A stretch of DNA of 58,063 nucleotides from Fodinibius roseus (GTDB lineage: Bacteria > Bacteroidota > Rhodothermia > Balneolales > Balneolaceae). Below, piece by piece: positions 1-58,063 of this stretch. The stretch lies in contig NZ_FQUS01000027.1 in assembly GCF_900129315.1 (NCBI RefSeq), forward strand, positions 1 through 58,063. The letters are read 5' to 3'. Position 1 is the first letter of the stretch. Each line of letters begins with the position of its first letter. The notes below the pieces were generated by a model. That model did not search any database. It had not been told where the DNA came from and worked only from the letters and a program-made list of their open reading frames with translations. The position numbers and the translations under genes were made by a program.

Positions 1-2
1 AT

Positions 3-23
3 TGAATGTTTTTATGAACTAAA
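3..23. repeat. Left copy of a direct repeat also found near tRNA-Leu
   Basis: TGAATG, one base, then TTTTATGAACTAAA. The same two blocks, separated by two bases, recur in the same orientation at 23419-23440. Twenty matching bases in two short blocks are unlikely by chance, although the sequence is AT-rich. The pair brackets the metal, phage-like and defence genes, so it could be an attachment-site duplication. This is inferred; the true left flank is outside the window. Confidence 0.35.
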
Positions 24-123
24 ATTTAGAATGAACCGAAAAATAACAGAATCCCATTAAAAACGCACTGAATCAGGGGGTTTTGCAAAGCCTTCATAAA
101 GATAAAAATATCTCTGTTCACTA

Positions 124-579
124 TTATCTTAAATTCTGTCCTGTATCAGTCTCTCCTTCCAAGGCAACAAGAATAGGACAATCTCCCTTAGGTCCTTCAC
201 CAGCACACGAATCAATTAAATTTACCAGGGTATTTTTGATTCGCTGTAGATCTTCGATCTTTTCGACCACATCCTGGTATTTTTCCTGTGCTTCGCTTTT
301 AATTTCCGAGCATGTAGTATCTTCATCCATACGCAGCTCCAGCAGTTCTTGGATTTCGCTAAGGGTAAACCCAAGTTCTTGTGATCGCTTGATAAACTTA
401 ATCTGATCGATATGCCGTTGGGTGAAAATGCGGTAGCCAGAGCGACGGCGGTCAGGTTTTGGGATTAGTTCTCGTTTCTCATAGTACCGCACCGTTTCTT
501 TATTCACGGAAGCTCTACGGGCCACTTCCCCGATTTTGTATGTGGTGATGTCATATTTTTCCTGCATATCCTCAATCAT
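124..579 (-). CDS. merR: MerR-family metal-responsive regulator, Hg(II) type
   Basis: This is an activator/repressor that twists its promoter DNA when a thiophilic metal binds. The N-terminal winged helix (about residues 10-80, starting TYKIGEVAR with KETVRYYEKREL) is typical of the family. A dimerisation helix and a metal-binding loop follow. The three cysteines are spaced 35 and 9 residues apart, and the last is followed by PI. This is the same spacing as Cys82, Cys117 and Cys126 of the Tn501 mercury sensor. The start at 579 was chosen because a longer open frame would run back through the hairpin at 599-625 and overlap the upstream small gene; a Met at 567 is the alternative. No mer reductase or transporter is visible downstream, since the window ends. 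PbrR-type lead sensors share the spacing, so the metal is not certain. Confidence 0.88.
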   Translation of the reverse strand: MIEDMQEKYDITTYKIGEVARRASVNKETVRYYEKRELIPKPDRRRSGYRIFTQRHIDQIKFIKRSQELGFTLSEIQELLELRMDEDTTCSEIKSEAQEKYQDVVEKIEDLQRIKNTLVNLIDSCAGEGPKGDCPILVALEGETDTGQNLR

Positions 580-598
580 AATAAACCAATTATTTAAA

Positions 599-625
599 GC
601 ACCTGAGGTACTACACCTCAGGTGC
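599..625 (-). terminator. Perfect 11-bp inverted repeat between Cys-rich gene and merR
   Basis: Two perfect 11-bp arms (GCACCTGAGGT and its complement) flank a 5-nt loop. On the minus strand the hairpin is followed by TTTAAAT. It sits between the stop of the small Cys-rich gene and the merR start. It could be a leaky terminator that lowers merR expression, or an operator, because the core dyad resembles MerR-family sites. The T-run is short. Confidence 0.5.
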
Positions 626-634
626 TCGTTAATC

Positions 635-781
635 TTAATTTTTCTTGACCATGGTTTTACCACAGCAACAGGTCGGGTTTTGAGTGCCCGAGCAGTCGCT
701 GGGCGCCCCTTTGGTTACGGTAACTTCACAACCACAACTATCATCGGGACACCGGTAAACTTCTCCTTTTTTAAGTGGCAT
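635..781 (-). CDS. Small Cys-rich putative metal-binding protein (48 aa)
   Basis: This 48-residue protein has seven cysteines, at 11, 16, 18, 30, 38, 39 and 40, ending in a CCCG stretch and a lysine-rich tail. The pattern suggests a soluble metallothionein-like or zinc-ribbon-like metal chelator. A strong ribosome-binding site (GGAGG, 7 bases upstream) fixes the start. It is the first gene after the MerR-type promoter at 821-852 and is followed by merR, so it is probably metal-induced. A role in buffering mercury or another soft metal is inferred from the cysteines and context. I do not recognise a characterised homologue. Confidence 0.75.
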   Translation of the reverse strand: MPLKKGEVYRCPDDSCGCEVTVTKGAPSDCSGTQNPTCCCGKTMVKKN

Positions 782-820
782 AAGAATTCCTCCTTTTATT
801 ACAGAATACAATTCACTTAT

Positions 821-852
821 AATATAAGGGCTGTACCATGGTCGAGAGTCAA
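821..852 (-). promoter_or_regulatory. MerR-type promoter with operator dyad in a stretched spacer
   Basis: Reading the minus strand, a TTGACT -35 at 852-847 and a TATATT -10 at 826-821 are separated by 20 bp. That is longer than the usual 17 and typical of MerR-controlled promoters. The spacer contains CTCGACCA/TGGTACAG, a dyad matching in 6 of 8 pairs, centred on CCATGG. The site lies about 40 bp upstream of the Cys-rich gene. Confidence 0.72.
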
Positions 853-860
853 ATAATATA

Positions 861-1310
861 TTAATTATTGCTAGACGACCAATGAAGCGCGGTGATTTTC
901 CAGTTTCCTTCTACCTTTTTCAGGACAGCCAGTTCAAGACTGTTCAGATCCAATTTTCTATCGCTGTAGGTGCCCCAAGTTCGCGAGTGAGTTGAGACCC
1001 AGGCGGTATTGCCTTCAATCGTAACATTTCGTGCTTCAACTTCCCGTTTCATGGCACTGAGAAATTTCCCATCAGAGTGAAAGTGGTGGGACAAATATTC
1101 TTTTTTGGTTTCAATATTTCCGCCTTCCAGGATTCGCACAGATTCTGATAGCAGGTTTTTGGCTGCCTGACTGTCATTATCGATAATTGCCTGATGGAAT
1201 GCGTCAAGGGTATTGATTACCTTTTTCTCTGATGCAGAAGGTTGACTTACAGATATAGAAGTTCCAATTATAAATAGGAGAACTGCAGTTAATGATATTC
1301 GAGGAGACAT
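861..1310 (-). CDS. Secreted NTF2-like (DUF4440/SnoaL-type) protein
   Basis: A 149-residue protein with a cleavable signal peptide (first about 22 residues, ending near SVS) and a single NTF2-like fold domain. The pattern fits DUF4440/SnoaL-like proteins: an N-terminal helix with LDAFHQAIIDND, a central WVSTHSRTWGTY strand and a terminal WKITALHWSS strand. Such domains bind small ligands or act as accessory subunits; no catalytic role can be assigned. It starts 8 bp after the stop of the DUF2231 gene and ends the copper operon. The role there is unknown. Confidence 0.72.
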   Translation of the reverse strand: MSPRISLTAVLLFIIGTSISVSQPSASEKKVINTLDAFHQAIIDNDSQAAKNLLSESVRILEGGNIETKKEYLSHHFHSDGKFLSAMKREVEARNVTIEGNTAWVSTHSRTWGTYSDRKLDLNSLELAVLKKVEGNWKITALHWSSSNN

Positions 1311-1318
1311 AATATTAG

Positions 1319-2401
1319 TTAATGATTATTGAGTTGTGTTAAGGAAATTCTATCGATCAGCACCGTTCCACTTCCATTGAGGCGGAGTCCCACGCTTCCA
1401 GCCTCGGGGGCATCACCATGTCCATGGACCACCATCTCTTTGTTGATGTAGCCGCGGAAATGCGTGCCGTTGCCAACCGTACGAATAAAGAGCATGCCCG
1501 AAGCTGAATAGGATTCTTCGGCAAATACTTGACGGTTGCCCCCGCTTACCCGTCCCTGGGATACGGTGCCATCAGAAGACAGCATCACAAAATCATAGTT
1601 TTGGTCATCCCCCACGTGATTGACGAGAGATATCTCTCCATTGAAATCGGACAGATCCAGGTAGTAGTCAACCTGCACGTTTTGAAATGAGTCCTTTCCT
1701 ACAAAGAAATTCGTGATAGAGTCAGCCGATATCCTAAGCAGGTGATTGTTGCCGCTGTTAACTATGGTTGGCTGCAGCTGGGAGGCTGACCCTTCCAGCC
1801 ACCGGAACCGAGAAAGTAGGGTGCTAACGCCATTGGCACCGATTTTCCATGACCAGTTGCCGTTATCACTGACGTTAAATGTTGATTCATCTTGTTGCAG
1901 ACTATCAGTAGAGACGGAGGTATTGCTTTGCTGCTCTACTAGCTGACCGGTACCCGCTCCATAGCCAAAGACCATTTCAGCACCATGATCTCCTGTTTCA
2001 TAGAGAAAGAACACTCCGGGCAAGGCAAGGGCAAACAGCCCAATTCTAATCGCTTTATGATCCATTTTTTGATACCAGTGGAGCAGAATCCGCGATGCGG
2101 CATAGATTCCAAAGAACCAGACGGTCCACAGGGCCCAATCAGCATGTTCATTCAAAACCGATTGCGCTCCCGAGGGCAAAAACACGCTGTCGGCCGCCCA
2201 GGTCCCGGTATAGTAAGCGGCAATAGCTGAGACAGCACCTATACCGTAAAGGATGGTCGATTTTAGATCATCCCACCATTTATCAGGTAGAAAGAAGTTT
2301 AGCAAGTCCATCAATACCGCCAGCAAGATAATAGCAATGGGAAAATGTACTAGCATCGGGTGTATGTTGGGGGCCCATTCTGGTATCAATTCCATAAGCA
2401 T
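1319..2401 (-). CDS. DUF2231 membrane protein with C-terminal secreted domain
   Basis: The first about 150 residues contain four hydrophobic segments and the HPMLVHFPIA motif characteristic of DUF2231 membrane proteins, plus further membrane-embedded histidines. The last about 180 residues form a soluble, probably periplasmic beta-rich domain that resembles LamG/DUF1080-like folds. DUF2231 proteins often lie beside redox or copper genes, but their biochemistry is not established. The gene lies 54 bp downstream of the multicopper oxidase and 8 bp before the NTF2-like gene. A second possible start lies two codons in, at 2395. Confidence 0.75.
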   Translation of the reverse strand: MLMELIPEWAPNIHPMLVHFPIAIILLAVLMDLLNFFLPDKWWDDLKSTILYGIGAVSAIAAYYTGTWAADSVFLPSGAQSVLNEHADWALWTVWFFGIYAASRILLHWYQKMDHKAIRIGLFALALPGVFFLYETGDHGAEMVFGYGAGTGQLVEQQSNTSVSTDSLQQDESTFNVSDNGNWSWKIGANGVSTLLSRFRWLEGSASQLQPTIVNSGNNHLLRISADSITNFFVGKDSFQNVQVDYYLDLSDFNGEISLVNHVGDDQNYDFVMLSSDGTVSQGRVSGGNRQVFAEESYSASGMLFIRTVGNGTHFRGYINKEMVVHGHGDAPEAGSVGLRLNGSGTVLIDRISLTQLNNH

Positions 2402-2455
2402 GTGGTTTCAATAGAGTATTTTTGTGATTGACATCTTACAGAGCTATGTACAACA

Positions 2456-4003
2456 TCAGGATATAATCTCGAAATTGGCCATCATTCCGTTGTCGGCATG
2501 TTCCAGGTTGTGACAGTGAAATACGAACATGCCTTCAGGCGCATCAAAGTTTACAAGCACTCGTACCGTTTCATCTGTGTTGACCAGCATGGTGTCTTTC
2601 CATCCCCGTTCGTGGGGAGCAAGCTCGCCGCCACTGCGGTCCAACACCTTGAACTGCGTAGCATGGATATGCATCGGGTGTGCCATCATCCGATCACCAT
2701 GAAACTCCCAGACTTCAAGTGCATTCCGAGGCACTTCCTCATCCACTCGCATCATTTCAAAGAAACGACCGTTGATGGATGATCCCTGCATCATCTCCAT
2801 AGACAGATTAAACCGCCGGGTGCGCTCGGCTTCGGATTCATTTGGAAAAGAGGGGCTGGTAAGTTTTTCGGGAAGTTGGAAGGAGTCCTGTTCCTCTTCT
2901 GTGATTCGAAATTCAACAATGGGCACAACTTTATCTGAAGACCGGCTTCTCTGCATCATCATACATCCGCCACCCATTCCTCCGCTGCCTTCATTCTGCA
3001 TCATTCCGCCACTTCCATCCATCATGCCTTCTCCATTATTCATCATTCCGTCCATCATGCCGCCCATGCCGTTTCGGGTACGGGCTTCGAGACGTAGAGA
3101 GTCACCTACTTCATACCGACCGAAATCAACGAGCAGGTCGGCCCGCTCGGCGGGGGATAACGTGACCGAAGAAACTTTATAAGGCTGTTCAAGCAGGCCA
3201 CCATCACTACCGATAACATAGAAAGGGTTATCATCACTCAAGGAAAGCTCCAGAATCCGGGCATTGGAGCTGTTCAGAAGCCTCAGCCGGTAAAATCGGG
3301 TTGTCACTTCATGGTAAGGGGCATGAATGCTATTGACAAACAACCGATTTCCAAAGAAACCCATCATACGATCCATCATGTTAAGGCTGTAGGTCGCCTG
3401 CCCCTGCTCGTTGATCTGCTTTTCCTGTATATTTAGCGGCAGCTCATATTTTCCGGAGGGAAGATTCAACGCCTGCTCTTCCTCATCTTCGATGATAAAA
3501 AATCCCGCCAGCCCGTGATAGATTTGTGAACCTGTTCGCCCGTGTGGATGAGGATGGTACCAATGGGTCGCTGCCCGCTGGTTCACATCAAAATGGTAAT
3601 CATATGCTTCGCCCGGCCCTACGACATCTTTGGGATGGCCATCCATCTCCGGCGGTACCGTTAGTCCGTGCCAGTGGAGAATACTCTCCTCGTCAAGCCG
3701 GTTTTGAAAATTGATATCGAGAGTTTCGCCTTTCTTGACACGGATGGTAGGGGGCGGAAGAGAGCCGTTAAGGGTATAAACATCCGAATTAACACCACCA
3801 ATCAGCTTTCGTCGGGCTGTTTCTGCCGCCAGTTCGAATTCAGAGGCACGAATTTCCTCCGGGAACGATAACGGCCGGGAAAAAGCATTTTCAGGCAATG
3901 TCAGTTCTTTGCCTGCTTCTGACCTGCAAGCTAGCAACGCCGGAGACAGGGCTAATATTCCCGTGCCGGTGCTCATCAATTTGAGAAACTCTTTTCGTTT
4001 CAT
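2456..4003 (-). CDS. CueO-like multicopper oxidase
   Basis: A periplasmic multicopper oxidase, probably oxidising Cu(I) and coupling this to reduction of oxygen to water. All four copper motifs are visible: HWHG (110-113), WYHPHPH (148-154), HPMHIH (442-447) and HCHNLEH with downstream Met 507/508 (496-508). A Met-rich insert (about 310-355, many MM and GGM repeats) resembles the Met-rich Cu(I)-binding segment of CueO. The leader carries KRKEFLK and a Cys at 26, so export may be by Tat or as a lipoprotein. At 515 residues it is of normal family length. It follows the DsbD gene after 125 bp and precedes DUF2231. Confidence 0.93.
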   Translation of the reverse strand: MKRKEFLKLMSTGTGILALSPALLACRSEAGKELTLPENAFSRPLSFPEEIRASEFELAAETARRKLIGGVNSDVYTLNGSLPPPTIRVKKGETLDINFQNRLDEESILHWHGLTVPPEMDGHPKDVVGPGEAYDYHFDVNQRAATHWYHPHPHGRTGSQIYHGLAGFFIIEDEEEQALNLPSGKYELPLNIQEKQINEQGQATYSLNMMDRMMGFFGNRLFVNSIHAPYHEVTTRFYRLRLLNSSNARILELSLSDDNPFYVIGSDGGLLEQPYKVSSVTLSPAERADLLVDFGRYEVGDSLRLEARTRNGMGGMMDGMMNNGEGMMDGSGGMMQNEGSGGMGGGCMMMQRSRSSDKVVPIVEFRITEEEQDSFQLPEKLTSPSFPNESEAERTRRFNLSMEMMQGSSINGRFFEMMRVDEEVPRNALEVWEFHGDRMMAHPMHIHATQFKVLDRSGGELAPHERGWKDTMLVNTDETVRVLVNFDAPEGMFVFHCHNLEHADNGMMANFEIIS

Positions 4004-4128
4004 AACAGTGTAGTTCTATGTTTGATTCTTATTTAGATGTTTTTCAGCTTCTCAGACGGCAAATGTATTACCAAACGGAGCCTAAAAGTATACTAACAAC
4101 AGTTAGAAATTCAGTAAGTACCAATAGT

Positions 4129-5919
4129 CTATTCAGGTATTCGTTTCAGAAATTCCTCGGCGTTAACAAATCCCACAATGCGGGCTCCCTCGATTTCATT
4201 TCCCTCATCGTCCAGGAAGATAATCGTCGGTACACCAGCCACACCGAATTTTTTGCGGAGTGCCTCGGACTCGGCCGACTCATAATCGGTGAGATCTACC
4301 TTGATCGTCCGGTACGGTTGCAATGCCGCGATAACTTCCGGATCGGTAAAGGTGATCCGGTCCAGTTCCAGGCAGGGCACGCACCAGTCGGCCGTAAAAT
4401 CCAGCACCACAGGGGTGTCTTTAGAAGCCGCGGCCTCCAGTTTGTCCGGGCTGTAGGTCTCCCAGTCCACCGTTGGCTTGGCTAGATTCATGATCACGAG
4501 CAATCCGCCGATCATACCGGCGATACCCACTACGCGCTTCACGCGCGAAAATATCTTTAAACTACGTCCCGAGGACTCCAAGAAACCAAGATAAATGCCG
4601 CCCAGGATCAATGTTGGAGGCAGGGTGTACAATACGTATTTAGGGAACCAGGCTAACGCCAGGAAAAATAGGGCAGCGCTGACCAACACCACGCCAAACA
4701 CCTTTTTCACCCATACCATCCACTGGCCGGATTTCGGCAGCTTGGAAAGCAGGTTGCTAAAGGTACCGAGGATGAGATACGGTAGTCCGAGTCCGACGGC
4801 CATAACAAAAAAGGTGAAGAAGCCGAACAGGGGGTCGCCCTGGGCTCCCACGAAGGTCAGCAGCGCAATGACCGGCGGACCGATACAGGGCGCGGCAAAA
4901 ATGCCCACCATGATGCCGGAAAGAAAAAGACCTGTGGGTCCGACAGCCTGTTGAGAACCACCAAGTTTTTGGAGCACCCACTGTGGTGGCTGTAGCTCGT
5001 ACAGCCCGAACATGCTCAACGCCATTGTCAACAGAATAATACCGACGGCACCCAACACTACCGAACTCTGCAGCCAGCTTCCAAACAGGCTGCCGGTATA
5101 GGCAGCGGCTACTCCGAGTACGCTGTACATACTTACGATGCCCAGCACATAGATCGAAGCCATTCCAAAAGACTGCAGGGTATTCGTTTGCTGATCAGCT
5201 CGTCCGCCAAACAGGGACACCGTAACCGAGAGCATGGGATACACGCACGGCGTAAGATTCAGCGCCAGCCCGATCAGGAAAATTCCCAGAAAGCCCAGAA
5301 TCGCACCCCGTTCGTCAAACATGGAAGCAATGGAATTATCTCTGAGTGAGACAGAGGATGAGCTTATAGATTCCCCGGCATTTGCAGAAAAGAGTTTCTG
5401 ATTGATCGATTTAAAGCCCGTATTGGCTGCTGCAATGTCAACCGGGATTGCAATGTCAATCGTGGACGGTGGCAGACAAGATTTGTCGTCGCAGGCTTGC
5501 ACGCGCAGGCTGCCGTTCAGCGAATAGGTGCCGGGCTCCAGTTCAGAAGAAGCTTTCAGTGTGACAAATACAGGGGCACTTCCATGGTACACATCCAGTG
5601 GTTCCCCGGCAAAAGCAAAGGTAAACCGTTCTGACTTCGGGTATTGAATTCCTGTAATCGTAAATTCAGGGTGGTCGTCAATCTCCAATTCCGTACCAAT
5701 CAGGTAATCGAGGGTGGGCTCGTGAGCATTGACGTGCCATCCCTCCTCGATATTCATTACCACTGCAGCAGCAACTGTGTCTCCAGCCGGAACCACATTT
5801 TGAGAAAGCCTGATCTCTGTGGCCACTTTTCCGGCGCTACCCGTAGGTTGAGCAGAGAGTAATCCTTCAAAACCAAATAGAAGGATTGCCAGTAAAAAGA
5901 TAACTCGTTGAACTTTCAT
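4129..5919 (-). CDS. dsbD: DsbD thiol:disulfide interchange protein
   Basis: An inner-membrane reductant shuttle that moves electrons from cytoplasmic thioredoxin to periplasmic thiol proteins. Three parts are visible: a signal peptide and N-terminal DsbD-alpha-type immunoglobulin-like domain (about 25-150), a CcdA-like membrane core with the paired cysteines in TPCVYPML and APCIGPPV (about 200-480), and a C-terminal thioredoxin domain with CVPC at 513-516. At 596 residues it is near the E. coli length. Its neighbours TlpA and CcmF suggest it reduces apocytochrome c haem-binding cysteines or copper-site cysteines. It starts 30 bp after the TlpA stop, within one operon. Confidence 0.93.
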   Translation of the reverse strand: MKVQRVIFLLAILLFGFEGLLSAQPTGSAGKVATEIRLSQNVVPAGDTVAAAVVMNIEEGWHVNAHEPTLDYLIGTELEIDDHPEFTITGIQYPKSERFTFAFAGEPLDVYHGSAPVFVTLKASSELEPGTYSLNGSLRVQACDDKSCLPPSTIDIAIPVDIAAANTGFKSINQKLFSANAGESISSSSVSLRDNSIASMFDERGAILGFLGIFLIGLALNLTPCVYPMLSVTVSLFGGRADQQTNTLQSFGMASIYVLGIVSMYSVLGVAAAYTGSLFGSWLQSSVVLGAVGIILLTMALSMFGLYELQPPQWVLQKLGGSQQAVGPTGLFLSGIMVGIFAAPCIGPPVIALLTFVGAQGDPLFGFFTFFVMAVGLGLPYLILGTFSNLLSKLPKSGQWMVWVKKVFGVVLVSAALFFLALAWFPKYVLYTLPPTLILGGIYLGFLESSGRSLKIFSRVKRVVGIAGMIGGLLVIMNLAKPTVDWETYSPDKLEAAASKDTPVVLDFTADWCVPCLELDRITFTDPEVIAALQPYRTIKVDLTDYESAESEALRKKFGVAGVPTIIFLDDEGNEIEGARIVGFVNAEEFLKRIPE

Positions 5920-5949
5920 AGGTGGCTAAAATAATTCTTGGATTTACAA

Positions 5950-6525
5950 TTAGCTGTCTTCCGCCAGCAGTTCTTTAATACGCGGTTCTAATTCTTTGTT
6001 GGTTAGCGCTCCGACCGCAAAATAGCGCAGGTTCCCTTGCCGGCCGATAATATAGGTGGTCGGGATGCCCATAGTAGGGCCATATTTTTCCATCACAGTT
6101 CCATCAGTGTCGATGTACATCGGATACGTTACGTCATATTCTTCTATAAACGGACGTACCACCGATTCGCCCTGCTCGTCGATGGAAACCCCGAGAGTGA
6201 CGTAACCCTCGTCTTTATATTTTTCATACAGATCAACGAGGTCGGGGGTTTCTTCTCGGCAGGGCGGACACCATGTGGCCCAGATATTTATCAAGACGAC
6301 CTTCCCTTTTTGATCGGAAAGCCGGAATGGTTCGCCGCTCAGGAGCGACACTTCGAAATCGGTGGCCGGTGCCTCGTTTTGAGCGGCGTGCAACGGAGCG
6401 GAAGTAGGATCAAGCTGCTCGATGCGTTCACTTTTACTGTTTTGCATCTGCTGCGGCGATTCACTTTGTTCCGCTCCACAAGCGGTCAGAAAGACAAATA
6501 AACCTGATAATAGTACGTACTTCAT
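5950..6525 (-). CDS. TlpA/ResA-like thioredoxin lipoprotein
   Basis: A 191-residue membrane-anchored thiol reductase. It has a lipobox ending in Cys16 (FLTAC), a low-complexity linker to about residue 50 and a thioredoxin fold with the active site WCPPC at 85-89. The cis-Pro loop appears as GIPTTYII. TlpA, ResA and CcmG proteins reduce CXXCH sites of apocytochromes c or copper-chaperone cysteines. Placement between dsbD and the cupredoxin, in the same operon as ccmF, supports either role and suggests it is a direct DsbD client. Confidence 0.9.
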   Translation of the reverse strand: MKYVLLSGLFVFLTACGAEQSESPQQMQNSKSERIEQLDPTSAPLHAAQNEAPATDFEVSLLSGEPFRLSDQKGKVVLINIWATWCPPCREETPDLVDLYEKYKDEGYVTLGVSIDEQGESVVRPFIEEYDVTYPMYIDTDGTVMEKYGPTMGIPTTYIIGRQGNLRYFAVGALTNKELEPRIKELLAEDS

Positions 6526-6538
6526 AATTTCATTTTGT

Positions 6539-7270
6539 TTATGATTGAACGATTAATTTTCCCCGCATTCCGGCGGCAAAATGAGCCATAAACGAGCACA
6601 CGTAATCATATTGGCCGGGCTCTTCCGGGACGGAAAACGTAATTTCTACCGTTTTACCATCGGCAGCCAGACCGGTGTTCGCAATAATGGCATTTTCTCT
6701 GCCGGGAGGGATGTAGTCGTTTTTGCGGTTGGCGGCGTTGACAAAAGCCTGAGCATTGACATCTTGATCCAACAGTACCCAATTATGAGCCATCATCTCG
6801 GGTTTGTGCTGACTGAGCGTTCTCAGGCGAATCCTGAGCTGCTCTCCAGGTTCGGCCGTTATTTGATTTAGCAACAGATAGGACTTGCCGTTGAAAGCTT
6901 CGGTGGACCTGCCTGTACTGATACGCTCACCTTCCTCTTTGACTGTAAACTTCATTTGATCAGTACCGATGATCTCAATAGTTCGGATATTATCATCGAT
7001 ATTTTGTTTTTGTTCCTGGTTCCATTCATCCTTTGGGATAATTTGCCCGGTCGGGGTAATCATTTCTCCGGGCGCCGGTTCTTCCATCGGGAATTTGTTG
7101 ATGCCGACACCAGCATCTCGGTTTTCCGGCACATAGTGATTATGCGAACCGTGGTTTACCGCCGTGTAGGGCTTCGGATTAAAAAAGCCCAGTGAATCCG
7201 CCAGAGCGAAACCGGCGGCAATAAGTACTCCCAGAATAAACAGGTATTTAAGTTTGTTTTTGGATGTCAT
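6539..7270 (-). CDS. Azurin-like cupredoxin, membrane-anchored
   Basis: An exported blue-copper electron carrier or copper-binding protein. An N-terminal hydrophobic segment (9-27) anchors or exports it. A His-rich linker follows, and the cupredoxin domain occupies about 95-243. The type 1 copper ligands are visible as His162 (MAHNWV), Cys225, His230 and Met235. The order and the spacing of the C-terminal Cys, His and Met ligands match azurin. It lies between the DUF411 protein and TlpA. A likely job is to shuttle electrons or copper to the oxidase or to a cytochrome. It is longer than azurin because of the N-terminal extension. Confidence 0.88.
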   Translation of the reverse strand: MTSKNKLKYLFILGVLIAAGFALADSLGFFNPKPYTAVNHGSHNHYVPENRDAGVGINKFPMEEPAPGEMITPTGQIIPKDEWNQEQKQNIDDNIRTIEIIGTDQMKFTVKEEGERISTGRSTEAFNGKSYLLLNQITAEPGEQLRIRLRTLSQHKPEMMAHNWVLLDQDVNAQAFVNAANRKNDYIPPGRENAIIANTGLAADGKTVEITFSVPEEPGQYDYVCSFMAHFAAGMRGKLIVQS

Positions 7271-7316
7271 AGCAAACGTTGGATTAGGTGGAATTGAATT
7301 TTTTCCTCGTCATTTA

Positions 7317-7808
7317 TCAGAACCTGTCAAAATAGGCCACTTGTTCTGGTCCGTTGAAAAAATACACGTCCACCGGGCTGGGATCTTCCGCCATTCCCGG
7401 CGATTCGGCCGGCATGCCAGGTACGGCGATTCCTTTGGCACCGGGCCGTTCCTTCAGCAGCTTGCTGATCGCTTCCACCGGTACATGGCCCTCCACGATG
7501 TAGCCATCGACAACTGCGGTGTGGCAAGAACTGAGCTTGTCTGGAACGCCTTTTTGCTTCTTAACGGAAGCAAGTGTATCCGTCGGCTGTTCTGTTACCG
7601 AAAATCCATTTTCCTTCATATAAGTGGCCCATTTGGAGCAACACTTACAGTTCGGATTTTTGTACATGGTTACATTGACCGGTTCGGATTGAGCAAGGAT
7701 TACATAATCGGTATTGGTTTTATGTTGTTTTTCCTGAGAGCAGCCAGTAATGCCGATAATCAGGACGAGAACTGTCAGGAAATATGATCGTGTAATTTTG
7801 TATTTCAT
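7317..7808 (-). CDS. DUF411 putative copper-binding lipoprotein
   Basis: A 163-residue DUF411 protein with a lipobox (GITGC) near residue 23. The family core is clear: MYKNPNCKCCSKW, then SCHTAVVDGYIVEGHVP, then AVPGMPAESPGM. The CxCC group and downstream Cys, His and Met residues could bind copper. DUF411 genes are commonly found in copper and silver resistance operons; the biochemical role is not settled. It starts 18 bp after ccmF ends and is followed by the cupredoxin, so it is part of the same operon. Confidence 0.88.
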   Translation of the reverse strand: MKYKITRSYFLTVLVLIIGITGCSQEKQHKTNTDYVILAQSEPVNVTMYKNPNCKCCSKWATYMKENGFSVTEQPTDTLASVKKQKGVPDKLSSCHTAVVDGYIVEGHVPVEAISKLLKERPGAKGIAVPGMPAESPGMAEDPSPVDVYFFNGPEQVAYFDRF

Positions 7809-7826
7809 ATTTTAAAGGATATTTAA

Positions 7827-10355
7827 TTAAAGTTGTGTTGACTTTTTCCGTTCGCGGTCCCAGTGTCGATGGATGGATACGCTGAAACCGGCCATCAGCA
7901 CGAAGGTGCCCAGCCATACTAAGGAGACAAAAGGTTTCTCCTCTGCCGTAAGCAGGATCCACTCTTCCTTTGGTTTTTCGCTGATACCTTTGACGGTCAG
8001 TTCAATTTTGCCGGATTCGGGAAACACGCGGGTAAATTGGACCTCAATATCCTGTTCGGAAAAAATAGCTGGTGGGGAATAGACCCAGTTTTTGCCTTCA
8101 TCCGAATAAAGCGCGAATAAGGGTTTGATACGGTATGGGGTTTGGTTGGCATCATATTTTATGTCCACCAGTGCCCGAACAGCGATGGAGGTACTGTCGG
8201 GAAGCTTGGATTGATCCACTTGACCATATTTCCGGAAAGTGAACCTGTAATTGCCCATGCAAACGGAATCTCCTTTTGCGAAGGTAATTTTCTGTGTTGG
8301 CACTGAGTCCTGTTGCGCTCTTTGTACCTTTACTGATTGAGAGGCCGGCTGGATTGTATTTCTATTTTGTTTTTTCTTTCTGTTCCGATAATGTTCATTC
8401 TTACGTTCCACATAGGAGCTGCCAGCAACATAGAGATAGATGTCGCTGAAAAATCCAGCCATAACATCCACATCTACAGACCAATTAATTGTGGTGTCTG
8501 CCCTGCCCATTGGATACACCTGGGGAGACAGGAAAAAGGTGTCATCGATTCCAGATTTATTCAGCTCTTCAAATTTGATCTTATATTCCTGCTGGCCGGG
8601 TCGCTCCTGATTGCGTAGAGTGTATCCTTTGTACGTAACCTTGTATTTATTATTCACTATCTTGGGTTCATTGAGATTCAGTTCCAAAAAGTCGACTGGT
8701 TGCGTAACGAGATTTCCTTTTTCGTCGGTCACCTTGCCTTGTTTAATCGCTTCATTGTATTGCCTTACAGAAGGATCCAATAAATTGCCTTCATAGGCCG
8801 AGGAAGCCAGAAAACCCAGCAGCATGATGCCGAAACCGATATGGCTGAGCGTTCCGCCAATGAGCTTGGGCTTTTTACGGGCCAAGCGGAACATGATGGA
8901 TGCATTTCCAAACAAAGCAAACCAGGCGGAAAGCAGGTACAGCATATAATACAGATCGCGCACGTCTCCTATAAAGATGGTAGCCAGCGTAGCGATGCAC
9001 GCTCCGGCAACAGGCCAGAGCAGTTCATTGGCCAGCGATTCGGCGTTGTGGCGTTTCCAGAATAGGTATTGTCCCAGTACGGTCAACATAGCGGCAAGGA
9101 TGGCCAGCGGCATGGTCCACTCGTTATAGAAGCTAATTTCAGGCGGCGTCGGGTTCTCCACAAACAGGCGTCCGATGATCGGGGAGCTGGTGCCGAGAGC
9201 CATTACCATCCCAATCAGGAACAGTACCATAGCCCCGGCAAAGGTCATAAATTCCCGGCTGAGGAATTTGGACTCATTCTGCTGGGAGGGAAGGTCCTTG
9301 TAGCGGTAGATCAGCATGCCTATGCCGACGCCCAGAATGGCTGCCATAAACAGCAACAGCTGATTATATAATCCCAGATCCACAAAACTGTGGACGGAGG
9401 AATCGGAAAGTACGCCCGAGCGGGTCAAAAAAGTCTCATAGACCACGGCTACGTATGCCAGCATGGCCAGAATAATGGAAGCTTTCTGTGAGGTGGAACT
9501 TTTGCGCTGAATGAGCATGGTATGGATGCCAGCGGTCCCGATCAGCCAGGGGATGAAGGAGGCATTTTCGACCGGATCCCACGCCCAGTAGCCGCCGAAG
9601 GAGAGGGTAACATACGCCCAGTAACCGCCCAGAAAAATAGCGGTAAACAGCGACAGGTTGGCCCCGAGCGTCCACGGTAGGGCCGCATTGACCCATGCGT
9701 GGTATTTGCGTTTCCAGAGGGCCGCCATGGCAAAGCAGTAAGGCACGGCCATCATGGAGAAGCCCAAAAAAAGTGCTGGCGGGTGGATAATCATCCACGG
9801 GCTTTTCAGCAGGTCATTTAAACCTTTGCCATCAGAGGGAACAAAGTCGGGATTGGACTGGATAAACGGGGCATTGGGCATGGCCTCGGCCAGCGAGCGG
9901 AAGGGCGAAGCTCCGATTTTGAAGGTTCCCAAGTCAACCCCCAGAATCATCGATAGCAGAAACAGCTGATTCAGGGTCAAAAAGAACAGCACCGGGCCGC
10001 GGTAGGGCTCGCGTACCCACCTCATCAGGCCCAATCCCATCAAGGCGGAGAACAAAATCCACAGCATAAAACTGCCTTCCTGTCCACCCCAAAAGGCGGA
10101 GATCAGGTATTTAAACTGTAGGCTGCTGCTGGTATAGTTGTAGACGTAATAGTAATTGAACTGGTGCGTCAGAATAAGGTAGAGCAGTATACCGGAAGCA
10201 GCAAGAATCAACAGGCCTTTGAGGCCAAAGAGCCAGTTTGAGATGGTCAGATATCGATTGTTCTCTTTTTGGGAATACAGGAAGTATCCGATCAGAGACA
10301 AAAAACCTACCAGAAAAGCGGAATTAATTAGTATGTTACCGATTGTGCCAAGCAT
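7827..10355 (-). CDS. ccmF: CcmF-type cytochrome c haem lyase subunit
   Basis: A large polytopic inner-membrane protein that attaches haem to apocytochrome c in maturation system I. The haem-handling WWD-type motif reads GGYWAWDPVENAS, and conserved histidines (WMIIHPPALF and others) are in place. About 14 membrane segments are visible, then a long periplasmic domain (about 530-800) and a final membrane helix. At 842 residues it is longer than E. coli CcmF, as in other Bacteroidota. It heads the operon ccmF, DUF411, cupredoxin, tlpA, dsbD. No ccmA, B, C, E or H is present, so this may be an extra copy used with the metal genes. Confidence 0.92.
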   Translation of the reverse strand: MLGTIGNILINSAFLVGFLSLIGYFLYSQKENNRYLTISNWLFGLKGLLILAASGILLYLILTHQFNYYYVYNYTSSSLQFKYLISAFWGGQEGSFMLWILFSALMGLGLMRWVREPYRGPVLFFLTLNQLFLLSMILGVDLGTFKIGASPFRSLAEAMPNAPFIQSNPDFVPSDGKGLNDLLKSPWMIIHPPALFLGFSMMAVPYCFAMAALWKRKYHAWVNAALPWTLGANLSLFTAIFLGGYWAYVTLSFGGYWAWDPVENASFIPWLIGTAGIHTMLIQRKSSTSQKASIILAMLAYVAVVYETFLTRSGVLSDSSVHSFVDLGLYNQLLLFMAAILGVGIGMLIYRYKDLPSQQNESKFLSREFMTFAGAMVLFLIGMVMALGTSSPIIGRLFVENPTPPEISFYNEWTMPLAILAAMLTVLGQYLFWKRHNAESLANELLWPVAGACIATLATIFIGDVRDLYYMLYLLSAWFALFGNASIMFRLARKKPKLIGGTLSHIGFGIMLLGFLASSAYEGNLLDPSVRQYNEAIKQGKVTDEKGNLVTQPVDFLELNLNEPKIVNNKYKVTYKGYTLRNQERPGQQEYKIKFEELNKSGIDDTFFLSPQVYPMGRADTTINWSVDVDVMAGFFSDIYLYVAGSSYVERKNEHYRNRKKKQNRNTIQPASQSVKVQRAQQDSVPTQKITFAKGDSVCMGNYRFTFRKYGQVDQSKLPDSTSIAVRALVDIKYDANQTPYRIKPLFALYSDEGKNWVYSPPAIFSEQDIEVQFTRVFPESGKIELTVKGISEKPKEEWILLTAEEKPFVSLVWLGTFVLMAGFSVSIHRHWDRERKKSTQL

Positions 10356-10404
10356 TGGAAACCTGAATTAGTCGAAATGAAAAATAATGTAGAGGGTATC
10401 ATAG

Positions 10405-10424
10405 TATTCCGCACGCGGAATACA
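10405..10424. promoter_or_regulatory. 20-bp palindrome upstream of ccmF, candidate operator
   Basis: GTATTCCGC and its exact complement GCGGAATAC are separated by two bases, 50 bp upstream of the ccmF start. A perfect 9-bp dyad this close to an operon start suggests a repressor or activator site. I did not find a second copy in the window, and no regulator can be assigned. Confidence 0.45.
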
Positions 10425-10479
10425 TGTTAGCGGATGGAAAAGGGGGCCGGAAAGAAGCGACAGTCCTTGCAAGAGATGT

Positions 10480-10998
10480 CTAATTCAGAAAAGTGCTGTT
10501 CATTAGGAAGATCGGAGGAGTAGAAAAAGATAACGAGGTGTTCAGCGAAAGGTAGTTGAATAGTCCTTTATCCTGTATGTGATTGGAAACCGTTTGTGTC
10601 GGCCAGATAGCTTTGGCAAACAACTTTTCCATGGGCAACGGGCTCGTCAGGTCGATAAGGGAATGGGAAAAAGATTGCTGGCAAACTGCCCTGAAAGTAC
10701 AACTTTCAATTTGATCTGTACTTGCCGACTTATCAGCATTCTCTGTCTTAACCTCAGGGCAGCATTCGACAGACTTATCGGAAACACTGGCCACAAGTTG
10801 CGGGGTGGTCTCCATTTGACAGAACAGGGTTACCGCATGGTGAGCTGATGGCAAAACTATATTTGCTGCAAACGTGATCAGCAGCAACAATATAGCATGA
10901 CGGTATTTCCTGATATTTTCTTTCAATGTAGAACCGCGATTATAGAATTCGGTAGGAAGATAAGAAATTAGGTAATCATAATAAATTGAGGGAAACAA
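10480..10998 (-). CDS. Hypothetical exported Cys-containing protein
   Basis: Not recognised. The open frame gives up to 172 residues; a TTG start at 10926 would give 148 and place a hydrophobic segment (HAILLLLITFAANIVL) at the very N-terminus as a signal sequence. The rest is soluble, with a CC pair and three further cysteines (about residues 60-110 of the long form). It lies upstream of ccmF on the same strand but is separated from it by the palindrome at 10405. Position and cysteines hint at a periplasmic metal-related role, with no family evidence. Confidence 0.5.
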   Translation of the reverse strand: MFPSIYYDYLISYLPTEFYNRGSTLKENIRKYRHAILLLLITFAANIVLPSAHHAVTLFCQMETTPQLVASVSDKSVECCPEVKTENADKSASTDQIESCTFRAVCQQSFSHSLIDLTSPLPMEKLFAKAIWPTQTVSNHIQDKGLFNYLSLNTSLSFSTPPIFLMNSTFLN

Positions 10999-11055
10999 TA
11001 GGTCATGAGGGGATTACAAACCAGGGCTTCTTAAATCGTCTTATCTGGGTTAATA

Positions 11056-12318
11056 TTAATTGGAGTTGACCTCTAACAAGGTAGCATACTTTGGCTTACT
11101 CATGAAAAAACACATCCATCCTCTAAAAATTAAAAGAACCAATACGGGATAGAGGGCAGGCGGGATATCCTGATGAATTAAGAAAAATATCATTGCCATG
11201 AAAACAATTCCCAAGATGACCGGTTCTGTCAACTTCCATGTTTGTAACCGGCATTTCTTTTTATGGATAACTACGTATAGAATTATGGGAGCTATTAATG
11301 TCCATACTATATTGGCATTCCATGTGGTAGTCGGATACGCAGAAAACAACCAAAGAATTAGGATGAGAAATCCAATCCCGCCCACAATCCCAAAGAGCAC
11401 GCAATCAAACCAACGCCAGAGAGATTGCTTATTAGAGAAAGCAATTCCAAGTGGTATCACAAGAACGAACAACGACCAAAAAACAAGTTTAGGGGTTAAG
11501 ACCGGCGGGTTAAGGACAGCTTTATTAGCGGGAGTATAAATTGTTTGATCATCGACCAAAGCGACAGAAGTGTCAGCATTTTGAATTTTGGCATTAGCAA
11601 AACGTTTTTTGAGAAGATTGGGTAAAAATAGCATTTCTGACCCTGAAGGAATTTCATCGGTTGGAAGACCCAGTACCAGATTAACACCCAGTTTAACCCA
11701 AGGAACGGGTTCCAGGTAGGAATTGATAAACTGCCGAAAACTATTCTTTGCCGGATTTATTGGCTTTTGGAGCCGCAGCGAATCACCGATGACTGCGTTA
11801 AGGGCCTCATATACTCGGGTGGTGCAATTATCATAAAAGAACTCGTAGGAGTAGTACCGATTTTCGGGCCGAGCGTTGGTTTGTAAATAGCGGAACAATT
11901 GTTGGGTTTGCTCCGGGCTTAGGTTTAGTCGTTGCTCGGTGATGGTCCGCCCATCTCCTAGATATGTGTTCTTCGCATTTTCATACGGGGTGGTGGAAAG
12001 AAAGTACCGAAGGTTGCCCATAGCGAATTTCCAATAGAAGCCTTTGGTATCGAAATCAAACGTGCCGTAATTATAGGTACGGTCAATTTCGGTTTTAGGA
12101 TCGTAGATTCGCAAGGCCGTATGGCCAAAAATCGTATAGAGTTCATTGCCCGGTGAGGCTGTGATAAGACTTACCTTAGTCTCCGACGAAAGCTGTGCCT
12201 GCTGTGCCCAAAGCGGAGTGGTTAAAACCCCAAAAAATACTGCTATCAGGGTGCAGAACTTTTTGTATTTGTATATGAAACATGGATCAACAGTCAAAAG
12301 GGGCATGACTTTATACAA
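11056..12318 (-). CDS. DUF4105 (Lnb N-terminal-like) membrane protein
   Basis: A 420-residue exported protein. A signal segment (about 20-38) is followed by the DUF4105 domain found at the N-terminus of some lacto-N-biosidases (about 45-200), with SPGNELYTIFGHTALRI, TYNYGTFDF and YDNCTTRV. The His and Cys in GHTALR and DNCTTR look like a papain/NlpC-type hydrolase site; this is an inference. Four or five membrane helices follow (about 265-405). Members are common in Bacteroidota, usually of unknown function. The gene is not clearly part of the metal operons. Confidence 0.8.
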   Translation of the reverse strand: MYKVMPLLTVDPCFIYKYKKFCTLIAVFFGVLTTPLWAQQAQLSSETKVSLITASPGNELYTIFGHTALRIYDPKTEIDRTYNYGTFDFDTKGFYWKFAMGNLRYFLSTTPYENAKNTYLGDGRTITEQRLNLSPEQTQQLFRYLQTNARPENRYYSYEFFYDNCTTRVYEALNAVIGDSLRLQKPINPAKNSFRQFINSYLEPVPWVKLGVNLVLGLPTDEIPSGSEMLFLPNLLKKRFANAKIQNADTSVALVDDQTIYTPANKAVLNPPVLTPKLVFWSLFVLVIPLGIAFSNKQSLWRWFDCVLFGIVGGIGFLILILWLFSAYPTTTWNANIVWTLIAPIILYVVIHKKKCRLQTWKLTEPVILGIVFMAMIFFLIHQDIPPALYPVLVLLIFRGWMCFFMSKPKYATLLEVNSN

Positions 12319-12366
12319 TCTCGAAATATTTTCATAGTAAACTAAAATATTATCGCTAATTACATT

Positions 12367-13158
12367 CTACTTCGATAACTTCAAAATCCGTATGGCGCCC
12401 CACATTACAAAACAAAATACGACGGCTCCAATAACTAAGTCCGGCCATTTAGAGCCTGTAAAATAAACCAGAATTCCGGCTGTAATTACGCCGCTATTTA
12501 CAATGATATCATTCGATGTGAAAATAGAGCTTGCTCTCATGTGGGCTTCCCGACTTTTGGCTTTGTTGATGAGCCAAAGAGTAACGAGATTCGCGACAAG
12601 TGCTATAGAGGCAACGATGATCATCCATTGAAACAAGGGCGTTTCGCCTACGCCCAAAAAGCGGCGGAGTACTTCCAAAAATCCCAGAGAAGCCAATCCC
12701 ATCTGGAGATATCCGCTTATTTTGGCCACCTTCTTTTTCCTTGCAACAGTAGTGCCTACCGCAAACAGGCTAAGTCCATAAACGGACGCATCTGCCAGCA
12801 TATCCAGGGAGTCAGCAATCAGGCCCATTGAGTTGACGAGCCAGCCGGCCGTCATTTCTATGACAAAAAAGACAGCATTGATACCCAGAACCCACCATAA
12901 TATATTTCTCTCTTGCTTTTTGTCTGAAGAAGGTACATCTGTCGCTTTTACTGTCGTCTCCAGTGAAGAGTTTAGATTTAATGATTTGAGGGCCTCTTCT
13001 ATGTCTGAAAGCCCTTCTTCATGGTAAACACTCAATGTACGATTTGGAATATCAAAGTCCAGCGATTGTATAGTTCCAATGTCTTCCAGCTTCATTCGGA
13101 TCATTTGCTCTTCAGAAGAGCAGTCCATTTGCGTAATTTTAAACGTTGATTTCTTCAT
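12367..13158 (-). CDS. CDF-family cation efflux protein with HMA-like N-terminus
   Basis: An inner-membrane divalent-cation/proton antiporter, likely exporting Zn, Cd, Co or similar ions. The first about 70 residues look like an HMA-type fold (FKITQMDCSSEE) but have a single Cys instead of CxxC. Five or six membrane helices follow (about 88-260). The metal site of CDF proteins appears as ADSLDMLAD. The cytoplasmic C-terminal domain of many CDFs is missing, so the protein is short (263 residues). It lies 39 bp downstream of the ArsR-type gene and is probably controlled by it. Confidence 0.87.
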   Translation of the reverse strand: MKKSTFKITQMDCSSEEQMIRMKLEDIGTIQSLDFDIPNRTLSVYHEEGLSDIEEALKSLNLNSSLETTVKATDVPSSDKKQERNILWWVLGINAVFFVIEMTAGWLVNSMGLIADSLDMLADASVYGLSLFAVGTTVARKKKVAKISGYLQMGLASLGFLEVLRRFLGVGETPLFQWMIIVASIALVANLVTLWLINKAKSREAHMRASSIFTSNDIIVNSGVITAGILVYFTGSKWPDLVIGAVVFCFVMWGAIRILKLSK

Positions 13159-13197
13159 GGTTTGTTAACTCAGGGAATATAGTATGGTAAGGCTGTA

Positions 13198-13527
13198 TTA
13201 CTCGTACCGTGTACATTCGTAGATTCCTTTGGCGCTGTCGGCCAGCAGTTCTTCAGCAAGCTGTATGATTTTGTGCACGCGGGGATCGCTGGCCCGGTAA
13301 TAGATATGGCGGCCGTCCCTGCGGCTTAGAGCAAGTCCGCACTCGCTGAGGCAGCGCAGGTGACTGGACACGTTGGGCTGGCTCAGGCCGGTCTGTTCCA
13401 CGATCTCACCCACGGTGGTATCTCCCTCTACCAAAATCTTTAAAATGGAAAGGCGGGAGCCGTCGGAGAAGCCGCGGAACAGTTTCGATTTTAATTCGAT
13501 GCCGGGTTCAGCTGTTATGGAAGGCAT
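13198..13527 (-). CDS. ArsR/SmtB-family repressor, CmtR-like
   Basis: A 109-residue winged-helix metal sensor that should leave DNA when metal binds. The recognition helix reads QPNVSSHLRCL. Cys59 and Cys63 lie in it as CLSEC, and a third Cys sits at 105 near the C-terminus. The same arrangement (two Cys four apart in the DNA-binding helix plus a C-terminal Cys) defines the Cd/Pb site of mycobacterial CmtR, so a soft-metal sensor is likely. The CDF exporter follows and lspA is divergent. The palindrome at 13556 is a likely operator for both directions. Confidence 0.9.
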   Translation of the reverse strand: MPSITAEPGIELKSKLFRGFSDGSRLSILKILVEGDTTVGEIVEQTGLSQPNVSSHLRCLSECGLALSRRDGRHIYYRASDPRVHKIIQLAEELLADSAKGIYECTRYE

Positions 13528-13555
13528 AAAAAGGTTGATTAATTATGTTTATATA

Positions 13556-13573
13556 AATATATAATTATATATT
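13556..13573. promoter_or_regulatory. 18-bp AT palindrome between arsR and lspA
   Basis: AATATATAA followed directly by its complement TTATATATT. It lies 29 bp upstream of the ArsR-type start and 77 bp before lspA. ArsR/SmtB repressors bind AT-rich dyads in such positions. Its simple composition lowers confidence. Confidence 0.5.
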
Positions 13574-13649
13574 ATTCAAAACAACATAACGATCCAATCC
13601 TTGTACCGGATATTCTTCTAACCCCAATATATTTGTAATATCAGCCCTT

Positions 13650-14204
13650 ATGAACAGAAAAAAATTGTGGTTTTTGTTTGCGCCGGTCCTGCTGGCGGCA
13701 CTCATCGATCAACTCACCAAACAACTGGTTCGTACGACCCCGTCCCTGCAGAACCTGGAAATCATTCCGGGTTGGCTGATCTTTGCCTACACCCAAAATC
13801 CGGGTATGGCGCTGGGAATTGACTGGTTTCCCACCTGGGCTATCAGCCTGATTTCCATTGTGGCGGTCGCCGGTATTTTTATATACATAGCAAGGAATTT
13901 GAGCCAGGCAACCCCCGGGTACCTTATCTGCATGGGACTGATACTGGGCGGAGCGCTGGGGAATATCATCGACCGGCTGATTATGGCCAAAATAGAAGGC
14001 TACGGACATATCTTGCAGGGTCGCGTAAATGACTTTCTGTACTTTACCTTTTCCATCGGCGGTGATCCGGTATTCCCCTATATTTTCAATATGGCGGATG
14101 TGTTTATAAGCACTTCTATCATTCTACTATTATTGTTTAATCGGCGCCTGTTACCGGAACCATCAGAACAAAATAAGTCGTTAACCGACCATTCCCCTGC
14201 CTGA
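13650..14204 (+). CDS. lspA: Signal peptidase II
   Basis: An inner-membrane aspartyl protease that cleaves prolipoprotein signal peptides. Four membrane helices and the family motifs are present: GNIIDR (104-109), VND with Asp128, and FNMAD with Asp150. The last two supply the likely catalytic aspartates. An insertion lengthens the loop between GNIIDR and Asp128 relative to the P. aeruginosa enzyme. It is divergent from the CmtR-like repressor and CDF gene. LspA copies are known companions of Pb/Cd resistance genes (for example in pbr operons), so this is probably an accessory copy and not the housekeeping gene. Confidence 0.92.
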   Translation: MNRKKLWFLFAPVLLAALIDQLTKQLVRTTPSLQNLEIIPGWLIFAYTQNPGMALGIDWFPTWAISLISIVAVAGIFIYIARNLSQATPGYLICMGLILGGALGNIIDRLIMAKIEGYGHILQGRVNDFLYFTFSIGGDPVFPYIFNMADVFISTSIILLLLFNRRLLPEPSEQNKSLTDHSPA

Positions 14205-14210
14205 AATCAG

Positions 14211-14585
14211 TTATGCCTTATATCCAAACAGCTTATCAAACACCTTCCTAATAAATCCACCTATCCGAATAACTATTTTCCCACCAAATTGCTCAATTAC
14301 CATCCGCAACTCATGTAGAAAAAGATCAAGCAGTCGCTCCTTTTCCTGTTGAGAGAGTTTTTTACCTTCTTCGCTGGTGGGGTTGGTGTATCGGGCATAC
14401 AAGCGAAGAATATCTTGGGCTTTTTCAAATAGTGTTCGGATTTGCAGGGATGCGGAAAGGGCAATCATTCCGAGTATAACCACGCCTATCTCAGCCAGAT
14501 TATTCGGAGTTATCAGGCTGGCTATCCATTCGTTGGTGGTAAGCAGCAGGAGGGCGGTAAATAAAAATGTTAAGAAGATAGTCAT
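14211..14585 (-). CDS. Small membrane protein, last gene of phage-like cassette
   Basis: Not recognised. The 124 residues contain two hydrophobic segments (about 3-18 and 30-48), then a long charged helix and an amphipathic C-terminus (GGKIVIRIGGFIRKVF). It overlaps the upstream gene by 4 bp (ATGA), which indicates translational coupling. The stop lies 7 bp from the convergent lspA stop. Size, membrane segments and neighbours would suit a phage holin or a membrane-virion protein; this is inference only. Confidence 0.6.
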   Translation of the reverse strand: MTIFLTFLFTALLLLTTNEWIASLITPNNLAEIGVVILGMIALSASLQIRTLFEKAQDILRLYARYTNPTSEEGKKLSQQEKERLLDLFLHELRMVIEQFGGKIVIRIGGFIRKVFDKLFGYKA

Positions 14586-15049
14586 TGGTTGTTCTTATTA
14601 GGTTTATGGGTTTTGTAACGGGAAATATCCATGGCTTTGACTCGGAGGTCGGAGCGGTCGTCATCAAACAAAGAGTTGCCTGGTAGCTTTTGATGTTGGT
14701 TCTTCTGGATCTGTTTGAGCCACTGGCTTCCCAGGGCTTTTGCCTGTTGTTTTTGTAGGCCTTCTCCGTTGCCTTGGAGTAGTTGGTCTATGCCGTTGGT
14801 TTGGGCCGCACCTGAAGAAATGGCTATCATGCCATAGAGATATCCTATGATCTCTAGGATGGAGAGGATGAGCAGCAGGGTCGAGTCAATACCAGATGTA
14901 GACAGTTTTCCAGTGGAGATAAGTCCAGCTATTGAAAGACTGGCCACTCCGCTTTTTACGATTCCTTTTCCCTTTTCAGGGGTTTTGCTTTTGAACAAAC
15001 TGATTAAGGACGGTACTGCCTTAATGATGATGTGAATGATCTTTGGCAT
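14582..15049 (-). CDS. Small membrane protein of phage-like cassette
   Basis: Not recognised. The start at 15049 (MPKIIHIII) was chosen because earlier starts overlap the upstream gene more deeply and encode an unlike, Ser/His-rich leader. The 155 residues have an amphipathic N-terminus and two hydrophobic segments (about 35-50 and 57-80), then a polar Gln-rich tail with KTHKPNKNN. It overlaps its upstream neighbour by 29 bp and its downstream neighbour by 4 bp. Probably a structural or lysis-related membrane protein of the cassette. Confidence 0.55.
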   Translation of the reverse strand: MPKIIHIIIKAVPSLISLFKSKTPEKGKGIVKSGVASLSIAGLISTGKLSTSGIDSTLLLILSILEIIGYLYGMIAISSGAAQTNGIDQLLQGNGEGLQKQQAKALGSQWLKQIQKNQHQKLPGNSLFDDDRSDLRVKAMDISRYKTHKPNKNNQ

Positions 15050-15380
15050 GTGAAGTGTCTTGGGTTGAAGGGAAGGTCTTTGAGGATGGCTTGTATGGCA
15101 GGACCTCAAATTCGATTGTTCTAATTCGCTTATTATGATCGTTGAAACGACCATCCGTGCGCTGGACATGTGTTTCTAAGCTTTTTTCTAATTTGTTTAG
15201 ATTATTAGCTTGCACTTTGACTTTCTCGTTGATCCCAATCATCAAATCGTACCACTTTTTGATTTCAGCGGTTTGGTTGTTGATGGAATCATATATCCCT
15301 GTCAAAAACAGGCAGATAATCGTGGTGACGATCAGTTCCTTGTAGGTTTTGAAAAAGCTGCCAGTTTTAGAGTTGTTCAC
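15021..15380 (-). CDS. Single-helix coiled-coil membrane protein
   Basis: Not recognised by family. The 119 residues carry one N-terminal membrane helix (about 15-30) followed by a predicted coiled coil (about 35-88, with KVKVQANNLNKLEKSLE) and a His-rich end (HSHHH). The layout resembles spanins or holin partners of phages. The start codon overlaps the stop of the lysin-like gene by 4 bp, so the two are probably made together. This coupling is the main support for a lysis role. Confidence 0.62.
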   Translation of the reverse strand: MNNSKTGSFFKTYKELIVTTIICLFLTGIYDSINNQTAEIKKWYDLMIGINEKVKVQANNLNKLEKSLETHVQRTDGRFNDHNKRIRTIEFEVLPYKPSSKTFPSTQDTSHAKDHSHHH

Positions 15381-15910
15381 GGGGCGTACCTCATTATGGC
15401 ATTATCCAAGGTGATGGATTGCTGGTTGGCCCTGCAGGAGAACAACCCGCTGGCAAGAGATTGATAATAATACTGCCCATTGATTCGCAGCCACCGGAGC
15501 GGACGCTGGGACCGACTGTTGCCAGTCCATCCGTCCACGTGCAAACCGATAGCCGGTACTTTGTTACCTTCTTTGTTGGTGTAGCTCCAATCAAAGTACA
15601 AGCCTACGCCGTTGAAGCCCCAGGTGGTGGCCAGTAGCCAGTGTTGGAGAGCGGAAGGTTGACTTTCAAGCCATTGGTCAAAAAGAAGTACATCAAATGC
15701 CATTCCGTGGCCGTGGGATTTTAGGTCCCCTTTTCGCCAGGCGGAGCTGATCATGGTTGGCAAGCCGTGCCATTGTCGCCAAGACAAAAAGGAGCGCAAA
15801 AATCCAATGTCCATGCGTTTGATTGTTCCAGGGCCCTGAATTTCAAGTTCGGCCAGCGAAAAGTGATTGTCGTAGCTGTCTAAAAGGGCTGTGTAATCTT
15901 CGGTTTTCAT
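15377..15910 (-). CDS. M15-like peptidase, probable phage endolysin
   Basis: A 177-residue protein with the zinc-binding pattern of M15/D-Ala-D-Ala carboxypeptidase-like lysins: SSAWRKGDLKSHGHGMAFD (first His and Asp, about 56-74) and GLHVDGW (His-x-Asp, about 123-129). It has no signal peptide, as expected for a lysin that needs a holin. It begins one base after the next upstream gene stops and is coupled by 4 bp to the coiled-coil membrane protein. Peptidoglycan cleavage during phage release is the best guess. The family match is by motif only. Confidence 0.72.
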   Translation of the reverse strand: MKTEDYTALLDSYDNHFSLAELEIQGPGTIKRMDIGFLRSFLSWRQWHGLPTMISSAWRKGDLKSHGHGMAFDVLLFDQWLESQPSALQHWLLATTWGFNGVGLYFDWSYTNKEGNKVPAIGLHVDGWTGNSRSQRPLRWLRINGQYYYQSLASGLFSCRANQQSITLDNAIMRYAP

Positions 15911-15911
15911 A

Positions 15912-16175
15912 TTAGCGTCGTCGTTTTTTTGCCAGCAGAAGCAGTCCGATAACTCCGATGCCCGCAGCTACTTTTACCTTGGTTGGGATTTCTCCGTTGA
16001 TATATTTCTTGGCTTCCGTAATGAGGTCCTTTTGCGTTTCCGTAGAATCCTCTGTCGGGGACTCCCCTAAGCCTTGTCCGCAACCACAGGGATTGCTAAT
16101 AAATCCCGTTGAGTTGCCAAGGCCGCCCTTACATCCACAATTACATTTGTTTACGTGGGTATATTCTGTTTTCAT
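15912..16175 (-). CDS. Small Cys/Gly-rich protein with C-terminal membrane helix
   Basis: Not recognised. In 87 residues there is an N-terminal CNCGCKGG and CGCGQG stretch (five cysteines), a charged middle, and a C-terminal membrane helix ending in four basic residues (KKRRR). A tail-anchored protein with the Cys cluster facing one side is expected. The C-terminal helix plus basic tail resembles small virion or membrane proteins of internal-membrane phages, but no homologue is recognised. Confidence 0.6.
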   Translation of the reverse strand: MKTEYTHVNKCNCGCKGGLGNSTGFISNPCGCGQGLGESPTEDSTETQKDLITEAKKYINGEIPTKVKVAAGIGVIGLLLLAKKRRR

Positions 16176-16289
16176 AGTTGGGTACCTATTTCAGTGTTTA
16201 ATTTGAAGTGAGTTAAAACAGTAGTTTCCAAAGCAGGAGCCCACCGGCCGTGGCACTACCGGCTACGGCGGCATGTTTCTTTTCAATTT

Positions 16290-16688
16290 CTATGCCTCCG
16301 ACCTTGACAGTTCCATCCAGAATACCTCCACTTCGATTGACCGTTTTTGCAGCAGTCGGTTTTGCCGAACTCTGAATGCTGACACGTGAGGTAGTTTTTT
16401 ATCCGACTTAGACCGTTTCTTGGGTTTGGTTATTCTCCTCGGTATAGGTTTAACTCTGGCAGGAGGATGCAGGGGGTTTTTGTCGATAGCGGGTCGCAGT
16501 TTTGGTAGGAGTCGTGGTTTTATCGTCGGTTTCGGAAGGGTTATTCGTTTGGGCTGAATAATCCTTCTGTTGCGAACCGTTGGTTTATTAATGGTTGGTA
16601 AACTGCGACTGAGGGTAAGGGGCGGGATACGTCCCAGTCCTTGATCCTTTTGGGAGTCAGAATAGATATAGCTAGATTCGCTGTTCAT
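16290..16688 (-). CDS. Basic Pro/Arg-rich protein with apparent -1 frameshift
   Basis: Not recognised. The open frame encodes 132 residues, strongly basic and Pro/Arg-rich over about 40-98. At the A-run in minus-strand GATAAAAAACTA (bases 16395-16400) the -1 frame opens and continues without a stop to 16213. It encodes 60 residues that end in an Ala/Gly-rich membrane helix (AAVAGSATAGGLLLWKLLF). The in-frame tail is short and has no such feature. The full product would be about 158 residues, tail-anchored like the next protein in the cassette. Either a homopolymer error, a mutation or programmed frameshifting explains it. Confidence 0.55.
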   Translation of the reverse strand: MNSESSYIYSDSQKDQGLGRIPPLTLSRSLPTINKPTVRNRRIIQPKRITLPKPTIKPRLLPKLRPAIDKNPLHPPARVKPIPRRITKPKKRSKSDKKLPHVSAFRVRQNRLLQKRSIEVEVFWMELSRSEA

Positions 16689-16780
16689 TGGTCTTTTGTG
16701 GTCATATAGTTATAAGTTGCAAGGGCGATAAAGGCCATTGGCACCGCGTAAACAGATAGGCTAGTAGCTTTGGAGGTCAA
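16685..16780 (-). CDS. Possible 31-aa membrane peptide (TTG start)
   Basis: A short frame beginning at a TTG inside the end of the upstream gene. It encodes one hydrophobic helix (VYAVPMAFIALATY) with a polar end. Its TGA stop overlaps the ATG of the next gene (ATGA). The overlap at both ends and the membrane helix fit the style of the cassette. No Shine-Dalgarno sequence is visible, so it may not be translated. Confidence 0.3.
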   Translation of the reverse strand: MTSKATSLSVYAVPMAFIALATYNYMTTKDQ

Positions 16781-17036
16781 TACGAAAGCCGATCACAATA
16801 TCTTCGTCAATGCCAGTGTGGAGAGAGTAGAGCCCCGGTTCCAGTTTGAATATGGCTTTTACCACATTAAAAGGCTGTCGGAAATTAAAGGGGAGCTCCT
16901 TTTCTACTTGCTGGAGCCCGTCGGTGGTACCAGTGATGCGGCCAAAGATGGGTAGCCCCTGCTCCAGCTCTTGCAGGCAGGTGGCGTAATCCCGCTCTTG
17001 GGTTTTGTTTGGTTTATTTTCCAGCGTTTCAGGCAT
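16761..17036 (-). CDS. Small hypothetical protein, first gene of phage-like cassette
   Basis: Not recognised. The 91-residue soluble protein has no membrane helix or signal. A polar N-terminus leads into a compact alternating pattern (PFNFRQPFNVVKAIFKLEPGLYSLHTGIDEDIVIGFRI) likely to form a beta-rich fold. It appears to be the first gene of the run that continues to 14211. The roughly 190 bp upstream (17037-17224) hold no gene and probably its promoter. A small virion protein is a guess from context. Confidence 0.5.
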   Translation of the reverse strand: MPETLENKPNKTQERDYATCLQELEQGLPIFGRITGTTDGLQQVEKELPFNFRQPFNVVKAIFKLEPGLYSLHTGIDEDIVIGFRIDLQSY

Positions 17037-17224
17037 CGGGCTTAGCGTTGGTTAGCGTAATGCAATAGCACCACTGTGATCAATAACTGATGCTAACGTA
17101 ACACTAATTGAAATCAGGAAAAATACCCCGGGATGGGCTGGAACAGGGTGCAATGGGGTGTTAAAGAATGGGACGGGTTGGGAATGAATGAGACAATAGT
17201 AATAAGAAAAATTTAAGAGCAGTT

Positions 17225-17647
17225 CTATTTCATGAGGTTTGAAATCCAACTTTTAAACTTATTCCATAAGCTTTGGTCCTCAGATTCTGACTCTTTAGAA
17301 CTTGTTTTTGAAGAGTTGAAGTAACGTTTTTTATTTATCTGTTGTTTTGCTCTATTTGCCTGAATCTTTTCTTTAGACCATTTATCTGCCCATCTGATCT
17401 CATCATTAATAATCCAGTAATGAGATTGGCATGGATAGCTCCAATTGCCAATTGATGGGTTTAGGGATATAGATTCTCCGTTATATTTTAATTCCCAATC
17501 TGTTGGTGAAAGTGGAGTAACAGTTTTATTGCCACAACCACAAGCACATTTATGAACTGCTGTACCAAATCTTATTGAGATATAAAGAACTCCTTCTTCA
17601 AGATTTTTTGGTATGTATTCTACAAATCTATGATTCAGTTTCTTCAT
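17225..17647 (-). CDS. DUF6527 protein of ubiquitin-like module
   Basis: A 140-residue protein with the DUF6527 signature: HKCACGCGNKTVTPLSPTDW, then SIGNWSYPCQSHYWI. The cysteines and histidine probably bind zinc. DUF6527 genes are commonly found next to ThiF/E1 and multi-ubiquitin-domain genes, as here. The C-terminal about 40 residues are a Lys/Ser-rich linker and a Trp-containing amphipathic end. The start overlaps the E1 stop by 20 bp, so translation is probably coupled. The biochemical role (target adaptor, E3-like or protease) is not known to me. Confidence 0.83.
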   Translation of the reverse strand: MKKLNHRFVEYIPKNLEEGVLYISIRFGTAVHKCACGCGNKTVTPLSPTDWELKYNGESISLNPSIGNWSYPCQSHYWIINDEIRWADKWSKEKIQANRAKQQINKKRYFNSSKTSSKESESEDQSLWNKFKSWISNLMK

Positions 17648-18815
17648 TCAACATTTTGTTTGAATTAATCCGATAAAAACTAGTATGCTCATTATTTCGG
17701 TCATGGTAAAAACCAAACAGCTTTTTCCATTTTATAACAGCAAGGGTCGCATTGAGTGAATTTAGCTCAGCTATTTGAATGTTAGAATCATAATCATTAT
17801 CCGGATCTTTGGTAAAAGGAATATAATTTTTATCCCAGATATGATCTGTTTTTGAAGGCGTTCCTGTTGTTGTCCTTACTAAACCAGTAAGTGCACCCTG
17901 ATTATTATTTACACCAATCCCGACATCAATAAATGGGATACCTTCTTTTTCTAAAAACTTGATTATATCCTTTTTAATGTCACCTGAATCTAGAGATAGG
18001 AAGACAAAATCAAACTTATCTAACGTCGTAACGGTTTCTGATTTTAGGTATTCAGGATGAGCCTTAATCCCTTTGTGCATCTTGGAGTATATGTTCTGAA
18101 GATATACTACTTTTTTCTTGGGTACAGTGAGATCATCTATTGAGGGTGCGCCCGGAGCTCGGAACGCATTATTATTGTAAAACCAGTCTCCATCATAGAT
18201 ATGAATTTGTTCAACTGGCACCTTGGCAACCAAATCTAAAATATATGACCCAGTGCCACCCAGACCAATGATTGCAATTTTTTGTTCTTTGAGCTCATTT
18301 TCTAAAGTACTCAATTCAGGCTTACTTGAGTTAGTATTTAAATAGTTAAATACATATTCATCTTTGCTTTGGGTTATCTGCGCCTTTCCTTTTTCAGTTA
18401 CTGAGTTGTCTTTTGCTTTGGCTGGCGCTGTTATCATAGTGATATAGGTGTTCATCTTATGATGGTAATCTGAATACCCATTGGGTTTGGGCTTGCTAGA
18501 AAATCTAAAGTTTACCTCAAAGCCATCGGCAATTTGTTGAGTATTGCTATTATTTAGGATCGAATTAAATTTGGTGCCATCTAACCTGCATGGCATTTCT
18601 CCAGACCAATAAACAGTATGTTCAGGGTTCTTTCTCGTTTTATTACCTGACAACTGTAGTTTGGAAACGAATGTCCCATATTTAATTTCACTATTAGAGT
18701 TTAAATATGGGATTCTGTGAATCAGCAGGAAGTTATTTTTGATTTCTACAACTAACCCACTCTCTACTAACTTTTTGAGATCCTCATTATGATCTATCAG
18801 TTGCGCTGACATCAA
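17628..18815 (-). CDS. ThiF/E1-like enzyme of ubiquitin-like module
   Basis: An adenylating enzyme expected to activate the C-terminus of the ubiquitin-like protein encoded just upstream. The adenylation domain spans about 178-380: GLGGTG nucleotide loop at 184-189, acidic DGD at 208-210, Arg219 in NNAFRAPGA, a Lys cluster at 233-235 and LSLDSGD. The first about 150 residues are a separate domain seen in such E1-like proteins, possibly E2-like. The whole protein has one cysteine, Cys76, in that N-terminal domain; the adenylation domain has none. Start at 18815 or 18812 overlaps the ubiquitin-like stop by up to 29 bp. Base composition is more AT-rich than the flanks. Confidence 0.86.
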   Translation of the reverse strand: MMSAQLIDHNEDLKKLVESGLVVEIKNNFLLIHRIPYLNSNSEIKYGTFVSKLQLSGNKTRKNPEHTVYWSGEMPCRLDGTKFNSILNNSNTQQIADGFEVNFRFSSKPKPNGYSDYHHKMNTYITMITAPAKAKDNSVTEKGKAQITQSKDEYVFNYLNTNSSKPELSTLENELKEQKIAIIGLGGTGSYILDLVAKVPVEQIHIYDGDWFYNNNAFRAPGAPSIDDLTVPKKKVVYLQNIYSKMHKGIKAHPEYLKSETVTTLDKFDFVFLSLDSGDIKKDIIKFLEKEGIPFIDVGIGVNNNQGALTGLVRTTTGTPSKTDHIWDKNYIPFTKDPDNDYDSNIQIAELNSLNATLAVIKWKKLFGFYHDRNNEHTSFYRINSNKMLNEETES

Positions 18816-19071
18816 ACTCTGTACCTTCTTTTATCTTTATGGTTTGTCCTTCAGCTAATGTCCCTTCTTTATTTCCCCGGGCTTCTGAGTATACTACTTG
18901 GTACTCAGTGTATTCTCCGTATGGAGGATTTTCGAAAGCTAACTTGGTAACTTCACTAAATGATATCTCTTTGCCGGTCCAAGTTTCAGGGGTTGCATTT
19001 ACATATATTGTAAACTCCTTATTTTGGCCTGGAGCATCTTCCTTACCTTTTCCTTTATCTGAGTTATTCAT
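18787..19071 (-). CDS. Ubiquitin-like protein (multi-ubiquitin-domain family)
   Basis: A 94-residue protein with a Lys/Gly-rich disordered N-terminus (1-20) and one beta-grasp domain (about 20-94). The pattern (FTIYVNATPETW, FSEVTKLAF, YQVVYSEA, EGTLAEGQTIKIKEGTEFDV) fits the bacterial multi-ubiquitin/ubiquitin-like family, here as a single unit. It ends in SATDRS and not Gly-Gly. It overlaps the E1-like gene and follows the DUF2188 gene after 35 bp. It is the presumed modifier; its target is unknown. Confidence 0.83.
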   Translation of the reverse strand: MNNSDKGKGKEDAPGQNKEFTIYVNATPETWTGKEISFSEVTKLAFENPPYGEYTEYQVVYSEARGNKEGTLAEGQTIKIKEGTEFDVSATDRS

Positions 19072-19106
19072 AACATTGAAATAATTAATTAAAAATTGAC
19101 TGTTTG

Positions 19107-19355
19107 TTAATGTTCCTTATCTCTCGGTGGGAAAGGATCATTGCCCGGAGAGATGGTGTCTTTGCTTCGAATCTTACCATCTGTTCCCATTATTTTTAGT
19201 TCACCACCACCTTGGTTTTTTAAATTCTGCTTGGCCGCTTTGGCAGCATCCTTTTGTCTATTGTGAACAGAGGATGCTTTAGATGCAGAATCCTTTTTAT
19301 TTACCCATTTTCCATCGCTTCTTCGATAAACTGATCTATCCTTATCTTTGTTCAT
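19107..19355 (-). CDS. DUF2188 family protein
   Basis: An 82-residue, very basic protein of the DUF2188 type. The family landmarks are visible: the VYRRSDGKWVNKKDSASKASS start, the KDAAKAAKQNLKNQGG helix, MGTDGKIRSKDTI, and the closing GNDPFPPRD. DUF2188 proteins are small and widespread, and often lie in defence or mobile regions; their function is unknown. It is the first gene of the minus-strand ubiquitin-like operon and shares its upstream region with the divergent sigma-like gene. Confidence 0.85.
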   Translation of the reverse strand: MNKDKDRSVYRRSDGKWVNKKDSASKASSVHNRQKDAAKAAKQNLKNQGGGELKIMGTDGKIRSKDTISPGNDPFPPRDKEH

Positions 19356-19396
19356 AATTGTATGATTTTTTGTGTTTTTGGTTGCCTTCTATTATA

Positions 19397-19459
19397 TATA
19401 GCTGAAAAGTTGACCGGATTTTCCATCCCGTGGAAAATTGTTATGAGAAACCAGCTATA
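19397..19459. promoter_or_regulatory. Two concentric inverted repeats between divergent operons
   Basis: Outer arms TATAGCTG (19397-19404) and CAGCTATA (19452-19459) and inner arms ATTTTCC (19418-19424) and GGAAAAT (19432-19438) are each perfect and share one centre at 19428. Thirteen unpaired bases lie on each side between outer and inner arms. The structure fills the gap between the DUF2188 start and the sigma-like start, so it is a likely shared operator or an RNA hairpin in the plus-strand leader. Confidence 0.6.
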
Positions 19460-19479
19460 GTTTATGTAGAGATACTACT

Positions 19480-20052
19480 ATGAGTTCAAGAGCTTTTGAA
19501 TATATTGATGGTTTAACTGATGATGAACTTGATGATCTGTATAAAAATTTAATCAGTTTTGCTGACTTCAGACTTAATTTTATTACTACACAAGGAATGA
19601 GTGCCAAAGATTTTGTTGGTAGGGCAATACGAAAGGTATTAGATGAGAACAGTGATGATCATAGATCTTGGGATCCTGATACAAACCCGAGTTTCACGAA
19701 TTTTCTAAAAGGTTGTATTTCCAGTGAAATTAGCAATCACTTTAATTTAAAAAGTACCTCATCAACTTATCATGCCAGTAATGAGCAATCTGCTGATAGC
19801 TTTTTCGATTTGTTGGAAAGTGATGTAAGCGTACTTGAAGAGGTTCACGGAAAAGATTTAAGGGACCAATTGTTTGATCATCTTGTAGAAATAGATGAAG
19901 AACTTGCAGAATTGCTTTTTTTCGAAGAAGAAGGTTATTCAGCAGATGAAATAGCGGGTAAATTAAACTATGACTCACGACAAAAGGTATATAATGCTAA
20001 AAAAAGGCTTCGAAGAGCTTGTGAAAAGTTTATTGATAATTTGAAAAACTGA
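19480..20052 (+). CDS. Sigma-70-like transcription factor
   Basis: A 190-residue protein resembling a divergent sigma factor. A region-2-like part (about 25-95, with FVGRAIRKVL and FTNFLKGCISSEISNHF) leads through an acidic linker to a region-4-like helix-turn-helix at about 140-190 (GYSADEIAGKLNYDSRQKVYNAKKRLRR). It is first in a three-gene operon with a charged small protein and an ImmA-type protease. It may direct transcription of its own operon or the divergent ubiquitin-like module. The family call rests on pattern. Confidence 0.7.
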   Translation: MSSRAFEYIDGLTDDELDDLYKNLISFADFRLNFITTQGMSAKDFVGRAIRKVLDENSDDHRSWDPDTNPSFTNFLKGCISSEISNHFNLKSTSSTYHASNEQSADSFFDLLESDVSVLEEVHGKDLRDQLFDHLVEIDEELAELLFFEEEGYSADEIAGKLNYDSRQKVYNAKKRLRRACEKFIDNLKN

Positions 20053-20065
20053 TGGTAGAACTAAT

Positions 20066-20452
20066 ATGAAGAAATTAGCCGAAATACTATCTTGGTTAGG
20101 TGAGTTTGAAGATAAAATGGCAAGAGATGAATACCTGAAAAGTAAGGGTTATGATTTGGATAAACTTGAAGAGGAAGGAGTAAATACTTTCAAAAAAGCT
20201 TTAGCTGAAAATAAACTTAAAAAAGCACAAGAAAAGAAAAGTCTCCTAAAAAGAGCCCAAGAACTGCTTAAATCACAAAGCCAGGCTATTTCTCTAAAGT
20301 CCATACTTTCAAATATGGAGTCGCCTGAGTCTAAGTTTGCCTTTCAATTCTCCAAATTAGATGATATAAGCGATGAAGATGCTTTAAAAATGTTCAATGA
20401 TGAACAGCTTTTACAACTTATTGAAAAGCTAGAAAAAGAAGATGAGCAATAG
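20066..20452 (+). CDS. Small charged helical protein, possible sigma antagonist
   Basis: Not recognised. The 128 residues are rich in Lys, Glu and Leu and almost entirely helical, with a likely coiled coil at about 45-85 and an acidic end. It lies 13 bp after the sigma-like gene and overlaps the ImmA-type gene by 11 bp. Three-gene sets of regulator, small helical protein and ImmA protease suggest that the protease cleaves one of the other two. An anti-sigma role is inferred from this layout only. Confidence 0.6.
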   Translation: MKKLAEILSWLGEFEDKMARDEYLKSKGYDLDKLEEEGVNTFKKALAENKLKKAQEKKSLLKRAQELLKSQSQAISLKSILSNMESPESKFAFQFSKLDDISDEDALKMFNDEQLLQLIEKLEKEDEQ

Positions 20453-21227
20453 GGCTGCAAGAGTCGCTAATCAAATAAGAAAAGAATTTTTTATCCATGG
20501 AAGGATAGATCTAGGAGAAATAGAAGACCTTTGTGCAGTTAGAAATGCCTTTGTCAAATATGAACAGATAGATGGGGCGCAAGGAAGAATTCTATTTTCG
20601 GGAGCGTCTGATAAATCTATGATTACCGTTGATGATTGTATTGACTATCTACCTAAGGAAAAGTTCGTATTAGCACACGAATTCGGTCACCATTTGTTAC
20701 ATAAACAACTAATGAACTTCGTTTGTCAAGAGTATGATTTCAACAAATGGAATAAAAACTCAAGTCGAACAGATTATCGGGAATACGAGGCGAATAACTT
20801 TGCAGCAGAGTTATTGATGCCTAAATACTTGGTGCGAGATATAACAAGTGGCAAAGGATTAAGTGTCAGTCTCATGGAAGACCTTTCTGATGAGCTGGGT
20901 TCTAGTATTACATCAGCATACATTCAATACACAAAATATGGGGATATCCCTTGCTATGTAGTTTTTTCTGAGAATGGTTTAATTGAATGGGTGACTAAAA
21001 CAGATGATTTCTACCTTGGTTTTTTAGATGAAGAAGATTTGCCAATTAATTCGACACCAAAAGTTTTTTTTGATAATGGAAAAAAGAAAAAGAAGGAGGT
21101 CTGTGATGCCATTGATTGGTTTCCTAAACTAGGAGATGAAGGTTTGTTGCTTAATGAAGAGTCAATTTATTTAGATAGTTATTCTTCTGTGATTACGCTA
21201 TTGTGGATTTGCGAAGATTATGGTTGA
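20442..21227 (+). CDS. ImmA/IrrE-family metallo-endopeptidase
   Basis: A cytoplasmic zinc protease of the ImmA/IrrE (DUF955) family. The zinc motif HEFGH is at 79-83, and the third ligand is the Glu in YEANNFAAELLMP (about 111-123). Family members cleave a repressor in response to DNA damage or mobile-element signals. A C-terminal about 100-residue extension (about 155-261) of unknown function follows. The gene overlaps its upstream neighbour by 11 bp. The likely substrate is the neighbouring small protein or the sigma-like factor. Confidence 0.88.
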   Translation: MSNRAARVANQIRKEFFIHGRIDLGEIEDLCAVRNAFVKYEQIDGAQGRILFSGASDKSMITVDDCIDYLPKEKFVLAHEFGHHLLHKQLMNFVCQEYDFNKWNKNSSRTDYREYEANNFAAELLMPKYLVRDITSGKGLSVSLMEDLSDELGSSITSAYIQYTKYGDIPCYVVFSENGLIEWVTKTDDFYLGFLDEEDLPINSTPKVFFDNGKKKKKEVCDAIDWFPKLGDEGLLLNEESIYLDSYSSVITLLWICEDYG

Positions 21228-21329
21228 GCGTCTTTTCTTTTACACATTTAAAAGTAATAATCAGGTTTTAAGAGATGGGGCAAGTGAATGGAATTAAACT
21301 TTCGGGATTTAAAGCTCCCAATCAATAGA

Positions 21330-22286
21330 TTACAGCCGATCAGAGACCCTTTTAATATCCTTAAACACGGCATCATCTTCCGGAAGCTTGCCAATAACCA
21401 ATTCTTTAAAAGTGCCGTTATAAACAGATCTGATCTTATTCCAGGTCTCTTCGGGTTTGTAAAAAAGCAGGGCTGAGGCAGGATGCTCGTATAGCCAATC
21501 GTACTGGTCGCCATAACTTTCGATATCATCGGCTCCAACTTGAAGCAGCATCTCATCCAGCTTATCGCTTTCAAAGAATTCTTGAATTGCAGGTTGCTTT
21601 AACAGCTTGTGAATATCGTAGGTATGGCGGACTTTATTACCGAGATCCTCATACGGGTTTTCGGCATGTGAAAACCGGACCAACGACATTATTTTTTCGC
21701 AAAAGGTCCGTTCTATAGTTAGTACTTTTAAGGGGAAGGGAGCTAATCCATATTTTTCAACAAGCTCTTCCTGACCTCTTGCTTTCATGATGTCGGCTAT
21801 AAACGAGTGAACCGCTACTTCTTCATGAGGTTCGAAATGTCCCAGCCTCGATATTTCTACAATGATTTTGTCGCGGACTTGGCCATAGGTTTGGTCATAT
21901 CCATGTTTCGCATACTCGTAGGCTACTTTTCTATTCTTCCCACGTTTCATGGTAATCCCGGGTAATTCTATTTCCTCCAAATCAGTATCATTAACTACTT
22001 TGCTAACATTCCTGACTCTTTTATCCATTTGGTTGTTGGATAGGTCGGGATCTTCTAACACCACAAGATCTATATCCTCCGAAAACCGGTTGATCGCCTG
22101 GTAACATTTGGAAAGCGATGTGCCGCCCTTAAATACGGCAACGTCTTTCATGTCTGAATGAAAGATCGCATGAAGGGCATAGGTTACCCAGTAGTCTTTC
22201 TCGATATAGATTTCCCGAATATTCTTATGATCGGCTGTAGCCCTTATGGCATCCCTAAAAATTTCGGCATCTTCGTGTAGATTCAT
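21330..22286 (-). CDS. AbiEii-type nucleotidyltransferase toxin
   Basis: The toxin half of an AbiE pair, a nucleotidyltransferase that limits growth, in known cases to abort phage infection. The fold's active-site pattern is visible: FKGGTSLSK (about 53-61) with DIDLVVLE (about 70-78). A conserved RTFCEKIMSLVRFS lies at about 190. At 318 residues it is of typical length. It begins one base after the upstream antitoxin gene stops. It lies convergent to the ImmA gene. Known AbiEii toxins modify tRNA ends; this has not been shown here. Confidence 0.88.
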   Translation of the reverse strand: MNLHEDAEIFRDAIRATADHKNIREIYIEKDYWVTYALHAIFHSDMKDVAVFKGGTSLSKCYQAINRFSEDIDLVVLEDPDLSNNQMDKRVRNVSKVVNDTDLEEIELPGITMKRGKNRKVAYEYAKHGYDQTYGQVRDKIIVEISRLGHFEPHEEVAVHSFIADIMKARGQEELVEKYGLAPFPLKVLTIERTFCEKIMSLVRFSHAENPYEDLGNKVRHTYDIHKLLKQPAIQEFFESDKLDEMLLQVGADDIESYGDQYDWLYEHPASALLFYKPEETWNKIRSVYNGTFKELVIGKLPEDDAVFKDIKRVSDRL

Positions 22287-23012
22287 CTAAACAATATTCC
22301 AGTTTTGAGCTGTGGACAAGCTACTACTAAGACTACCAAATTCATAACTTGATAGTGGATTCAAGCTATTCTTCAATTTGGGAAAAGCGCTGTTGAACTC
22401 CTGGTCGGTAAGCAAGGCTCCCAGCAGCGCACGGACCCGGGGAGGATATTGCAGGGCAAAGGTAATCAGCTTATTTCTGTCGGTATTACTCAAATCACGT
22501 ATCCGGTCTTGAAGATGCCCGATAGCACTATCGATATCCAGGTCCGGTATTTTCTTGAAATCCTTTATGGCATCCAGAATCTCCAGGAAACGGATGTTCT
22601 CGTCAGTAGGATCCACGTAGCTTTTGACCGATTTTACTTTCAGGCTATCGATCTCGGTATTGATCCTTTTCTTATTGCAGGCCAGGGTAACCGTTTTGGG
22701 AACCTGCGTCGTAAGTCCCATCCGATTGTACAAGGACAAGCCGGTGATATAAGCAATACGATTGTTACCTTCGTACATATAGGGTTTTAGCAGCTGCTCT
22801 TCATTGGGCTTTAAGTCGCCAAACAACGACTTCTTGGGCTTGTAAAACAGGCCTTTGGAAATCCTTTTTACGACATCGTTGGATATCAACCGCTCAATGG
22901 CCTTGGTAGCAGCCCCGTACTCGCTATTATCTATGCCGAGCTGGTCATATTTAAATGTCGTTCCTTCGTCAAAGGAGGAAACTTTCTCTTTTATTTGTTT
23001 TGCAGTACTCAT
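22287..23012 (-). CDS. AbiEi/DUF6088-type antitoxin and autorepressor
   Basis: The antitoxin of the AbiE pair. It begins with a winged helix (about 1-65, with AATKAIERLISNDVVKRISKGLFYKP) and continues into a C-terminal antitoxin domain. I place the start at 23012 (MSTAKQIKEKV) and not at the longest frame start 23084, because the longer form would begin inside the operator at 23065-23120 and adds a leader unlike the family. AbiEi proteins repress their own operon by binding paired inverted repeats, which matches the site seen upstream. Confidence 0.83.
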   Translation of the reverse strand: MSTAKQIKEKVSSFDEGTTFKYDQLGIDNSEYGAATKAIERLISNDVVKRISKGLFYKPKKSLFGDLKPNEEQLLKPYMYEGNNRIAYITGLSLYNRMGLTTQVPKTVTLACNKKRINTEIDSLKVKSVKSYVDPTDENIRFLEILDAIKDFKKIPDLDIDSAIGHLQDRIRDLSNTDRNKLITFALQYPPRVRALLGALLTDQEFNSAFPKLKNSLNPLSSYEFGSLSSSLSTAQNWNIV

Positions 23013-23064
23013 AATGCTACGTGTTATGCTAATGGTCTTTTGACTGCTTGTATTAATATACCAT

Positions 23065-23120
23065 TTAATCGTTAGATATGTCAAGTTATTTACGTTATTT
23101 ACTTGACATTACACGATTAA
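23065..23120. promoter_or_regulatory. Long inverted repeat, probable AbiEi operator
   Basis: The left arm 23065-23086 begins TTAATCGT and ends ATGTCAAGT. The right arm 23101-23120 is its near-exact complement (ACTTGACAT then CGATTAA). A 14-base AT-rich centre separates them. It lies 50-110 bp upstream of the antitoxin start, where AbiE autorepression sites are found. The rest of 23121-23418 holds no gene. Confidence 0.68.
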
Positions 23121-23418
23121 AAGACAGAAGGGGTTGAATTGCTTGCAGAATATACTGGTTAGAACAGCTTTTGAATGGATTTATCTTAAGTCGGTAACTC
23201 AGGGAAAACGGCGATTAATACCCGACTTGCCATAGAAATCATGCTTTAATTAATTTAAAGGGACTTTTATTACTAGAAGACAAATCGTAAGACAATTTGT
23301 CTTCTGAAAATTAAACCTATTATTTGTGCGAATAAGTATAAGATTTGCCCTTTTAAACAAGGTGAGTTTTTTATAATTGACTTAATTATTGAGGGGGGGA
23401 TCAACAGTGCAAAAGTTG

Positions 23419-23440
23419 TGAATGCATTTTATGAACTAAA
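23419..23440. repeat. Right copy of the direct repeat at the window start
   Basis: TGAATG, two bases, then TTTTATGAACTAAA, matching bases 3-23 in the same orientation. It lies 184 bp from the 3' end of tRNA-Leu, in a gene-free stretch. Together the copies enclose 23.4 kb. An attachment-site origin is possible but unproved. Confidence 0.35.
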
Positions 23441-23511
23441 GTAAGTAAGAAGGGAGACCGTAGCTATAGGTGAGAATACTTTAAATTTTGTTTAAGTGAC
23501 ATATTATTATC

Positions 23512-23531
23512 CTTGTACCATTCTTGTACCA
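23512..23531. repeat. Two 9-bp direct repeats 11 bp apart near tRNA-Leu
   Basis: CTTGTACCA occurs at 23512-23520 and again at 23523-23531. An 11-bp period puts both on one face of the helix, as in integrase arm or regulator sites. The position beside the tRNA 3' end makes a leftover recombination site plausible. Confidence 0.35.
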
Positions 23532-23574
23532 GTCTTTAGTTTAATACTAAAAAGAGATCAACATTTAACAAAAT

Positions 23575-23618
23575 AAAAAAGCCCTGTAACTCTATAAGTA
23601 TAAGATATACAGGGCTTT
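23575..23618 (-). terminator. Rho-independent terminator of tRNA-Leu
   Basis: Perfect 11-bp arms AAAGCCCTGTA (23578-23588) and TACAGGGCTTT (23608-23618) with a 19-base loop. On the minus strand the stem is followed by a run of T. It starts just after the tRNA 3' end. Confidence 0.8.
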
Positions 23619-23623
23619 AGGAG

Positions 23624-23711
23624 TACCCGAGGCCGGACTCGAACCGGCACTGGTATTTAGATACCAATTGGATTTTAAGTCCAACGCGTCTACCAATTCC
23701 GCCACTCGGGC
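23624..23711 (-). tRNA. tRNA-Leu (anticodon TAA)
   Basis: An 88-base leucine tRNA with a long variable arm. On the minus strand it opens with GCCCGAG and the TGGCGGAATTGG D-region. The anticodon loop CTTAAAA holds TAA, and GGTTCGAGTCC forms the T-arm. The acceptor stem pairs over seven positions, with G-U at the first pair. No CCA is encoded. Its 3' end faces the accessory region to the left, the side into which mobile elements insert at tRNA genes. Confidence 0.93.
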
Positions 23712-24613
23712 AGGTTCATTTAAAAACAGCAGATTATTGATCATTAAGTAGTAGGAAGCTCATCATAAAGATCCTTATATCAAAATCAATATATCCATAA
23801 ACATAAAATTGATATCTGCTACTTTTGGTTCCCATGCAATCTTTGCATAAATGCATAACCTGCAGCAGCAAGCAAGAAGGAACTTAAGCCCGGTCAATTC
23901 CCTAAACAACTGAAAGATCAATTTTTCGAGAGTCCAAATATAAGATATAATCAATTACTTCTACAATGAATTTATTATTTTCTTCCGTCTTTGGTTCACA
24001 TGGCCGACTCGGGCTGTTTACTGTAAGCTTGCCGGAATATTTAGTTGAGTGCAGGCAGAAATCCTAAGAAGTACGTGAGATCTACGCTTGGTATGAAGAC
24101 TAAACGTAGAGAGGTGGACCCTATAGCTGAGGACCTGTGGACTCGTTTCAGGGGTATCACGGGGAAAATGGCAGATTGTCTGGTAATTATATATATCCCA
24201 TAACGTGACAACTGCTGGCTGTTTTACGAGGCTTGGTGCTGATCTGTTTGAGCGTTTTGAAAACCTCTCTTTATTTTCCCAAAATTCGGGTAGGTATTCC
24301 CTGCATTTTACGTGTAGGTAGTTATGAATACGTGTAAGTATTAAGGGAGTTGTGTTGGGGTAAGGTTGTGTAGGATTTTAAGGCTGATCAGTGGATGGAC
24401 CGTATAATATCATGAAAAAAAATTGAATGGACAGTGAAAAGCATAAAGGTTGAATGAGGAAAAAATATAGGTATAAAGTTGACTTTTTATTACTTTTGGA
24501 AAGAATCCTAAAAAAAGAAAAGTTTATTTATCCCTTTGTTGCGGGGAAATCCTGTTGCAAAAATGTAATAAAAACACTTATTTACTCGCAAAATAAATAA
24601 TAATACTATACAT
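23712..24613. other. 900-bp intergenic region without a clear gene
   Basis: No convincing gene. A plus-strand frame at about 24048-24200 encodes about 50 residues including KTKRREVDPIAEDLWTRFRG, with coding-like character but no start signal and no recognised family. It may be a leftover of a decayed gene. The last 150 bases are AT-rich and should hold the promoter of the DeoR-type gene. Confidence 0.4.
24509..24532. promoter_or_regulatory. Candidate AgaR-type operator (A-tract/GAAA repeats)
   Basis: T, seven A, then GAAAAG and TTTATTTATC, 82 bp before the DeoR-type start. The block T-A7-GA recurs at 32377 (upstream of the first AgaS gene) and 53122 (upstream of the second). AgaR-like DeoR proteins bind repeated TTTC/GAAA elements, so these may be shared operators. 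Confidence 0.35.
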
Positions 24614-25378
24614 ATGAGATCAACCGTAGAGCGGAGAGACAGCATTATTCAAATTATTTATGAAGATGGGAAGGTAAGGGTTGATGAACTCAGCGAACGC
24701 TTTTCGGTAACCAGTGTTACGATCCGAAATGACCTGGATTTTCTTGAAAAGAAAGGCATCCTGCACCGGACACACGGCGGGGCCTTATTGCGCAAGAATG
24801 TTTACAAAGATCCGACCCTCGAAGAGAAACAAAAACTGCACAGCGAGGAAAAACAGCGCATCGGTAAAAAAGCGGTGGAGATGATTGATGACGGGGATTC
24901 CATTCTTCTTGATTCGGGGACGACTACCCTTGAGATCGCGCGACGCCTGGATGAGAAAAAAGAGATTACGGTGATGACCAATGCCATTCAGATCGCCATG
25001 GACCTGACGAGCAAAGAAGAGATCATGGTCATGCTGACAGGAGGGACCATCCGAAGCAAATCGTACTCCCTCGTAGGACCCGATGCGGAATCGGTGATCA
25101 GCAATTACTTTTTTGATAAGCTTTTCCTGGGGGTGGACGGACTGGATATGGACCACGGGCTTACCACGCCCAATCCCATGGAGGCCCAGCTGAACAGGAT
25201 GATGGTGGAGCGAGCGCACCATGTCATAGCCGTCACCGACTCCAGCAAGCTCGGCCGTCACAGCTTTTCATTCATATGCGGACTTGAGGTCATTAATACG
25301 ATCATAACGGACACGAAAATCATCCCGGAATTCGAGCAAAAGCTCAAGAAAAAAGATATCAATGTAGTCAAGGTGTAA
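24614..25378 (+). CDS. DeoR-family regulator, AgaR-like (copy 1)
   Basis: A 254-residue repressor that should sense a phosphorylated sugar. It has an N-terminal DeoR helix-turn-helix (about 5-55, VRVDELSERFSVTSVTIRNDL) with the RTHGGALL hinge. The C-terminal sensor domain of the sugar-isomerase type has ILLDSGTTTLEIAR (about 97-110), LTGGTIRSKSYSLVGP and VTDSSKLGRHSF. It is convergent with the six-gene amino-sugar operon ending at 25590 and very similar, at the same length, to the protein at 50950. The inducer is probably galactosamine-6-P or a tagatose phosphate; this is inferred. Confidence 0.88.
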   Translation: MRSTVERRDSIIQIIYEDGKVRVDELSERFSVTSVTIRNDLDFLEKKGILHRTHGGALLRKNVYKDPTLEEKQKLHSEEKQRIGKKAVEMIDDGDSILLDSGTTTLEIARRLDEKKEITVMTNAIQIAMDLTSKEEIMVMLTGGTIRSKSYSLVGPDAESVISNYFFDKLFLGVDGLDMDHGLTTPNPMEAQLNRMMVERAHHVIAVTDSSKLGRHSFSFICGLEVINTIITDTKIIPEFEQKLKKKDINVVKV

Positions 25379-25589
25379 TTCAGCCTTTGTTATGACGTCC
25401 GGGAGCTACTGTGACCGGTTAAAATTAATGTGAGTTTAATGTAATTTTTGAACTCACGTTATTTTCAACATTCGGCTTTGAAATAATGATCTGGAGGGCT
25501 TACGATACATGGAATTTACCGTTCCGTGACCTGATCAAGCCGTAGTCCGGTGTATCCTGCCTTCCTGCTTGATGTTCCCTTTATATCAT

Positions 25590-26606
25590 TTATAATCCCG
25601 GGTAGTACCGCACCGCGTTGTCCCGGAATATTTTCCGGATAATACCCTTCTCCAGTCCGAGTCCCCGGAAAGGCTTTTTGACATTCCATGCGTTCTGAAT
25701 GGTGTCGTCCGCAAAAAATTGAAACTCGCTGTGCCATTTCCCTCTGATCTCCTCGCGTAACTCCGGTGCTGAAAGAGAGCCGTCGTCAATCTGGTCGGTA
25801 CCGTAAATAATCCGGTCCCGGTAGGCCTCCACAAAATGTTTCACTTTTTTAGGCCGGTCGACCGCCTGGTGCTGAAGATGGCATACCCGCTCGGCAAGAT
25901 CAACCCCCGCATTGGGATAGCGGTCCAGCCACTCAGCCACTTTCTCGACACTCCACTCCAGGCTGGCGAGATGGAGTCCTATAAATGGCAGGTCCGGGTG
26001 TTTATCGAGGACACGGTCACGGGCCTCTAACAGTTCGCTGTAGGAGGGAAATTCATCATGCAGGTACATATGATACTCCGGATGGTTGCTGAAATACTCT
26101 TTGTCGCTGGTCACGGTCATTTCCTCAAGGGGGAGCCAGCAGTTTTTTGGCTCTGCCTGGTGAGCCAGAAGTGGTATCCGGTGCTCGGAAAGATATTCGT
26201 AGATGGGATCGAATGAGGGGTCGTCCGCCATAACAAATTGTCCCTCTTTATCCTTAAGCACCATGCCGACATTTTTCCAGATTTTTACGCCCACGGCGCC
26301 CTTTTGCAGCCCTTGCTTGATCTGGTCAATGGCCTGATCCTGCCAGAACGGTTCGCCCCAGTGCTCCGTGCTGAAGGTAGCAATGAAATTCACCGGGGTT
26401 GGATGCTGCTGATCGAGGGCGGACGCAATTTCACGCTGGCGAGTGGTTGATGGGAAGTCGGGGATCTCTGTATTGATAGAGAGAAAGCGGAACCCTTCCT
26501 CCTCGCCTTCCTGCTGGAGGGCGGTCCGCTCTGCGTTCAGGTGCGTATGCGCATCGATCTTTTCAATTTCGTTGTAGAGTGTTTGGGCGTGATTCGAGAA
26601 ATCCAT
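25590..26606 (-). CDS. Amidohydrolase-2 family TIM-barrel hydrolase (copy 1)
   Basis: A metal-dependent hydrolase of the PF04909 type. Metal-site motifs are KIDAHTHL near the N-terminus, LLAHQAEP mid-protein, IGLHLASLEW and IYGTDQIDDG near the C-terminus. The start at 26606 (MDFSNHAQ) was chosen because the longer frame adds a polar leader with no support; the cytoplasmic form has no signal. It is the last gene of the AgaS operon. A second family member, exported, is at 55843. It could deacylate or open a sugar or lactone intermediate; the substrate is unknown. Confidence 0.83.
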   Translation of the reverse strand: MDFSNHAQTLYNEIEKIDAHTHLNAERTALQQEGEEEGFRFLSINTEIPDFPSTTRQREIASALDQQHPTPVNFIATFSTEHWGEPFWQDQAIDQIKQGLQKGAVGVKIWKNVGMVLKDKEGQFVMADDPSFDPIYEYLSEHRIPLLAHQAEPKNCWLPLEEMTVTSDKEYFSNHPEYHMYLHDEFPSYSELLEARDRVLDKHPDLPFIGLHLASLEWSVEKVAEWLDRYPNAGVDLAERVCHLQHQAVDRPKKVKHFVEAYRDRIIYGTDQIDDGSLSAPELREEIRGKWHSEFQFFADDTIQNAWNVKKPFRGLGLEKGIIRKIFRDNAVRYYPGL

Positions 26607-26834
26607 AATGGTAAAATTATTATTTTTAGTAAGTGACTGTTGCAATATCGTCCCCCAGACTCGGACTGCGCATCCTGCGGTCAGATGACATAACAGGTAA
26701 CAAAGAGGCCACCGGTGCCGGCAGTGACCCTTTTTTGGCCGGTGAGTTCGGCGGGTAACAGGTGTCGATAGTATTCACAAGCTGGCAAAAACCAATTGCC
26801 GGCTGGGAAGGGGAGCGTTCAAAATTCCATTCCG

Positions 26835-27746
26835 TTACTCATCAATGATGTCCATTTCATCCACTTTCTCCGTGCTTTCCTCAACGATCGCCAGCAAGTA
26901 AGTGGCTGTAATGGCGAATATCATCCCGATCAACGTAACGGTGTGAGGGAACACGGCATAGAGCAGCAGGGAAATGACAATCGTAATGACCGGCGCCACG
27001 GCGTTCGTCAGCGGGGAAACGACAATCGCCTTCCCGTAGCGGTAGGCGTACACCAGGCATAATGCCCCGACGGCGTTCAGGACTTGAATCATCGCGGCGA
27101 GGTAGGGCCCCTTGAAGCCCCAGTTAATATCCTGTGAGAAATCGGTCATCCATATGGCAAACGGGGAGAGCAGCAGTCCCGTTACGGCCATGTAAAAGAA
27201 GATATTTTCGGCCTTCATCGATTTGTTGGCAAACTTCATAAAAAAGCCCTGTACCCCCCAGGCAAAAAATACAAGCAGGGTGAGGGCCAGCCACCAGTAG
27301 CCCTCGATGACCGTATTTCCGGGCGGCTGGTAGGACAGCAGCGGGATGGCGATCAAGGCCAGCAGAATGCCGACCCACCCTTTAAACTGCGTGCTCTCCT
27401 TGAGAATGAAAATGGAAAGAAGAACCGTCACCACCGGCGAGAGCGATATAATGGGGAAAATAATATATGCCGGTCCCATGCTCAGGACCTGGAACAGCAC
27501 CAGCTGTCCCCCCGCCCCGAGGAATCCGATGACAGATCCCAGAATAATCGATTTGGTGTCATACTCAAGCTTCCAGTCGATGATTTTCAGGGCGACAAGC
27601 GCCGGGGGAATCATGGTCAGTGACCATACGACATAACCCAGGGTGGCCGGAAAACCCGCCTGCTCGGTAATCTCGATAAAAGCCCCCCAAACGCCCCAGA
27701 ATACCGTTGTAATGAGTGCAAAAACCAGCCAAATTTTTGATTTCAT
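26835..27746 (-). CDS. EamA/DMT-family transporter
   Basis: A 303-residue inner-membrane protein with ten predicted helices in two related halves, as in EamA drug/metabolite transporters (VFWGVWGAFIEI at the start, FFAWGVQGFFMKF at the second repeat). Some members carry sugars. Its place between the aldolase and the amidohydrolase in the amino-sugar operon suggests uptake of the sugar or export of a product. The tail is acidic (EESTEKVDEMDIIDE). Gaps to both neighbours exceed 100 bp. Confidence 0.83.
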   Translation of the reverse strand: MKSKIWLVFALITTVFWGVWGAFIEITEQAGFPATLGYVVWSLTMIPPALVALKIIDWKLEYDTKSIILGSVIGFLGAGGQLVLFQVLSMGPAYIIFPIISLSPVVTVLLSIFILKESTQFKGWVGILLALIAIPLLSYQPPGNTVIEGYWWLALTLLVFFAWGVQGFFMKFANKSMKAENIFFYMAVTGLLLSPFAIWMTDFSQDINWGFKGPYLAAMIQVLNAVGALCLVYAYRYGKAIVVSPLTNAVAPVITIVISLLLYAVFPHTVTLIGMIFAITATYLLAIVEESTEKVDEMDIIDE

Positions 27747-27861
27747 AATATCTAATACCTATGTGAATGTTTATTGAATGATAAACCTGTACATGAACTA
27801 TTGCCTGTCCGCGCTCGTATTACTGCTGTACTCGTTCTTCCCGGGCCACGTTTAGGTAGCT

Positions 27862-28692
27862 TCAGGCCGTTTTTGCTCCCTTGATGATCGCCATCTTTCC
27901 CTGGACCAGGTGATTGATTTTTTCCGTAGCGGGGGGAAATACTTTTCGAAGATCAATTTCGGTATTCTGCTGCAGCTCTTCCTGCAGGGTTTTCATAAAA
28001 ATATTCTTGATTTCAGTGGCAACATTGATTTTTCGTATCCCCAGTCGAATGCCCTGCTGCAGCTGAGTGTCGGGAATGCCGGACCCGCCGTGCAGAACCA
28101 GGGCACAGGAGGTCGCCCGGTGGATCTGCTCCAACCGCTCAAGATCCAGGTCGGGCTCTTTTTTATAGAAGCCGTGGGCCGACCCGATGGCTACGGCCAG
28201 GGCATCCACGCCGGTCTGTTCCACAAATTTCCTTGCTTCGTCAGGCTTGGTGAAGCCCTCCCTTTCATGCGATTGTCCCAGCTTGGCCACATATCCCAGC
28301 TCCGCCTCCACATTGGCGCCATACGACCGGGCCAGCTCGGTGACTCTGGACGTAATGGCCACATTCTCGTCGAATGATTTTTCGCTGGCATCGATCATGA
28401 CAGAGTCAAACCCTTCGTCCAGGCACTCTTCGATGAGTTCGTATGATTCGGCGTGGTCGAGATGAAGCCATCCCTCAACGCCATGTTTTTTCATGGTCGA
28501 TCGTGCAAGAGAGGCCGCGACGCCTGCCCCGAGATAGTTGATGGTACTCGGACTGGCCTGAAGGATGAGCGGCATTTCCTTCGCTGAGGCTGCCTGGAGC
28601 ACGCCCGTGATGGTTTCGAAGTTATAAAAGTTCGTGGCAAGAAGAGCCGATCCTTCGTTTTCGAGTTCCTTGAATTTTTGTTGAAGAGTCAT
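27862..28692 (-). CDS. Class II ketose-bisphosphate aldolase (tagatose type likely)
   Basis: A zinc-dependent aldolase of the GatY/KbaY/fructose-bisphosphate class, splitting a ketose-1,6-bisphosphate into dihydroxyacetone-P and glyceraldehyde-3-P. It shows WLHLDHAES (zinc His and catalytic Asp, about 80-88), VEAELGYV (about 135), GSAHGFYK (about 170), LHGGSGIPD (about 207) and KINVATEIKN (about 227). At 276 residues it is close to KbaY/GatY. AgaS and a LacC/FruK-type kinase in the same operon make tagatose-1,6-bisphosphate the likely substrate, but fructose-bisphosphate cannot be excluded. Confidence 0.88.
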   Translation of the reverse strand: MTLQQKFKELENEGSALLATNFYNFETITGVLQAASAKEMPLILQASPSTINYLGAGVAASLARSTMKKHGVEGWLHLDHAESYELIEECLDEGFDSVMIDASEKSFDENVAITSRVTELARSYGANVEAELGYVAKLGQSHEREGFTKPDEARKFVEQTGVDALAVAIGSAHGFYKKEPDLDLERLEQIHRATSCALVLHGGSGIPDTQLQQGIRLGIRKINVATEIKNIFMKTLQEELQQNTEIDLRKVFPPATEKINHLVQGKMAIIKGAKTA

Positions 28693-28765
28693 AATAGCTG
28701 ATGGAGTCTAAATGGTTAAGGTGTGGCTGAATGTAATAAATACATATATATCCCTGTATAAGGGC

Positions 28766-29731
28766 TTATTCCTGTTTCTCGCCCCGCAGTTGAAGGGTGT
28801 TACCCAGTTCGGTCACCTGCCGGTAGTTTTGTATGCCGTCGGTTCCCCCGGCCGCGGTGGTCGAAACGGCCGCAGCGAGATTTCCGGCCGCCAGGCATTC
28901 CTTCAGGGGCTTGCCTTGTACGAACCCGTGGATGAAACCGGCATTAAAGCTGTCCCCGGCCCCGACCGCATCGACAAAATTACCGGAAACGTCGTAGGCG
29001 GGAATCGCATGTTTCGTGCCGTCTTTTTGCATGACTGCTCCCCGCTCCCCGCATTTTACCACGATACAGGTGTCATAGCCGGACAGCTGTTCCAGTGCGC
29101 CGTCGACATCGGAGGCGCCCGTCAGCTGCAGCAGTTCCTGGTCGTTGGGCAGGAAAAAATCAAGCAGCGGCAGCAGACGCTCAAAATCCAGGTCCCATTC
29201 CTCCTCCGGGTCCCACTGCGTATCCATAGAGGTCGTCAGGCCAAACGCTTTAGCTTTGCGAAAGAGCGGCACGAGATCCTTTTTAATCCCCGGCTGAAGG
29301 AAGACGGCGGATGTGTGGATATGGCGGCTTTTTTCGAACAGTTCATCCGGGACTTCCGGGACGGTCATGTGGTTCATGGCTCCGGGATGAGTTACCATCA
29401 TGCGATCGTTTTCGTAGCGAAAAATCACGGTTGCGCCCGTCTTCAGCTGATCGTCCGTAATCACATAATCGGTATTAACCCCTTTGTCGGCGAGGGCGTT
29501 CATGACGAGGGACCCGAACTGATCGGTGCCTACTTTGCCGCAAAAGGCCACATCCACCCCCAGGCTGTTGCTGTTTGCCGCATAGATGGCCGTAGAGCTG
29601 CCCAGCGTCAGGGTCATCTCATCGGCGAGCTGTTCTTTTCCGAATTGCGGGGGCTTGTTGAGCTTGTTGAGTATCAGATCCACATTCAACTCACCCACCA
29701 CCATAACATCAAATTTCTTGTCCTGAGACAT
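28766..29731 (-). CDS. PfkB-family carbohydrate kinase
   Basis: A ribokinase-type sugar kinase of 321 residues. It has VVGELNVDLI at the N-terminus, the GTDQFG region (about 67), and the catalytic VDAVGAGDSFNAGF (about 250-263), with Asp as base. It lies next to a second, LacC/FruK-type kinase, so the two probably act at different steps. This one could make galactosamine-6-P or a related hexose phosphate before the AgaS step, as AgaK-type kinases do in other bacteria. That assignment is inferred from pathway need. Confidence 0.83.
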   Translation of the reverse strand: MSQDKKFDVMVVGELNVDLILNKLNKPPQFGKEQLADEMTLTLGSSTAIYAANSNSLGVDVAFCGKVGTDQFGSLVMNALADKGVNTDYVITDDQLKTGATVIFRYENDRMMVTHPGAMNHMTVPEVPDELFEKSRHIHTSAVFLQPGIKKDLVPLFRKAKAFGLTTSMDTQWDPEEEWDLDFERLLPLLDFFLPNDQELLQLTGASDVDGALEQLSGYDTCIVVKCGERGAVMQKDGTKHAIPAYDVSGNFVDAVGAGDSFNAGFIHGFVQGKPLKECLAAGNLAAAVSTTAAGGTDGIQNYRQVTELGNTLQLRGEKQE

Positions 29732-29737
29732 TGATCA

Positions 29738-30652
29738 TCAAATTTTGTTACAAGTTACTTTTTTCCTCAAATCATCCACATCGCTACGGTAAAGCATTCC
29801 CAGGTCGGGACGCAGGCAGTTTGCTGCCCCGCAGGCCGTTCCCAAAACGGCCATTTCCCGCAGGGACGCGCCCTTGTGCTGGCCAACAAGGAGTCCCGCC
29901 AGCAGGCAGTCGCCGCAGCCCACGGTACTGATCACCTTTTCTACGGGACAGTAAGCGTGATAGACGCCGTCGCCGGAGGCCAGGTACAAGCCGTCGGCCC
30001 CGTCGGTCACGGCAGCAACCTCGCAATAGTCCAGCAACGCCCGGGCGTAGTTGTCCGCCGTATCCTCCCGTCCCAGCAGCGACCGGGCTTCCGTTGTATT
30101 AACATGGATGCCATAGGGATGAATATCAATCGCTTGTTTTAGCCGATCCCCCGAAGCATCAATCCAAACGGAGAAGCGGGGGTCCTCGCAATACGTGCCC
30201 AGCGACTGGTAGACCTGGTCCGGCGACCCGTCCGGCCAAGAGCCGCTGACGCAAATCAGGTTAGTCTGCCCGGCCTTTTGATCCACTGCCTCCCAGAAAT
30301 GGTGCAGGTCCCGTTCGGTAACCGTGGGACCGTGCTCCAGGATTTCGGTATCCTTGAGCTCTTTCCCCGACCGGATCGTCAGGCAGGTGCGGGTCCACCC
30401 GTCGATAGCGGGTCCCGAGGAGTCGATGCCCTGGCGGCTGCACATCTGCTTGATCCATTGTCCCGTGGGACCTCCCCAGAAACCGGCCAGGTGGCTTGCA
30501 ACACCGAGCTCATTGACAGCAAGGGCTACATGCACTCCCTTGCCACCGGGAAAGGCCGCCTCGCCCGTACTTCGGTTGACTTGTCCGGGCTTGATGGAAG
30601 AGAGGCTCAGAAATTTATCTACCGATGGATTGGGACAAGCAGTCAGGATCAT
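29738..30652 (-). CDS. LacC/FruK-type sugar-phosphate kinase
   Basis: A PfkB-superfamily kinase of the 1-phosphofructokinase/tagatose-6-phosphate kinase branch. The start ILTACPNPSVDKFL and the GGKGVHVA motif (about 35-42) are diagnostic. The active-site loop reads STVGCGDCLLAGLL, with Cys where GAGD usually has Ala. It ends 7 bp before the second kinase gene and lies between AgaS and the aldolase. Phosphorylation of tagatose-6-P to the 1,6-bisphosphate fits best; fructose phosphates are the alternative. Confidence 0.85.
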   Translation of the reverse strand: MILTACPNPSVDKFLSLSSIKPGQVNRSTGEAAFPGGKGVHVALAVNELGVASHLAGFWGGPTGQWIKQMCSRQGIDSSGPAIDGWTRTCLTIRSGKELKDTEILEHGPTVTERDLHHFWEAVDQKAGQTNLICVSGSWPDGSPDQVYQSLGTYCEDPRFSVWIDASGDRLKQAIDIHPYGIHVNTTEARSLLGREDTADNYARALLDYCEVAAVTDGADGLYLASGDGVYHAYCPVEKVISTVGCGDCLLAGLLVGQHKGASLREMAVLGTACGAANCLRPDLGMLYRSDVDDLRKKVTCNKI

Positions 30653-30755
30653 GAGGTTTAGGTCGAAAATGAATGAAAAATGATGAATAGGCGAATCTCA
30701 GTAGCAAAAGCAGCAATAGCATCGACAAAAGGCGTGAATTCCGGCATAATCACTA

Positions 30756-31901
30756 TCAATCTTTAGATTCAGGATAAATTTTAACGCCTTTAACCACTCT
30801 CGAAATGGCATTGTTCTTGGATGGAGCATCCGGTTTCAGCCCCAAATCAAGTGATTTGTAAAAGCCGATCATCTGGGCCGGCAGAACGTACGGCAGCAGG
30901 TCGTAGTCAGACGGCGCCGGCTCATCTCCCTGCCGGATCGCAATATTCAGATCGAGATCGAATGCCTCTGCCTGCCGCCGGTTGTGGAATACGCCGATAC
31001 ACTTCATAGCCGTATTTTCATGCACGATTTGTTCCACCAGGTCTTTCTCATAACGGAACACATGCTTATCCGAAGAAAAGAGAAAAACCAGTATCGTTTG
31101 CTTATCTACCACCGCTTTGGGACCGTGCCGGAAGCCCAGGAACGAATCAAACTTGCCGACGACCTCCCCGTCGCTGAGTTCCTGAACTTTCAGGTGAGAC
31201 TCCCGTGCAATGCCCAGCAGCGGTCCGGAGCCTAAAAAGACGATGCGGTTAAAGGGTTGCTCCGATATGGATTTCAGGGGCTTCGCCGCCGTATTGATAA
31301 TATGACGGCTGTCGTCTGCTATCTTCGAAAGAAGACCAGCCGTGCCGTTGTTTTTCAGCTGTCTGAATTTTGAGTAGTAAACAGCACTCAGCACCATCGA
31401 AGTGAAACTGCCGGTCATGGCCAGTCCCCGGTCTTCCGAGGCCGGGGGTAATACGACGGTGCACCCATTTTCCAGCTGCTGGATTTTTTGGGCCAGGCGT
31501 CCCGATTTGTTACAGGTGATAGCAAGGTGATGGACCTCCCCGCACCGGGATTCCGCAATGTCAACCACCGCAATGCTTTCCGGACTGTTGCCCGATCGTG
31601 CGAAAGAGATCAACAGTAAAGGAGTTGAAGTGTCAATATAATCTTTAAAATGGGTGACAAGCGTAGTGGTCGGCAGGGCGCGGGCGGAAGCCTGCCGTCC
31701 CTCAAACAGATGCTCGACCGTCTCTCCGATGAAAGCAGAGCTGCCGGCTCCCGTTAGTACGACATTCAGGCGATCCCTGCTATAGACGGAATGTAAAAAA
31801 TCAATACAGTCACTGTTTTCATGTATTAACTGAAGCGTTTCAAGCCAAAGGTCCGGTTGTCCTTCGATCTCTTTTTTAGTATGTGCAAATGTTTTTTTCA
31901 C
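30756..31901 (-). CDS. agaS: AgaS-like SIS-domain sugar isomerase/deaminase (copy 1)
   Basis: A cytoplasmic enzyme of 381 residues with two SIS domains, as in AgaS, which converts D-galactosamine-6-P to tagatose-6-P and ammonia. Landmarks are VLTGAGSSAFIGET (about 50-63), LISFARSGNSPES (about 98-110), SEDRGLAMTGSFTSM (about 155-169) and GFRHGPKAVVDKQT (about 256). It is first in the minus-strand operon ending at 25590 and is paralogous to the gene at 51816. The isomerase-only alternative is possible. Confidence 0.88.
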   Translation of the reverse strand: MKKTFAHTKKEIEGQPDLWLETLQLIHENSDCIDFLHSVYSRDRLNVVLTGAGSSAFIGETVEHLFEGRQASARALPTTTLVTHFKDYIDTSTPLLLISFARSGNSPESIAVVDIAESRCGEVHHLAITCNKSGRLAQKIQQLENGCTVVLPPASEDRGLAMTGSFTSMVLSAVYYSKFRQLKNNGTAGLLSKIADDSRHIINTAAKPLKSISEQPFNRIVFLGSGPLLGIARESHLKVQELSDGEVVGKFDSFLGFRHGPKAVVDKQTILVFLFSSDKHVFRYEKDLVEQIVHENTAMKCIGVFHNRRQAEAFDLDLNIAIRQGDEPAPSDYDLLPYVLPAQMIGFYKSLDLGLKPDAPSKNNAISRVVKGVKIYPESKD

Positions 31902-32825
31902 GGTAAATACTTTCTGTTTATAATAGCTGAATTATCAATAATGGAGTTACTTTTTTACGGTACAAGACCCGACCACCTTTTTACACGAACTATTCAGAAG
32001 TCTTTGCAGCACCGGCCCCGGTTTCCCCGAGCTTCCGTGCTGTTGTCAGGCGGCCCGGCAAGTAGTCAGCCTCCCCCCGACTCCTGACGGCACAACCAGC
32101 CTCCTGATGCATTGCTCTTTCAGGGCCTTCTGTCAGCCTGCCAATGTCGTATCAATGATAGATTGCTATCGACGAGGATGAACCCGGTTTACGGGACCAA
32201 TGTTTATCTCGCCGGTAAATGATTGAAAGAATATAAAAAACAAAATCCTGAATTTCTTTTTATTTGGTTGTCAGCGGGTCAGAGAAATTAAATAAAATGT
32301 GTGTATTTAAATTAAAAAATTCAAGTTTATGTTTACTCATAAAGAAAGGTAAAAAAAACAAATACCTTTTTAATAATAAAAAAAGATAGTATATAATTTT
32401 TATTTTATTTCTATTTATTTATTATTTAATAGGGACTTTGGAGGGCCCGGCTTTCGTCCTTAAGGTAGCTGAAGGATTTCTCTTTAAAAACCACAGCTGT
32501 TGTTTAGCGATCCTTCTGTTTAGCGATCCTTCGCAGGCTCATAATGAATGACGAACTCAATGGGTTGTCAAAGCCTCCTGAAATACCGGAACGTGCGCAG
32601 TTTGCAATTGTAAACTTGATGCAGAGGGAGTGCCGATGAGACTTGTTAGCCGGACTGAAAGAAATTTCTTAGATAGATCAGATATCGTGGGCTGATTATG
32701 AAAGCAATAACGTTCCTTTCTCTTTTGGCTGTAGCGGATTGTATGGGAAATTCGGTTACCTTGTCATTTTTTGCCGGCTACGTATTGTTATAAAAGTTAT
32801 CAGTAACATTTTTAATATTATAACC
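31902..32825. other. 920-bp intergenic region between AgaS and oxidoreductase genes
   Basis: No gene is seen. The stretch 32220-32430 is very AT-rich and holds a T-A7-GA block at 32377-32386, similar to blocks upstream of the DeoR-type gene and the second AgaS gene. It also holds a small dyad (AAAGGTA at 32345 and TACCTTT at 32363). Promoters for both divergent transcripts should lie here. Confidence 0.55.
32501..32532. repeat. Tandem 16-bp duplication
   Basis: TGTTTAGCGATCCTTC occurs twice with no gap. It lies in the gene-free region about 290 bp upstream of the oxidoreductase start. It may be a recent slippage product or a paired protein-binding site. Confidence 0.6.
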
Positions 32826-34160
32826 ATGAATATTTCACGGAAAAAATTTTTAGAACATTCAGCTCTCTGTGTTGGGGGAGCTGTGCTCGGCCCCTTGGCC
32901 GCAAAAGGAAGTACAGTCAGTCGCACCTCCGGCGCCGGGGACAATACCCTCAAACTGGCACTGATAGGGTGCGGGGGCCGGGGCACCGGCGCCGTTCGGG
33001 ATGCCATGCAGGCCGATGAGGCGTTAGAACTTGTGGCGATGGCCGATATATTTCAGGATAAGATCGATAGCTGTTACGGGAGGCTTAAAAAAATAGACGG
33101 TGTCAAAGAGAAGATAAGCGTTCCGGAACAGCACAGGTTTGTGGGCCTGGAGAGCTATAAACAGGCTATTGAACTGGCGGATGTGGTATTATTGGCAACA
33201 CCGCCGGCATTCAGACCCTTTCACTTTGAAGCGGCTGTTCAGGCCGGGAAACATGTTTTCATGGAAAAGCCGCTTGCCTGCGATGCGCCCGGGATTCGTA
33301 AAATTCTGGCAGCCGGCGAAGCAGCCGACCGGAAAGGATTGAAAGTCGTTGTAGGGTTACAAAATCGCTACGGGGCTTCCCAACGTGATTTTGTAAACCG
33401 GATCAACAGGGGTGATATCGGCGATATCACTTCGATGCGATGCCAGTATATGATCGGAGATATAACGCTCGTTCCACGGGAACCGGGACAATCGGAGCTG
33501 GAGTATCAGCTGCGCAACTGGCGACACTTTTGCTGGCTTTGGGGAGGATCTCCGGCCGCCCTGACCCTGCATTACCTGGATATCGTTAACTGGGTTAAGG
33601 GCACCCACCCGGTCCGTGCTATAGGTACCGGGGGACGAGCAGTGTTTGAGGGAGCGGATCGCGGGAATGTCTATGATCATTTTTATATCGAATATGAGTA
33701 CGCTGACGGGACCAGGCTGCACAGCACCACAAGGCATGTGATGGGCGGGTGGTCCAACATGGGCTGTTACTTTCAGGGTACGAAGGGGATTGCCAACCTT
33801 CATGCCTCCAGAAGAGAAGTGGAGATGAAAAAAATGAACGGCGAAATAGCATGGAACCATGAATATGGCGGCGATGATGGCCCAAGCCGCTATGTACTCG
33901 AACACAAAGCGCTTTTTGAAGCTATCAGAGAGGACAAGCCTCACAACGACACGGAATGGGGGGCTCACAGCACGATGTCAACTATCATGGGCCGGATGGC
34001 CGTTCATTCCGGTCACCTCATAGAATGGGAGGAAGCCCTGAACTCCGATGTGGTGCTGGTGCCCGAAAACCTGACGTTTGATTCCGAAGCGCCCGTTATG
34101 CCTGACGAGGACGGCCGTTACGCCATTCCGGTCCCGGGAAACAAAAGGGGCATTATTTAG
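32826..34160 (+). CDS. Exported Gfo/Idh/MocA-family oxidoreductase
   Basis: A NAD(P)-dependent oxidoreductase-fold protein, probably periplasmic. The start at 32826 was chosen because it gives a Tat-like leader (SRKKFLEHSALCVGGAVLG). The Rossmann loop reads ALIGCGGRGTG (about 46-56), with VMLATPP-type and VFMEKPLACD signatures (about 155). The C-terminal domain includes WGGSPAALTLHYLDIVNW. Secreted members of this family act on sugars, sometimes by NAD-dependent glycoside cleavage. It lacks the GH109 motifs seen in the protein at 54063. It leads a plus-strand run with an M20 hydrolase and a DUF6807 protein. Confidence 0.85.
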   Translation: MNISRKKFLEHSALCVGGAVLGPLAAKGSTVSRTSGAGDNTLKLALIGCGGRGTGAVRDAMQADEALELVAMADIFQDKIDSCYGRLKKIDGVKEKISVPEQHRFVGLESYKQAIELADVVLLATPPAFRPFHFEAAVQAGKHVFMEKPLACDAPGIRKILAAGEAADRKGLKVVVGLQNRYGASQRDFVNRINRGDIGDITSMRCQYMIGDITLVPREPGQSELEYQLRNWRHFCWLWGGSPAALTLHYLDIVNWVKGTHPVRAIGTGGRAVFEGADRGNVYDHFYIEYEYADGTRLHSTTRHVMGGWSNMGCYFQGTKGIANLHASRREVEMKKMNGEIAWNHEYGGDDGPSRYVLEHKALFEAIREDKPHNDTEWGAHSTMSTIMGRMAVHSGHLIEWEEALNSDVVLVPENLTFDSEAPVMPDEDGRYAIPVPGNKRGII

Positions 34161-34202
34161 CCAGCTGAACTATTAAGCTAATATTATAAATTGACAGGGA
34201 TT

Positions 34203-35531
34203 ATGATTAAAAAAAGCACTCTTCTGGTACTCCTTTTTTTGTTCAATGCCGCCGGTACGGTGCAGGCCCAAACCGATGCTGTCAAAGAGATCATTGACAG
34301 CAATTACGATTATTTGGCGGACCTCTACAAGCATTTTCATGAGCACCCCGAGTTATCGCAGCAGGAAGAACAAACTTCAACAAGGCTTGCAAAAGAGCTG
34401 CGGCAGCTTGGATTCTCCGTGACCGAAGGTGTTGGCGGTCACGGGGTCGTAGGGGTGTATGAAAATGGAGAAGGTCCGAATATACTGGTTCGCAGTGATA
34501 TGGACGCATTGCCGATCAATGAGCAGACAGGGGTGGATTTTGCCAGTACAAAAGTGGTCACGAACAAGGACGGGGAAGACACGCCCGTCATGCATGCCTG
34601 CGGACACGATATGCATATGGCTGTTATGGCGGGCACGGCCGGGGTGCTTACGGAAATGAAGGATCAGTGGCAGGGAACGCTCATATTTATCGGACAACCG
34701 GCGGAAGAGCTGTTTTCGGGAGCACGCGCCATGATTGGCGACGGATTGTTTGAGCGATTCCCGGAACCGGATTATATGCTGGCGCTTCATGTGGGTTCCT
34801 CCAGGGCGGCGGGCAAGGTGGGCATGGCATCCGGATATGCTTATGCCAATGTGGATATGGGAGAGATTATCGTAAAGGGGAGAGGGGGACACGGGGCCTA
34901 TCCCAATTTAACGGTTGACCCTGTTGTGATAGCATCAAAGCTCGTGCTTGATTTGCAAACCCTGATCAGCCGGGAAATAGCTGCGACCGATATGGCGAAT
35001 ATTTCCATAGGATCCATCCGGGGAGGGACTGCCGCCAATATTATTCCCGACGAGGTGGTCATGGATATAGCACTGAATGTACATAGTGAAGAGACTCGTA
35101 AAAAGCTCCTGAACCGGATCAGAGAAATGTGTGAGGGGGCAGGCAGGGCGGCCGGACTGCCGGAAGAGGATTGGCCCGAGCTTAAGTTGAATAAAGATAC
35201 GCGGGTATCGTCGGTCTACAATGACCCGGAGCTGGTGAGCGACCTACGGGGAACGTTTAACGAGCTTCTGGGTGAGGAGAATGTCCAAAAGACCCAGCCT
35301 TCGATGTATGGGGAGGATTTCGGTGAGTATAATCATGCAAAACCGGATATACCGGGCGTGATCTTCGGACTGGGTTCGATCGACCCGGAGGTCATCAAAA
35401 GCAGGTCTCCTTCAGAAATTCCTTCTACTCATTCCCCAAAATATATACCCGATCTGGAGCCGACCCTTCGAACGGGCATCCTGTCCATGAGCAGCGCTGT
35501 CCTCGATCTATTAAGAGAGAACGGGGACTGA
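34203..35531 (+). CDS. Exported M20-family amidohydrolase (hippurate-hydrolase-like)
   Basis: A zinc-dependent amidohydrolase/deacylase of the M20D type, exported by a signal peptide (about 1-21, ending VQAQ). The start at 34203 excludes a short upstream in-frame extension. Metal ligands are in MHACGHDMHMAV (about 122-133) and GQPAEELFSGAR (about 158-169). The lid and C-terminal parts follow, with SMYGEDFGEY near 375. Relatives remove acyl groups from amino acids. In this locus it could remove an acetyl group from an amino sugar, but that is speculation. Confidence 0.87.
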   Translation: MIKKSTLLVLLFLFNAAGTVQAQTDAVKEIIDSNYDYLADLYKHFHEHPELSQQEEQTSTRLAKELRQLGFSVTEGVGGHGVVGVYENGEGPNILVRSDMDALPINEQTGVDFASTKVVTNKDGEDTPVMHACGHDMHMAVMAGTAGVLTEMKDQWQGTLIFIGQPAEELFSGARAMIGDGLFERFPEPDYMLALHVGSSRAAGKVGMASGYAYANVDMGEIIVKGRGGHGAYPNLTVDPVVIASKLVLDLQTLISREIAATDMANISIGSIRGGTAANIIPDEVVMDIALNVHSEETRKKLLNRIREMCEGAGRAAGLPEEDWPELKLNKDTRVSSVYNDPELVSDLRGTFNELLGEENVQKTQPSMYGEDFGEYNHAKPDIPGVIFGLGSIDPEVIKSRSPSEIPSTHSPKYIPDLEPTLRTGILSMSSAVLDLLRENGD

Positions 35532-35534
35532 GCG

Positions 35535-36770
35535 ATGATCAAAAAATTACTTTTTTTGTTTCTTTTCTTTTTTTCCGTTCACGGGCTTGCCCGGGGAGAC
35601 GCGGGAACCTGGACGGTCACCGTAACGGCCGGGGAATTTGACCGGCAGAATACCGTCGTTACCTTTTTGCTCCCCGGACGTGTGGCCGACGGGATCTACG
35701 GGATGAAAATGAAAGACAGCAGGAACCACACGGTTTATGCCCAGGTAGATGATAACAGGGCCCATTTTATCCTTGAAGAACTCCCGGCCGGGGAGTCCGT
35801 CACCTATATCCTTGACACCGGAGCTACGGTGGAAACCGACGCTATGGCAGGGGTGACCCGCGAGGTTGCGGGTCCCTCCGTAACCTTCCGGGGAGAAGGG
35901 CGCGAGTTGTTGAGCTATTTTTATGAGGAAAGCCCGGTACCCGGAGAGATCGCCCCCCGCTTTCGAAGAGCAGGATATATTCACCCGGTGTATACCCCCG
36001 GCGGCGTACGGGTTACCCAGCATTTCAACCCGTCCCGGCCGCATCAGTACGGTATCTGGTCTGCATGGAGCAAAACGGAATTCCAGGGAAGAATGCCCGA
36101 ATTCTGGGGGGCGCATGAGGACGGAGGCCGTGTCGTGGCCGATACGATCGCCTTGTCGGGTGAGGGACCGGTGTTTTCCGGATTCCGGGCAAAGCACCGG
36201 TACGTAGATTTTTCCGCCCCTGAGCCTGTGACTGCCCTTAACGAGCAGTGGGACACCTTTGTCTATTTTTTGGGCGGAGATAAAGACTATTATTTCTTTG
36301 ATCTCCATATTACGGAGTCGGCCAACACGGCGAAGCCGGTCAGGATTCTGCAGCACAAATATGGATACGGTGGGATCAATATACGGGGACATGAGGAGTG
36401 GATTGGAGAGAGAGCCATGAATTTTATGACCTCGGGCGGCTATTCCCGTGAGGAAGTAGTGGGTGAGCGTATTCGCTGGAGCTACTTGTGGGGCGATATA
36501 CAGGGAAAAACAGCCGGCATAGGGCTGCTGGCTCATCCTCAAAATGATAATCACCCGCTAAGCGTATTCATCAACCAGGAAGGAGAGCCCTTCTTTAGCT
36601 ACGGTCCCCTCCCGCTGAAGAGCATAATCATTGAAGCCGGGACGCCGAGGATAACAAAATACCGGTTTGTCGTACAGGATGGGAAACCGGACCCGCAGCA
36701 GCTGGAGCAGTGGTGGAATGACTATGCCTATCCTCCGGGCGTAACGGTGAGGAAAAAACAAAATAAATAA
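35535..36770 (+). CDS. Exported DUF6807 (PmoA-like) protein
   Basis: A 411-residue secreted beta-rich protein of the DUF6807/PmoA-like family, recognised by HPVYTPGGVRVTQHFNPSRPHQYGIWSAW-type sequence at about 155-180 and the C-terminal WWNDYAYPPG. A signal peptide (1-19) is present. Family members are frequent beside Gfo/Idh/MocA oxidoreductases in glycan loci; their activity is not established. It starts 3 bp after the M20 stop, so it is in the same operon. The old methane-oxygenase name is not meant to imply that role. Confidence 0.78.
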   Translation: MIKKLLFLFLFFFSVHGLARGDAGTWTVTVTAGEFDRQNTVVTFLLPGRVADGIYGMKMKDSRNHTVYAQVDDNRAHFILEELPAGESVTYILDTGATVETDAMAGVTREVAGPSVTFRGEGRELLSYFYEESPVPGEIAPRFRRAGYIHPVYTPGGVRVTQHFNPSRPHQYGIWSAWSKTEFQGRMPEFWGAHEDGGRVVADTIALSGEGPVFSGFRAKHRYVDFSAPEPVTALNEQWDTFVYFLGGDKDYYFFDLHITESANTAKPVRILQHKYGYGGINIRGHEEWIGERAMNFMTSGGYSREEVVGERIRWSYLWGDIQGKTAGIGLLAHPQNDNHPLSVFINQEGEPFFSYGPLPLKSIIIEAGTPRITKYRFVVQDGKPDPQQLEQWWNDYAYPPGVTVRKKQNK

Positions 36771-37107
36771 CGTTCAACAGGTTCTGTGATTTCGCTTTGA
36801 CCGCCCCCCCCAAGATAAGCTAAGAAAGCTTTTCTCTCCCCTTCGAAGGGGGCACCACTCTCTTTTTTAAAAAAATAATCTTTTTTGTCACAGAGTCGCC
36901 GTTCTCAAGTGTAATAGCTTATAGAGGGCCGGGAAAACCATGGATTTTGTTCAGGGTCAAGGCCGGAGGGAGGTTGGAATCGCAGCATCGTGTACTGTGT
37001 GAGGGTTTCAACCGGCCGGTAACGCCGACGTTGGGCAAAGCACCGGTTTAACGGTCCTCCAATAGAAAACATCCAAAAAGTAAGTAAAGAACGGGTTAAT
37101 AAATCAC
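36771..37107. other. Intergenic region with 14-bp palindrome
   Basis: No gene. A perfect palindrome CCCCTTCGAAGGGG lies at 36838-36851 and is followed after about 12 bases by a run of six T; it may end the upstream transcript. The remaining about 230 bases should carry the fecR promoter, but I see no clear consensus. Confidence 0.45.
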
Positions 37108-38214
37108 ATGGACCAGCAGATATCCTGGAAGCTATTGGCGAGATATTTCGCCGGTGAACTGAACAGGGAAAAACACGCGGAAATAACCTCCTGGATTAAA
37201 GCCGATCCCAAGCGGGAAGCGCAGGTGGATAAGTTATATAAAATCTGGCGGGAATCGGGTGAGCTGCCCTACCGGGTGGATGAGGAAGCCGCGTGGAAGA
37301 GTCTTTCCCGGGATATGGATGAGCTTGATAATGCTCCCTATAACGTTCGCCAACAAAACGGCGGAGCTGAAAGTAAGATATCGGTCCTCCATAAAATAAC
37401 TAACCGTTCTGCAGACCATACCGCCCGGCGCGTTATTATGACGGCGGCTGCGGCTATTTTATTGGTTGTGGGACTCTTTGCCTATTACGGGAGCCTGAAC
37501 AAAAGCGGAGAGCCCGATATTGGCATCCGCGAGCTGGTGGCCGGGGAAGGCGAACGGGGAACTTACATTCTCAACGACAGCACCAGAATCATCCTTCATG
37601 CCGGCAGCCGGCTGGAAATTCCTCTCAACTTTAATATCAGCAAGCGGGAGCTTTACCTGGAAGGGGAAGCCTATTTTGAGGTCACGCACAACCCGGACAA
37701 GCCGTTTGTCGTTCGTTCCCGGAATGCCTACACGCGGGTGTTGGGGACCAAATTTTTAGTTCAGGCGTGGTCTGAAAAAGATGACGTTGACCGTGTTGAG
37801 GTGGTAGTGTCGGAAGGCAAAGTAGCCTTTGGGAATAATTCAACCGATGATACGGCTAAACCGGAAGAGGCTATTGTCAGTCGCAACCAGAAGGGGGTGC
37901 TGTCGGGAAGTGACCGGCCGGTGGTCACCGATAACGCAGACCTGGAGTGGTATTTGGGATGGACCGAAGACCGGATGGTGTTCGACAATCGTCCCCTGAG
38001 CGATATTATACCACGCCTCGAGCGCTGGTACGATGTAACCATAACAACAGCAGATCAGCAGATCGCTTCAAAAACGCTTACCGCAGAGATAGATGTCAGT
38101 CAGTCGATGGGTGAAGTGATGCGAAATATTGCCTTGTCGCTGGATTTGAATATGGAAAGAGAAGACCGCGTGGTCAGGTTCAGCAGGCGGGGCGAGAACG
38201 TAAACGGGAAGTAA
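37108..38214 (+). CDS. FecR-family anti-sigma factor
   Basis: A 368-residue inner-membrane regulator. The cytoplasmic N-terminus (1-105) holds a sigma-binding region (LLARYFAGELNREKHAEI). One membrane helix spans about 111-127. The periplasmic FecR domain (about 140-250) and a C-terminal DUF4974-like domain (about 290-360) contact the TonB receptor. It is directly upstream of SusC/SusD, as usual. The expected ECF sigma gene is not beside it; the only candidate in the window is 15 kb away at 53216. Confidence 0.92.
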   Translation: MDQQISWKLLARYFAGELNREKHAEITSWIKADPKREAQVDKLYKIWRESGELPYRVDEEAAWKSLSRDMDELDNAPYNVRQQNGGAESKISVLHKITNRSADHTARRVIMTAAAAILLVVGLFAYYGSLNKSGEPDIGIRELVAGEGERGTYILNDSTRIILHAGSRLEIPLNFNISKRELYLEGEAYFEVTHNPDKPFVVRSRNAYTRVLGTKFLVQAWSEKDDVDRVEVVVSEGKVAFGNNSTDDTAKPEEAIVSRNQKGVLSGSDRPVVTDNADLEWYLGWTEDRMVFDNRPLSDIIPRLERWYDVTITTADQQIASKTLTAEIDVSQSMGEVMRNIALSLDLNMEREDRVVRFSRRGENVNGK

Positions 38215-38276
38215 CTAAAAGTAAACGGGAAATAATTAACTATAAAATTTAATCGTAAATAAAATAAAGAGCAATC

Positions 38277-41200
38277 ATGATGGATAGTAGAGTGATACGA
38301 ACATTCGGTTTTCGTCTTCAAACGCTTGGTGTTGCCGGGATGATATGTCTAATGGGCTTAGTCCCATCCCTGCTCCTCGCACAGCAGACGCAGACTGAAC
38401 TGCAAGCTTCCCTTGCCATGCACGAAGATGAGGGGCTGCAACAAAAGGATGGCGCTGTTGCCGACGAGCTAAAACAATCCATGGAGCTGTATCTGGTTGA
38501 TGTTTCCATGGAGCAGGCGCTGAAAGAAATCGCTGAGAAGACGGATCTCAAACTGATGTACCACAACGCGCTTCTTTCACGGGAAAAGAAAGTGACGCTG
38601 ATCAATCCGAATATCACCCTTTATGACGCCCTCTGGCAGGTACTGGAGGGGACCGGCATTCGTTTTGGATTGTCTCAAAACCGGCAGCTGGTATTGCTGA
38701 AAATGCAGGAATCAGAATCAAATAAGCAAGTACAGGAAACCGTAGCGGGGACCGTTACCGATGCGGAAACAGGCGAACCCTTGCCGGCGGTCAACATTGC
38801 GGTTAAGGGTACGGCCATCGGTACGTCTACAAATGAGGAGGGAAGATATGAACTTGATAATGTACCTTCTCTTCAGGATACGCTGCTGTTTTCCTTTATC
38901 GGGTACCAGTCCCGGGAAGTTGCTATAGGGGGACGCGGAACCATTGATGTTCAGATGATTTCGCAGACCGTGGAAGGAGATGATGTGGTAGTTACCGCAT
39001 TTGGCATGGAGAGAGAACAAAAATCATTGGGCTACTCCACCCAGGAGGTCGGCAGTTCATCTTTAAACACCGTAAAAGAAGTAAATGTAGCCAATTCGAT
39101 ACAGGGGAGAGTCGCCGGCGTTCAGGTCAGCCGGTCATCATCCGGCATGGGCGGCAGTAGTTCGATTAATATCCGGGGGGCCAGTTCCCTGACGGGGAAC
39201 AACCAGCCGCTGTATGTTATCGATGGCGTACCCATGGATAACTCCAACCTCGATGCGGCGAGTTATGCAGGCGGACGGGACTATGGGGATGGCATTGGAA
39301 ATATTAACCCGGAGGATATTGCGTCGATGAACGTGTTAAAAGGTCCGAGTGCCTCTGCGCTGTACGGATCCAGGGGAGCCAACGGCGTGGTGGTTATTAC
39401 CACCAAGCAGGGCTCAACCGAGGGGGACCGGATGGAGGTAAGCGTAAGCTCGAATAATACCTTTGATTTCCTGAACGTCATGCCCAACTACCAGAATAAG
39501 TGGGGCAGCGGCTACGGCGGAGGTTACGGAATGTTCGGCACCAAGGAAGTGGATGGTGTGGAATACCCCATGTTTACCAATTCGATGTGGGATCACTGGG
39601 GCGGCGAGATGGACGGCCGGATGATTACCTATCTGGCATTGCCGGAAGTCGGGGTCGTTCCCTACGATCCGGAGCCAAAGGATAACGTTCGGGAGCTTTA
39701 CCGGACGGGCGTCACCTCGCACAACAATATTGCGTTCAGCGGGGGGTCCGGTTCGACTGCGTATCGCCTGTCCCTGGGAGATATGCGCAACCGGCATATA
39801 GTGCCGAACAGCCGCATGGTAAGGCAAAATATCAGCTTGAATATTAATTCGGCTGTTTATGAGGACCTGACAATTGACGGGCGGTTGAACTATATCAACC
39901 AGAAAGGAGTCAACAGGCCGGAACTGGGAATGAGCCGCTCGGGCGGTAACATCATGGCCGCCACCAATGAGCTGCCCCGGGCGGTTCACCTGGAATGGCT
40001 GGAGGACTGGAAGCGCCCCGACGGCACCCAGAGGAACCACCGGCAGGGGTTTCCGAATAACCCGTATTGGATCATGAATGAAATGCTGAGTGAAGATGAC
40101 CGGCGCCGGATTATGGGACATCTGTCCATTACTTATCAGATGACCGATTGGTTAAGCCTCAGGGCAAAGGGAGGAACCGACTTCTATAATGATATGAGGT
40201 TCGAGCGTAATGCCCCGGGCACCTATGGCGACATGGAAGGTTCGGTCGTCAACAACGACTGGTCGGTCAGAGAAGACAACTTTGAGGCCCTGTTAATGGC
40301 CGAAGGGGATCTGTCGGAGGATTTCAGCGGATCCCTGACACTGGGTGCCAACCAGATGAAGCGAAACCAGGAGGTCCGGGGCTTCCGGGGAGAGCAAATC
40401 ATCGCCGAGGGTGTATATGACATCAGCAATACGCAAAACGTAATTCCCCGGAACAGTATCAGGAGAAAGCGGATCAATTCCGTTTTCGGGTTAGCTCAAA
40501 TTGGTTATAAAGATGTCGTATACCTGGATCTTACCGGTAGGAATGACTGGTCGTCGACGCTCAGCAGAGGTAATCGTTCATTCTTTTATCCATCTGCGAC
40601 AACGAGTTTAATATTGACCGATCTGTTCGATGTCAATTCAGACGTCCTGACCTTTGCCAAGCTGCGGTTATCTGCAGCGTCATCCGGGAATGATGCATCT
40701 CCCTACCTTACCAATATCGGTTATTCCATCGATAATAGCCGTTTTGACGGGGCACGGTTTGCCTCGGCGCCCAACACCATTCCCGTTACGGAACTGAAAA
40801 ATGAGTTGACGACCTCCTATGAAATAGGTACCGACTTGCGATTCTTCCAAAACAGGCTGGGACTTGATTTTACCTATTACACCTCTTCCACAACCGATCA
40901 GATTTTGCCGATTGAAATATCCCACACTTCAGGCTACAGCCGGCGGTATATCAATGCCGGCGAAGTGGCGAATGAAGGAGTTGAGCTTGTGGTTAATATT
41001 ATACCTGTGCAGACTTCTTCGGTGGTGTGGGACTTCAATATTAACCTTTCCCGGAACACCTCCGAAGTGGTGGAGCTTGCAGAGGGACTCGAATCCCTGA
41101 GTCTCATAACTCAGGGGAATGCGAGCATAGAGGCAAGACCGGGTGAGCCATACGGTAATATCGTAGGGTATGAATATGTCAAAAATGAAGAGGGACGAAA

Positions 41201-41807
41201 GATCCTGGATGAAAACGGACAGTTTCAGCGGTCCAGTGAACAGGCGGTACTGGGTAACATTCAGCCCGATGTGCTGGGCGGCATAGACAATACGATCAGC
41301 TATAATAATTTCCGCCTTGGAGCCCTTGTTAATTTCCGTTTCGGGGGACAGGTATTCTCGCATTCCAAGTACCGGCAGTATACGCAGGGTATCGGCATGC
41401 AGACCATACGGCGTCCGGAGGAGATGTATATGGACGGGGTGATCGAGAATCCCGACGGGACCTTTCGCGAAAATGACCAGCCGGTCACTCCCCAGACCTA
41501 TTACGCCTTCAGGGGATGGTCGAATGTCGGGGAGGAATTCGTAATCGATTCGGATTACGTTTCCCTGAGAGAACTGTCGCTGGGATATCAATTCGGGCAA
41601 TCCCTGCTGAAGAATACCCCTGTAAAATCTGCCCGGATTTCCCTTACGGCAAGAAACGTGCTTTATCTCTACAGAACCGACGAATTTGAATTAATGGGAC
41701 TTGCCCCGGAAGGAACCAATAATACCTCGACGGCCTCCCAGGGATTTGAATCAGCAAATATGCCAACAACGAGAAGCATAGGGATTAATATTAACTTCAC
41801 GCTATAA
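38277..41807 (+). CDS. SusC-like TonB-dependent receptor with STN domain
   Basis: An outer-membrane transporter that imports glycan fragments with a SusD partner. Domain order: signal peptide (to about 35), STN domain (about 60-140, signalling to FecR), CarboxypepD_reg-like domain (about 155-230, GTVTDAETGEPLPAVNIAVKG), plug (about 240-370) and a 22-strand barrel to 1176. The STN domain implies transcriptional control by the FecR/sigma pair. It follows fecR by 62 bp and precedes the SusD-like gene by 69 bp. Confidence 0.95.
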   Translation: MMDSRVIRTFGFRLQTLGVAGMICLMGLVPSLLLAQQTQTELQASLAMHEDEGLQQKDGAVADELKQSMELYLVDVSMEQALKEIAEKTDLKLMYHNALLSREKKVTLINPNITLYDALWQVLEGTGIRFGLSQNRQLVLLKMQESESNKQVQETVAGTVTDAETGEPLPAVNIAVKGTAIGTSTNEEGRYELDNVPSLQDTLLFSFIGYQSREVAIGGRGTIDVQMISQTVEGDDVVVTAFGMEREQKSLGYSTQEVGSSSLNTVKEVNVANSIQGRVAGVQVSRSSSGMGGSSSINIRGASSLTGNNQPLYVIDGVPMDNSNLDAASYAGGRDYGDGIGNINPEDIASMNVLKGPSASALYGSRGANGVVVITTKQGSTEGDRMEVSVSSNNTFDFLNVMPNYQNKWGSGYGGGYGMFGTKEVDGVEYPMFTNSMWDHWGGEMDGRMITYLALPEVGVVPYDPEPKDNVRELYRTGVTSHNNIAFSGGSGSTAYRLSLGDMRNRHIVPNSRMVRQNISLNINSAVYEDLTIDGRLNYINQKGVNRPELGMSRSGGNIMAATNELPRAVHLEWLEDWKRPDGTQRNHRQGFPNNPYWIMNEMLSEDDRRRIMGHLSITYQMTDWLSLRAKGGTDFYNDMRFERNAPGTYGDMEGSVVNNDWSVREDNFEALLMAEGDLSEDFSGSLTLGANQMKRNQEVRGFRGEQIIAEGVYDISNTQNVIPRNSIRRKRINSVFGLAQIGYKDVVYLDLTGRNDWSSTLSRGNRSFFYPSATTSLILTDLFDVNSDVLTFAKLRLSAASSGNDASPYLTNIGYSIDNSRFDGARFASAPNTIPVTELKNELTTSYEIGTDLRFFQNRLGLDFTYYTSSTTDQILPIEISHTSGYSRRYINAGEVANEGVELVVNIIPVQTSSVVWDFNINLSRNTSEVVELAEGLESLSLITQGNASIEARPGEPYGNIVGYEYVKNEEGRKILDENGQFQRSSEQAVLGNIQPDVLGGIDNTISYNNFRLGALVNFRFGGQVFSHSKYRQYTQGIGMQTIRRPEEMYMDGVIENPDGTFRENDQPVTPQTYYAFRGWSNVGEEFVIDSDYVSLRELSLGYQFGQSLLKNTPVKSARISLTARNVLYLYRTDEFELMGLAPEGTNNTSTASQGFESANMPTTRSIGININFTL

Positions 41808-41876
41808 TTTGATGACTATCCCCTGAACAGTTTAGGGAGGCATAGTTGCTGAATCTTTATTACTAATTATTTAATC

Positions 41877-43463
41877 ATGGATGCTATGAAATTAATAAAC
41901 AGTTTAACTAAAATTGTTGCGGTAGCGGGCTCATTTATGATGCTCGTGTCATGTACAGACGATTTTGACTCCATAAACACAAACCCGTCCCTGGTAACAC
42001 CGGAAGTCATGGACGGAGACATGCTGTTAACCAAAGTGCTGAAGAATTCTGTTTTTTCGACTTATCAGTATAATCGTCTCACAGAAATGGCGGGATACGC
42101 TGAAAACCAGGGAACTTCAGTGGTGACGGAAAGGAACAATTCGGATCCATTAATGTCCCATACCCGCGAATATATCAAACCGCTGAATCATGCTATCGAC
42201 CTGTGGGAGGACGATCCATTGAACGCCAATAAAATTGCCATCGCACGAATATGGAAGGCGTGGGTCTTTCATATTATTACGGACTCGTATGGCGATGTGC
42301 CTTATTTTCAGGCGGGTTTACCGGTCGATGAAGCTGTGGATCAGCCTGAGTACGACCCGCAGGAAGAGATCTATAACGACATGTTAAACGAGCTGCAGGA
42401 AGCGGAAGCGATGCTTACCGACAGCGAAGAACAGCTTGATCTGGGCGCAGCGGACATAATCTATAACGGTGATATAAACAAGTGGAGAAGATTTGCCAAC
42501 TCGCTTCGGTTCAGGTTGGCCATACGAGTACGGTACGCCGACCCGCAGCTGGCTTCCGATCATATCAGTGATATCATGAGCAATAACAAGCCTCTTATAG
42601 AAATGGAGGAAGACATGGCTTATATCCAAACCGAAGGGGAAACAGCCGATAATACGAGCAACCGAAATCCGCTGTACAACCGTTCGATCAATGCGAATAT
42701 TCCGGTCTATGCAAATATGACCATTTCTGAGGTGTTGCAAATGAGAGACGATCCCCGGCTGCCCATCTACTTGAATCCCGCGCCCGAGCCCCGGGATGGC
42801 GATATGTGGCGGGGAAGGCCCACGAATGTCTCGGTGGAAAATCAAAACCAGCTGGCAGGAACGGAGGGACAGTGGGCGGACCGGTATACCCGGGAAGCGA
42901 CAGCGCGACTGGGCGATTTGTTCCAGGAGGCAGAATACAGGATTAAAGTCCTTCATGCACCGGAAGTCTATTTCCTGAGAGCAGAAGCGGCGCTGTTCGG
43001 GCTCACCAATGAAAATGCCCAGGAATTGCACCGCGAAGGGATCAGGCAGGCTATGGCCCTGTATGATGTGGACCAGGCCGAGGTGGACGATTATATGCAG
43101 ACCGGCGCCGCCAATTTGAGCGGGTCCCAGGAAGATCAGCTCAGGGAAATTATTGTCCAGAAATATATCGCCAACTACTGGCTGTCCCAGGAAAGCTGGT
43201 CGGAGCACCGCAGAACAGGGTACCCGGTTACGTGGATTGGCACCAGGGGAGATGTATACGATGACGAAGACCGGGAACTCCAGCGGAGGTACCAGTATCC
43301 CTTCGATGAAGACCTCAAAAACAGCGAAAATGTTAATGAAGCCGTCTCTCGTCTCAGCAACGGGGATACCTACCGGAGCAAATTCTGGTGGGATGCAAAA
43401 GAGGGCGTCCCCATCCCCCATCCCAACAAGGATATATTTCCTCCCGAAAGAGATTTTGATTGA
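41877..43463 (+). CDS. SusD/RagB-like glycan-binding lipoprotein
   Basis: A surface lipoprotein that caps the SusC-like barrel and binds the glycan. The lipobox ends at Cys26 (FMMLVSC). The protein is helix-rich with TPR-like repeats and the motif ARIWKAWVFHIITDSYGDVPYF (about 123-144), typical of the SusD-like family 2. The end (WWDAKEGVPIPHPNKDIFPP) is also typical. A strong terminator follows at 43502, so fecR-susC-susD form one unit. Confidence 0.93.
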   Translation: MDAMKLINSLTKIVAVAGSFMMLVSCTDDFDSINTNPSLVTPEVMDGDMLLTKVLKNSVFSTYQYNRLTEMAGYAENQGTSVVTERNNSDPLMSHTREYIKPLNHAIDLWEDDPLNANKIAIARIWKAWVFHIITDSYGDVPYFQAGLPVDEAVDQPEYDPQEEIYNDMLNELQEAEAMLTDSEEQLDLGAADIIYNGDINKWRRFANSLRFRLAIRVRYADPQLASDHISDIMSNNKPLIEMEEDMAYIQTEGETADNTSNRNPLYNRSINANIPVYANMTISEVLQMRDDPRLPIYLNPAPEPRDGDMWRGRPTNVSVENQNQLAGTEGQWADRYTREATARLGDLFQEAEYRIKVLHAPEVYFLRAEAALFGLTNENAQELHREGIRQAMALYDVDQAEVDDYMQTGAANLSGSQEDQLREIIVQKYIANYWLSQESWSEHRRTGYPVTWIGTRGDVYDDEDRELQRRYQYPFDEDLKNSENVNEAVSRLSNGDTYRSKFWWDAKEGVPIPHPNKDIFPPERDFD

Positions 43464-43501
43464 AGGACAGGTTGATTCAGAGCCTTTTCTTCATACAACG
43501 G

Positions 43502-43543
43502 GCAGGCAGAATAGTCGGATATCACTATTCTGCCTGCTTTTTT
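43502..43543 (+). terminator. Strong Rho-independent terminator after SusD-like gene
   Basis: Perfect 14-bp arms (GCAGGCAGAATAGT and its complement) with an 8-base loop, followed by six T. It lies 39 bp after the stop and separates the transporter operon from the beta-helix genes. Confidence 0.9.
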
Positions 43544-43643
43544 AATGGTAAACAATCCCACGATGGGGGACTTTTGCAAAGCTCCCGTTGATTACGTACT
43601 GTAAAAAACCAGGTTTATATATAAATAATATAATACAACGTAC

Positions 43644-45995
43644 ATGAGTGAACGCAGTTCAAAGGTATCACGCCGAAAATTTTTATCAGGTTCAGCAAAA
43701 GCGCTGACCGGAGCCCTGGCGGCCGGAAAGTTAAGGCTGCCCCTGTACCTGTTGGGCGGGAATGGCATCGCTTCTCTGTTCAACGGGTGCACCGACAATG
43801 AGAGAGAACTGCAGGATATTACCGAAAACCTCAATGCGGAAGAAATAGCGCGGACCTTTGAGGAATTGCTGATGGATACGCCTCCTGAAAAACTGTATGA
43901 GCTGTATAACAAATTTTGTCTGACCCATTTCGGAGCCGAAATCGATCCCGTTGTTTATAACAGCTTTGGAAAGAAACTTGCCGTGGACCCGGGCAGCCGG
44001 TGGGAACACTATTCGGAGCGGTCCGCGGTCATATGCCGGACGACCACCCTTCCGGCCCGGTCCTATATAAAATATGGCCCTTCAGGGATGTATGATAAGC
44101 GCTCCGACCTCTCGGAACGCTATTTTTATACGCACCTGCACTATCTCAACGATCTGGAACCGGACAGCCGGTATAACTACAAAATCGTTTTTGTCGATGA
44201 GCGCGGCAACAGTATGGAATCGGAGGAACGGGTTTTTAGAACGGAACCCAGACCGGACGCCATACGGATACCGGGGGACCTGGGCTCGCCGCCCTTTATG
44301 CTCGACAAGGCGGGCGGGTACTATCTGGTGACCGAAGATATCCGGGCCGGAAGAACGGCCTTCAGTGTCGAGGCGGATCATGTTACCCTTGATTTGGGGG
44401 GACATACGGTTACCCACGGGAATACATTGATTGAGGATCTTGACCACCGGGAGCTCTCGCAATCGGGAAACGGAATACGCCGGCGGGGACCGTCACCGCT
44501 TCGCGGCCTCAGGATCGTGAACGGGAAGCTGAAGCAGGGAGAAGCGGAGAACAATACCGATTATTATGCGGCCGACGATATGCTGCGACCGGATCCCGAC
44601 CGGAGAGAGCAGCTGGATTACAATATTAATCGCGGGTTCAGCAACATTGAGCTTGCCCATTGCGAAGAGGTGGAAATTGCCGGTGTTACCTCGGAATACC
44701 GGTGGCACCAGACCTGGGGGATGCGTTTTGAGCAGGCATTCGGCAAATATGATATCCATCACAATGTGTTTTTGGATAAAGGAACGCAAATGTTCAGCCG
44801 TCACGGTGCGGGCGGCGCGCGCTCTCTGGGTTTTCGTGACATGAAAGAGGAGGCGCTGTCTGAACGTAATGACATGAGAATCCACCATAACCTGATCAAG
44901 CGAACCCGGCAAAACGGATTCAACGGAGCCCGCATCGTTCATAACAATGAAATATATGTCGACAGCTGGGCCGTTAATTCTTTTGCCGTTTCCCCCTTTA
45001 ATGATCACGGGCAGGTATATGAAAATAAAATATTCATGACCGGCTATTATGGCTGCGGGATACTGTGGGCCACCGAAGAACTGAGAGCCCGCGACAACTT
45101 CATTCATATGGAGAGTATCAATACCATGATTGATCCCCCCGAAGAAGGGCGAAGGTTAATAGAAACCTGGGGAGAACAGGATGTGCTTATCGGCATGAGG
45201 ATAACGAATTACGGCGAAGGGGGACAGCAGCGAGAGGACTTTTGCTACGAGAATAATGTTATTTTCGGCAGAAGCAGGGGGGATGTGATTATGAGGGGGA
45301 CCGCCCTGTATTCCGATTATTCCATAGAGGATGTGGTGGTGGAGAACAACCGGATAAAAATCCTGGCGGAGGATGAGACGGTCGAAAAAGCATCCTGCGT
45401 GGTGGCCCAGGGGGCTCATAACGACCGGTCAAGACATTTGCCCCTTTATTATAAAGAGTGTGTGCTTGAATCGAATATGTGCAACATCCGGTTTGGAGAT
45501 GAATACGGGCGCGGAAGCAACCACCGGTTTGTCAACTGCACAATTGTTAAAGCCGGTGATCACCCCCATTACCATACGTTTGTATTCGACGGGGGGAGCT
45601 CGGTCTTCAATCACGCGCTGATCGACTGCGATTTTACCGGCGGGGCGGCGTACGACGATGTGTACTGGCGCAACACGCATTCGAAAAGCAATTACAGGAT
45701 AGACTGGACCCTGACGGTAAAAACCGACCCGAACGCCGATATCAGAATTTACGACAGGAAAAAGAAAAATGTGTTCAACGGGACGTCGGGAGACGGGGGA
45801 CAAACACAGGTGGTGTTAACCCAAAGTGTCATTCGTCCCCCGGAATGGACCGAGGACGGCGAAGAAACAGCAGTTTTGAAGAAAACCGGTTTTCAGGAAG
45901 ATAAGCTTTTCCCTTACACCGTGGTCGTGAAAAAAGGGGAGGCGCGAAAATCAAAAACGGTAAAACTCACCCGGCCGCGCACGATCCGTATTTAA
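43644..45995 (+). CDS. Tat-exported right-handed beta-helix protein (A)
   Basis: A 783-residue secreted protein with a clear twin-arginine leader (SRRKFLSG, residues 9-16). After a helical part (about 55-110) comes a fibronectin-like segment (about 130-205). A parallel beta-helix follows (about 215-680), starting with the VTLDLGGHTV turn and rich in N-N-I/V repeats such as IHHNVFLDKG and VVENNRIKI. A C-terminal Ig-like domain (about 690-783) includes WTLTV and PYTVVVKKG. Such folds host polysaccharide lyases, hydrolases and epimerases. I do not recognise a known catalytic motif. It shares its helix start and C-terminal domain with the next protein. Confidence 0.75.
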   Translation: MSERSSKVSRRKFLSGSAKALTGALAAGKLRLPLYLLGGNGIASLFNGCTDNERELQDITENLNAEEIARTFEELLMDTPPEKLYELYNKFCLTHFGAEIDPVVYNSFGKKLAVDPGSRWEHYSERSAVICRTTTLPARSYIKYGPSGMYDKRSDLSERYFYTHLHYLNDLEPDSRYNYKIVFVDERGNSMESEERVFRTEPRPDAIRIPGDLGSPPFMLDKAGGYYLVTEDIRAGRTAFSVEADHVTLDLGGHTVTHGNTLIEDLDHRELSQSGNGIRRRGPSPLRGLRIVNGKLKQGEAENNTDYYAADDMLRPDPDRREQLDYNINRGFSNIELAHCEEVEIAGVTSEYRWHQTWGMRFEQAFGKYDIHHNVFLDKGTQMFSRHGAGGARSLGFRDMKEEALSERNDMRIHHNLIKRTRQNGFNGARIVHNNEIYVDSWAVNSFAVSPFNDHGQVYENKIFMTGYYGCGILWATEELRARDNFIHMESINTMIDPPEEGRRLIETWGEQDVLIGMRITNYGEGGQQREDFCYENNVIFGRSRGDVIMRGTALYSDYSIEDVVVENNRIKILAEDETVEKASCVVAQGAHNDRSRHLPLYYKECVLESNMCNIRFGDEYGRGSNHRFVNCTIVKAGDHPHYHTFVFDGGSSVFNHALIDCDFTGGAAYDDVYWRNTHSKSNYRIDWTLTVKTDPNADIRIYDRKKKNVFNGTSGDGGQTQVVLTQSVIRPPEWTEDGEETAVLKKTGFQEDKLFPYTVVVKKGEARKSKTVKLTRPRTIRI

Positions 45996-46192
45996 CAACA
46001 GGGGAATAACGGTTGCTAAAACCGGCCGATTTTTTGTTTATTGGAGAAGATCCGATAAAAGATAGCAAAACAAAAACATAGAAGACAGCTCAGGTGCCTT
46101 CAATTACGCTAAAAGGACAGGATGGTCCCCTCTCCTGAAGTGATTTCAGTACTAAGAAGTCGGAAAGGTTATAATACAGATATGAGATATAC

Positions 46193-48466
46193 ATGAAAAT
46201 AAATGGCAGCTATTATCGAACAACGTTCCTGGGGATGCTTCTTTTTGGGGCTGTGGCCCTTTGCAGCAGCGCAGTGGCACAGGATAAATCGGTCGGGTAC
46301 ATAGGAGGAGAGGGGAAAGGAGAATCACAGGGGCATCCCGGCGATCAGGTGACAGCCGTTACCACCCCGGGGGTGTATGACCGCGCGGGAACCACCTACA
46401 GGCTGACTCGTGACATTTCCAGCGCCCGGAGTGCGGTATTTCTCGGCAAGGATGTCACCCTTGACCTGAACGGGCATACGATTTACTATGCCGACGGCCC
46501 CTATGAACATCTCCCCAATATGGGCTTTGAAGAGGGGCTTAAAGGATGGGACGTGTCGAATGCCCCGGGCGCCGAAGTGTTGAGGACGAGCGACTCCCGC
46601 CCCTTTATCGGTGAGCACCTCCTAAGCCTGGAGGCCGGAGATGAAATTGTTTCTGAATACATCACCCTCCCCGAAGCCCGCCGCTCCTATTTTGCCATGG
46701 CCGGCATAACCGGCCGCCTGTATGAAGATATGGACGGCGGCCTGGACAACGACATGCGAATAAGCATCTACGTGGAAGACGAGTCGGGCAGCGAGGTTCG
46801 GCTGAATACCGAGTACAGCGACACCACCATGACGAGCGTCCCCGTCGAGCACCGGTCGCCGCGGCTGGGAGGGGGCGTGATTTATGCCCATCTCAATAAC
46901 CTGCCCGCAGGAAAATACCGGGTGCGCGTGAAAGCGGAAACGGACTGCCTCGTGGACCAGATCGACATTCGTCCCGCCATGGATGCGGGCATAGGGATTG
47001 TGGGAAACACGCATCCCGTGGGACACTATGACCATTTGTATGAAAACAGGCACAGCGCTTTTTTCGATTATACCGGAGACGTATCGAAGGGCGCGCCGCC
47101 GGATAGTATACCACGCGTGGAGGGCAAGGGGACGGTAACCATCAAAAACGGCGTCATCCGCAGCGCTGCCCGCGGGGTGCTGTCCTGGGGCATTCAATCG
47201 ACGGCGGAGGAGGTCAGGGTTATCCTGGATAATGTGAAGATCGTAACGTCGGGAATCAATGCCGTTGCGGTGGATGTGCCTCACGCCACCATTACACAGT
47301 CTACCTTCCGGGTGGACAACCCCTTTATTATCAACCGGCACGGGTCGCAGTTTTATGCAGTGGACCTACGGGGCGGCAGGGCCTCCGAAGTTTCCTTTTC
47401 GGCGTTTTACGGGGGACAGGGTTGCCTGGTTTTCAAAGGGGAGTACTCCAGGGTTCATAACAATTTCTTTGAAAACCACCAGAAGGTGACCAACCACTAC
47501 AGCATCATGGCGATGGGCGATGGGTCTCAAATTTTTGAAAATGTATTTGAACCCGAAATCGGGTCGGGCATCGAGATTTTTCGTCACCGGAACATAGCAA
47601 TCTTTAACAACCGCTTTGAAATTACAGCCGCACCCCGGTCCACCGAATACCACCACCGCTACAGTACGAACGGGATCCGCATTGCAGATTACGGGGCCGC
47701 CAAAGGGTCCCCGAGAGGCGCCTACGGCAACAAGGTCTACAACAACACCTTTGTGATCCGGGGGAAAAAGTACCACGAGTTTCCGGATTATACGCCGGTG
47801 GCCTCCGCGGTGTTTTACAGCGGCAGCGCCGGGGACGATCACTTTTTTGGTAATGATATTACCGTTGAACAACTGGACCCGCGGACTGATGCCGAAGCCC
47901 ATGCTTTTTATATCGGGAATGCGGATGGAGGAAAATTTTACGACAATACCATCCGGTCGAATGTAACACCGGTGTGGATAGGGGTAAACTACGGGAACGC
48001 AGCAAACATCGATTTCTACCGGAACCGGTTTATCAAAACCCCGGAAAGCGCCGCTGGTTTTATCCCTGTAAAGATTGGAGTACCGGAGGGGGACAAAACC
48101 GCTGACAATATAACCCTGCGTTCCAATACGTTCAGAGACCTGGAATTTAGCGTGGACGTCGATACCGATGCCGGTGATCCGGCCGCGCCCCGTTATTCGG
48201 TATCCTGGACGCTCGAGGTATCCGTGCGGGATAGCAAAGGGCATCCCGTGGGAGGAGAAGAGGTCGCTGTTACAGATAACAGCGGAGAGGAAGTCTATAC
48301 CGGCCGCACCGACGAAAAGGGATTCTTAACAACAGAATTGCCGGAATACAGCGCCGGCCGCTCCGGGAAGCGCCGGCTGTCCCCCTACACCGTAACCGTC
48401 GGGGACCTGCGGAAAGAGATACCCCTGACCAAAAACCGGAAGATTTCCTTTGAAATTCCGATTTAA
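46193..48466 (+). CDS. Secreted right-handed beta-helix protein (B)
   Basis: A 757-residue protein with a Sec signal peptide (about 1-28). The helix begins with VTLDLNGHTIYY (about 88-99), is interrupted by a carbohydrate-binding-like insert (about 105-260, MGFEEGLKGWDV to YRVRVKAE), and continues with repeats such as VHNNFFENHQKV and IFNNRFEI to about 650. The C-terminal domain (WTLEV, PYTVTVGDL) matches that of protein A. The pair probably acts on the same glycan as lyases, hydrolases or epimerases. It lies 18 bp upstream of the hydrolase at 48485. Confidence 0.75.
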   Translation: MKINGSYYRTTFLGMLLFGAVALCSSAVAQDKSVGYIGGEGKGESQGHPGDQVTAVTTPGVYDRAGTTYRLTRDISSARSAVFLGKDVTLDLNGHTIYYADGPYEHLPNMGFEEGLKGWDVSNAPGAEVLRTSDSRPFIGEHLLSLEAGDEIVSEYITLPEARRSYFAMAGITGRLYEDMDGGLDNDMRISIYVEDESGSEVRLNTEYSDTTMTSVPVEHRSPRLGGGVIYAHLNNLPAGKYRVRVKAETDCLVDQIDIRPAMDAGIGIVGNTHPVGHYDHLYENRHSAFFDYTGDVSKGAPPDSIPRVEGKGTVTIKNGVIRSAARGVLSWGIQSTAEEVRVILDNVKIVTSGINAVAVDVPHATITQSTFRVDNPFIINRHGSQFYAVDLRGGRASEVSFSAFYGGQGCLVFKGEYSRVHNNFFENHQKVTNHYSIMAMGDGSQIFENVFEPEIGSGIEIFRHRNIAIFNNRFEITAAPRSTEYHHRYSTNGIRIADYGAAKGSPRGAYGNKVYNNTFVIRGKKYHEFPDYTPVASAVFYSGSAGDDHFFGNDITVEQLDPRTDAEAHAFYIGNADGGKFYDNTIRSNVTPVWIGVNYGNAANIDFYRNRFIKTPESAAGFIPVKIGVPEGDKTADNITLRSNTFRDLEFSVDVDTDAGDPAAPRYSVSWTLEVSVRDSKGHPVGGEEVAVTDNSGEEVYTGRTDEKGFLTTELPEYSAGRSGKRRLSPYTVTVGDLRKEIPLTKNRKISFEIPI

Positions 48467-48484
48467 TAAAAATCCATCTTTGCC

Positions 48485-50707
48485 ATGCGACATACGATTC
48501 TTACCCACAGGAAAACACCAGCAGTTCTCACCCTCAGTGCATTTATATGTGCACTTCTGTTTTCGCTTTTGTTGACCCCATCTCCGGCCCTGGCCCAGGA
48601 GTCCCTCAAAGTAATAAGGGGAACCTCCTCGAATAACAGCTGGAAAGCCTTCAGCGACGTTCGGAATTCCCTGTATAACCACCTGGCCGGACAGACATAC
48701 CATGACCTGGAGAATCGATACCAGCACGTGAAGCAGATAACCTCGGCTTCCGGGTGGGAGGAACGGCAGCAGCAGCTCAGGCAGACCCTGGCGGAGATAG
48801 TGGGACCCTTTCCCGAAAAAACACCGCTTAACCCGCAAGTCACGCGAACGGTTACCAGGGAGGAGTACCGGGTCGATCACATCGTGTTTGAATCCCAGCC
48901 GGGCTTTTATGTGACCTCTTCCCTTTTTATTCCCCGGGATCTCGGTGATGAGAAAGCCCCGGCCGTTCTCTATGTCAGCGGACATACGCCCGACGGCTAC
49001 CGGTATGAGGCCTATCAGCAGGTCATTTTGAATCTGGTCAAAAAAGGCTTCATTGTCTTTGCTATTGATCCCGTGGGACAGGGGGAGCGGCTGGAGTATC
49101 TCGATGAAGAGACGGGAGAATCCATGGTAGGGGGACCCACAAGCGAGCATTCCTATCCCGGGGCGCAGGCCTTTATTACAGGCAGCTCACAGGCCCGTTA
49201 CATGATTTGGGACGGCATCAGGGCCATAGATTACCTGATGACGAGAGAGGAAGTGGACGCGGACAGAATCGGCATAACAGGGATGTCCGGCGGCGGCACC
49301 CAGACGGCCTATATCGCCGCTTTTGATGATCGCATTCACGCGGCTGCGCCGAGCAATTACATAACCAACTTCACGCGCCTGTTTCAGAGCCTGGGTCCCC
49401 AGGATGCCGAGCAAAATCTGTTTCACGCCGTAGCGAACGGCATCGATCACGCGGATTTTCTCGCTGTGCGGGCGCCCAGGCCGGCATTGGTGCTGTCGAC
49501 CACGAACGATTTTTTCAGTATCCAGGGCGCGAGAGAAACCGCACGGGAGGTAGAAGAACTGTATAAGGTATTGGACAAACCCGGAAACTTCAGCATGGTC
49601 GAGGATATCGGAGGACATGAAGTGACCCGAAAAAACAGGGAAGCCCTGTACGCCTTTTTTCAAAACCACCTGGATAACCCGGGGAGTCCGGATGACACGG
49701 AAATAGAGGTGTTATCCGAAGAGGAGATCAGGGTTACGGCAGCGGGACAAGTGTCCCGGTCCTTCGGGGGAGAAACCGTCTACAGCCTGAACCGCTCGGA
49801 AGCGCAGCGGAAGATAAATGAGCTGGAGGAGGCCAGGAAAAATATCGGGGAGCACCTGCCGGACGTCCTCCGGTCGGCCCGGCAACTCTCCGGCTACCGG
49901 GAGCCGGCAGAGACCCGCGACCCCGTGTTTACGGGGCGCTTTCAGCGGGATGGATATATGATCGAAAAGTATTTCATGATGGGCGAGGGGGCGTATCCGA
50001 TTCCGTACCTGCTGGTCATCCCCGACGAGTCCAATGGTAAGGGAATCATCTACCTGCATGAAGAGGGGAAAGCCGCCGAAGCCGGCAAGGGGGATGAGAT
50101 CGAATGGTTTGCCCGAAAGGGATTTACGGTCCTGGCCCCCGACCTGGTCGGCATGGGGGAAACCGGGACTGAGAGCGGCGCCGGCGAACTCCGAAAAGAG
50201 TGGCGTGCGTCCATCCTCGCGGGCAGGAGCATCACCGGCATCCGTGCGGGGGATGTATCCAGGTTGAGAGAGCAGCTGCACAGCGACCCGAAAGTGAATA
50301 TTGATGAAGTATACGGTGTAGCCCGAAAAGAATTGTCCCCGGTGCTGGTGCATGCAGCCGCCTTCGATCCGGAGATCGCCCGCGTAGCGCTGGTTGAGCC
50401 TTTATTCTCCTACCGGTCCCTCGTGACAAACCGCTTCTACCACACCGGCTTCGTTCACGCTGCGGTAGCCGGGGCCCTGCAGGCGTATGACCTCCCCGAT
50501 CTTGCTGCCACCCTTGCTCCGAGAAAATTGATGGTCGCGAATGTCCTGGACGGTTTAGGAAAGCCTGCTGACTTAGAAAATATGGCGCGGGATGTCTCGA
50601 TCGTTAAGGCCGCCTACCGGCAGAACGGCAACCGGGAGGATCTGATCTTCTTGGAAGGCGCCCCCCTGGCCAGTCCCGGCGAGTTGTTCGGGGAATGGAT
50701 TGAATAA
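48485..50707 (+). CDS. Exported two-domain alpha/beta hydrolase, acetylxylan-esterase-like
   Basis: A 740-residue exported protein (signal to about 37). The first alpha/beta-hydrolase domain (about 90-400) has the nucleophile GMSGGG (about 262-267), an acidic residue in LSTTNDFF and a His in DIGGHEV, resembling acetylxylan and glucuronoyl esterase relatives. A second hydrolase-like domain (about 480-735, GKGIIYLHEEGKAAEAG, VLAPDLVGMGETG) has GVARKE where GxSxG should be, so it is probably inactive. Removal of acetyl or other esters from the glycan is likely. It is coupled to beta-helix protein B. Confidence 0.8.
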   Translation: MRHTILTHRKTPAVLTLSAFICALLFSLLLTPSPALAQESLKVIRGTSSNNSWKAFSDVRNSLYNHLAGQTYHDLENRYQHVKQITSASGWEERQQQLRQTLAEIVGPFPEKTPLNPQVTRTVTREEYRVDHIVFESQPGFYVTSSLFIPRDLGDEKAPAVLYVSGHTPDGYRYEAYQQVILNLVKKGFIVFAIDPVGQGERLEYLDEETGESMVGGPTSEHSYPGAQAFITGSSQARYMIWDGIRAIDYLMTREEVDADRIGITGMSGGGTQTAYIAAFDDRIHAAAPSNYITNFTRLFQSLGPQDAEQNLFHAVANGIDHADFLAVRAPRPALVLSTTNDFFSIQGARETAREVEELYKVLDKPGNFSMVEDIGGHEVTRKNREALYAFFQNHLDNPGSPDDTEIEVLSEEEIRVTAAGQVSRSFGGETVYSLNRSEAQRKINELEEARKNIGEHLPDVLRSARQLSGYREPAETRDPVFTGRFQRDGYMIEKYFMMGEGAYPIPYLLVIPDESNGKGIIYLHEEGKAAEAGKGDEIEWFARKGFTVLAPDLVGMGETGTESGAGELRKEWRASILAGRSITGIRAGDVSRLREQLHSDPKVNIDEVYGVARKELSPVLVHAAAFDPEIARVALVEPLFSYRSLVTNRFYHTGFVHAAVAGALQAYDLPDLAATLAPRKLMVANVLDGLGKPADLENMARDVSIVKAAYRQNGNREDLIFLEGAPLASPGELFGEWIE

Positions 50708-50949
50708 GGTAAAGCCGGTCCAGGTGGGCTTGCCCGAAGCGCTTACCTACCCTTGTGAACGTATGAGAGAGAAGGTTTTCACATTTGCATGAAGTTTAAA
50801 ACCGGATATATAACGCAGAAACCTTGTTTTATGAGAAAAAATTGCATCCTATGGAATTATACTATTGCATTTTGCCGACTTATGATATATATAATTTACC
50901 AAGAGAGTATCAGGCAAATATAAAATTAAACGGCAACCTGTTTTTTTAA

Positions 50950-51714
50950 ATGAAATCAACAGTTGACAGAAGGGATAAAATTTTAAGTAAAATACAAAGC
51001 AGGGGGGCGGTGCGTGTCGATGAGCTGAGTGAAGAATTCAACGTATCTGCGGTGACCATCCGAAATGACCTGGATTTTTTTGAAGACAAGGGATTAATTC
51101 ATCGAACCTACGGCGGGGCGCTGCTGCGGAACAATGTCTATAATAATCCTTCCCTGGAAGAGAAGCAGACAATAAATATGGAGAAGAAATCGCGAATCGG
51201 CAAGTACGCAGCGGGACTGGTCAAGGATGGGGAGTCGATTATTCTGGATTCGGGGACCACGACGCGCGAAATTGCTCTCCGCCTGAAAAACAAAGAAAAT
51301 ATCACCCTCATGACGAATGCCATCAACATTGCGATGGAGCTGGCGGGGATTCCCACATTGCACCTGATGCTTACCGGGGGCGTGTTGCGGGACAAATCCT
51401 ACTCCCTGGTGGGACCCGAAGCCGAGCGAACGATGCAAAATTATTATTTCGACACATTTTTTCTGTGTGTTGACGGGATGGACTTTGAACATGGACTTAC
51501 GACCTCCAATCCCCAGGAAGCCCAGCTGAACCGCCTGATGGTGGAGCGGTCGAACAAGGTCATAGCAGTGACAGACTCGTCCAAATTCGGCCGCCAGAGC
51601 TTTTCCCATATTTGTAACCTGGCGTCCATTGAGTCCGTTATAACAGATGATCAGATATCCCGAGCCTGTGAAAAGAGACTCAAAAAGCGGGATATCGACG
51701 TTATAAAGGTATAG
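50950..51714 (+). CDS. DeoR-family regulator, AgaR-like (copy 2)
   Basis: A 254-residue paralogue of the protein at 24614, equal in length and similar over its whole length. It has the helix-turn-helix VRVDELSEEFNVSAVTIRNDL, IILDSGTTTREIAL in the sugar-phosphate pocket, LTGGVLRDKSYSLVGP and VTDSSKFGRQSF. It is convergent with the second AgaS gene, just as copy 1 faces the first AgaS operon. It probably controls this side of the locus and may compete for the same sites. The upstream 240 bp hold no gene. Confidence 0.88.
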   Translation: MKSTVDRRDKILSKIQSRGAVRVDELSEEFNVSAVTIRNDLDFFEDKGLIHRTYGGALLRNNVYNNPSLEEKQTINMEKKSRIGKYAAGLVKDGESIILDSGTTTREIALRLKNKENITLMTNAINIAMELAGIPTLHLMLTGGVLRDKSYSLVGPEAERTMQNYYFDTFFLCVDGMDFEHGLTTSNPQEAQLNRLMVERSNKVIAVTDSSKFGRQSFSHICNLASIESVITDDQISRACEKRLKKRDIDVIKV

Positions 51715-51815
51715 GTAGTATATAGTAGAAGGTGGAAGGTGTCCGGCGGGGAGGTGACAAGAACAGCAGGCAACAGGAATACTCCGGAGAACTGTTCTCT
51801 TCCCGCGGTATCGTA

Positions 51816-53012
51816 TTAGCCGTTCAGGGCCTCGGGCGCATCCTTGTAGATCTTCACCCCTTCAACCACCCGTGAAATAGTGCCGTCCGGCGAGGGATTA
51901 TCGGGATTGTAACCGAGCATCAGTGATTTAAAGAAGCCGATAATTTGGGCCGGCAGCGTGCAAAGAACCGGCCATAGCTCCCGGTGAATCGTATTACGCT
52001 GTCCCACCTGGATACAAAAATCCATATCGGATGTAATGCAGGGGCCTTCAGCTACCGCCAGGGTGGTCAGATCGAAGTCGTGACGGGCTACCTGGTCAAT
52101 CAGATCTTTTTCATACCGGTTGATATGCTCATCATTCGACAGCAAATAAACGATAAGCGTTTCATTATTGATAATGGCTTTGGGACCATGCCGGAATCCC
52201 AGGAAAGAGTCAAATTTCCCCACCACCTGTCCGTCCGTCAACTCCTGCACTTTCAAATGCGACTCCCTGGCAATCCCCCAGTTCGTCCCGCTGCCCAAAA
52301 AGACGATACGGTTAAAATCAGACTCGGCAACGGTATGCATCATCGGGATATACTGGTCGAGCACTTGCTGCCCGTAGCTCGCCAGCATGTGGACCTGCCG
52401 GTCTATTTCCCCCGCCGGCAGTTCTTTTGTCCCTATCCAGGAAATAATAATTGCCGCCAGAGCCATACTGGTAAAACTATTCGTCATGGCCAGGCTTTGA
52501 TCCTCCGCTTCCGGCGGCAGTAAAAATACACAACTGCGATCCCGGTCCTTCATCCCGGCCAGTTTCCCATTGGCATTGCAGGTTATGACAAGATGATACA
52601 CTTCCTCACAATACTGGTCGGCCCGCTGGATAGCGGCGGTACTCTCCGGGCTGTTGCCCGATCGCGCAAAGGAGATCAGCAAAAGGGGGTGACTGGTGGC
52701 GATTCGCTCCTGAAAATGCGTTACAAGATCGGTCGTAGGTATGGCCTGGGTGGGACAGGAGAAGCTTTTGAGCCATGATGAGGAAACCGTATCGCCCAGA
52801 AAGGCGGAAGAACCGGCGCCCGTGAGTACGATATTTAAGTTCGCTTTTGATTGAAGGGGACGTAAAAAAGAAATGAGCCGGTCGGATTCCCGTTCAATTT
52901 TTTTTAAAACTTCTTTCCACGTAACCGGTTGCTGCTCGATTTCTGCGGCAGTAAAAGTACCCTTATTGCGGTGTTCTTTTGTCAAGTAGTCAGGATGCAG
53001 TAGTAAGCTCAT
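51816..53012 (-). CDS. agaS: AgaS-like SIS-domain sugar isomerase/deaminase (copy 2)
   Basis: A second AgaS-type protein of 398 residues from the chosen start (MSLLLHPDYL; a start three codons earlier is possible). It shows VLTGAGSSAFLGDT, LISFARSGNSPES, EDQSLAMTNSFTSMA and GFRHGPKAIINNET in the same order as copy 1. The longer N-terminus resembles canonical AgaS more closely. It stands alone on the minus strand, divergent from the ECF sigma gene. Two diverged copies suggest either two amino-sugar substrates or separate regulation. Confidence 0.88.
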   Translation of the reverse strand: MSLLLHPDYLTKEHRNKGTFTAAEIEQQPVTWKEVLKKIERESDRLISFLRPLQSKANLNIVLTGAGSSAFLGDTVSSSWLKSFSCPTQAIPTTDLVTHFQERIATSHPLLLISFARSGNSPESTAAIQRADQYCEEVYHLVITCNANGKLAGMKDRDRSCVFLLPPEAEDQSLAMTNSFTSMALAAIIISWIGTKELPAGEIDRQVHMLASYGQQVLDQYIPMMHTVAESDFNRIVFLGSGTNWGIARESHLKVQELTDGQVVGKFDSFLGFRHGPKAIINNETLIVYLLSNDEHINRYEKDLIDQVARHDFDLTTLAVAEGPCITSDMDFCIQVGQRNTIHRELWPVLCTLPAQIIGFFKSLMLGYNPDNPSPDGTISRVVEGVKIYKDAPEALNG

Positions 53013-53120
53013 ATAACACAAGTTAGAAATTTTCTGCTATCTATATCTATGCGGCCCTCCCAACATATCCAAGCTATATTAGGACCATAAAATGAAAAGG
53101 AAAGGATAAAATATATACAA

Positions 53121-53147
53121 ATAAAAAAAGAAAGAAAAGATAAAACT
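53121..53147. promoter_or_regulatory. Candidate AgaR-type operator upstream of agaS copy 2
   Basis: A purine run with GAAAGAAAAG after T-A7 lies between the second AgaS gene and the sigma gene. Repeated GAAA elements resemble AgaR-type sites, and the block matches one at 24509. The A-rich composition limits the weight of this. Confidence 0.4.
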
Positions 53148-53215
53148 TGTATTTTATTTATCTTTTATTAAGTTAAAAATGATTTCTTCATTTTATTATG
53201 TGATGCCTGACAGAT

Positions 53216-53869
53216 ATGATTGATCCTGAACAGTCGGTAAAACGGAATTCGGATACCTCCCCTCCAACCAGTGAAAAGGAGTGGGTCAGAAGGGTGCGTG
53301 AAGCGGGTGATCGTTCCGCTTTCGAACAAATATTTCGTGCTTATTATAAACGTCTCCATGGCTATGCTTACAGTTTCGTATCCCAAAAGCAGGAGGCGGA
53401 GGATATTGTTCAGACTATATTTTTAAACATATGGGCACAACGGGAAGATTGGGACCCTCCGGGTACGCTAAAGCATTATCTTTTCGCAGCCATCCGTAAT
53501 GAGGCATTGAACAGGTTAAGGCATCAGCAGGTAGTCCAAAAGACAGAAGATGAGGTAAGCCGCATATTCAGGGAGCTGAAAGAAAGTTCGGTTTCAGAAG
53601 AAGATGATGAACTCCGGGAGCTGCGAAAAGATATCCAGCGCGGCATTAATCAGCTGCCCCCCCGTCGGCGCAAAATTTTTGTCTTAAATCGACGAAGCGG
53701 ATTAACCTACGCCGAGATTGCCGACTTCCTGGATATCTCGGTCAACACCGTGGGCACCCAAATGGGACGTGCCCTAAAATCACTGCGGGAGCATCTGTCC
53801 GATTACCTGCATGTGTTGCCGGTCGTTGTGGAATTAACGCCTCTTTTGTTGTACCTGAAGAAGTTGTGA
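53216..53869 (+). CDS. ECF RNA polymerase sigma factor, FecI-like
   Basis: A 217-residue sigma factor of the type that pairs with FecR in Bacteroidota. Region 2 is at about 35-100 (FEQIFRAYYKRLHGYAYSFV, AEDIVQTIFLNIW) and region 4 at about 135-195 (INQLPPRRRKIFVLNRRSGLTYAEIADFLDISVNTVGTQM). A short hydrophobic tail follows. No fecR lies next to it; the window's FecR is at 37108. It is divergent from the second AgaS gene. It probably drives the transporter operon or the GH109 and sulfatase genes downstream. Confidence 0.92.
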   Translation: MIDPEQSVKRNSDTSPPTSEKEWVRRVREAGDRSAFEQIFRAYYKRLHGYAYSFVSQKQEAEDIVQTIFLNIWAQREDWDPPGTLKHYLFAAIRNEALNRLRHQQVVQKTEDEVSRIFRELKESSVSEEDDELRELRKDIQRGINQLPPRRRKIFVLNRRSGLTYAEIADFLDISVNTVGTQMGRALKSLREHLSDYLHVLPVVVELTPLLLYLKKL

Positions 53870-54062
53870 TTTTATTGAGGCTGTATTTATCTGCATCTTT
53901 ATAAGTTGTGAGCAAATCTGTGGTCAATGAGTATGAGGCCTGGTACCCGCTCGGGGAGATTACTGTCCAGGAATAATGATTTATTCCAGAGACAATGATA
54001 GAGTTAACTCTAACTAACCCAAAGTCAAAAAATAAATTAGCAATCTAAACAAAAAAACACTT

Positions 54063-55403
54063 ATGCCTGACGACACTAAAATAAGCCGCAAAGAGTTTGT
54101 AAAAAAAGCTACGCTAACCGGAGTAGGCGTTTCGGTAGCTCCTTTTTCTATTGTACAAGCAAAAAATAATCAAAAAGTCCGTATCGGGTTTATAGGTGTC
54201 GGGCTCAGGGGCACAAGCCATGTTGAAGGCCTGGCTGAACGTCCTGACGTCGAGATACCTGCGCTTTGTGATATCAGGAGAGATAATGCCCTGCAAGCCC
54301 AAAAAATAGTTGAAGAGGCGGGGTTGCCATCGCCGGAGTTATATACGCAGGGAGAAACCGACTATAAGAGGATGCTCTCGCGTGATGATCTGGATGGGGT
54401 TATTATCGCTACGCCCTGGCTATGGCATGTTCCCATGGCGGTTGAAGCGATGAAAACCGGCAAATACGTCGGTTTGGAGGTCCCGGCAGCTACCACCATT
54501 GACGGCTGTTGGGATTTGGTAAAAACATCGGAAGCAACCGGGATGCCCTGTATGCTTTTAGAAAATGCCTGTTACTTTCGCAATATCCTTGCGGTCCTGA
54601 ATATGGTTCGGGAAGGAGTATTCGGAGAGATGATTCATGCAAGATGTGGATACAATCATGACCTGGTTTCAAATAATGTGCTGATGACCGAAGGGGGCGA
54701 TTTTGGCCCGGGTACCGGGGCAGAATCGAATTGGCGCACCCGGCATCATATTAATCGCAATGGCGACCTGTATCCCACCCATGGTATCGGACCTGTTGCC
54801 CACTGGATGGATATTAACCGCGGCAATTGTTTTAAAACCATTACCTCGACTGCCACAAAATCCCGCATACTTCACGACGAAATTGTAGAACGCGGCGGAC
54901 ATAATCACCCGAAGGCGGATATTGAATTCAAGCAAAGTGACCTGGTAACCTCAACAATCACGACGGCCAACGGCGAATCTATTATCGTAACGTTCAGCAC
55001 GACTCTTCCACAGGTACATGATCAGGATTACAGGTGTCAGGGCACCAGGGGAATATGGCAAATAGGCAATAACTCCATTTATCTGAAAGGAGTAAATGCT
55101 TATGACGAATGGGAGCCGTTCGATAAATATCAAGAAAAATACGACTCAATTCTTTGGAAAAAAGAAGGCGAAAATGCCTCCGGAGAATCGCACGGAGGCA
55201 TAGATTATTTTGTTAGAAAGGCCTTTGTCGAATCCATTAAAAAGAATACCACTCCCCCCATTGATGTTTATGATGCCGCAGCCTGGAGCTCGATTATCCC
55301 GTTGTCCGAAGAATCAGCTGCTCAGGGGGGACATCCTGTGGAATTTCCGGATTTTACAGATGGCAAATGGATGACCAACGAGCGTATTTTTGCTACTCGA
55401 TAA
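54063..55403 (+). CDS. GH109-like alpha-N-acetylgalactosaminidase
   Basis: A 446-residue exported Gfo/Idh/MocA-fold glycosidase that uses NAD to cleave alpha-linked GalNAc. The Tat-like leader is ISRKEFVKKA. The NAD loop is GFIGVGLRG (42-50). The motifs YVGLEVPAATTIDGCWDLV, MLLENACYFRN and LYPTHGIGPVAHWMDINRG follow the GH109 pattern. Tyr237 and His240 have the same spacing as Tyr225 and His228 of the Elizabethkingia enzyme. It links the secreted enzymes to the AgaS pathway. Specificity within GH109 varies, so another hexosaminide is possible. Confidence 0.83.
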   Translation: MPDDTKISRKEFVKKATLTGVGVSVAPFSIVQAKNNQKVRIGFIGVGLRGTSHVEGLAERPDVEIPALCDIRRDNALQAQKIVEEAGLPSPELYTQGETDYKRMLSRDDLDGVIIATPWLWHVPMAVEAMKTGKYVGLEVPAATTIDGCWDLVKTSEATGMPCMLLENACYFRNILAVLNMVREGVFGEMIHARCGYNHDLVSNNVLMTEGGDFGPGTGAESNWRTRHHINRNGDLYPTHGIGPVAHWMDINRGNCFKTITSTATKSRILHDEIVERGGHNHPKADIEFKQSDLVTSTITTANGESIIVTFSTTLPQVHDQDYRCQGTRGIWQIGNNSIYLKGVNAYDEWEPFDKYQEKYDSILWKKEGENASGESHGGIDYFVRKAFVESIKKNTTPPIDVYDAAAWSSIIPLSEESAAQGGHPVEFPDFTDGKWMTNERIFATR

Positions 55404-55489
55404 AAGTCTCCTTATACCATTCGCTGTAGTTGTTGAGGTTTTCAAGGTATTTCTCCGCTTCCAGCAGTTGTTCATCATAGATAAGATAG

Positions 55490-55699
55490 GACATATCCGG
55501 CCTCCGGTTTGCAAAATGGCGGGCCCTCGCCCACCGGTTGCTGATGCGTAGTGTGATAGAAGGAGAACGGGTTGTCGGGGAAGAAACCCTGCTTGAGGGT
55601 ATCGGACGCGTAAGGAGTGTCCGCCTGGCTCCGGATGGGTTCCTGTACGTGATGACAGAAGACAACGGGCTTGTCGTACGGCTGGTTCCCGTAGAATAA
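55490..55699 (+). pseudogene. 3' remnant of a PQQ-type sugar dehydrogenase gene
   Basis: A plus-strand frame ending at 55699 encodes GERVVGEETLLEGIGRVR, SVRLAPDGFLYVMTEDNG and LVVRLVPVE. This closely fits the C-terminal blade of soluble PQQ-dependent glucose/sorbosone dehydrogenases (PF07995). The rest of the gene is missing: upstream frame is closed by a stop at 55487 and there is no suitable start. The gene was probably lost by deletion. A 33-residue minus-strand frame at 55393-55494 could be another fragment. Confidence 0.65.
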
Positions 55700-55842
55700 A
55701 CAAGCCCTTATTTAAAAAAAGGTAGAAAAAAATAGAAAGAGTTTTAAAAAATTGGTAATCTGCAACATAAAATCTTATATATCCTGACCTGCGGCTCACA
55801 CGATATTATTTTTAAGGTTTCACAAATCAACCTGACAGACCT

Positions 55843-56973
55843 ATGGAAAAATTTATTACGGTTCATCCTCAACTTCATCCTCAACATCTTTTATTTGTAC
55901 TGGCGATGCTCCTGCTGCCGGCCTCATTGTCGGCCCAGGAGGGGGAGGGGGAGCTGAAACTGCTGGACTGGGAGCCCGAGACCCAGATGGTGGTCGGGGA
56001 GACGGAAGTACTGCAGCCCAGGTTTCCGGTCATTGACATCCATAATCACCTGCGGGATCTGGACAGGGCGGAAGAGTATCTCGAGGAGATGGATAAGGCC
56101 GGAGTGTGGAAGACGGTGAGCCTGGACGGACGCTCCGCCGATGACTTCTACAAAGAACACCTGAAGGCTTCCCGGGAAGTCTCCGAAGAGCGGTTCCTGG
56201 TTTTTTTCAGACCTGATTTCAGCAAAATCGACCAGCCGAACTTCGGGGAAAACGAGGCCCGAAAGCTGGAAGAAGCCGTAGAGATGGGCATCCGGGGCAT
56301 AAAAATAGCCAAGTCCCTCGGCCTGAGCCACAGGGACGCAAGCGGGGAGCTGATTAAGGTCGACGATCCCCGCATCGATCCGATATGGGCGAAGGCCGGC
56401 GAGCTGGGGATTCCGGTCCTTATGCACATTTCAGACCCCAAAGCCTTTTTCACGCCGATCGACCGGCACAACGAGCGGTATGATGAGCTGGGCGCCCATC
56501 CCGACTGGTCCTTCTACGGGGAGGAGTACCCGGCAAAGGAAGTCCTCCTGCAGCAGCGAAACCGTGTGATCGCCCGGCATCCCAATACCACCTTCATTGC
56601 GACCCACATGGCGAATCTGCCCGAAGAACTGGGACGCGTATCGATGTGGCTGCAGCAGTACCCGAATATGTATGTGGATATCGACGCGCGAATCAGCGAA
56701 TTGGGACGCCAGCCGTATACGGCCCGGAGGTTTATGATCGAGCACCAGGACCGCATCCTGTTCGGAACCGACACCCCGCCCGATGCGGAGGCCTACCGCG
56801 TCTACTACCGCTTCCTGGAAACCGATGACGAGTATATCAATGCCGATCCCAGCCACCACCGGCAGGGACGATGGAGGATATACGGACTCTACCTGCCGGA
56901 TGAGGTGCTGGAAAAGATCTATAATAAAAATGCGCTCAAGATCCTGGGCATGTACAAAGGCAACAGCAGGTAG
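55843..56973 (+). CDS. Exported amidohydrolase-2 family hydrolase (copy 2)
   Basis: A 376-residue TIM-barrel metal hydrolase of the PF04909 type with a signal peptide (about 1-31). Metal and active-site motifs are VIDIHNHLRD (about 64-73), IPVLMHISDP (about 192), FIATHMANLPEE (about 249) and ILFGTDTPPD (about 305). It resembles the cytoplasmic family member at 25590 in layout but is exported. It lies 298 bp upstream of the sulfatase. Substrate unknown; a lactone or acyl-amide made from the glycan is possible. Confidence 0.83.
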   Translation: MEKFITVHPQLHPQHLLFVLAMLLLPASLSAQEGEGELKLLDWEPETQMVVGETEVLQPRFPVIDIHNHLRDLDRAEEYLEEMDKAGVWKTVSLDGRSADDFYKEHLKASREVSEERFLVFFRPDFSKIDQPNFGENEARKLEEAVEMGIRGIKIAKSLGLSHRDASGELIKVDDPRIDPIWAKAGELGIPVLMHISDPKAFFTPIDRHNERYDELGAHPDWSFYGEEYPAKEVLLQQRNRVIARHPNTTFIATHMANLPEELGRVSMWLQQYPNMYVDIDARISELGRQPYTARRFMIEHQDRILFGTDTPPDAEAYRVYYRFLETDDEYINADPSHHRQGRWRIYGLYLPDEVLEKIYNKNALKILGMYKGNSR

Positions 56974-57270
56974 AGGTTTCACAAATCCCGGCGGTCACCC
57001 CGGACGCCGTTGAAAGCTTTCCGTTCAGAAGCCGCAGCCGGTATTCGCAAAGTGCCCCCGGAGATTGGTCAACAGGCTCAGAAGGAGAAATGTAATGGTT
57101 TTTAAAGCCTCCGGATTATACTTGCCGCCGCGCTTGTATTTACAGCATCTTTTTTTAAGTTGCGGTGCCGGCCGAAGGAGTGTTTGCATATCCATGCATG
57201 AATCCAAAAGACGGACGGTATTACAATTTCCCGCTATATGGTATTATACAATGCATAAGATAAGCTATAA

Positions 57271-58063
57271 ATGAAGATGAATATAAATATCGATATCCGC
57301 TTCGTTTTTTCCCTTTTAATTGTGAGCGTGCTTGCGGGCTGCTCGCCGGACAACAATGGGAATATGGATGGAGAGGGGGAGAGGAAGAGCTCTGATCCCG
57401 AATCCCCGAACATCGTGTATATCCTGGCCGATGACCTGGGGTATGGTGATATAGGGGCGTACGGGCAGGAGAAGATCGAGACGCCCCATATCGATGCGCT
57501 GGCCGAAAATGGGATGACCTTCACCCGGCACTATTCCGGCGCGCCGGTCTGCGCCCCGGCCCGCTACATGCTGATGACCGGCAGGCATCCCGGCAAGGCT
57601 TATGTGCGCGGCAACGACCCGATGGCGGAGCGGGGCGATGTCTGGGATTTCAAGGCGATGTATGAAAACCCGGAACTGGAGGGCAATGTGCCGATCCCGG
57701 ACTCAACCGTTACCATTGCGGAAGTGCTGAAAGAAGCCGGCTATCGAACCGGCCTGGTAGGCAAATGGGGACTGGGTGCGCCCTTTACCGAGGGACTCCC
57801 CAACCGGCAGGGGTTTGATTATTTTTACGGTTATGTATGCCAGCGCCAGGCTCACACCTACTACCCGTCCCATCTCTGGAAAAACGAGGAGCGGGTGCAT
57901 CTGGACAACGAGCTGATTGATCCCCACCAGGGGCTGCCGGAGGGGGCCGATCCGAGCGACCCGGCCTCCTACGCCCGGTTTCACGATCAGCCCGACTACG
58001 CGGCGGAGCTGATGGGCGGGGAGGCCCTGCGATTTATCGGGGACCAGAGCGGCGGGGGAGACG
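57271..58063 (+). CDS. Arylsulfatase-type sulfatase lipoprotein, cut by window end
   Basis: The first 264 codons of an S1-family sulfatase. A lipobox ends at Cys24 (VLAGC). The metal site opens as NIVYILADDLGYGD, and the catalytic motif is CAPAR within APVCAPARYMLMTGR, where Cys becomes formylglycine. VGKWGLG follows at about 169. Removal of sulfate groups from a glycan is expected, so the locus probably targets a sulfated polymer. The C-terminal part, which would show the subfamily, is outside the window. An anaerobic-type maturase or FGE is not seen here. Confidence 0.92.
   Translation, partial: MKMNINIDIRFVFSLLIVSVLAGCSPDNNGNMDGEGERKSSDPESPNIVYILADDLGYGDIGAYGQEKIETPHIDALAENGMTFTRHYSGAPVCAPARYMLMTGRHPGKAYVRGNDPMAERGDVWDFKAMYENPELEGNVPIPDSTVTIAEVLKEAGYRTGLVGKWGLGAPFTEGLPNRQGFDYFYGYVCQRQAHTYYPSHLWKNEERVHLDNELIDPHQGLPEGADPSDPASYARFHDQPDYAAELMGGEALRFIGDQSGGGD

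Follow-up and report, generated by a model that had tools for sequence, protein, structure and literature searches.

It is still an open question what holds toxic immune operons silent and what then switches them on, and the controllers described for Bub and CBASS operons (CapW, CapH+CapP and CapK+CapS) act via repressors, according to the available part of PMC13373217. In Fodinibius roseus, a 58,063-nucleotide stretch of DNA (the window) carries genes for a sigma-like protein, a 128-residue protein (p128) and an ImmA/IrrE protease, divergent from an operon encoding a ubiquitin-like protein. What does this trio do for its neighbor? The original prediction held that it could be a protease-controlled switch that turns on the divergent module. 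We find a sigma-based controller of the divergent operon very likely. The trio probably works as a controller in which the protease frees sigma from p128 and sigma fires two back-to-back predicted promoters.

The features of the locus are collected in Table 1. The three genes had been described as overlapping: those for p128 and the protease do overlap, by 11 bp, but those for sigma and p128 are separated by 13 bp. The gap of 124 bp (19356-19479) between the trio and the divergent operon is present as claimed. This operon encodes both a ubiquitin-like protein and an E1 (Pfam), as Bub operons do; no match to Prok-E2 was found among its four proteins (Pfam). An AbiEii/AbiEi-type pair lies beyond the trio, on the side away from the ubiquitin-like operon. 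The order of sigma, p128 and protease genes is kept in a congener (94, 96 and 89% identity, respectively) and in another genus (38, 43 and 50%). Chance ORFs were rejected because the trio is conserved in other genomes.

Table 1. Features of the sigma-p128-CapP locus and the divergent operon (positions in the window)
Feature	Position	Strand	Remarks
DUF6527 protein	17225..17647	-	Pfam
E1-like DUF6791-ThiF protein	17628..18815	-	ThiF 2.2e-13 (Pfam)
Multi_ubiq ubiquitin-like protein	18787..19071	-	Multi_ubiq 1.4e-14 (Pfam)
DUF2188 protein (PADLOC PDC-S16), first gene of divergent operon	19107..19355	-	
Promoter-like site TGGAAAAT-N13-CAGCTATA toward DUF2188/ubiquitin-like operon	19397..19425	-	ends 41 nt 5' of DUF2188 ATG
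Promoter-like site TGGAAAAT-N13-CAGCTATA toward sigma operon	19431..19459	+	ends 20 nt 5' of sigma ATG
Sigma factor gene	19480..20052	+	190 aa; sigma-2-like and sigma-4-like helical domains joined by linker (residues 97-122, low confidence)
p128 gene	20066..20452	+	128-aa helical protein; proposed soluble anti-sigma; N-terminal module ~residues 1-56
p128 C-terminal motif	20348..20440	+	residues ~95-125; putative protease docking or cleavage segment
CapP-family ImmA/IrrE (M78) zinc protease gene	20442..21227	+	261 aa
HEFGH motif of CapP, presumed zinc/catalytic	20676..20690	+	residues 79-83
Glu114 of CapP, presumed third ligand	20781-20783	+	from alignment

Sigma profiles, an AlphaFold2 model and structural neighbors agreed with the description of the first protein as sigma-like. 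TIGR02937 matched residues 35-183 with an E of 1.6e-5, under its curated cut-off; the protein misses the cut-offs of Pfam (10.9 bits against 25.7) and NCBIfam (24.6 bits against 42.9). A profile built from eight relatives matched sigma-H (3mzy) over residues 45-190 with an E of 5.1e-6, and FliA (1rp3) with an E of 0.0064. In the AlphaFold2 model (pLDDT 85.6), two helical domains of high confidence flank a low-confidence or disordered linker, and regions 2 and 4 are present in order in both the sequence profile and the model. VIA aligned the model to 3mzy (Z 9.5, rmsd 2.2, 72 residues) and to 6dv9 (Z 9.9, rmsd 22.7, 149 residues), Z values that helical models reach easily; the 50 rows shown were sigma chains as judged by their titles. 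Region 4 superposed at ~2 Å over 60-72 residues, and whole-length superpositions had an rmsd above 11, a consequence of different domain placement. With Foldseek every E was above 0.1, and the nine best rows, but not the tenth, were sigma chains by title. By tblastn, the window sigma had no match in phages, and its counterpart from locus L019 had one partial match in plasmids.

A sigma search over 395 genomes of the phylum gave a match in 12; in eight of these, the window included, genes for sigma, the small protein and CapP follow one another in that order. The protease ORF is shortened to 141 aa in L015, and the genes are spaced apart in L023. Since the close family was found in 3 of 12 genomes of the window's genus, it is accessory. 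We also used a CapP alignment to scan a collection of genomes from 84,980 species and took the best 80 of 101 relatives, whose record titles named Bacteroidota groups, Chloroflexi/Anaerolineae, Deltaproteobacteria, Patescibacteria, Williamsia, Bacillota and others. A sigma profile match lay upstream of CapP in 70 of these best 80 of 101 relatives, which is no unbiased share of CapP proteins because the two scan patterns came from sigma-linked CapPs; adjacency counts are likewise not unbiased, since loci were fetched via CapP, sigma or E1. A p128 profile match lay between sigma and CapP in 64 of the 70, and five of the other six had a p128-like frame by eye. The gap between sigma and p128 was -20 to +25 in 57 of 64 loci, and that between p128 and CapP -40 to +25 in 60 of 64. 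Trio genes often overlap by 4 bases. Among the ten CapP relatives without sigma, three lie near a contig start (L068, L115, L131), L124 lacks sigma, and six (L139-L144) have an HTH_3 gene directly 5' of CapP, which is the CapH+CapP layout. Loci L065 and L066 are L053 and L019 again, and L081, L090 and L097 seem to be near-duplicates, of L079, L085 and L079 respectively. Eight plasmid records matched the window CapP: six were trios by profile, and Thauera K11 and Polaromonas JS666 carried HTH+CapP beside CBASS. Sigma and p128 are annotated as 'hypothetical protein' in all six named trio plasmids, so the module is easily overlooked.

The bipartite element TGGAAAAT-N13-CAGCTATA is present on both strands of the 124-bp gap, pointing outward. 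Its exact form occurs only twice in the 5.08-Mb genome, both times in this gap, with no further occurrence at one mismatch and six at two mismatches. Both sites recur in a congener (sigma identity 57%), with 31 of their 32 block letters unchanged and with different spacers. GGAAA-like and AGCATA-like blocks ~15-17 apart suit an ECF-type promoter. A scan of the locus for the sigma-70 consensus found 3 matches against 6.2 expected from shuffles. Comparison of the whole gap with its own opposite strand was not significant in the window (17, shuffle mean 16.9), and only 12 of 49 regions scored higher than all 20 shuffles; when restricted to the two 6-base blocks, the 12/12 strand match of the window was also reached in shuffles.

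The site recurred across loci. The motif set consisted of 75 sigma upstream regions, with L065, L066, L081, L090 and L097 excluded, and of 73 after two were dropped (N or near-identical). Bipartite EM from random starts on the 75 regions gave aaATGCTg-N14-TTTgCca, the reverse-strand form, with a log-likelihood of 190.4, and another start gave atgGnAAA-N14-cAGCATat (149.3); A/T-run solutions in unseeded EM were nearly as high (188.5 vs 190.4). Summarized across loci, the de novo motif is a TGGNAAA/CAGCAT site in both directions. As one half converged on A/T runs in a first two-fold EM, an order-2 background was adopted. Models were trained on the reverse strand of one half of the loci only and applied to the other half, with 1046 control scores from 523 upstream regions of other genes in the loci and two models. 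Sites exceeded the 99th percentile of these controls in 23 of 73 loci in the forward direction, 27 in the reverse, and 20 in both; 43 of 73 loci had no such site in either direction. Held-out scores were modestly higher than controls in the forward direction (p = 2.8e-4) and higher in the reverse (4.9e-14). The two sites of one locus were more alike than sites across loci (6.38 vs 5.10 in the -10 region, with register freedom), a value matched by 0 of 2000 permutations. The window's own two sites scored 7.0 and 6.6 with the general motif (control 90th percentile 7.9), low values that arise because their -10-like block reads CAGCTA, not CAGCAT.

We also scored loci of other composition. Four of eight sigma loci of other arrangement have the site: L018 with an SNF2 partner (16.1), L054 with an Eco57I-type partner (16.4), L060 (14.1) and L061 (13.7 and 12.4), of which L061 belonged to the motif set and the other three did not. 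The site was not found in the remaining sigma loci of this kind, L057, L179, L182 and L187, the last two of which have a different sigma. Seven trio loci had not been part of the motif set. One of them, L191, passes, but its sites equal those of the set member L138; L190 barely attains the 10.5 threshold, in one direction; and L180 and L192-L195 fall below it, with no clear site in the alphaproteobacterial pair L192/L193. L180 has a variant, ATGACCAAA...CGGTTAT, in both directions. In 13 HTH+ImmA loci without sigma, nothing exceeded 10.5 except one site with one of the two models (L176, 11.2). L139 had a low site score among these controls, and L140 and L181 were also in the control set. The site tracks the sigma gene rather than CapP.

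It is unlikely that the sigma-like protein is instead a classical DNA-binding repressor, equivalent to CapH and cleaved directly by CapP, with p128 as a chaperone or adaptor. The published CapH+CapP protease does cleave a DNA-binding repressor encoded next to it (PMC13373217, available part), the Thauera K11 plasmid has an HTH gene followed by an ImmA/IrrE gene, divergent from CBASS, and in the window the two sites have inner halves that make up an inverted repeat, a possible operator. However, the protein has two sigma-type domains, the sites are directed outward with a near-constant bipartite spacing, and a third gene separates sigma from CapP in 69 of 70 loci (five by eye), whereas the HTH+CapP loci of Thauera and Polaromonas JS666 have no such gene.

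Identification of the third protein as an ImmA protease was upheld by matches to Pfam M78 (1.9e-11), to PADLOC capP (1.2e-52, over residues 3-256 of 261) and, with a protease profile, to the 'CapP' structure 7t5t in the PDB (E 2.1e-27), presumably the Thauera protein. A generic ImmA antitoxin was rejected on the full-length CapP match. The HExGH motif and the third-ligand Glu are invariant in all seven aligned CapP sequences, including that of the window, which argues for catalysis; we take HEFGH and Glu114 to be the zinc and catalytic residues. As described in the available part of PMC13373217, CapP is activated by single-stranded DNA to cleave its partner.

The second protein, p128, passes no family cut-off in Pfam, PADLOC or NCBIfam, has no HTH match in Pfam or PADLOC and no match to known anti-sigma families; against PDB sequences its best E was 0.16, and a tblastn search of plasmids with the window p128 gave no match. 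An alignment of 63 family members has an N-terminal module, L..eGhD.d...G...IKK, and a C-terminal motif, FRN.E.LS..D...L. Confidence in the predicted model is good at the N-terminus and low over the C-terminal half, which fits a possible flexible cleavage segment. Among the collected loci, ORFs with the N-module had sigma upstream in 95 of 96 cases (the exception, L068, is close to a contig start) and ORFs with the C-motif had CapP downstream in 87 of 87, counts in which overlapping loci appear more than once and loci had been fetched via sigma, CapP or E1. Directly after sigma, the whole-family p128 profile also matched an SNF2 helicase (L018), an Eco57I-type methylase (L054), an M78 fusion (L179) and, opposite a cyclase, a 245-aa protein (L061), all four with the N-module and without the C-motif. 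Two HTH proteins in this position (L057, L060) gave weak matches. An apparent p128-CapP fusion in L080 was rejected, as the N-terminal extension of this ORF resembles frame noise. The simplest reading of these sequence patterns is that the N-module would hold sigma while the C-motif would meet CapP.

By analogy with CapH+CapP (PMC13373217) and Calp (PMC12751052), each as set out in the available part of its source, the balance tips slightly towards p128 being an anti-sigma that CapP would destroy. The same two systems suggest single-stranded DNA as the trigger, a reading we hold only tentatively. Inhibition of sigma by CapP itself, or by a physical CapP-p128 complex that a signal alters without proteolysis, seems improbable. 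The L179 gene that directly follows sigma encodes a p128 N-module and an M78 domain in one fusion protein, so a protease domain may act as a sensor tether; set against this is the invariance of the HExGH motif and third ligand noted above.

What the trio might control was examined through its divergent neighbors. A divergent gene lies within 500 bp of the trio in 57 of 70 loci, at a median distance of 134 bp. The tally of these genes covered 134 proteins from 51 loci, leaving out L065, L066, L090 and L097, genes below 85 aa and genes beyond the fourth, and keeping L081. Within the first 25 of 52 Pfam families, it included ThiF (16), Multi_ubiq (11), Prok-E2_E (10), SMODS (10), DncV-like (9), DUF6527 (5), DUF1508 (5; its gene is what we take to be yegP), SAVED (4), TniB (3) and TnsA-like (3); within the first 25 of 171 PADLOC families, E1-E2 models reached 15 and cyclases 14. 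Counted by locus with an iterated profile, an E1 was present in 16 of 51 and a CBASS cyclase in 10 of 51 (one of them, L081, looks like a near-duplicate), and no locus had both. A complete CBASS set (SMODS, HORMA, AAA, SAVED) faces the trio in L022, and L019 has Multi_ubiq-E2 with E1-JAB. In L017 an E2-E1-JAB protein lies behind a 386-aa gene without a Pfam match, a layout we presume to be 6A-MBL-like. Partners of the trio include CBASS, E2-E1-JAB, Tn7-like and other operons.

The E1 operon was also followed in the other direction. Relatives of the DUF6791-type E1 were present in 14 of the 395 phylum genomes, in 16 loci, three of which have the trio alongside (window, G364, L180). The E1 is accompanied in L179 by sigma and the p128N-M78 fusion, in L187 by another sigma, a 117-aa protein and CapP, and in L182 by an ECF-type sigma and a 203-aa protein. 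Four of the 16 loci carry HTH and ImmA genes (L175, L176, L181, L188), and L186 has an M78 gene behind a 113-aa gene that is HTH-looking by eye, with no Pfam match. No controller was found beside the E1 in L177, L178 and L183, and L184 and L185 reach a contig edge. As HTH+ImmA regulators are often what accompanies related E1 operons, the trio has the look of a plug-in controller; controllers of the E1 operon look interchangeable, with the trio occupying the place of HTH+ImmA regulators elsewhere.

These neighborhoods qualify the original prediction. The trio and the ubiquitin-like operon are not normally each alone in unrelated places, but both have other partners. A sigma switch acting on the divergent module is supported by the conserved trio, the divergent orientation, the shared two-strand site linked to sigma and the CapP-family protease, but its pairing with the ubiquitin-like module is not exclusive, since CBASS, Tn7-like and other partners also occur. 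It is very unlikely that the trio and its ubiquitin-like neighbor are independent modules that merely lie in one defense island: the many different partners of the trio and the E1 operons without it would suit this, but not the closeness of the divergent genes, the loci with passing sites in both directions or the co-variation of the two sites within loci.

The trio works like a cross of CapH+CapP and Calp, and is a member of neither because it lacks both the HTH repressor found in CapH+CapP and the Lon-SAVED protease found in Calp. It shares with CapH+CapP a CapP-family protease divergent from CBASS or Bub operons (PMC13373217, available part), and stands where an HTH+ImmA pair adjoins CBASS on the Thauera K11 plasmid. 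However, p128 directly precedes CapP and sigma precedes p128, so that a sigma factor and a 128-aa protein stand instead of the HTH repressor CapH, and activation by released sigma, as we infer it, would replace derepression. In Calp (CalpL-CalpT-CalpS, of type III CRISPR), as in the scheme proposed here, sigma is freed in an antiviral setting when a protease cleaves an anti-sigma, but the Calp protease is a cA4-activated Lon-SAVED protein (PMC12751052, available part), whereas the trio has an ImmA/IrrE zinc protease (M78). No PDB chain with a Calp name was found for p128 (E up to 1) or sigma (E up to 0.01).

CapK+CapS and CapW are also plug-in controllers of Bub, CBASS and other operons, and yegP is among the genes adjoining CapK+CapS just as DUF1508 genes adjoin the trio; they differ in using a kinase/STAS repressor or a WYL repressor, with no sigma factor or protease (PMC13373217, available part). 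Neither a GHKL kinase nor a STAS-HTH repressor was found among ten proteins scanned around the trio (Pfam). ECF sigma/anti-sigma pairs such as sigma-E/RseA and SigW/RsiW are controlled by proteolysis and have a GGAA-like -35. They resemble the trio, as proposed here, in encoding sigma and then its inhibitor in one operon, in autoregulation and in the GGAA-like -35, but p128 has no membrane segment apparent by eye and the protease here is third in the operon.

Of 544 Bub operons, 219 were associated with CapW or CapH+CapP, and 59 operons with CapK+CapS, according to the available part of PMC13373217, in which no sigma factor is named with CapP. ECF sigma factors are mentioned in other conflict loci in the available part of PMC8195603 (eLife 2021), and the word 'sigma' is absent from PMC7159879. 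We found no title or abstract describing a sigma-p128-CapP module, and the CapH+CapP, Bub or Burroughs-Aravind papers may mention one.

For the controller that we favor, we infer the following course of events. In the resting cell, the N-terminal module of p128 would bind sigma and keep it off RNA polymerase. CapP would be activated by a danger signal, for which single-stranded DNA arising from phage attack or DNA damage is the likeliest candidate, and would cleave p128 or strip it off via the C-terminal motif of p128. The freed sigma would then bring polymerase to the two back-to-back TGGAAAAT-N13-CAGCTATA promoters, one of which would drive sigma's own operon in a positive feedback and the other the DUF2188/Multi_ubiq/E1/DUF6527 operon.

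A broader scheme, which we regard as a little short of an even prospect, is that the p128 N-module represents a new soluble anti-sigma domain family linking a dedicated 'immune sigma' family to interchangeable sensors (CapP protease, SNF2 helicase, Eco57I-type restriction enzyme, M78 fusion, HTH+M78). In several phyla such a signaling layer might drive operons of the CBASS, ubiquitin-like and even Tn7-like kinds, and each sigma would have a pair of divergent promoters specific to its locus. If true, a sigma-based switch would mean that these immune operons are turned on by activation with positive feedback, from promoters whose exact positions are predicted here.

Sigma genes were also found in other arrangements. 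At L018 an operon led by the same sigma family as in the window also encodes an SNF2 helicase fused to the N-terminal module of p128, and a separate HATPase (MORC/HSP90-like) protein; a strong site is predicted 5' of the sigma gene. The analogous trio of L187 encodes a 225-aa sigma factor, a 117-aa protein unrelated to p128 and a 278-aa CapP; transcribed away from it are a Multi_ubiq gene and two ORFs that together make up an E1.

Comparison with the congener L014 showed that the 91-aa ORF of the window, which matches a 331-aa gene there, is apparently a shortened copy. The AbiEii homologue is intact in the window and present as two ORFs in the congener. A second congeneric locus, L015, is perhaps a decaying copy: the divergent predicted sites are retained and a DUF2188-like frame is readable by eye, but the protease ORF is shortened to 141 aa and a search of the L015 genome found no E1 relative.

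Plasmids also carry the trio. Its neighbors in Pontibacter actiniarum constitute a DNA-damage context. On the Sagittula plasmid, as in the window, a DUF2188 gene faces the trio; none of the genes annotated there is ubiquitin-like.

Coordinates of the features compared
Locus	Position	Feature
Window	16761-17036	91-aa ORF
L014	12665-13660	331-aa match
Window	21330-22286	AbiEii homologue
L014	7762-8364	AbiEii homologue
L018	5751-10136	Sigma-led operon
L187	3631-5450	Analogous trio
L015	9152-10914	Congener locus
L191, Pontibacter actiniarum plasmid	3906-7588	Trio, then umuD and Y-family polymerase
L194, Sagittula plasmid	2788-5226	Trio; three small opposite genes, one DUF2188
L075, L085, L096	~4450-8900	Divergent genes, apparently Tn7-like

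Three further loci (L075, L085 and L096) appear to have a Tn7-like set opposite the trio, an assignment based on gene sizes in L075 and L085 and on individual examination of a 619-aa protein in L096. TnsA-like, Mu transposase C and TniB proteins each occurred three times in the family tally of trio-divergent proteins, among the matches listed. Since the trio faces this set, transposition could be under the control of a damage-responsive sigma factor.
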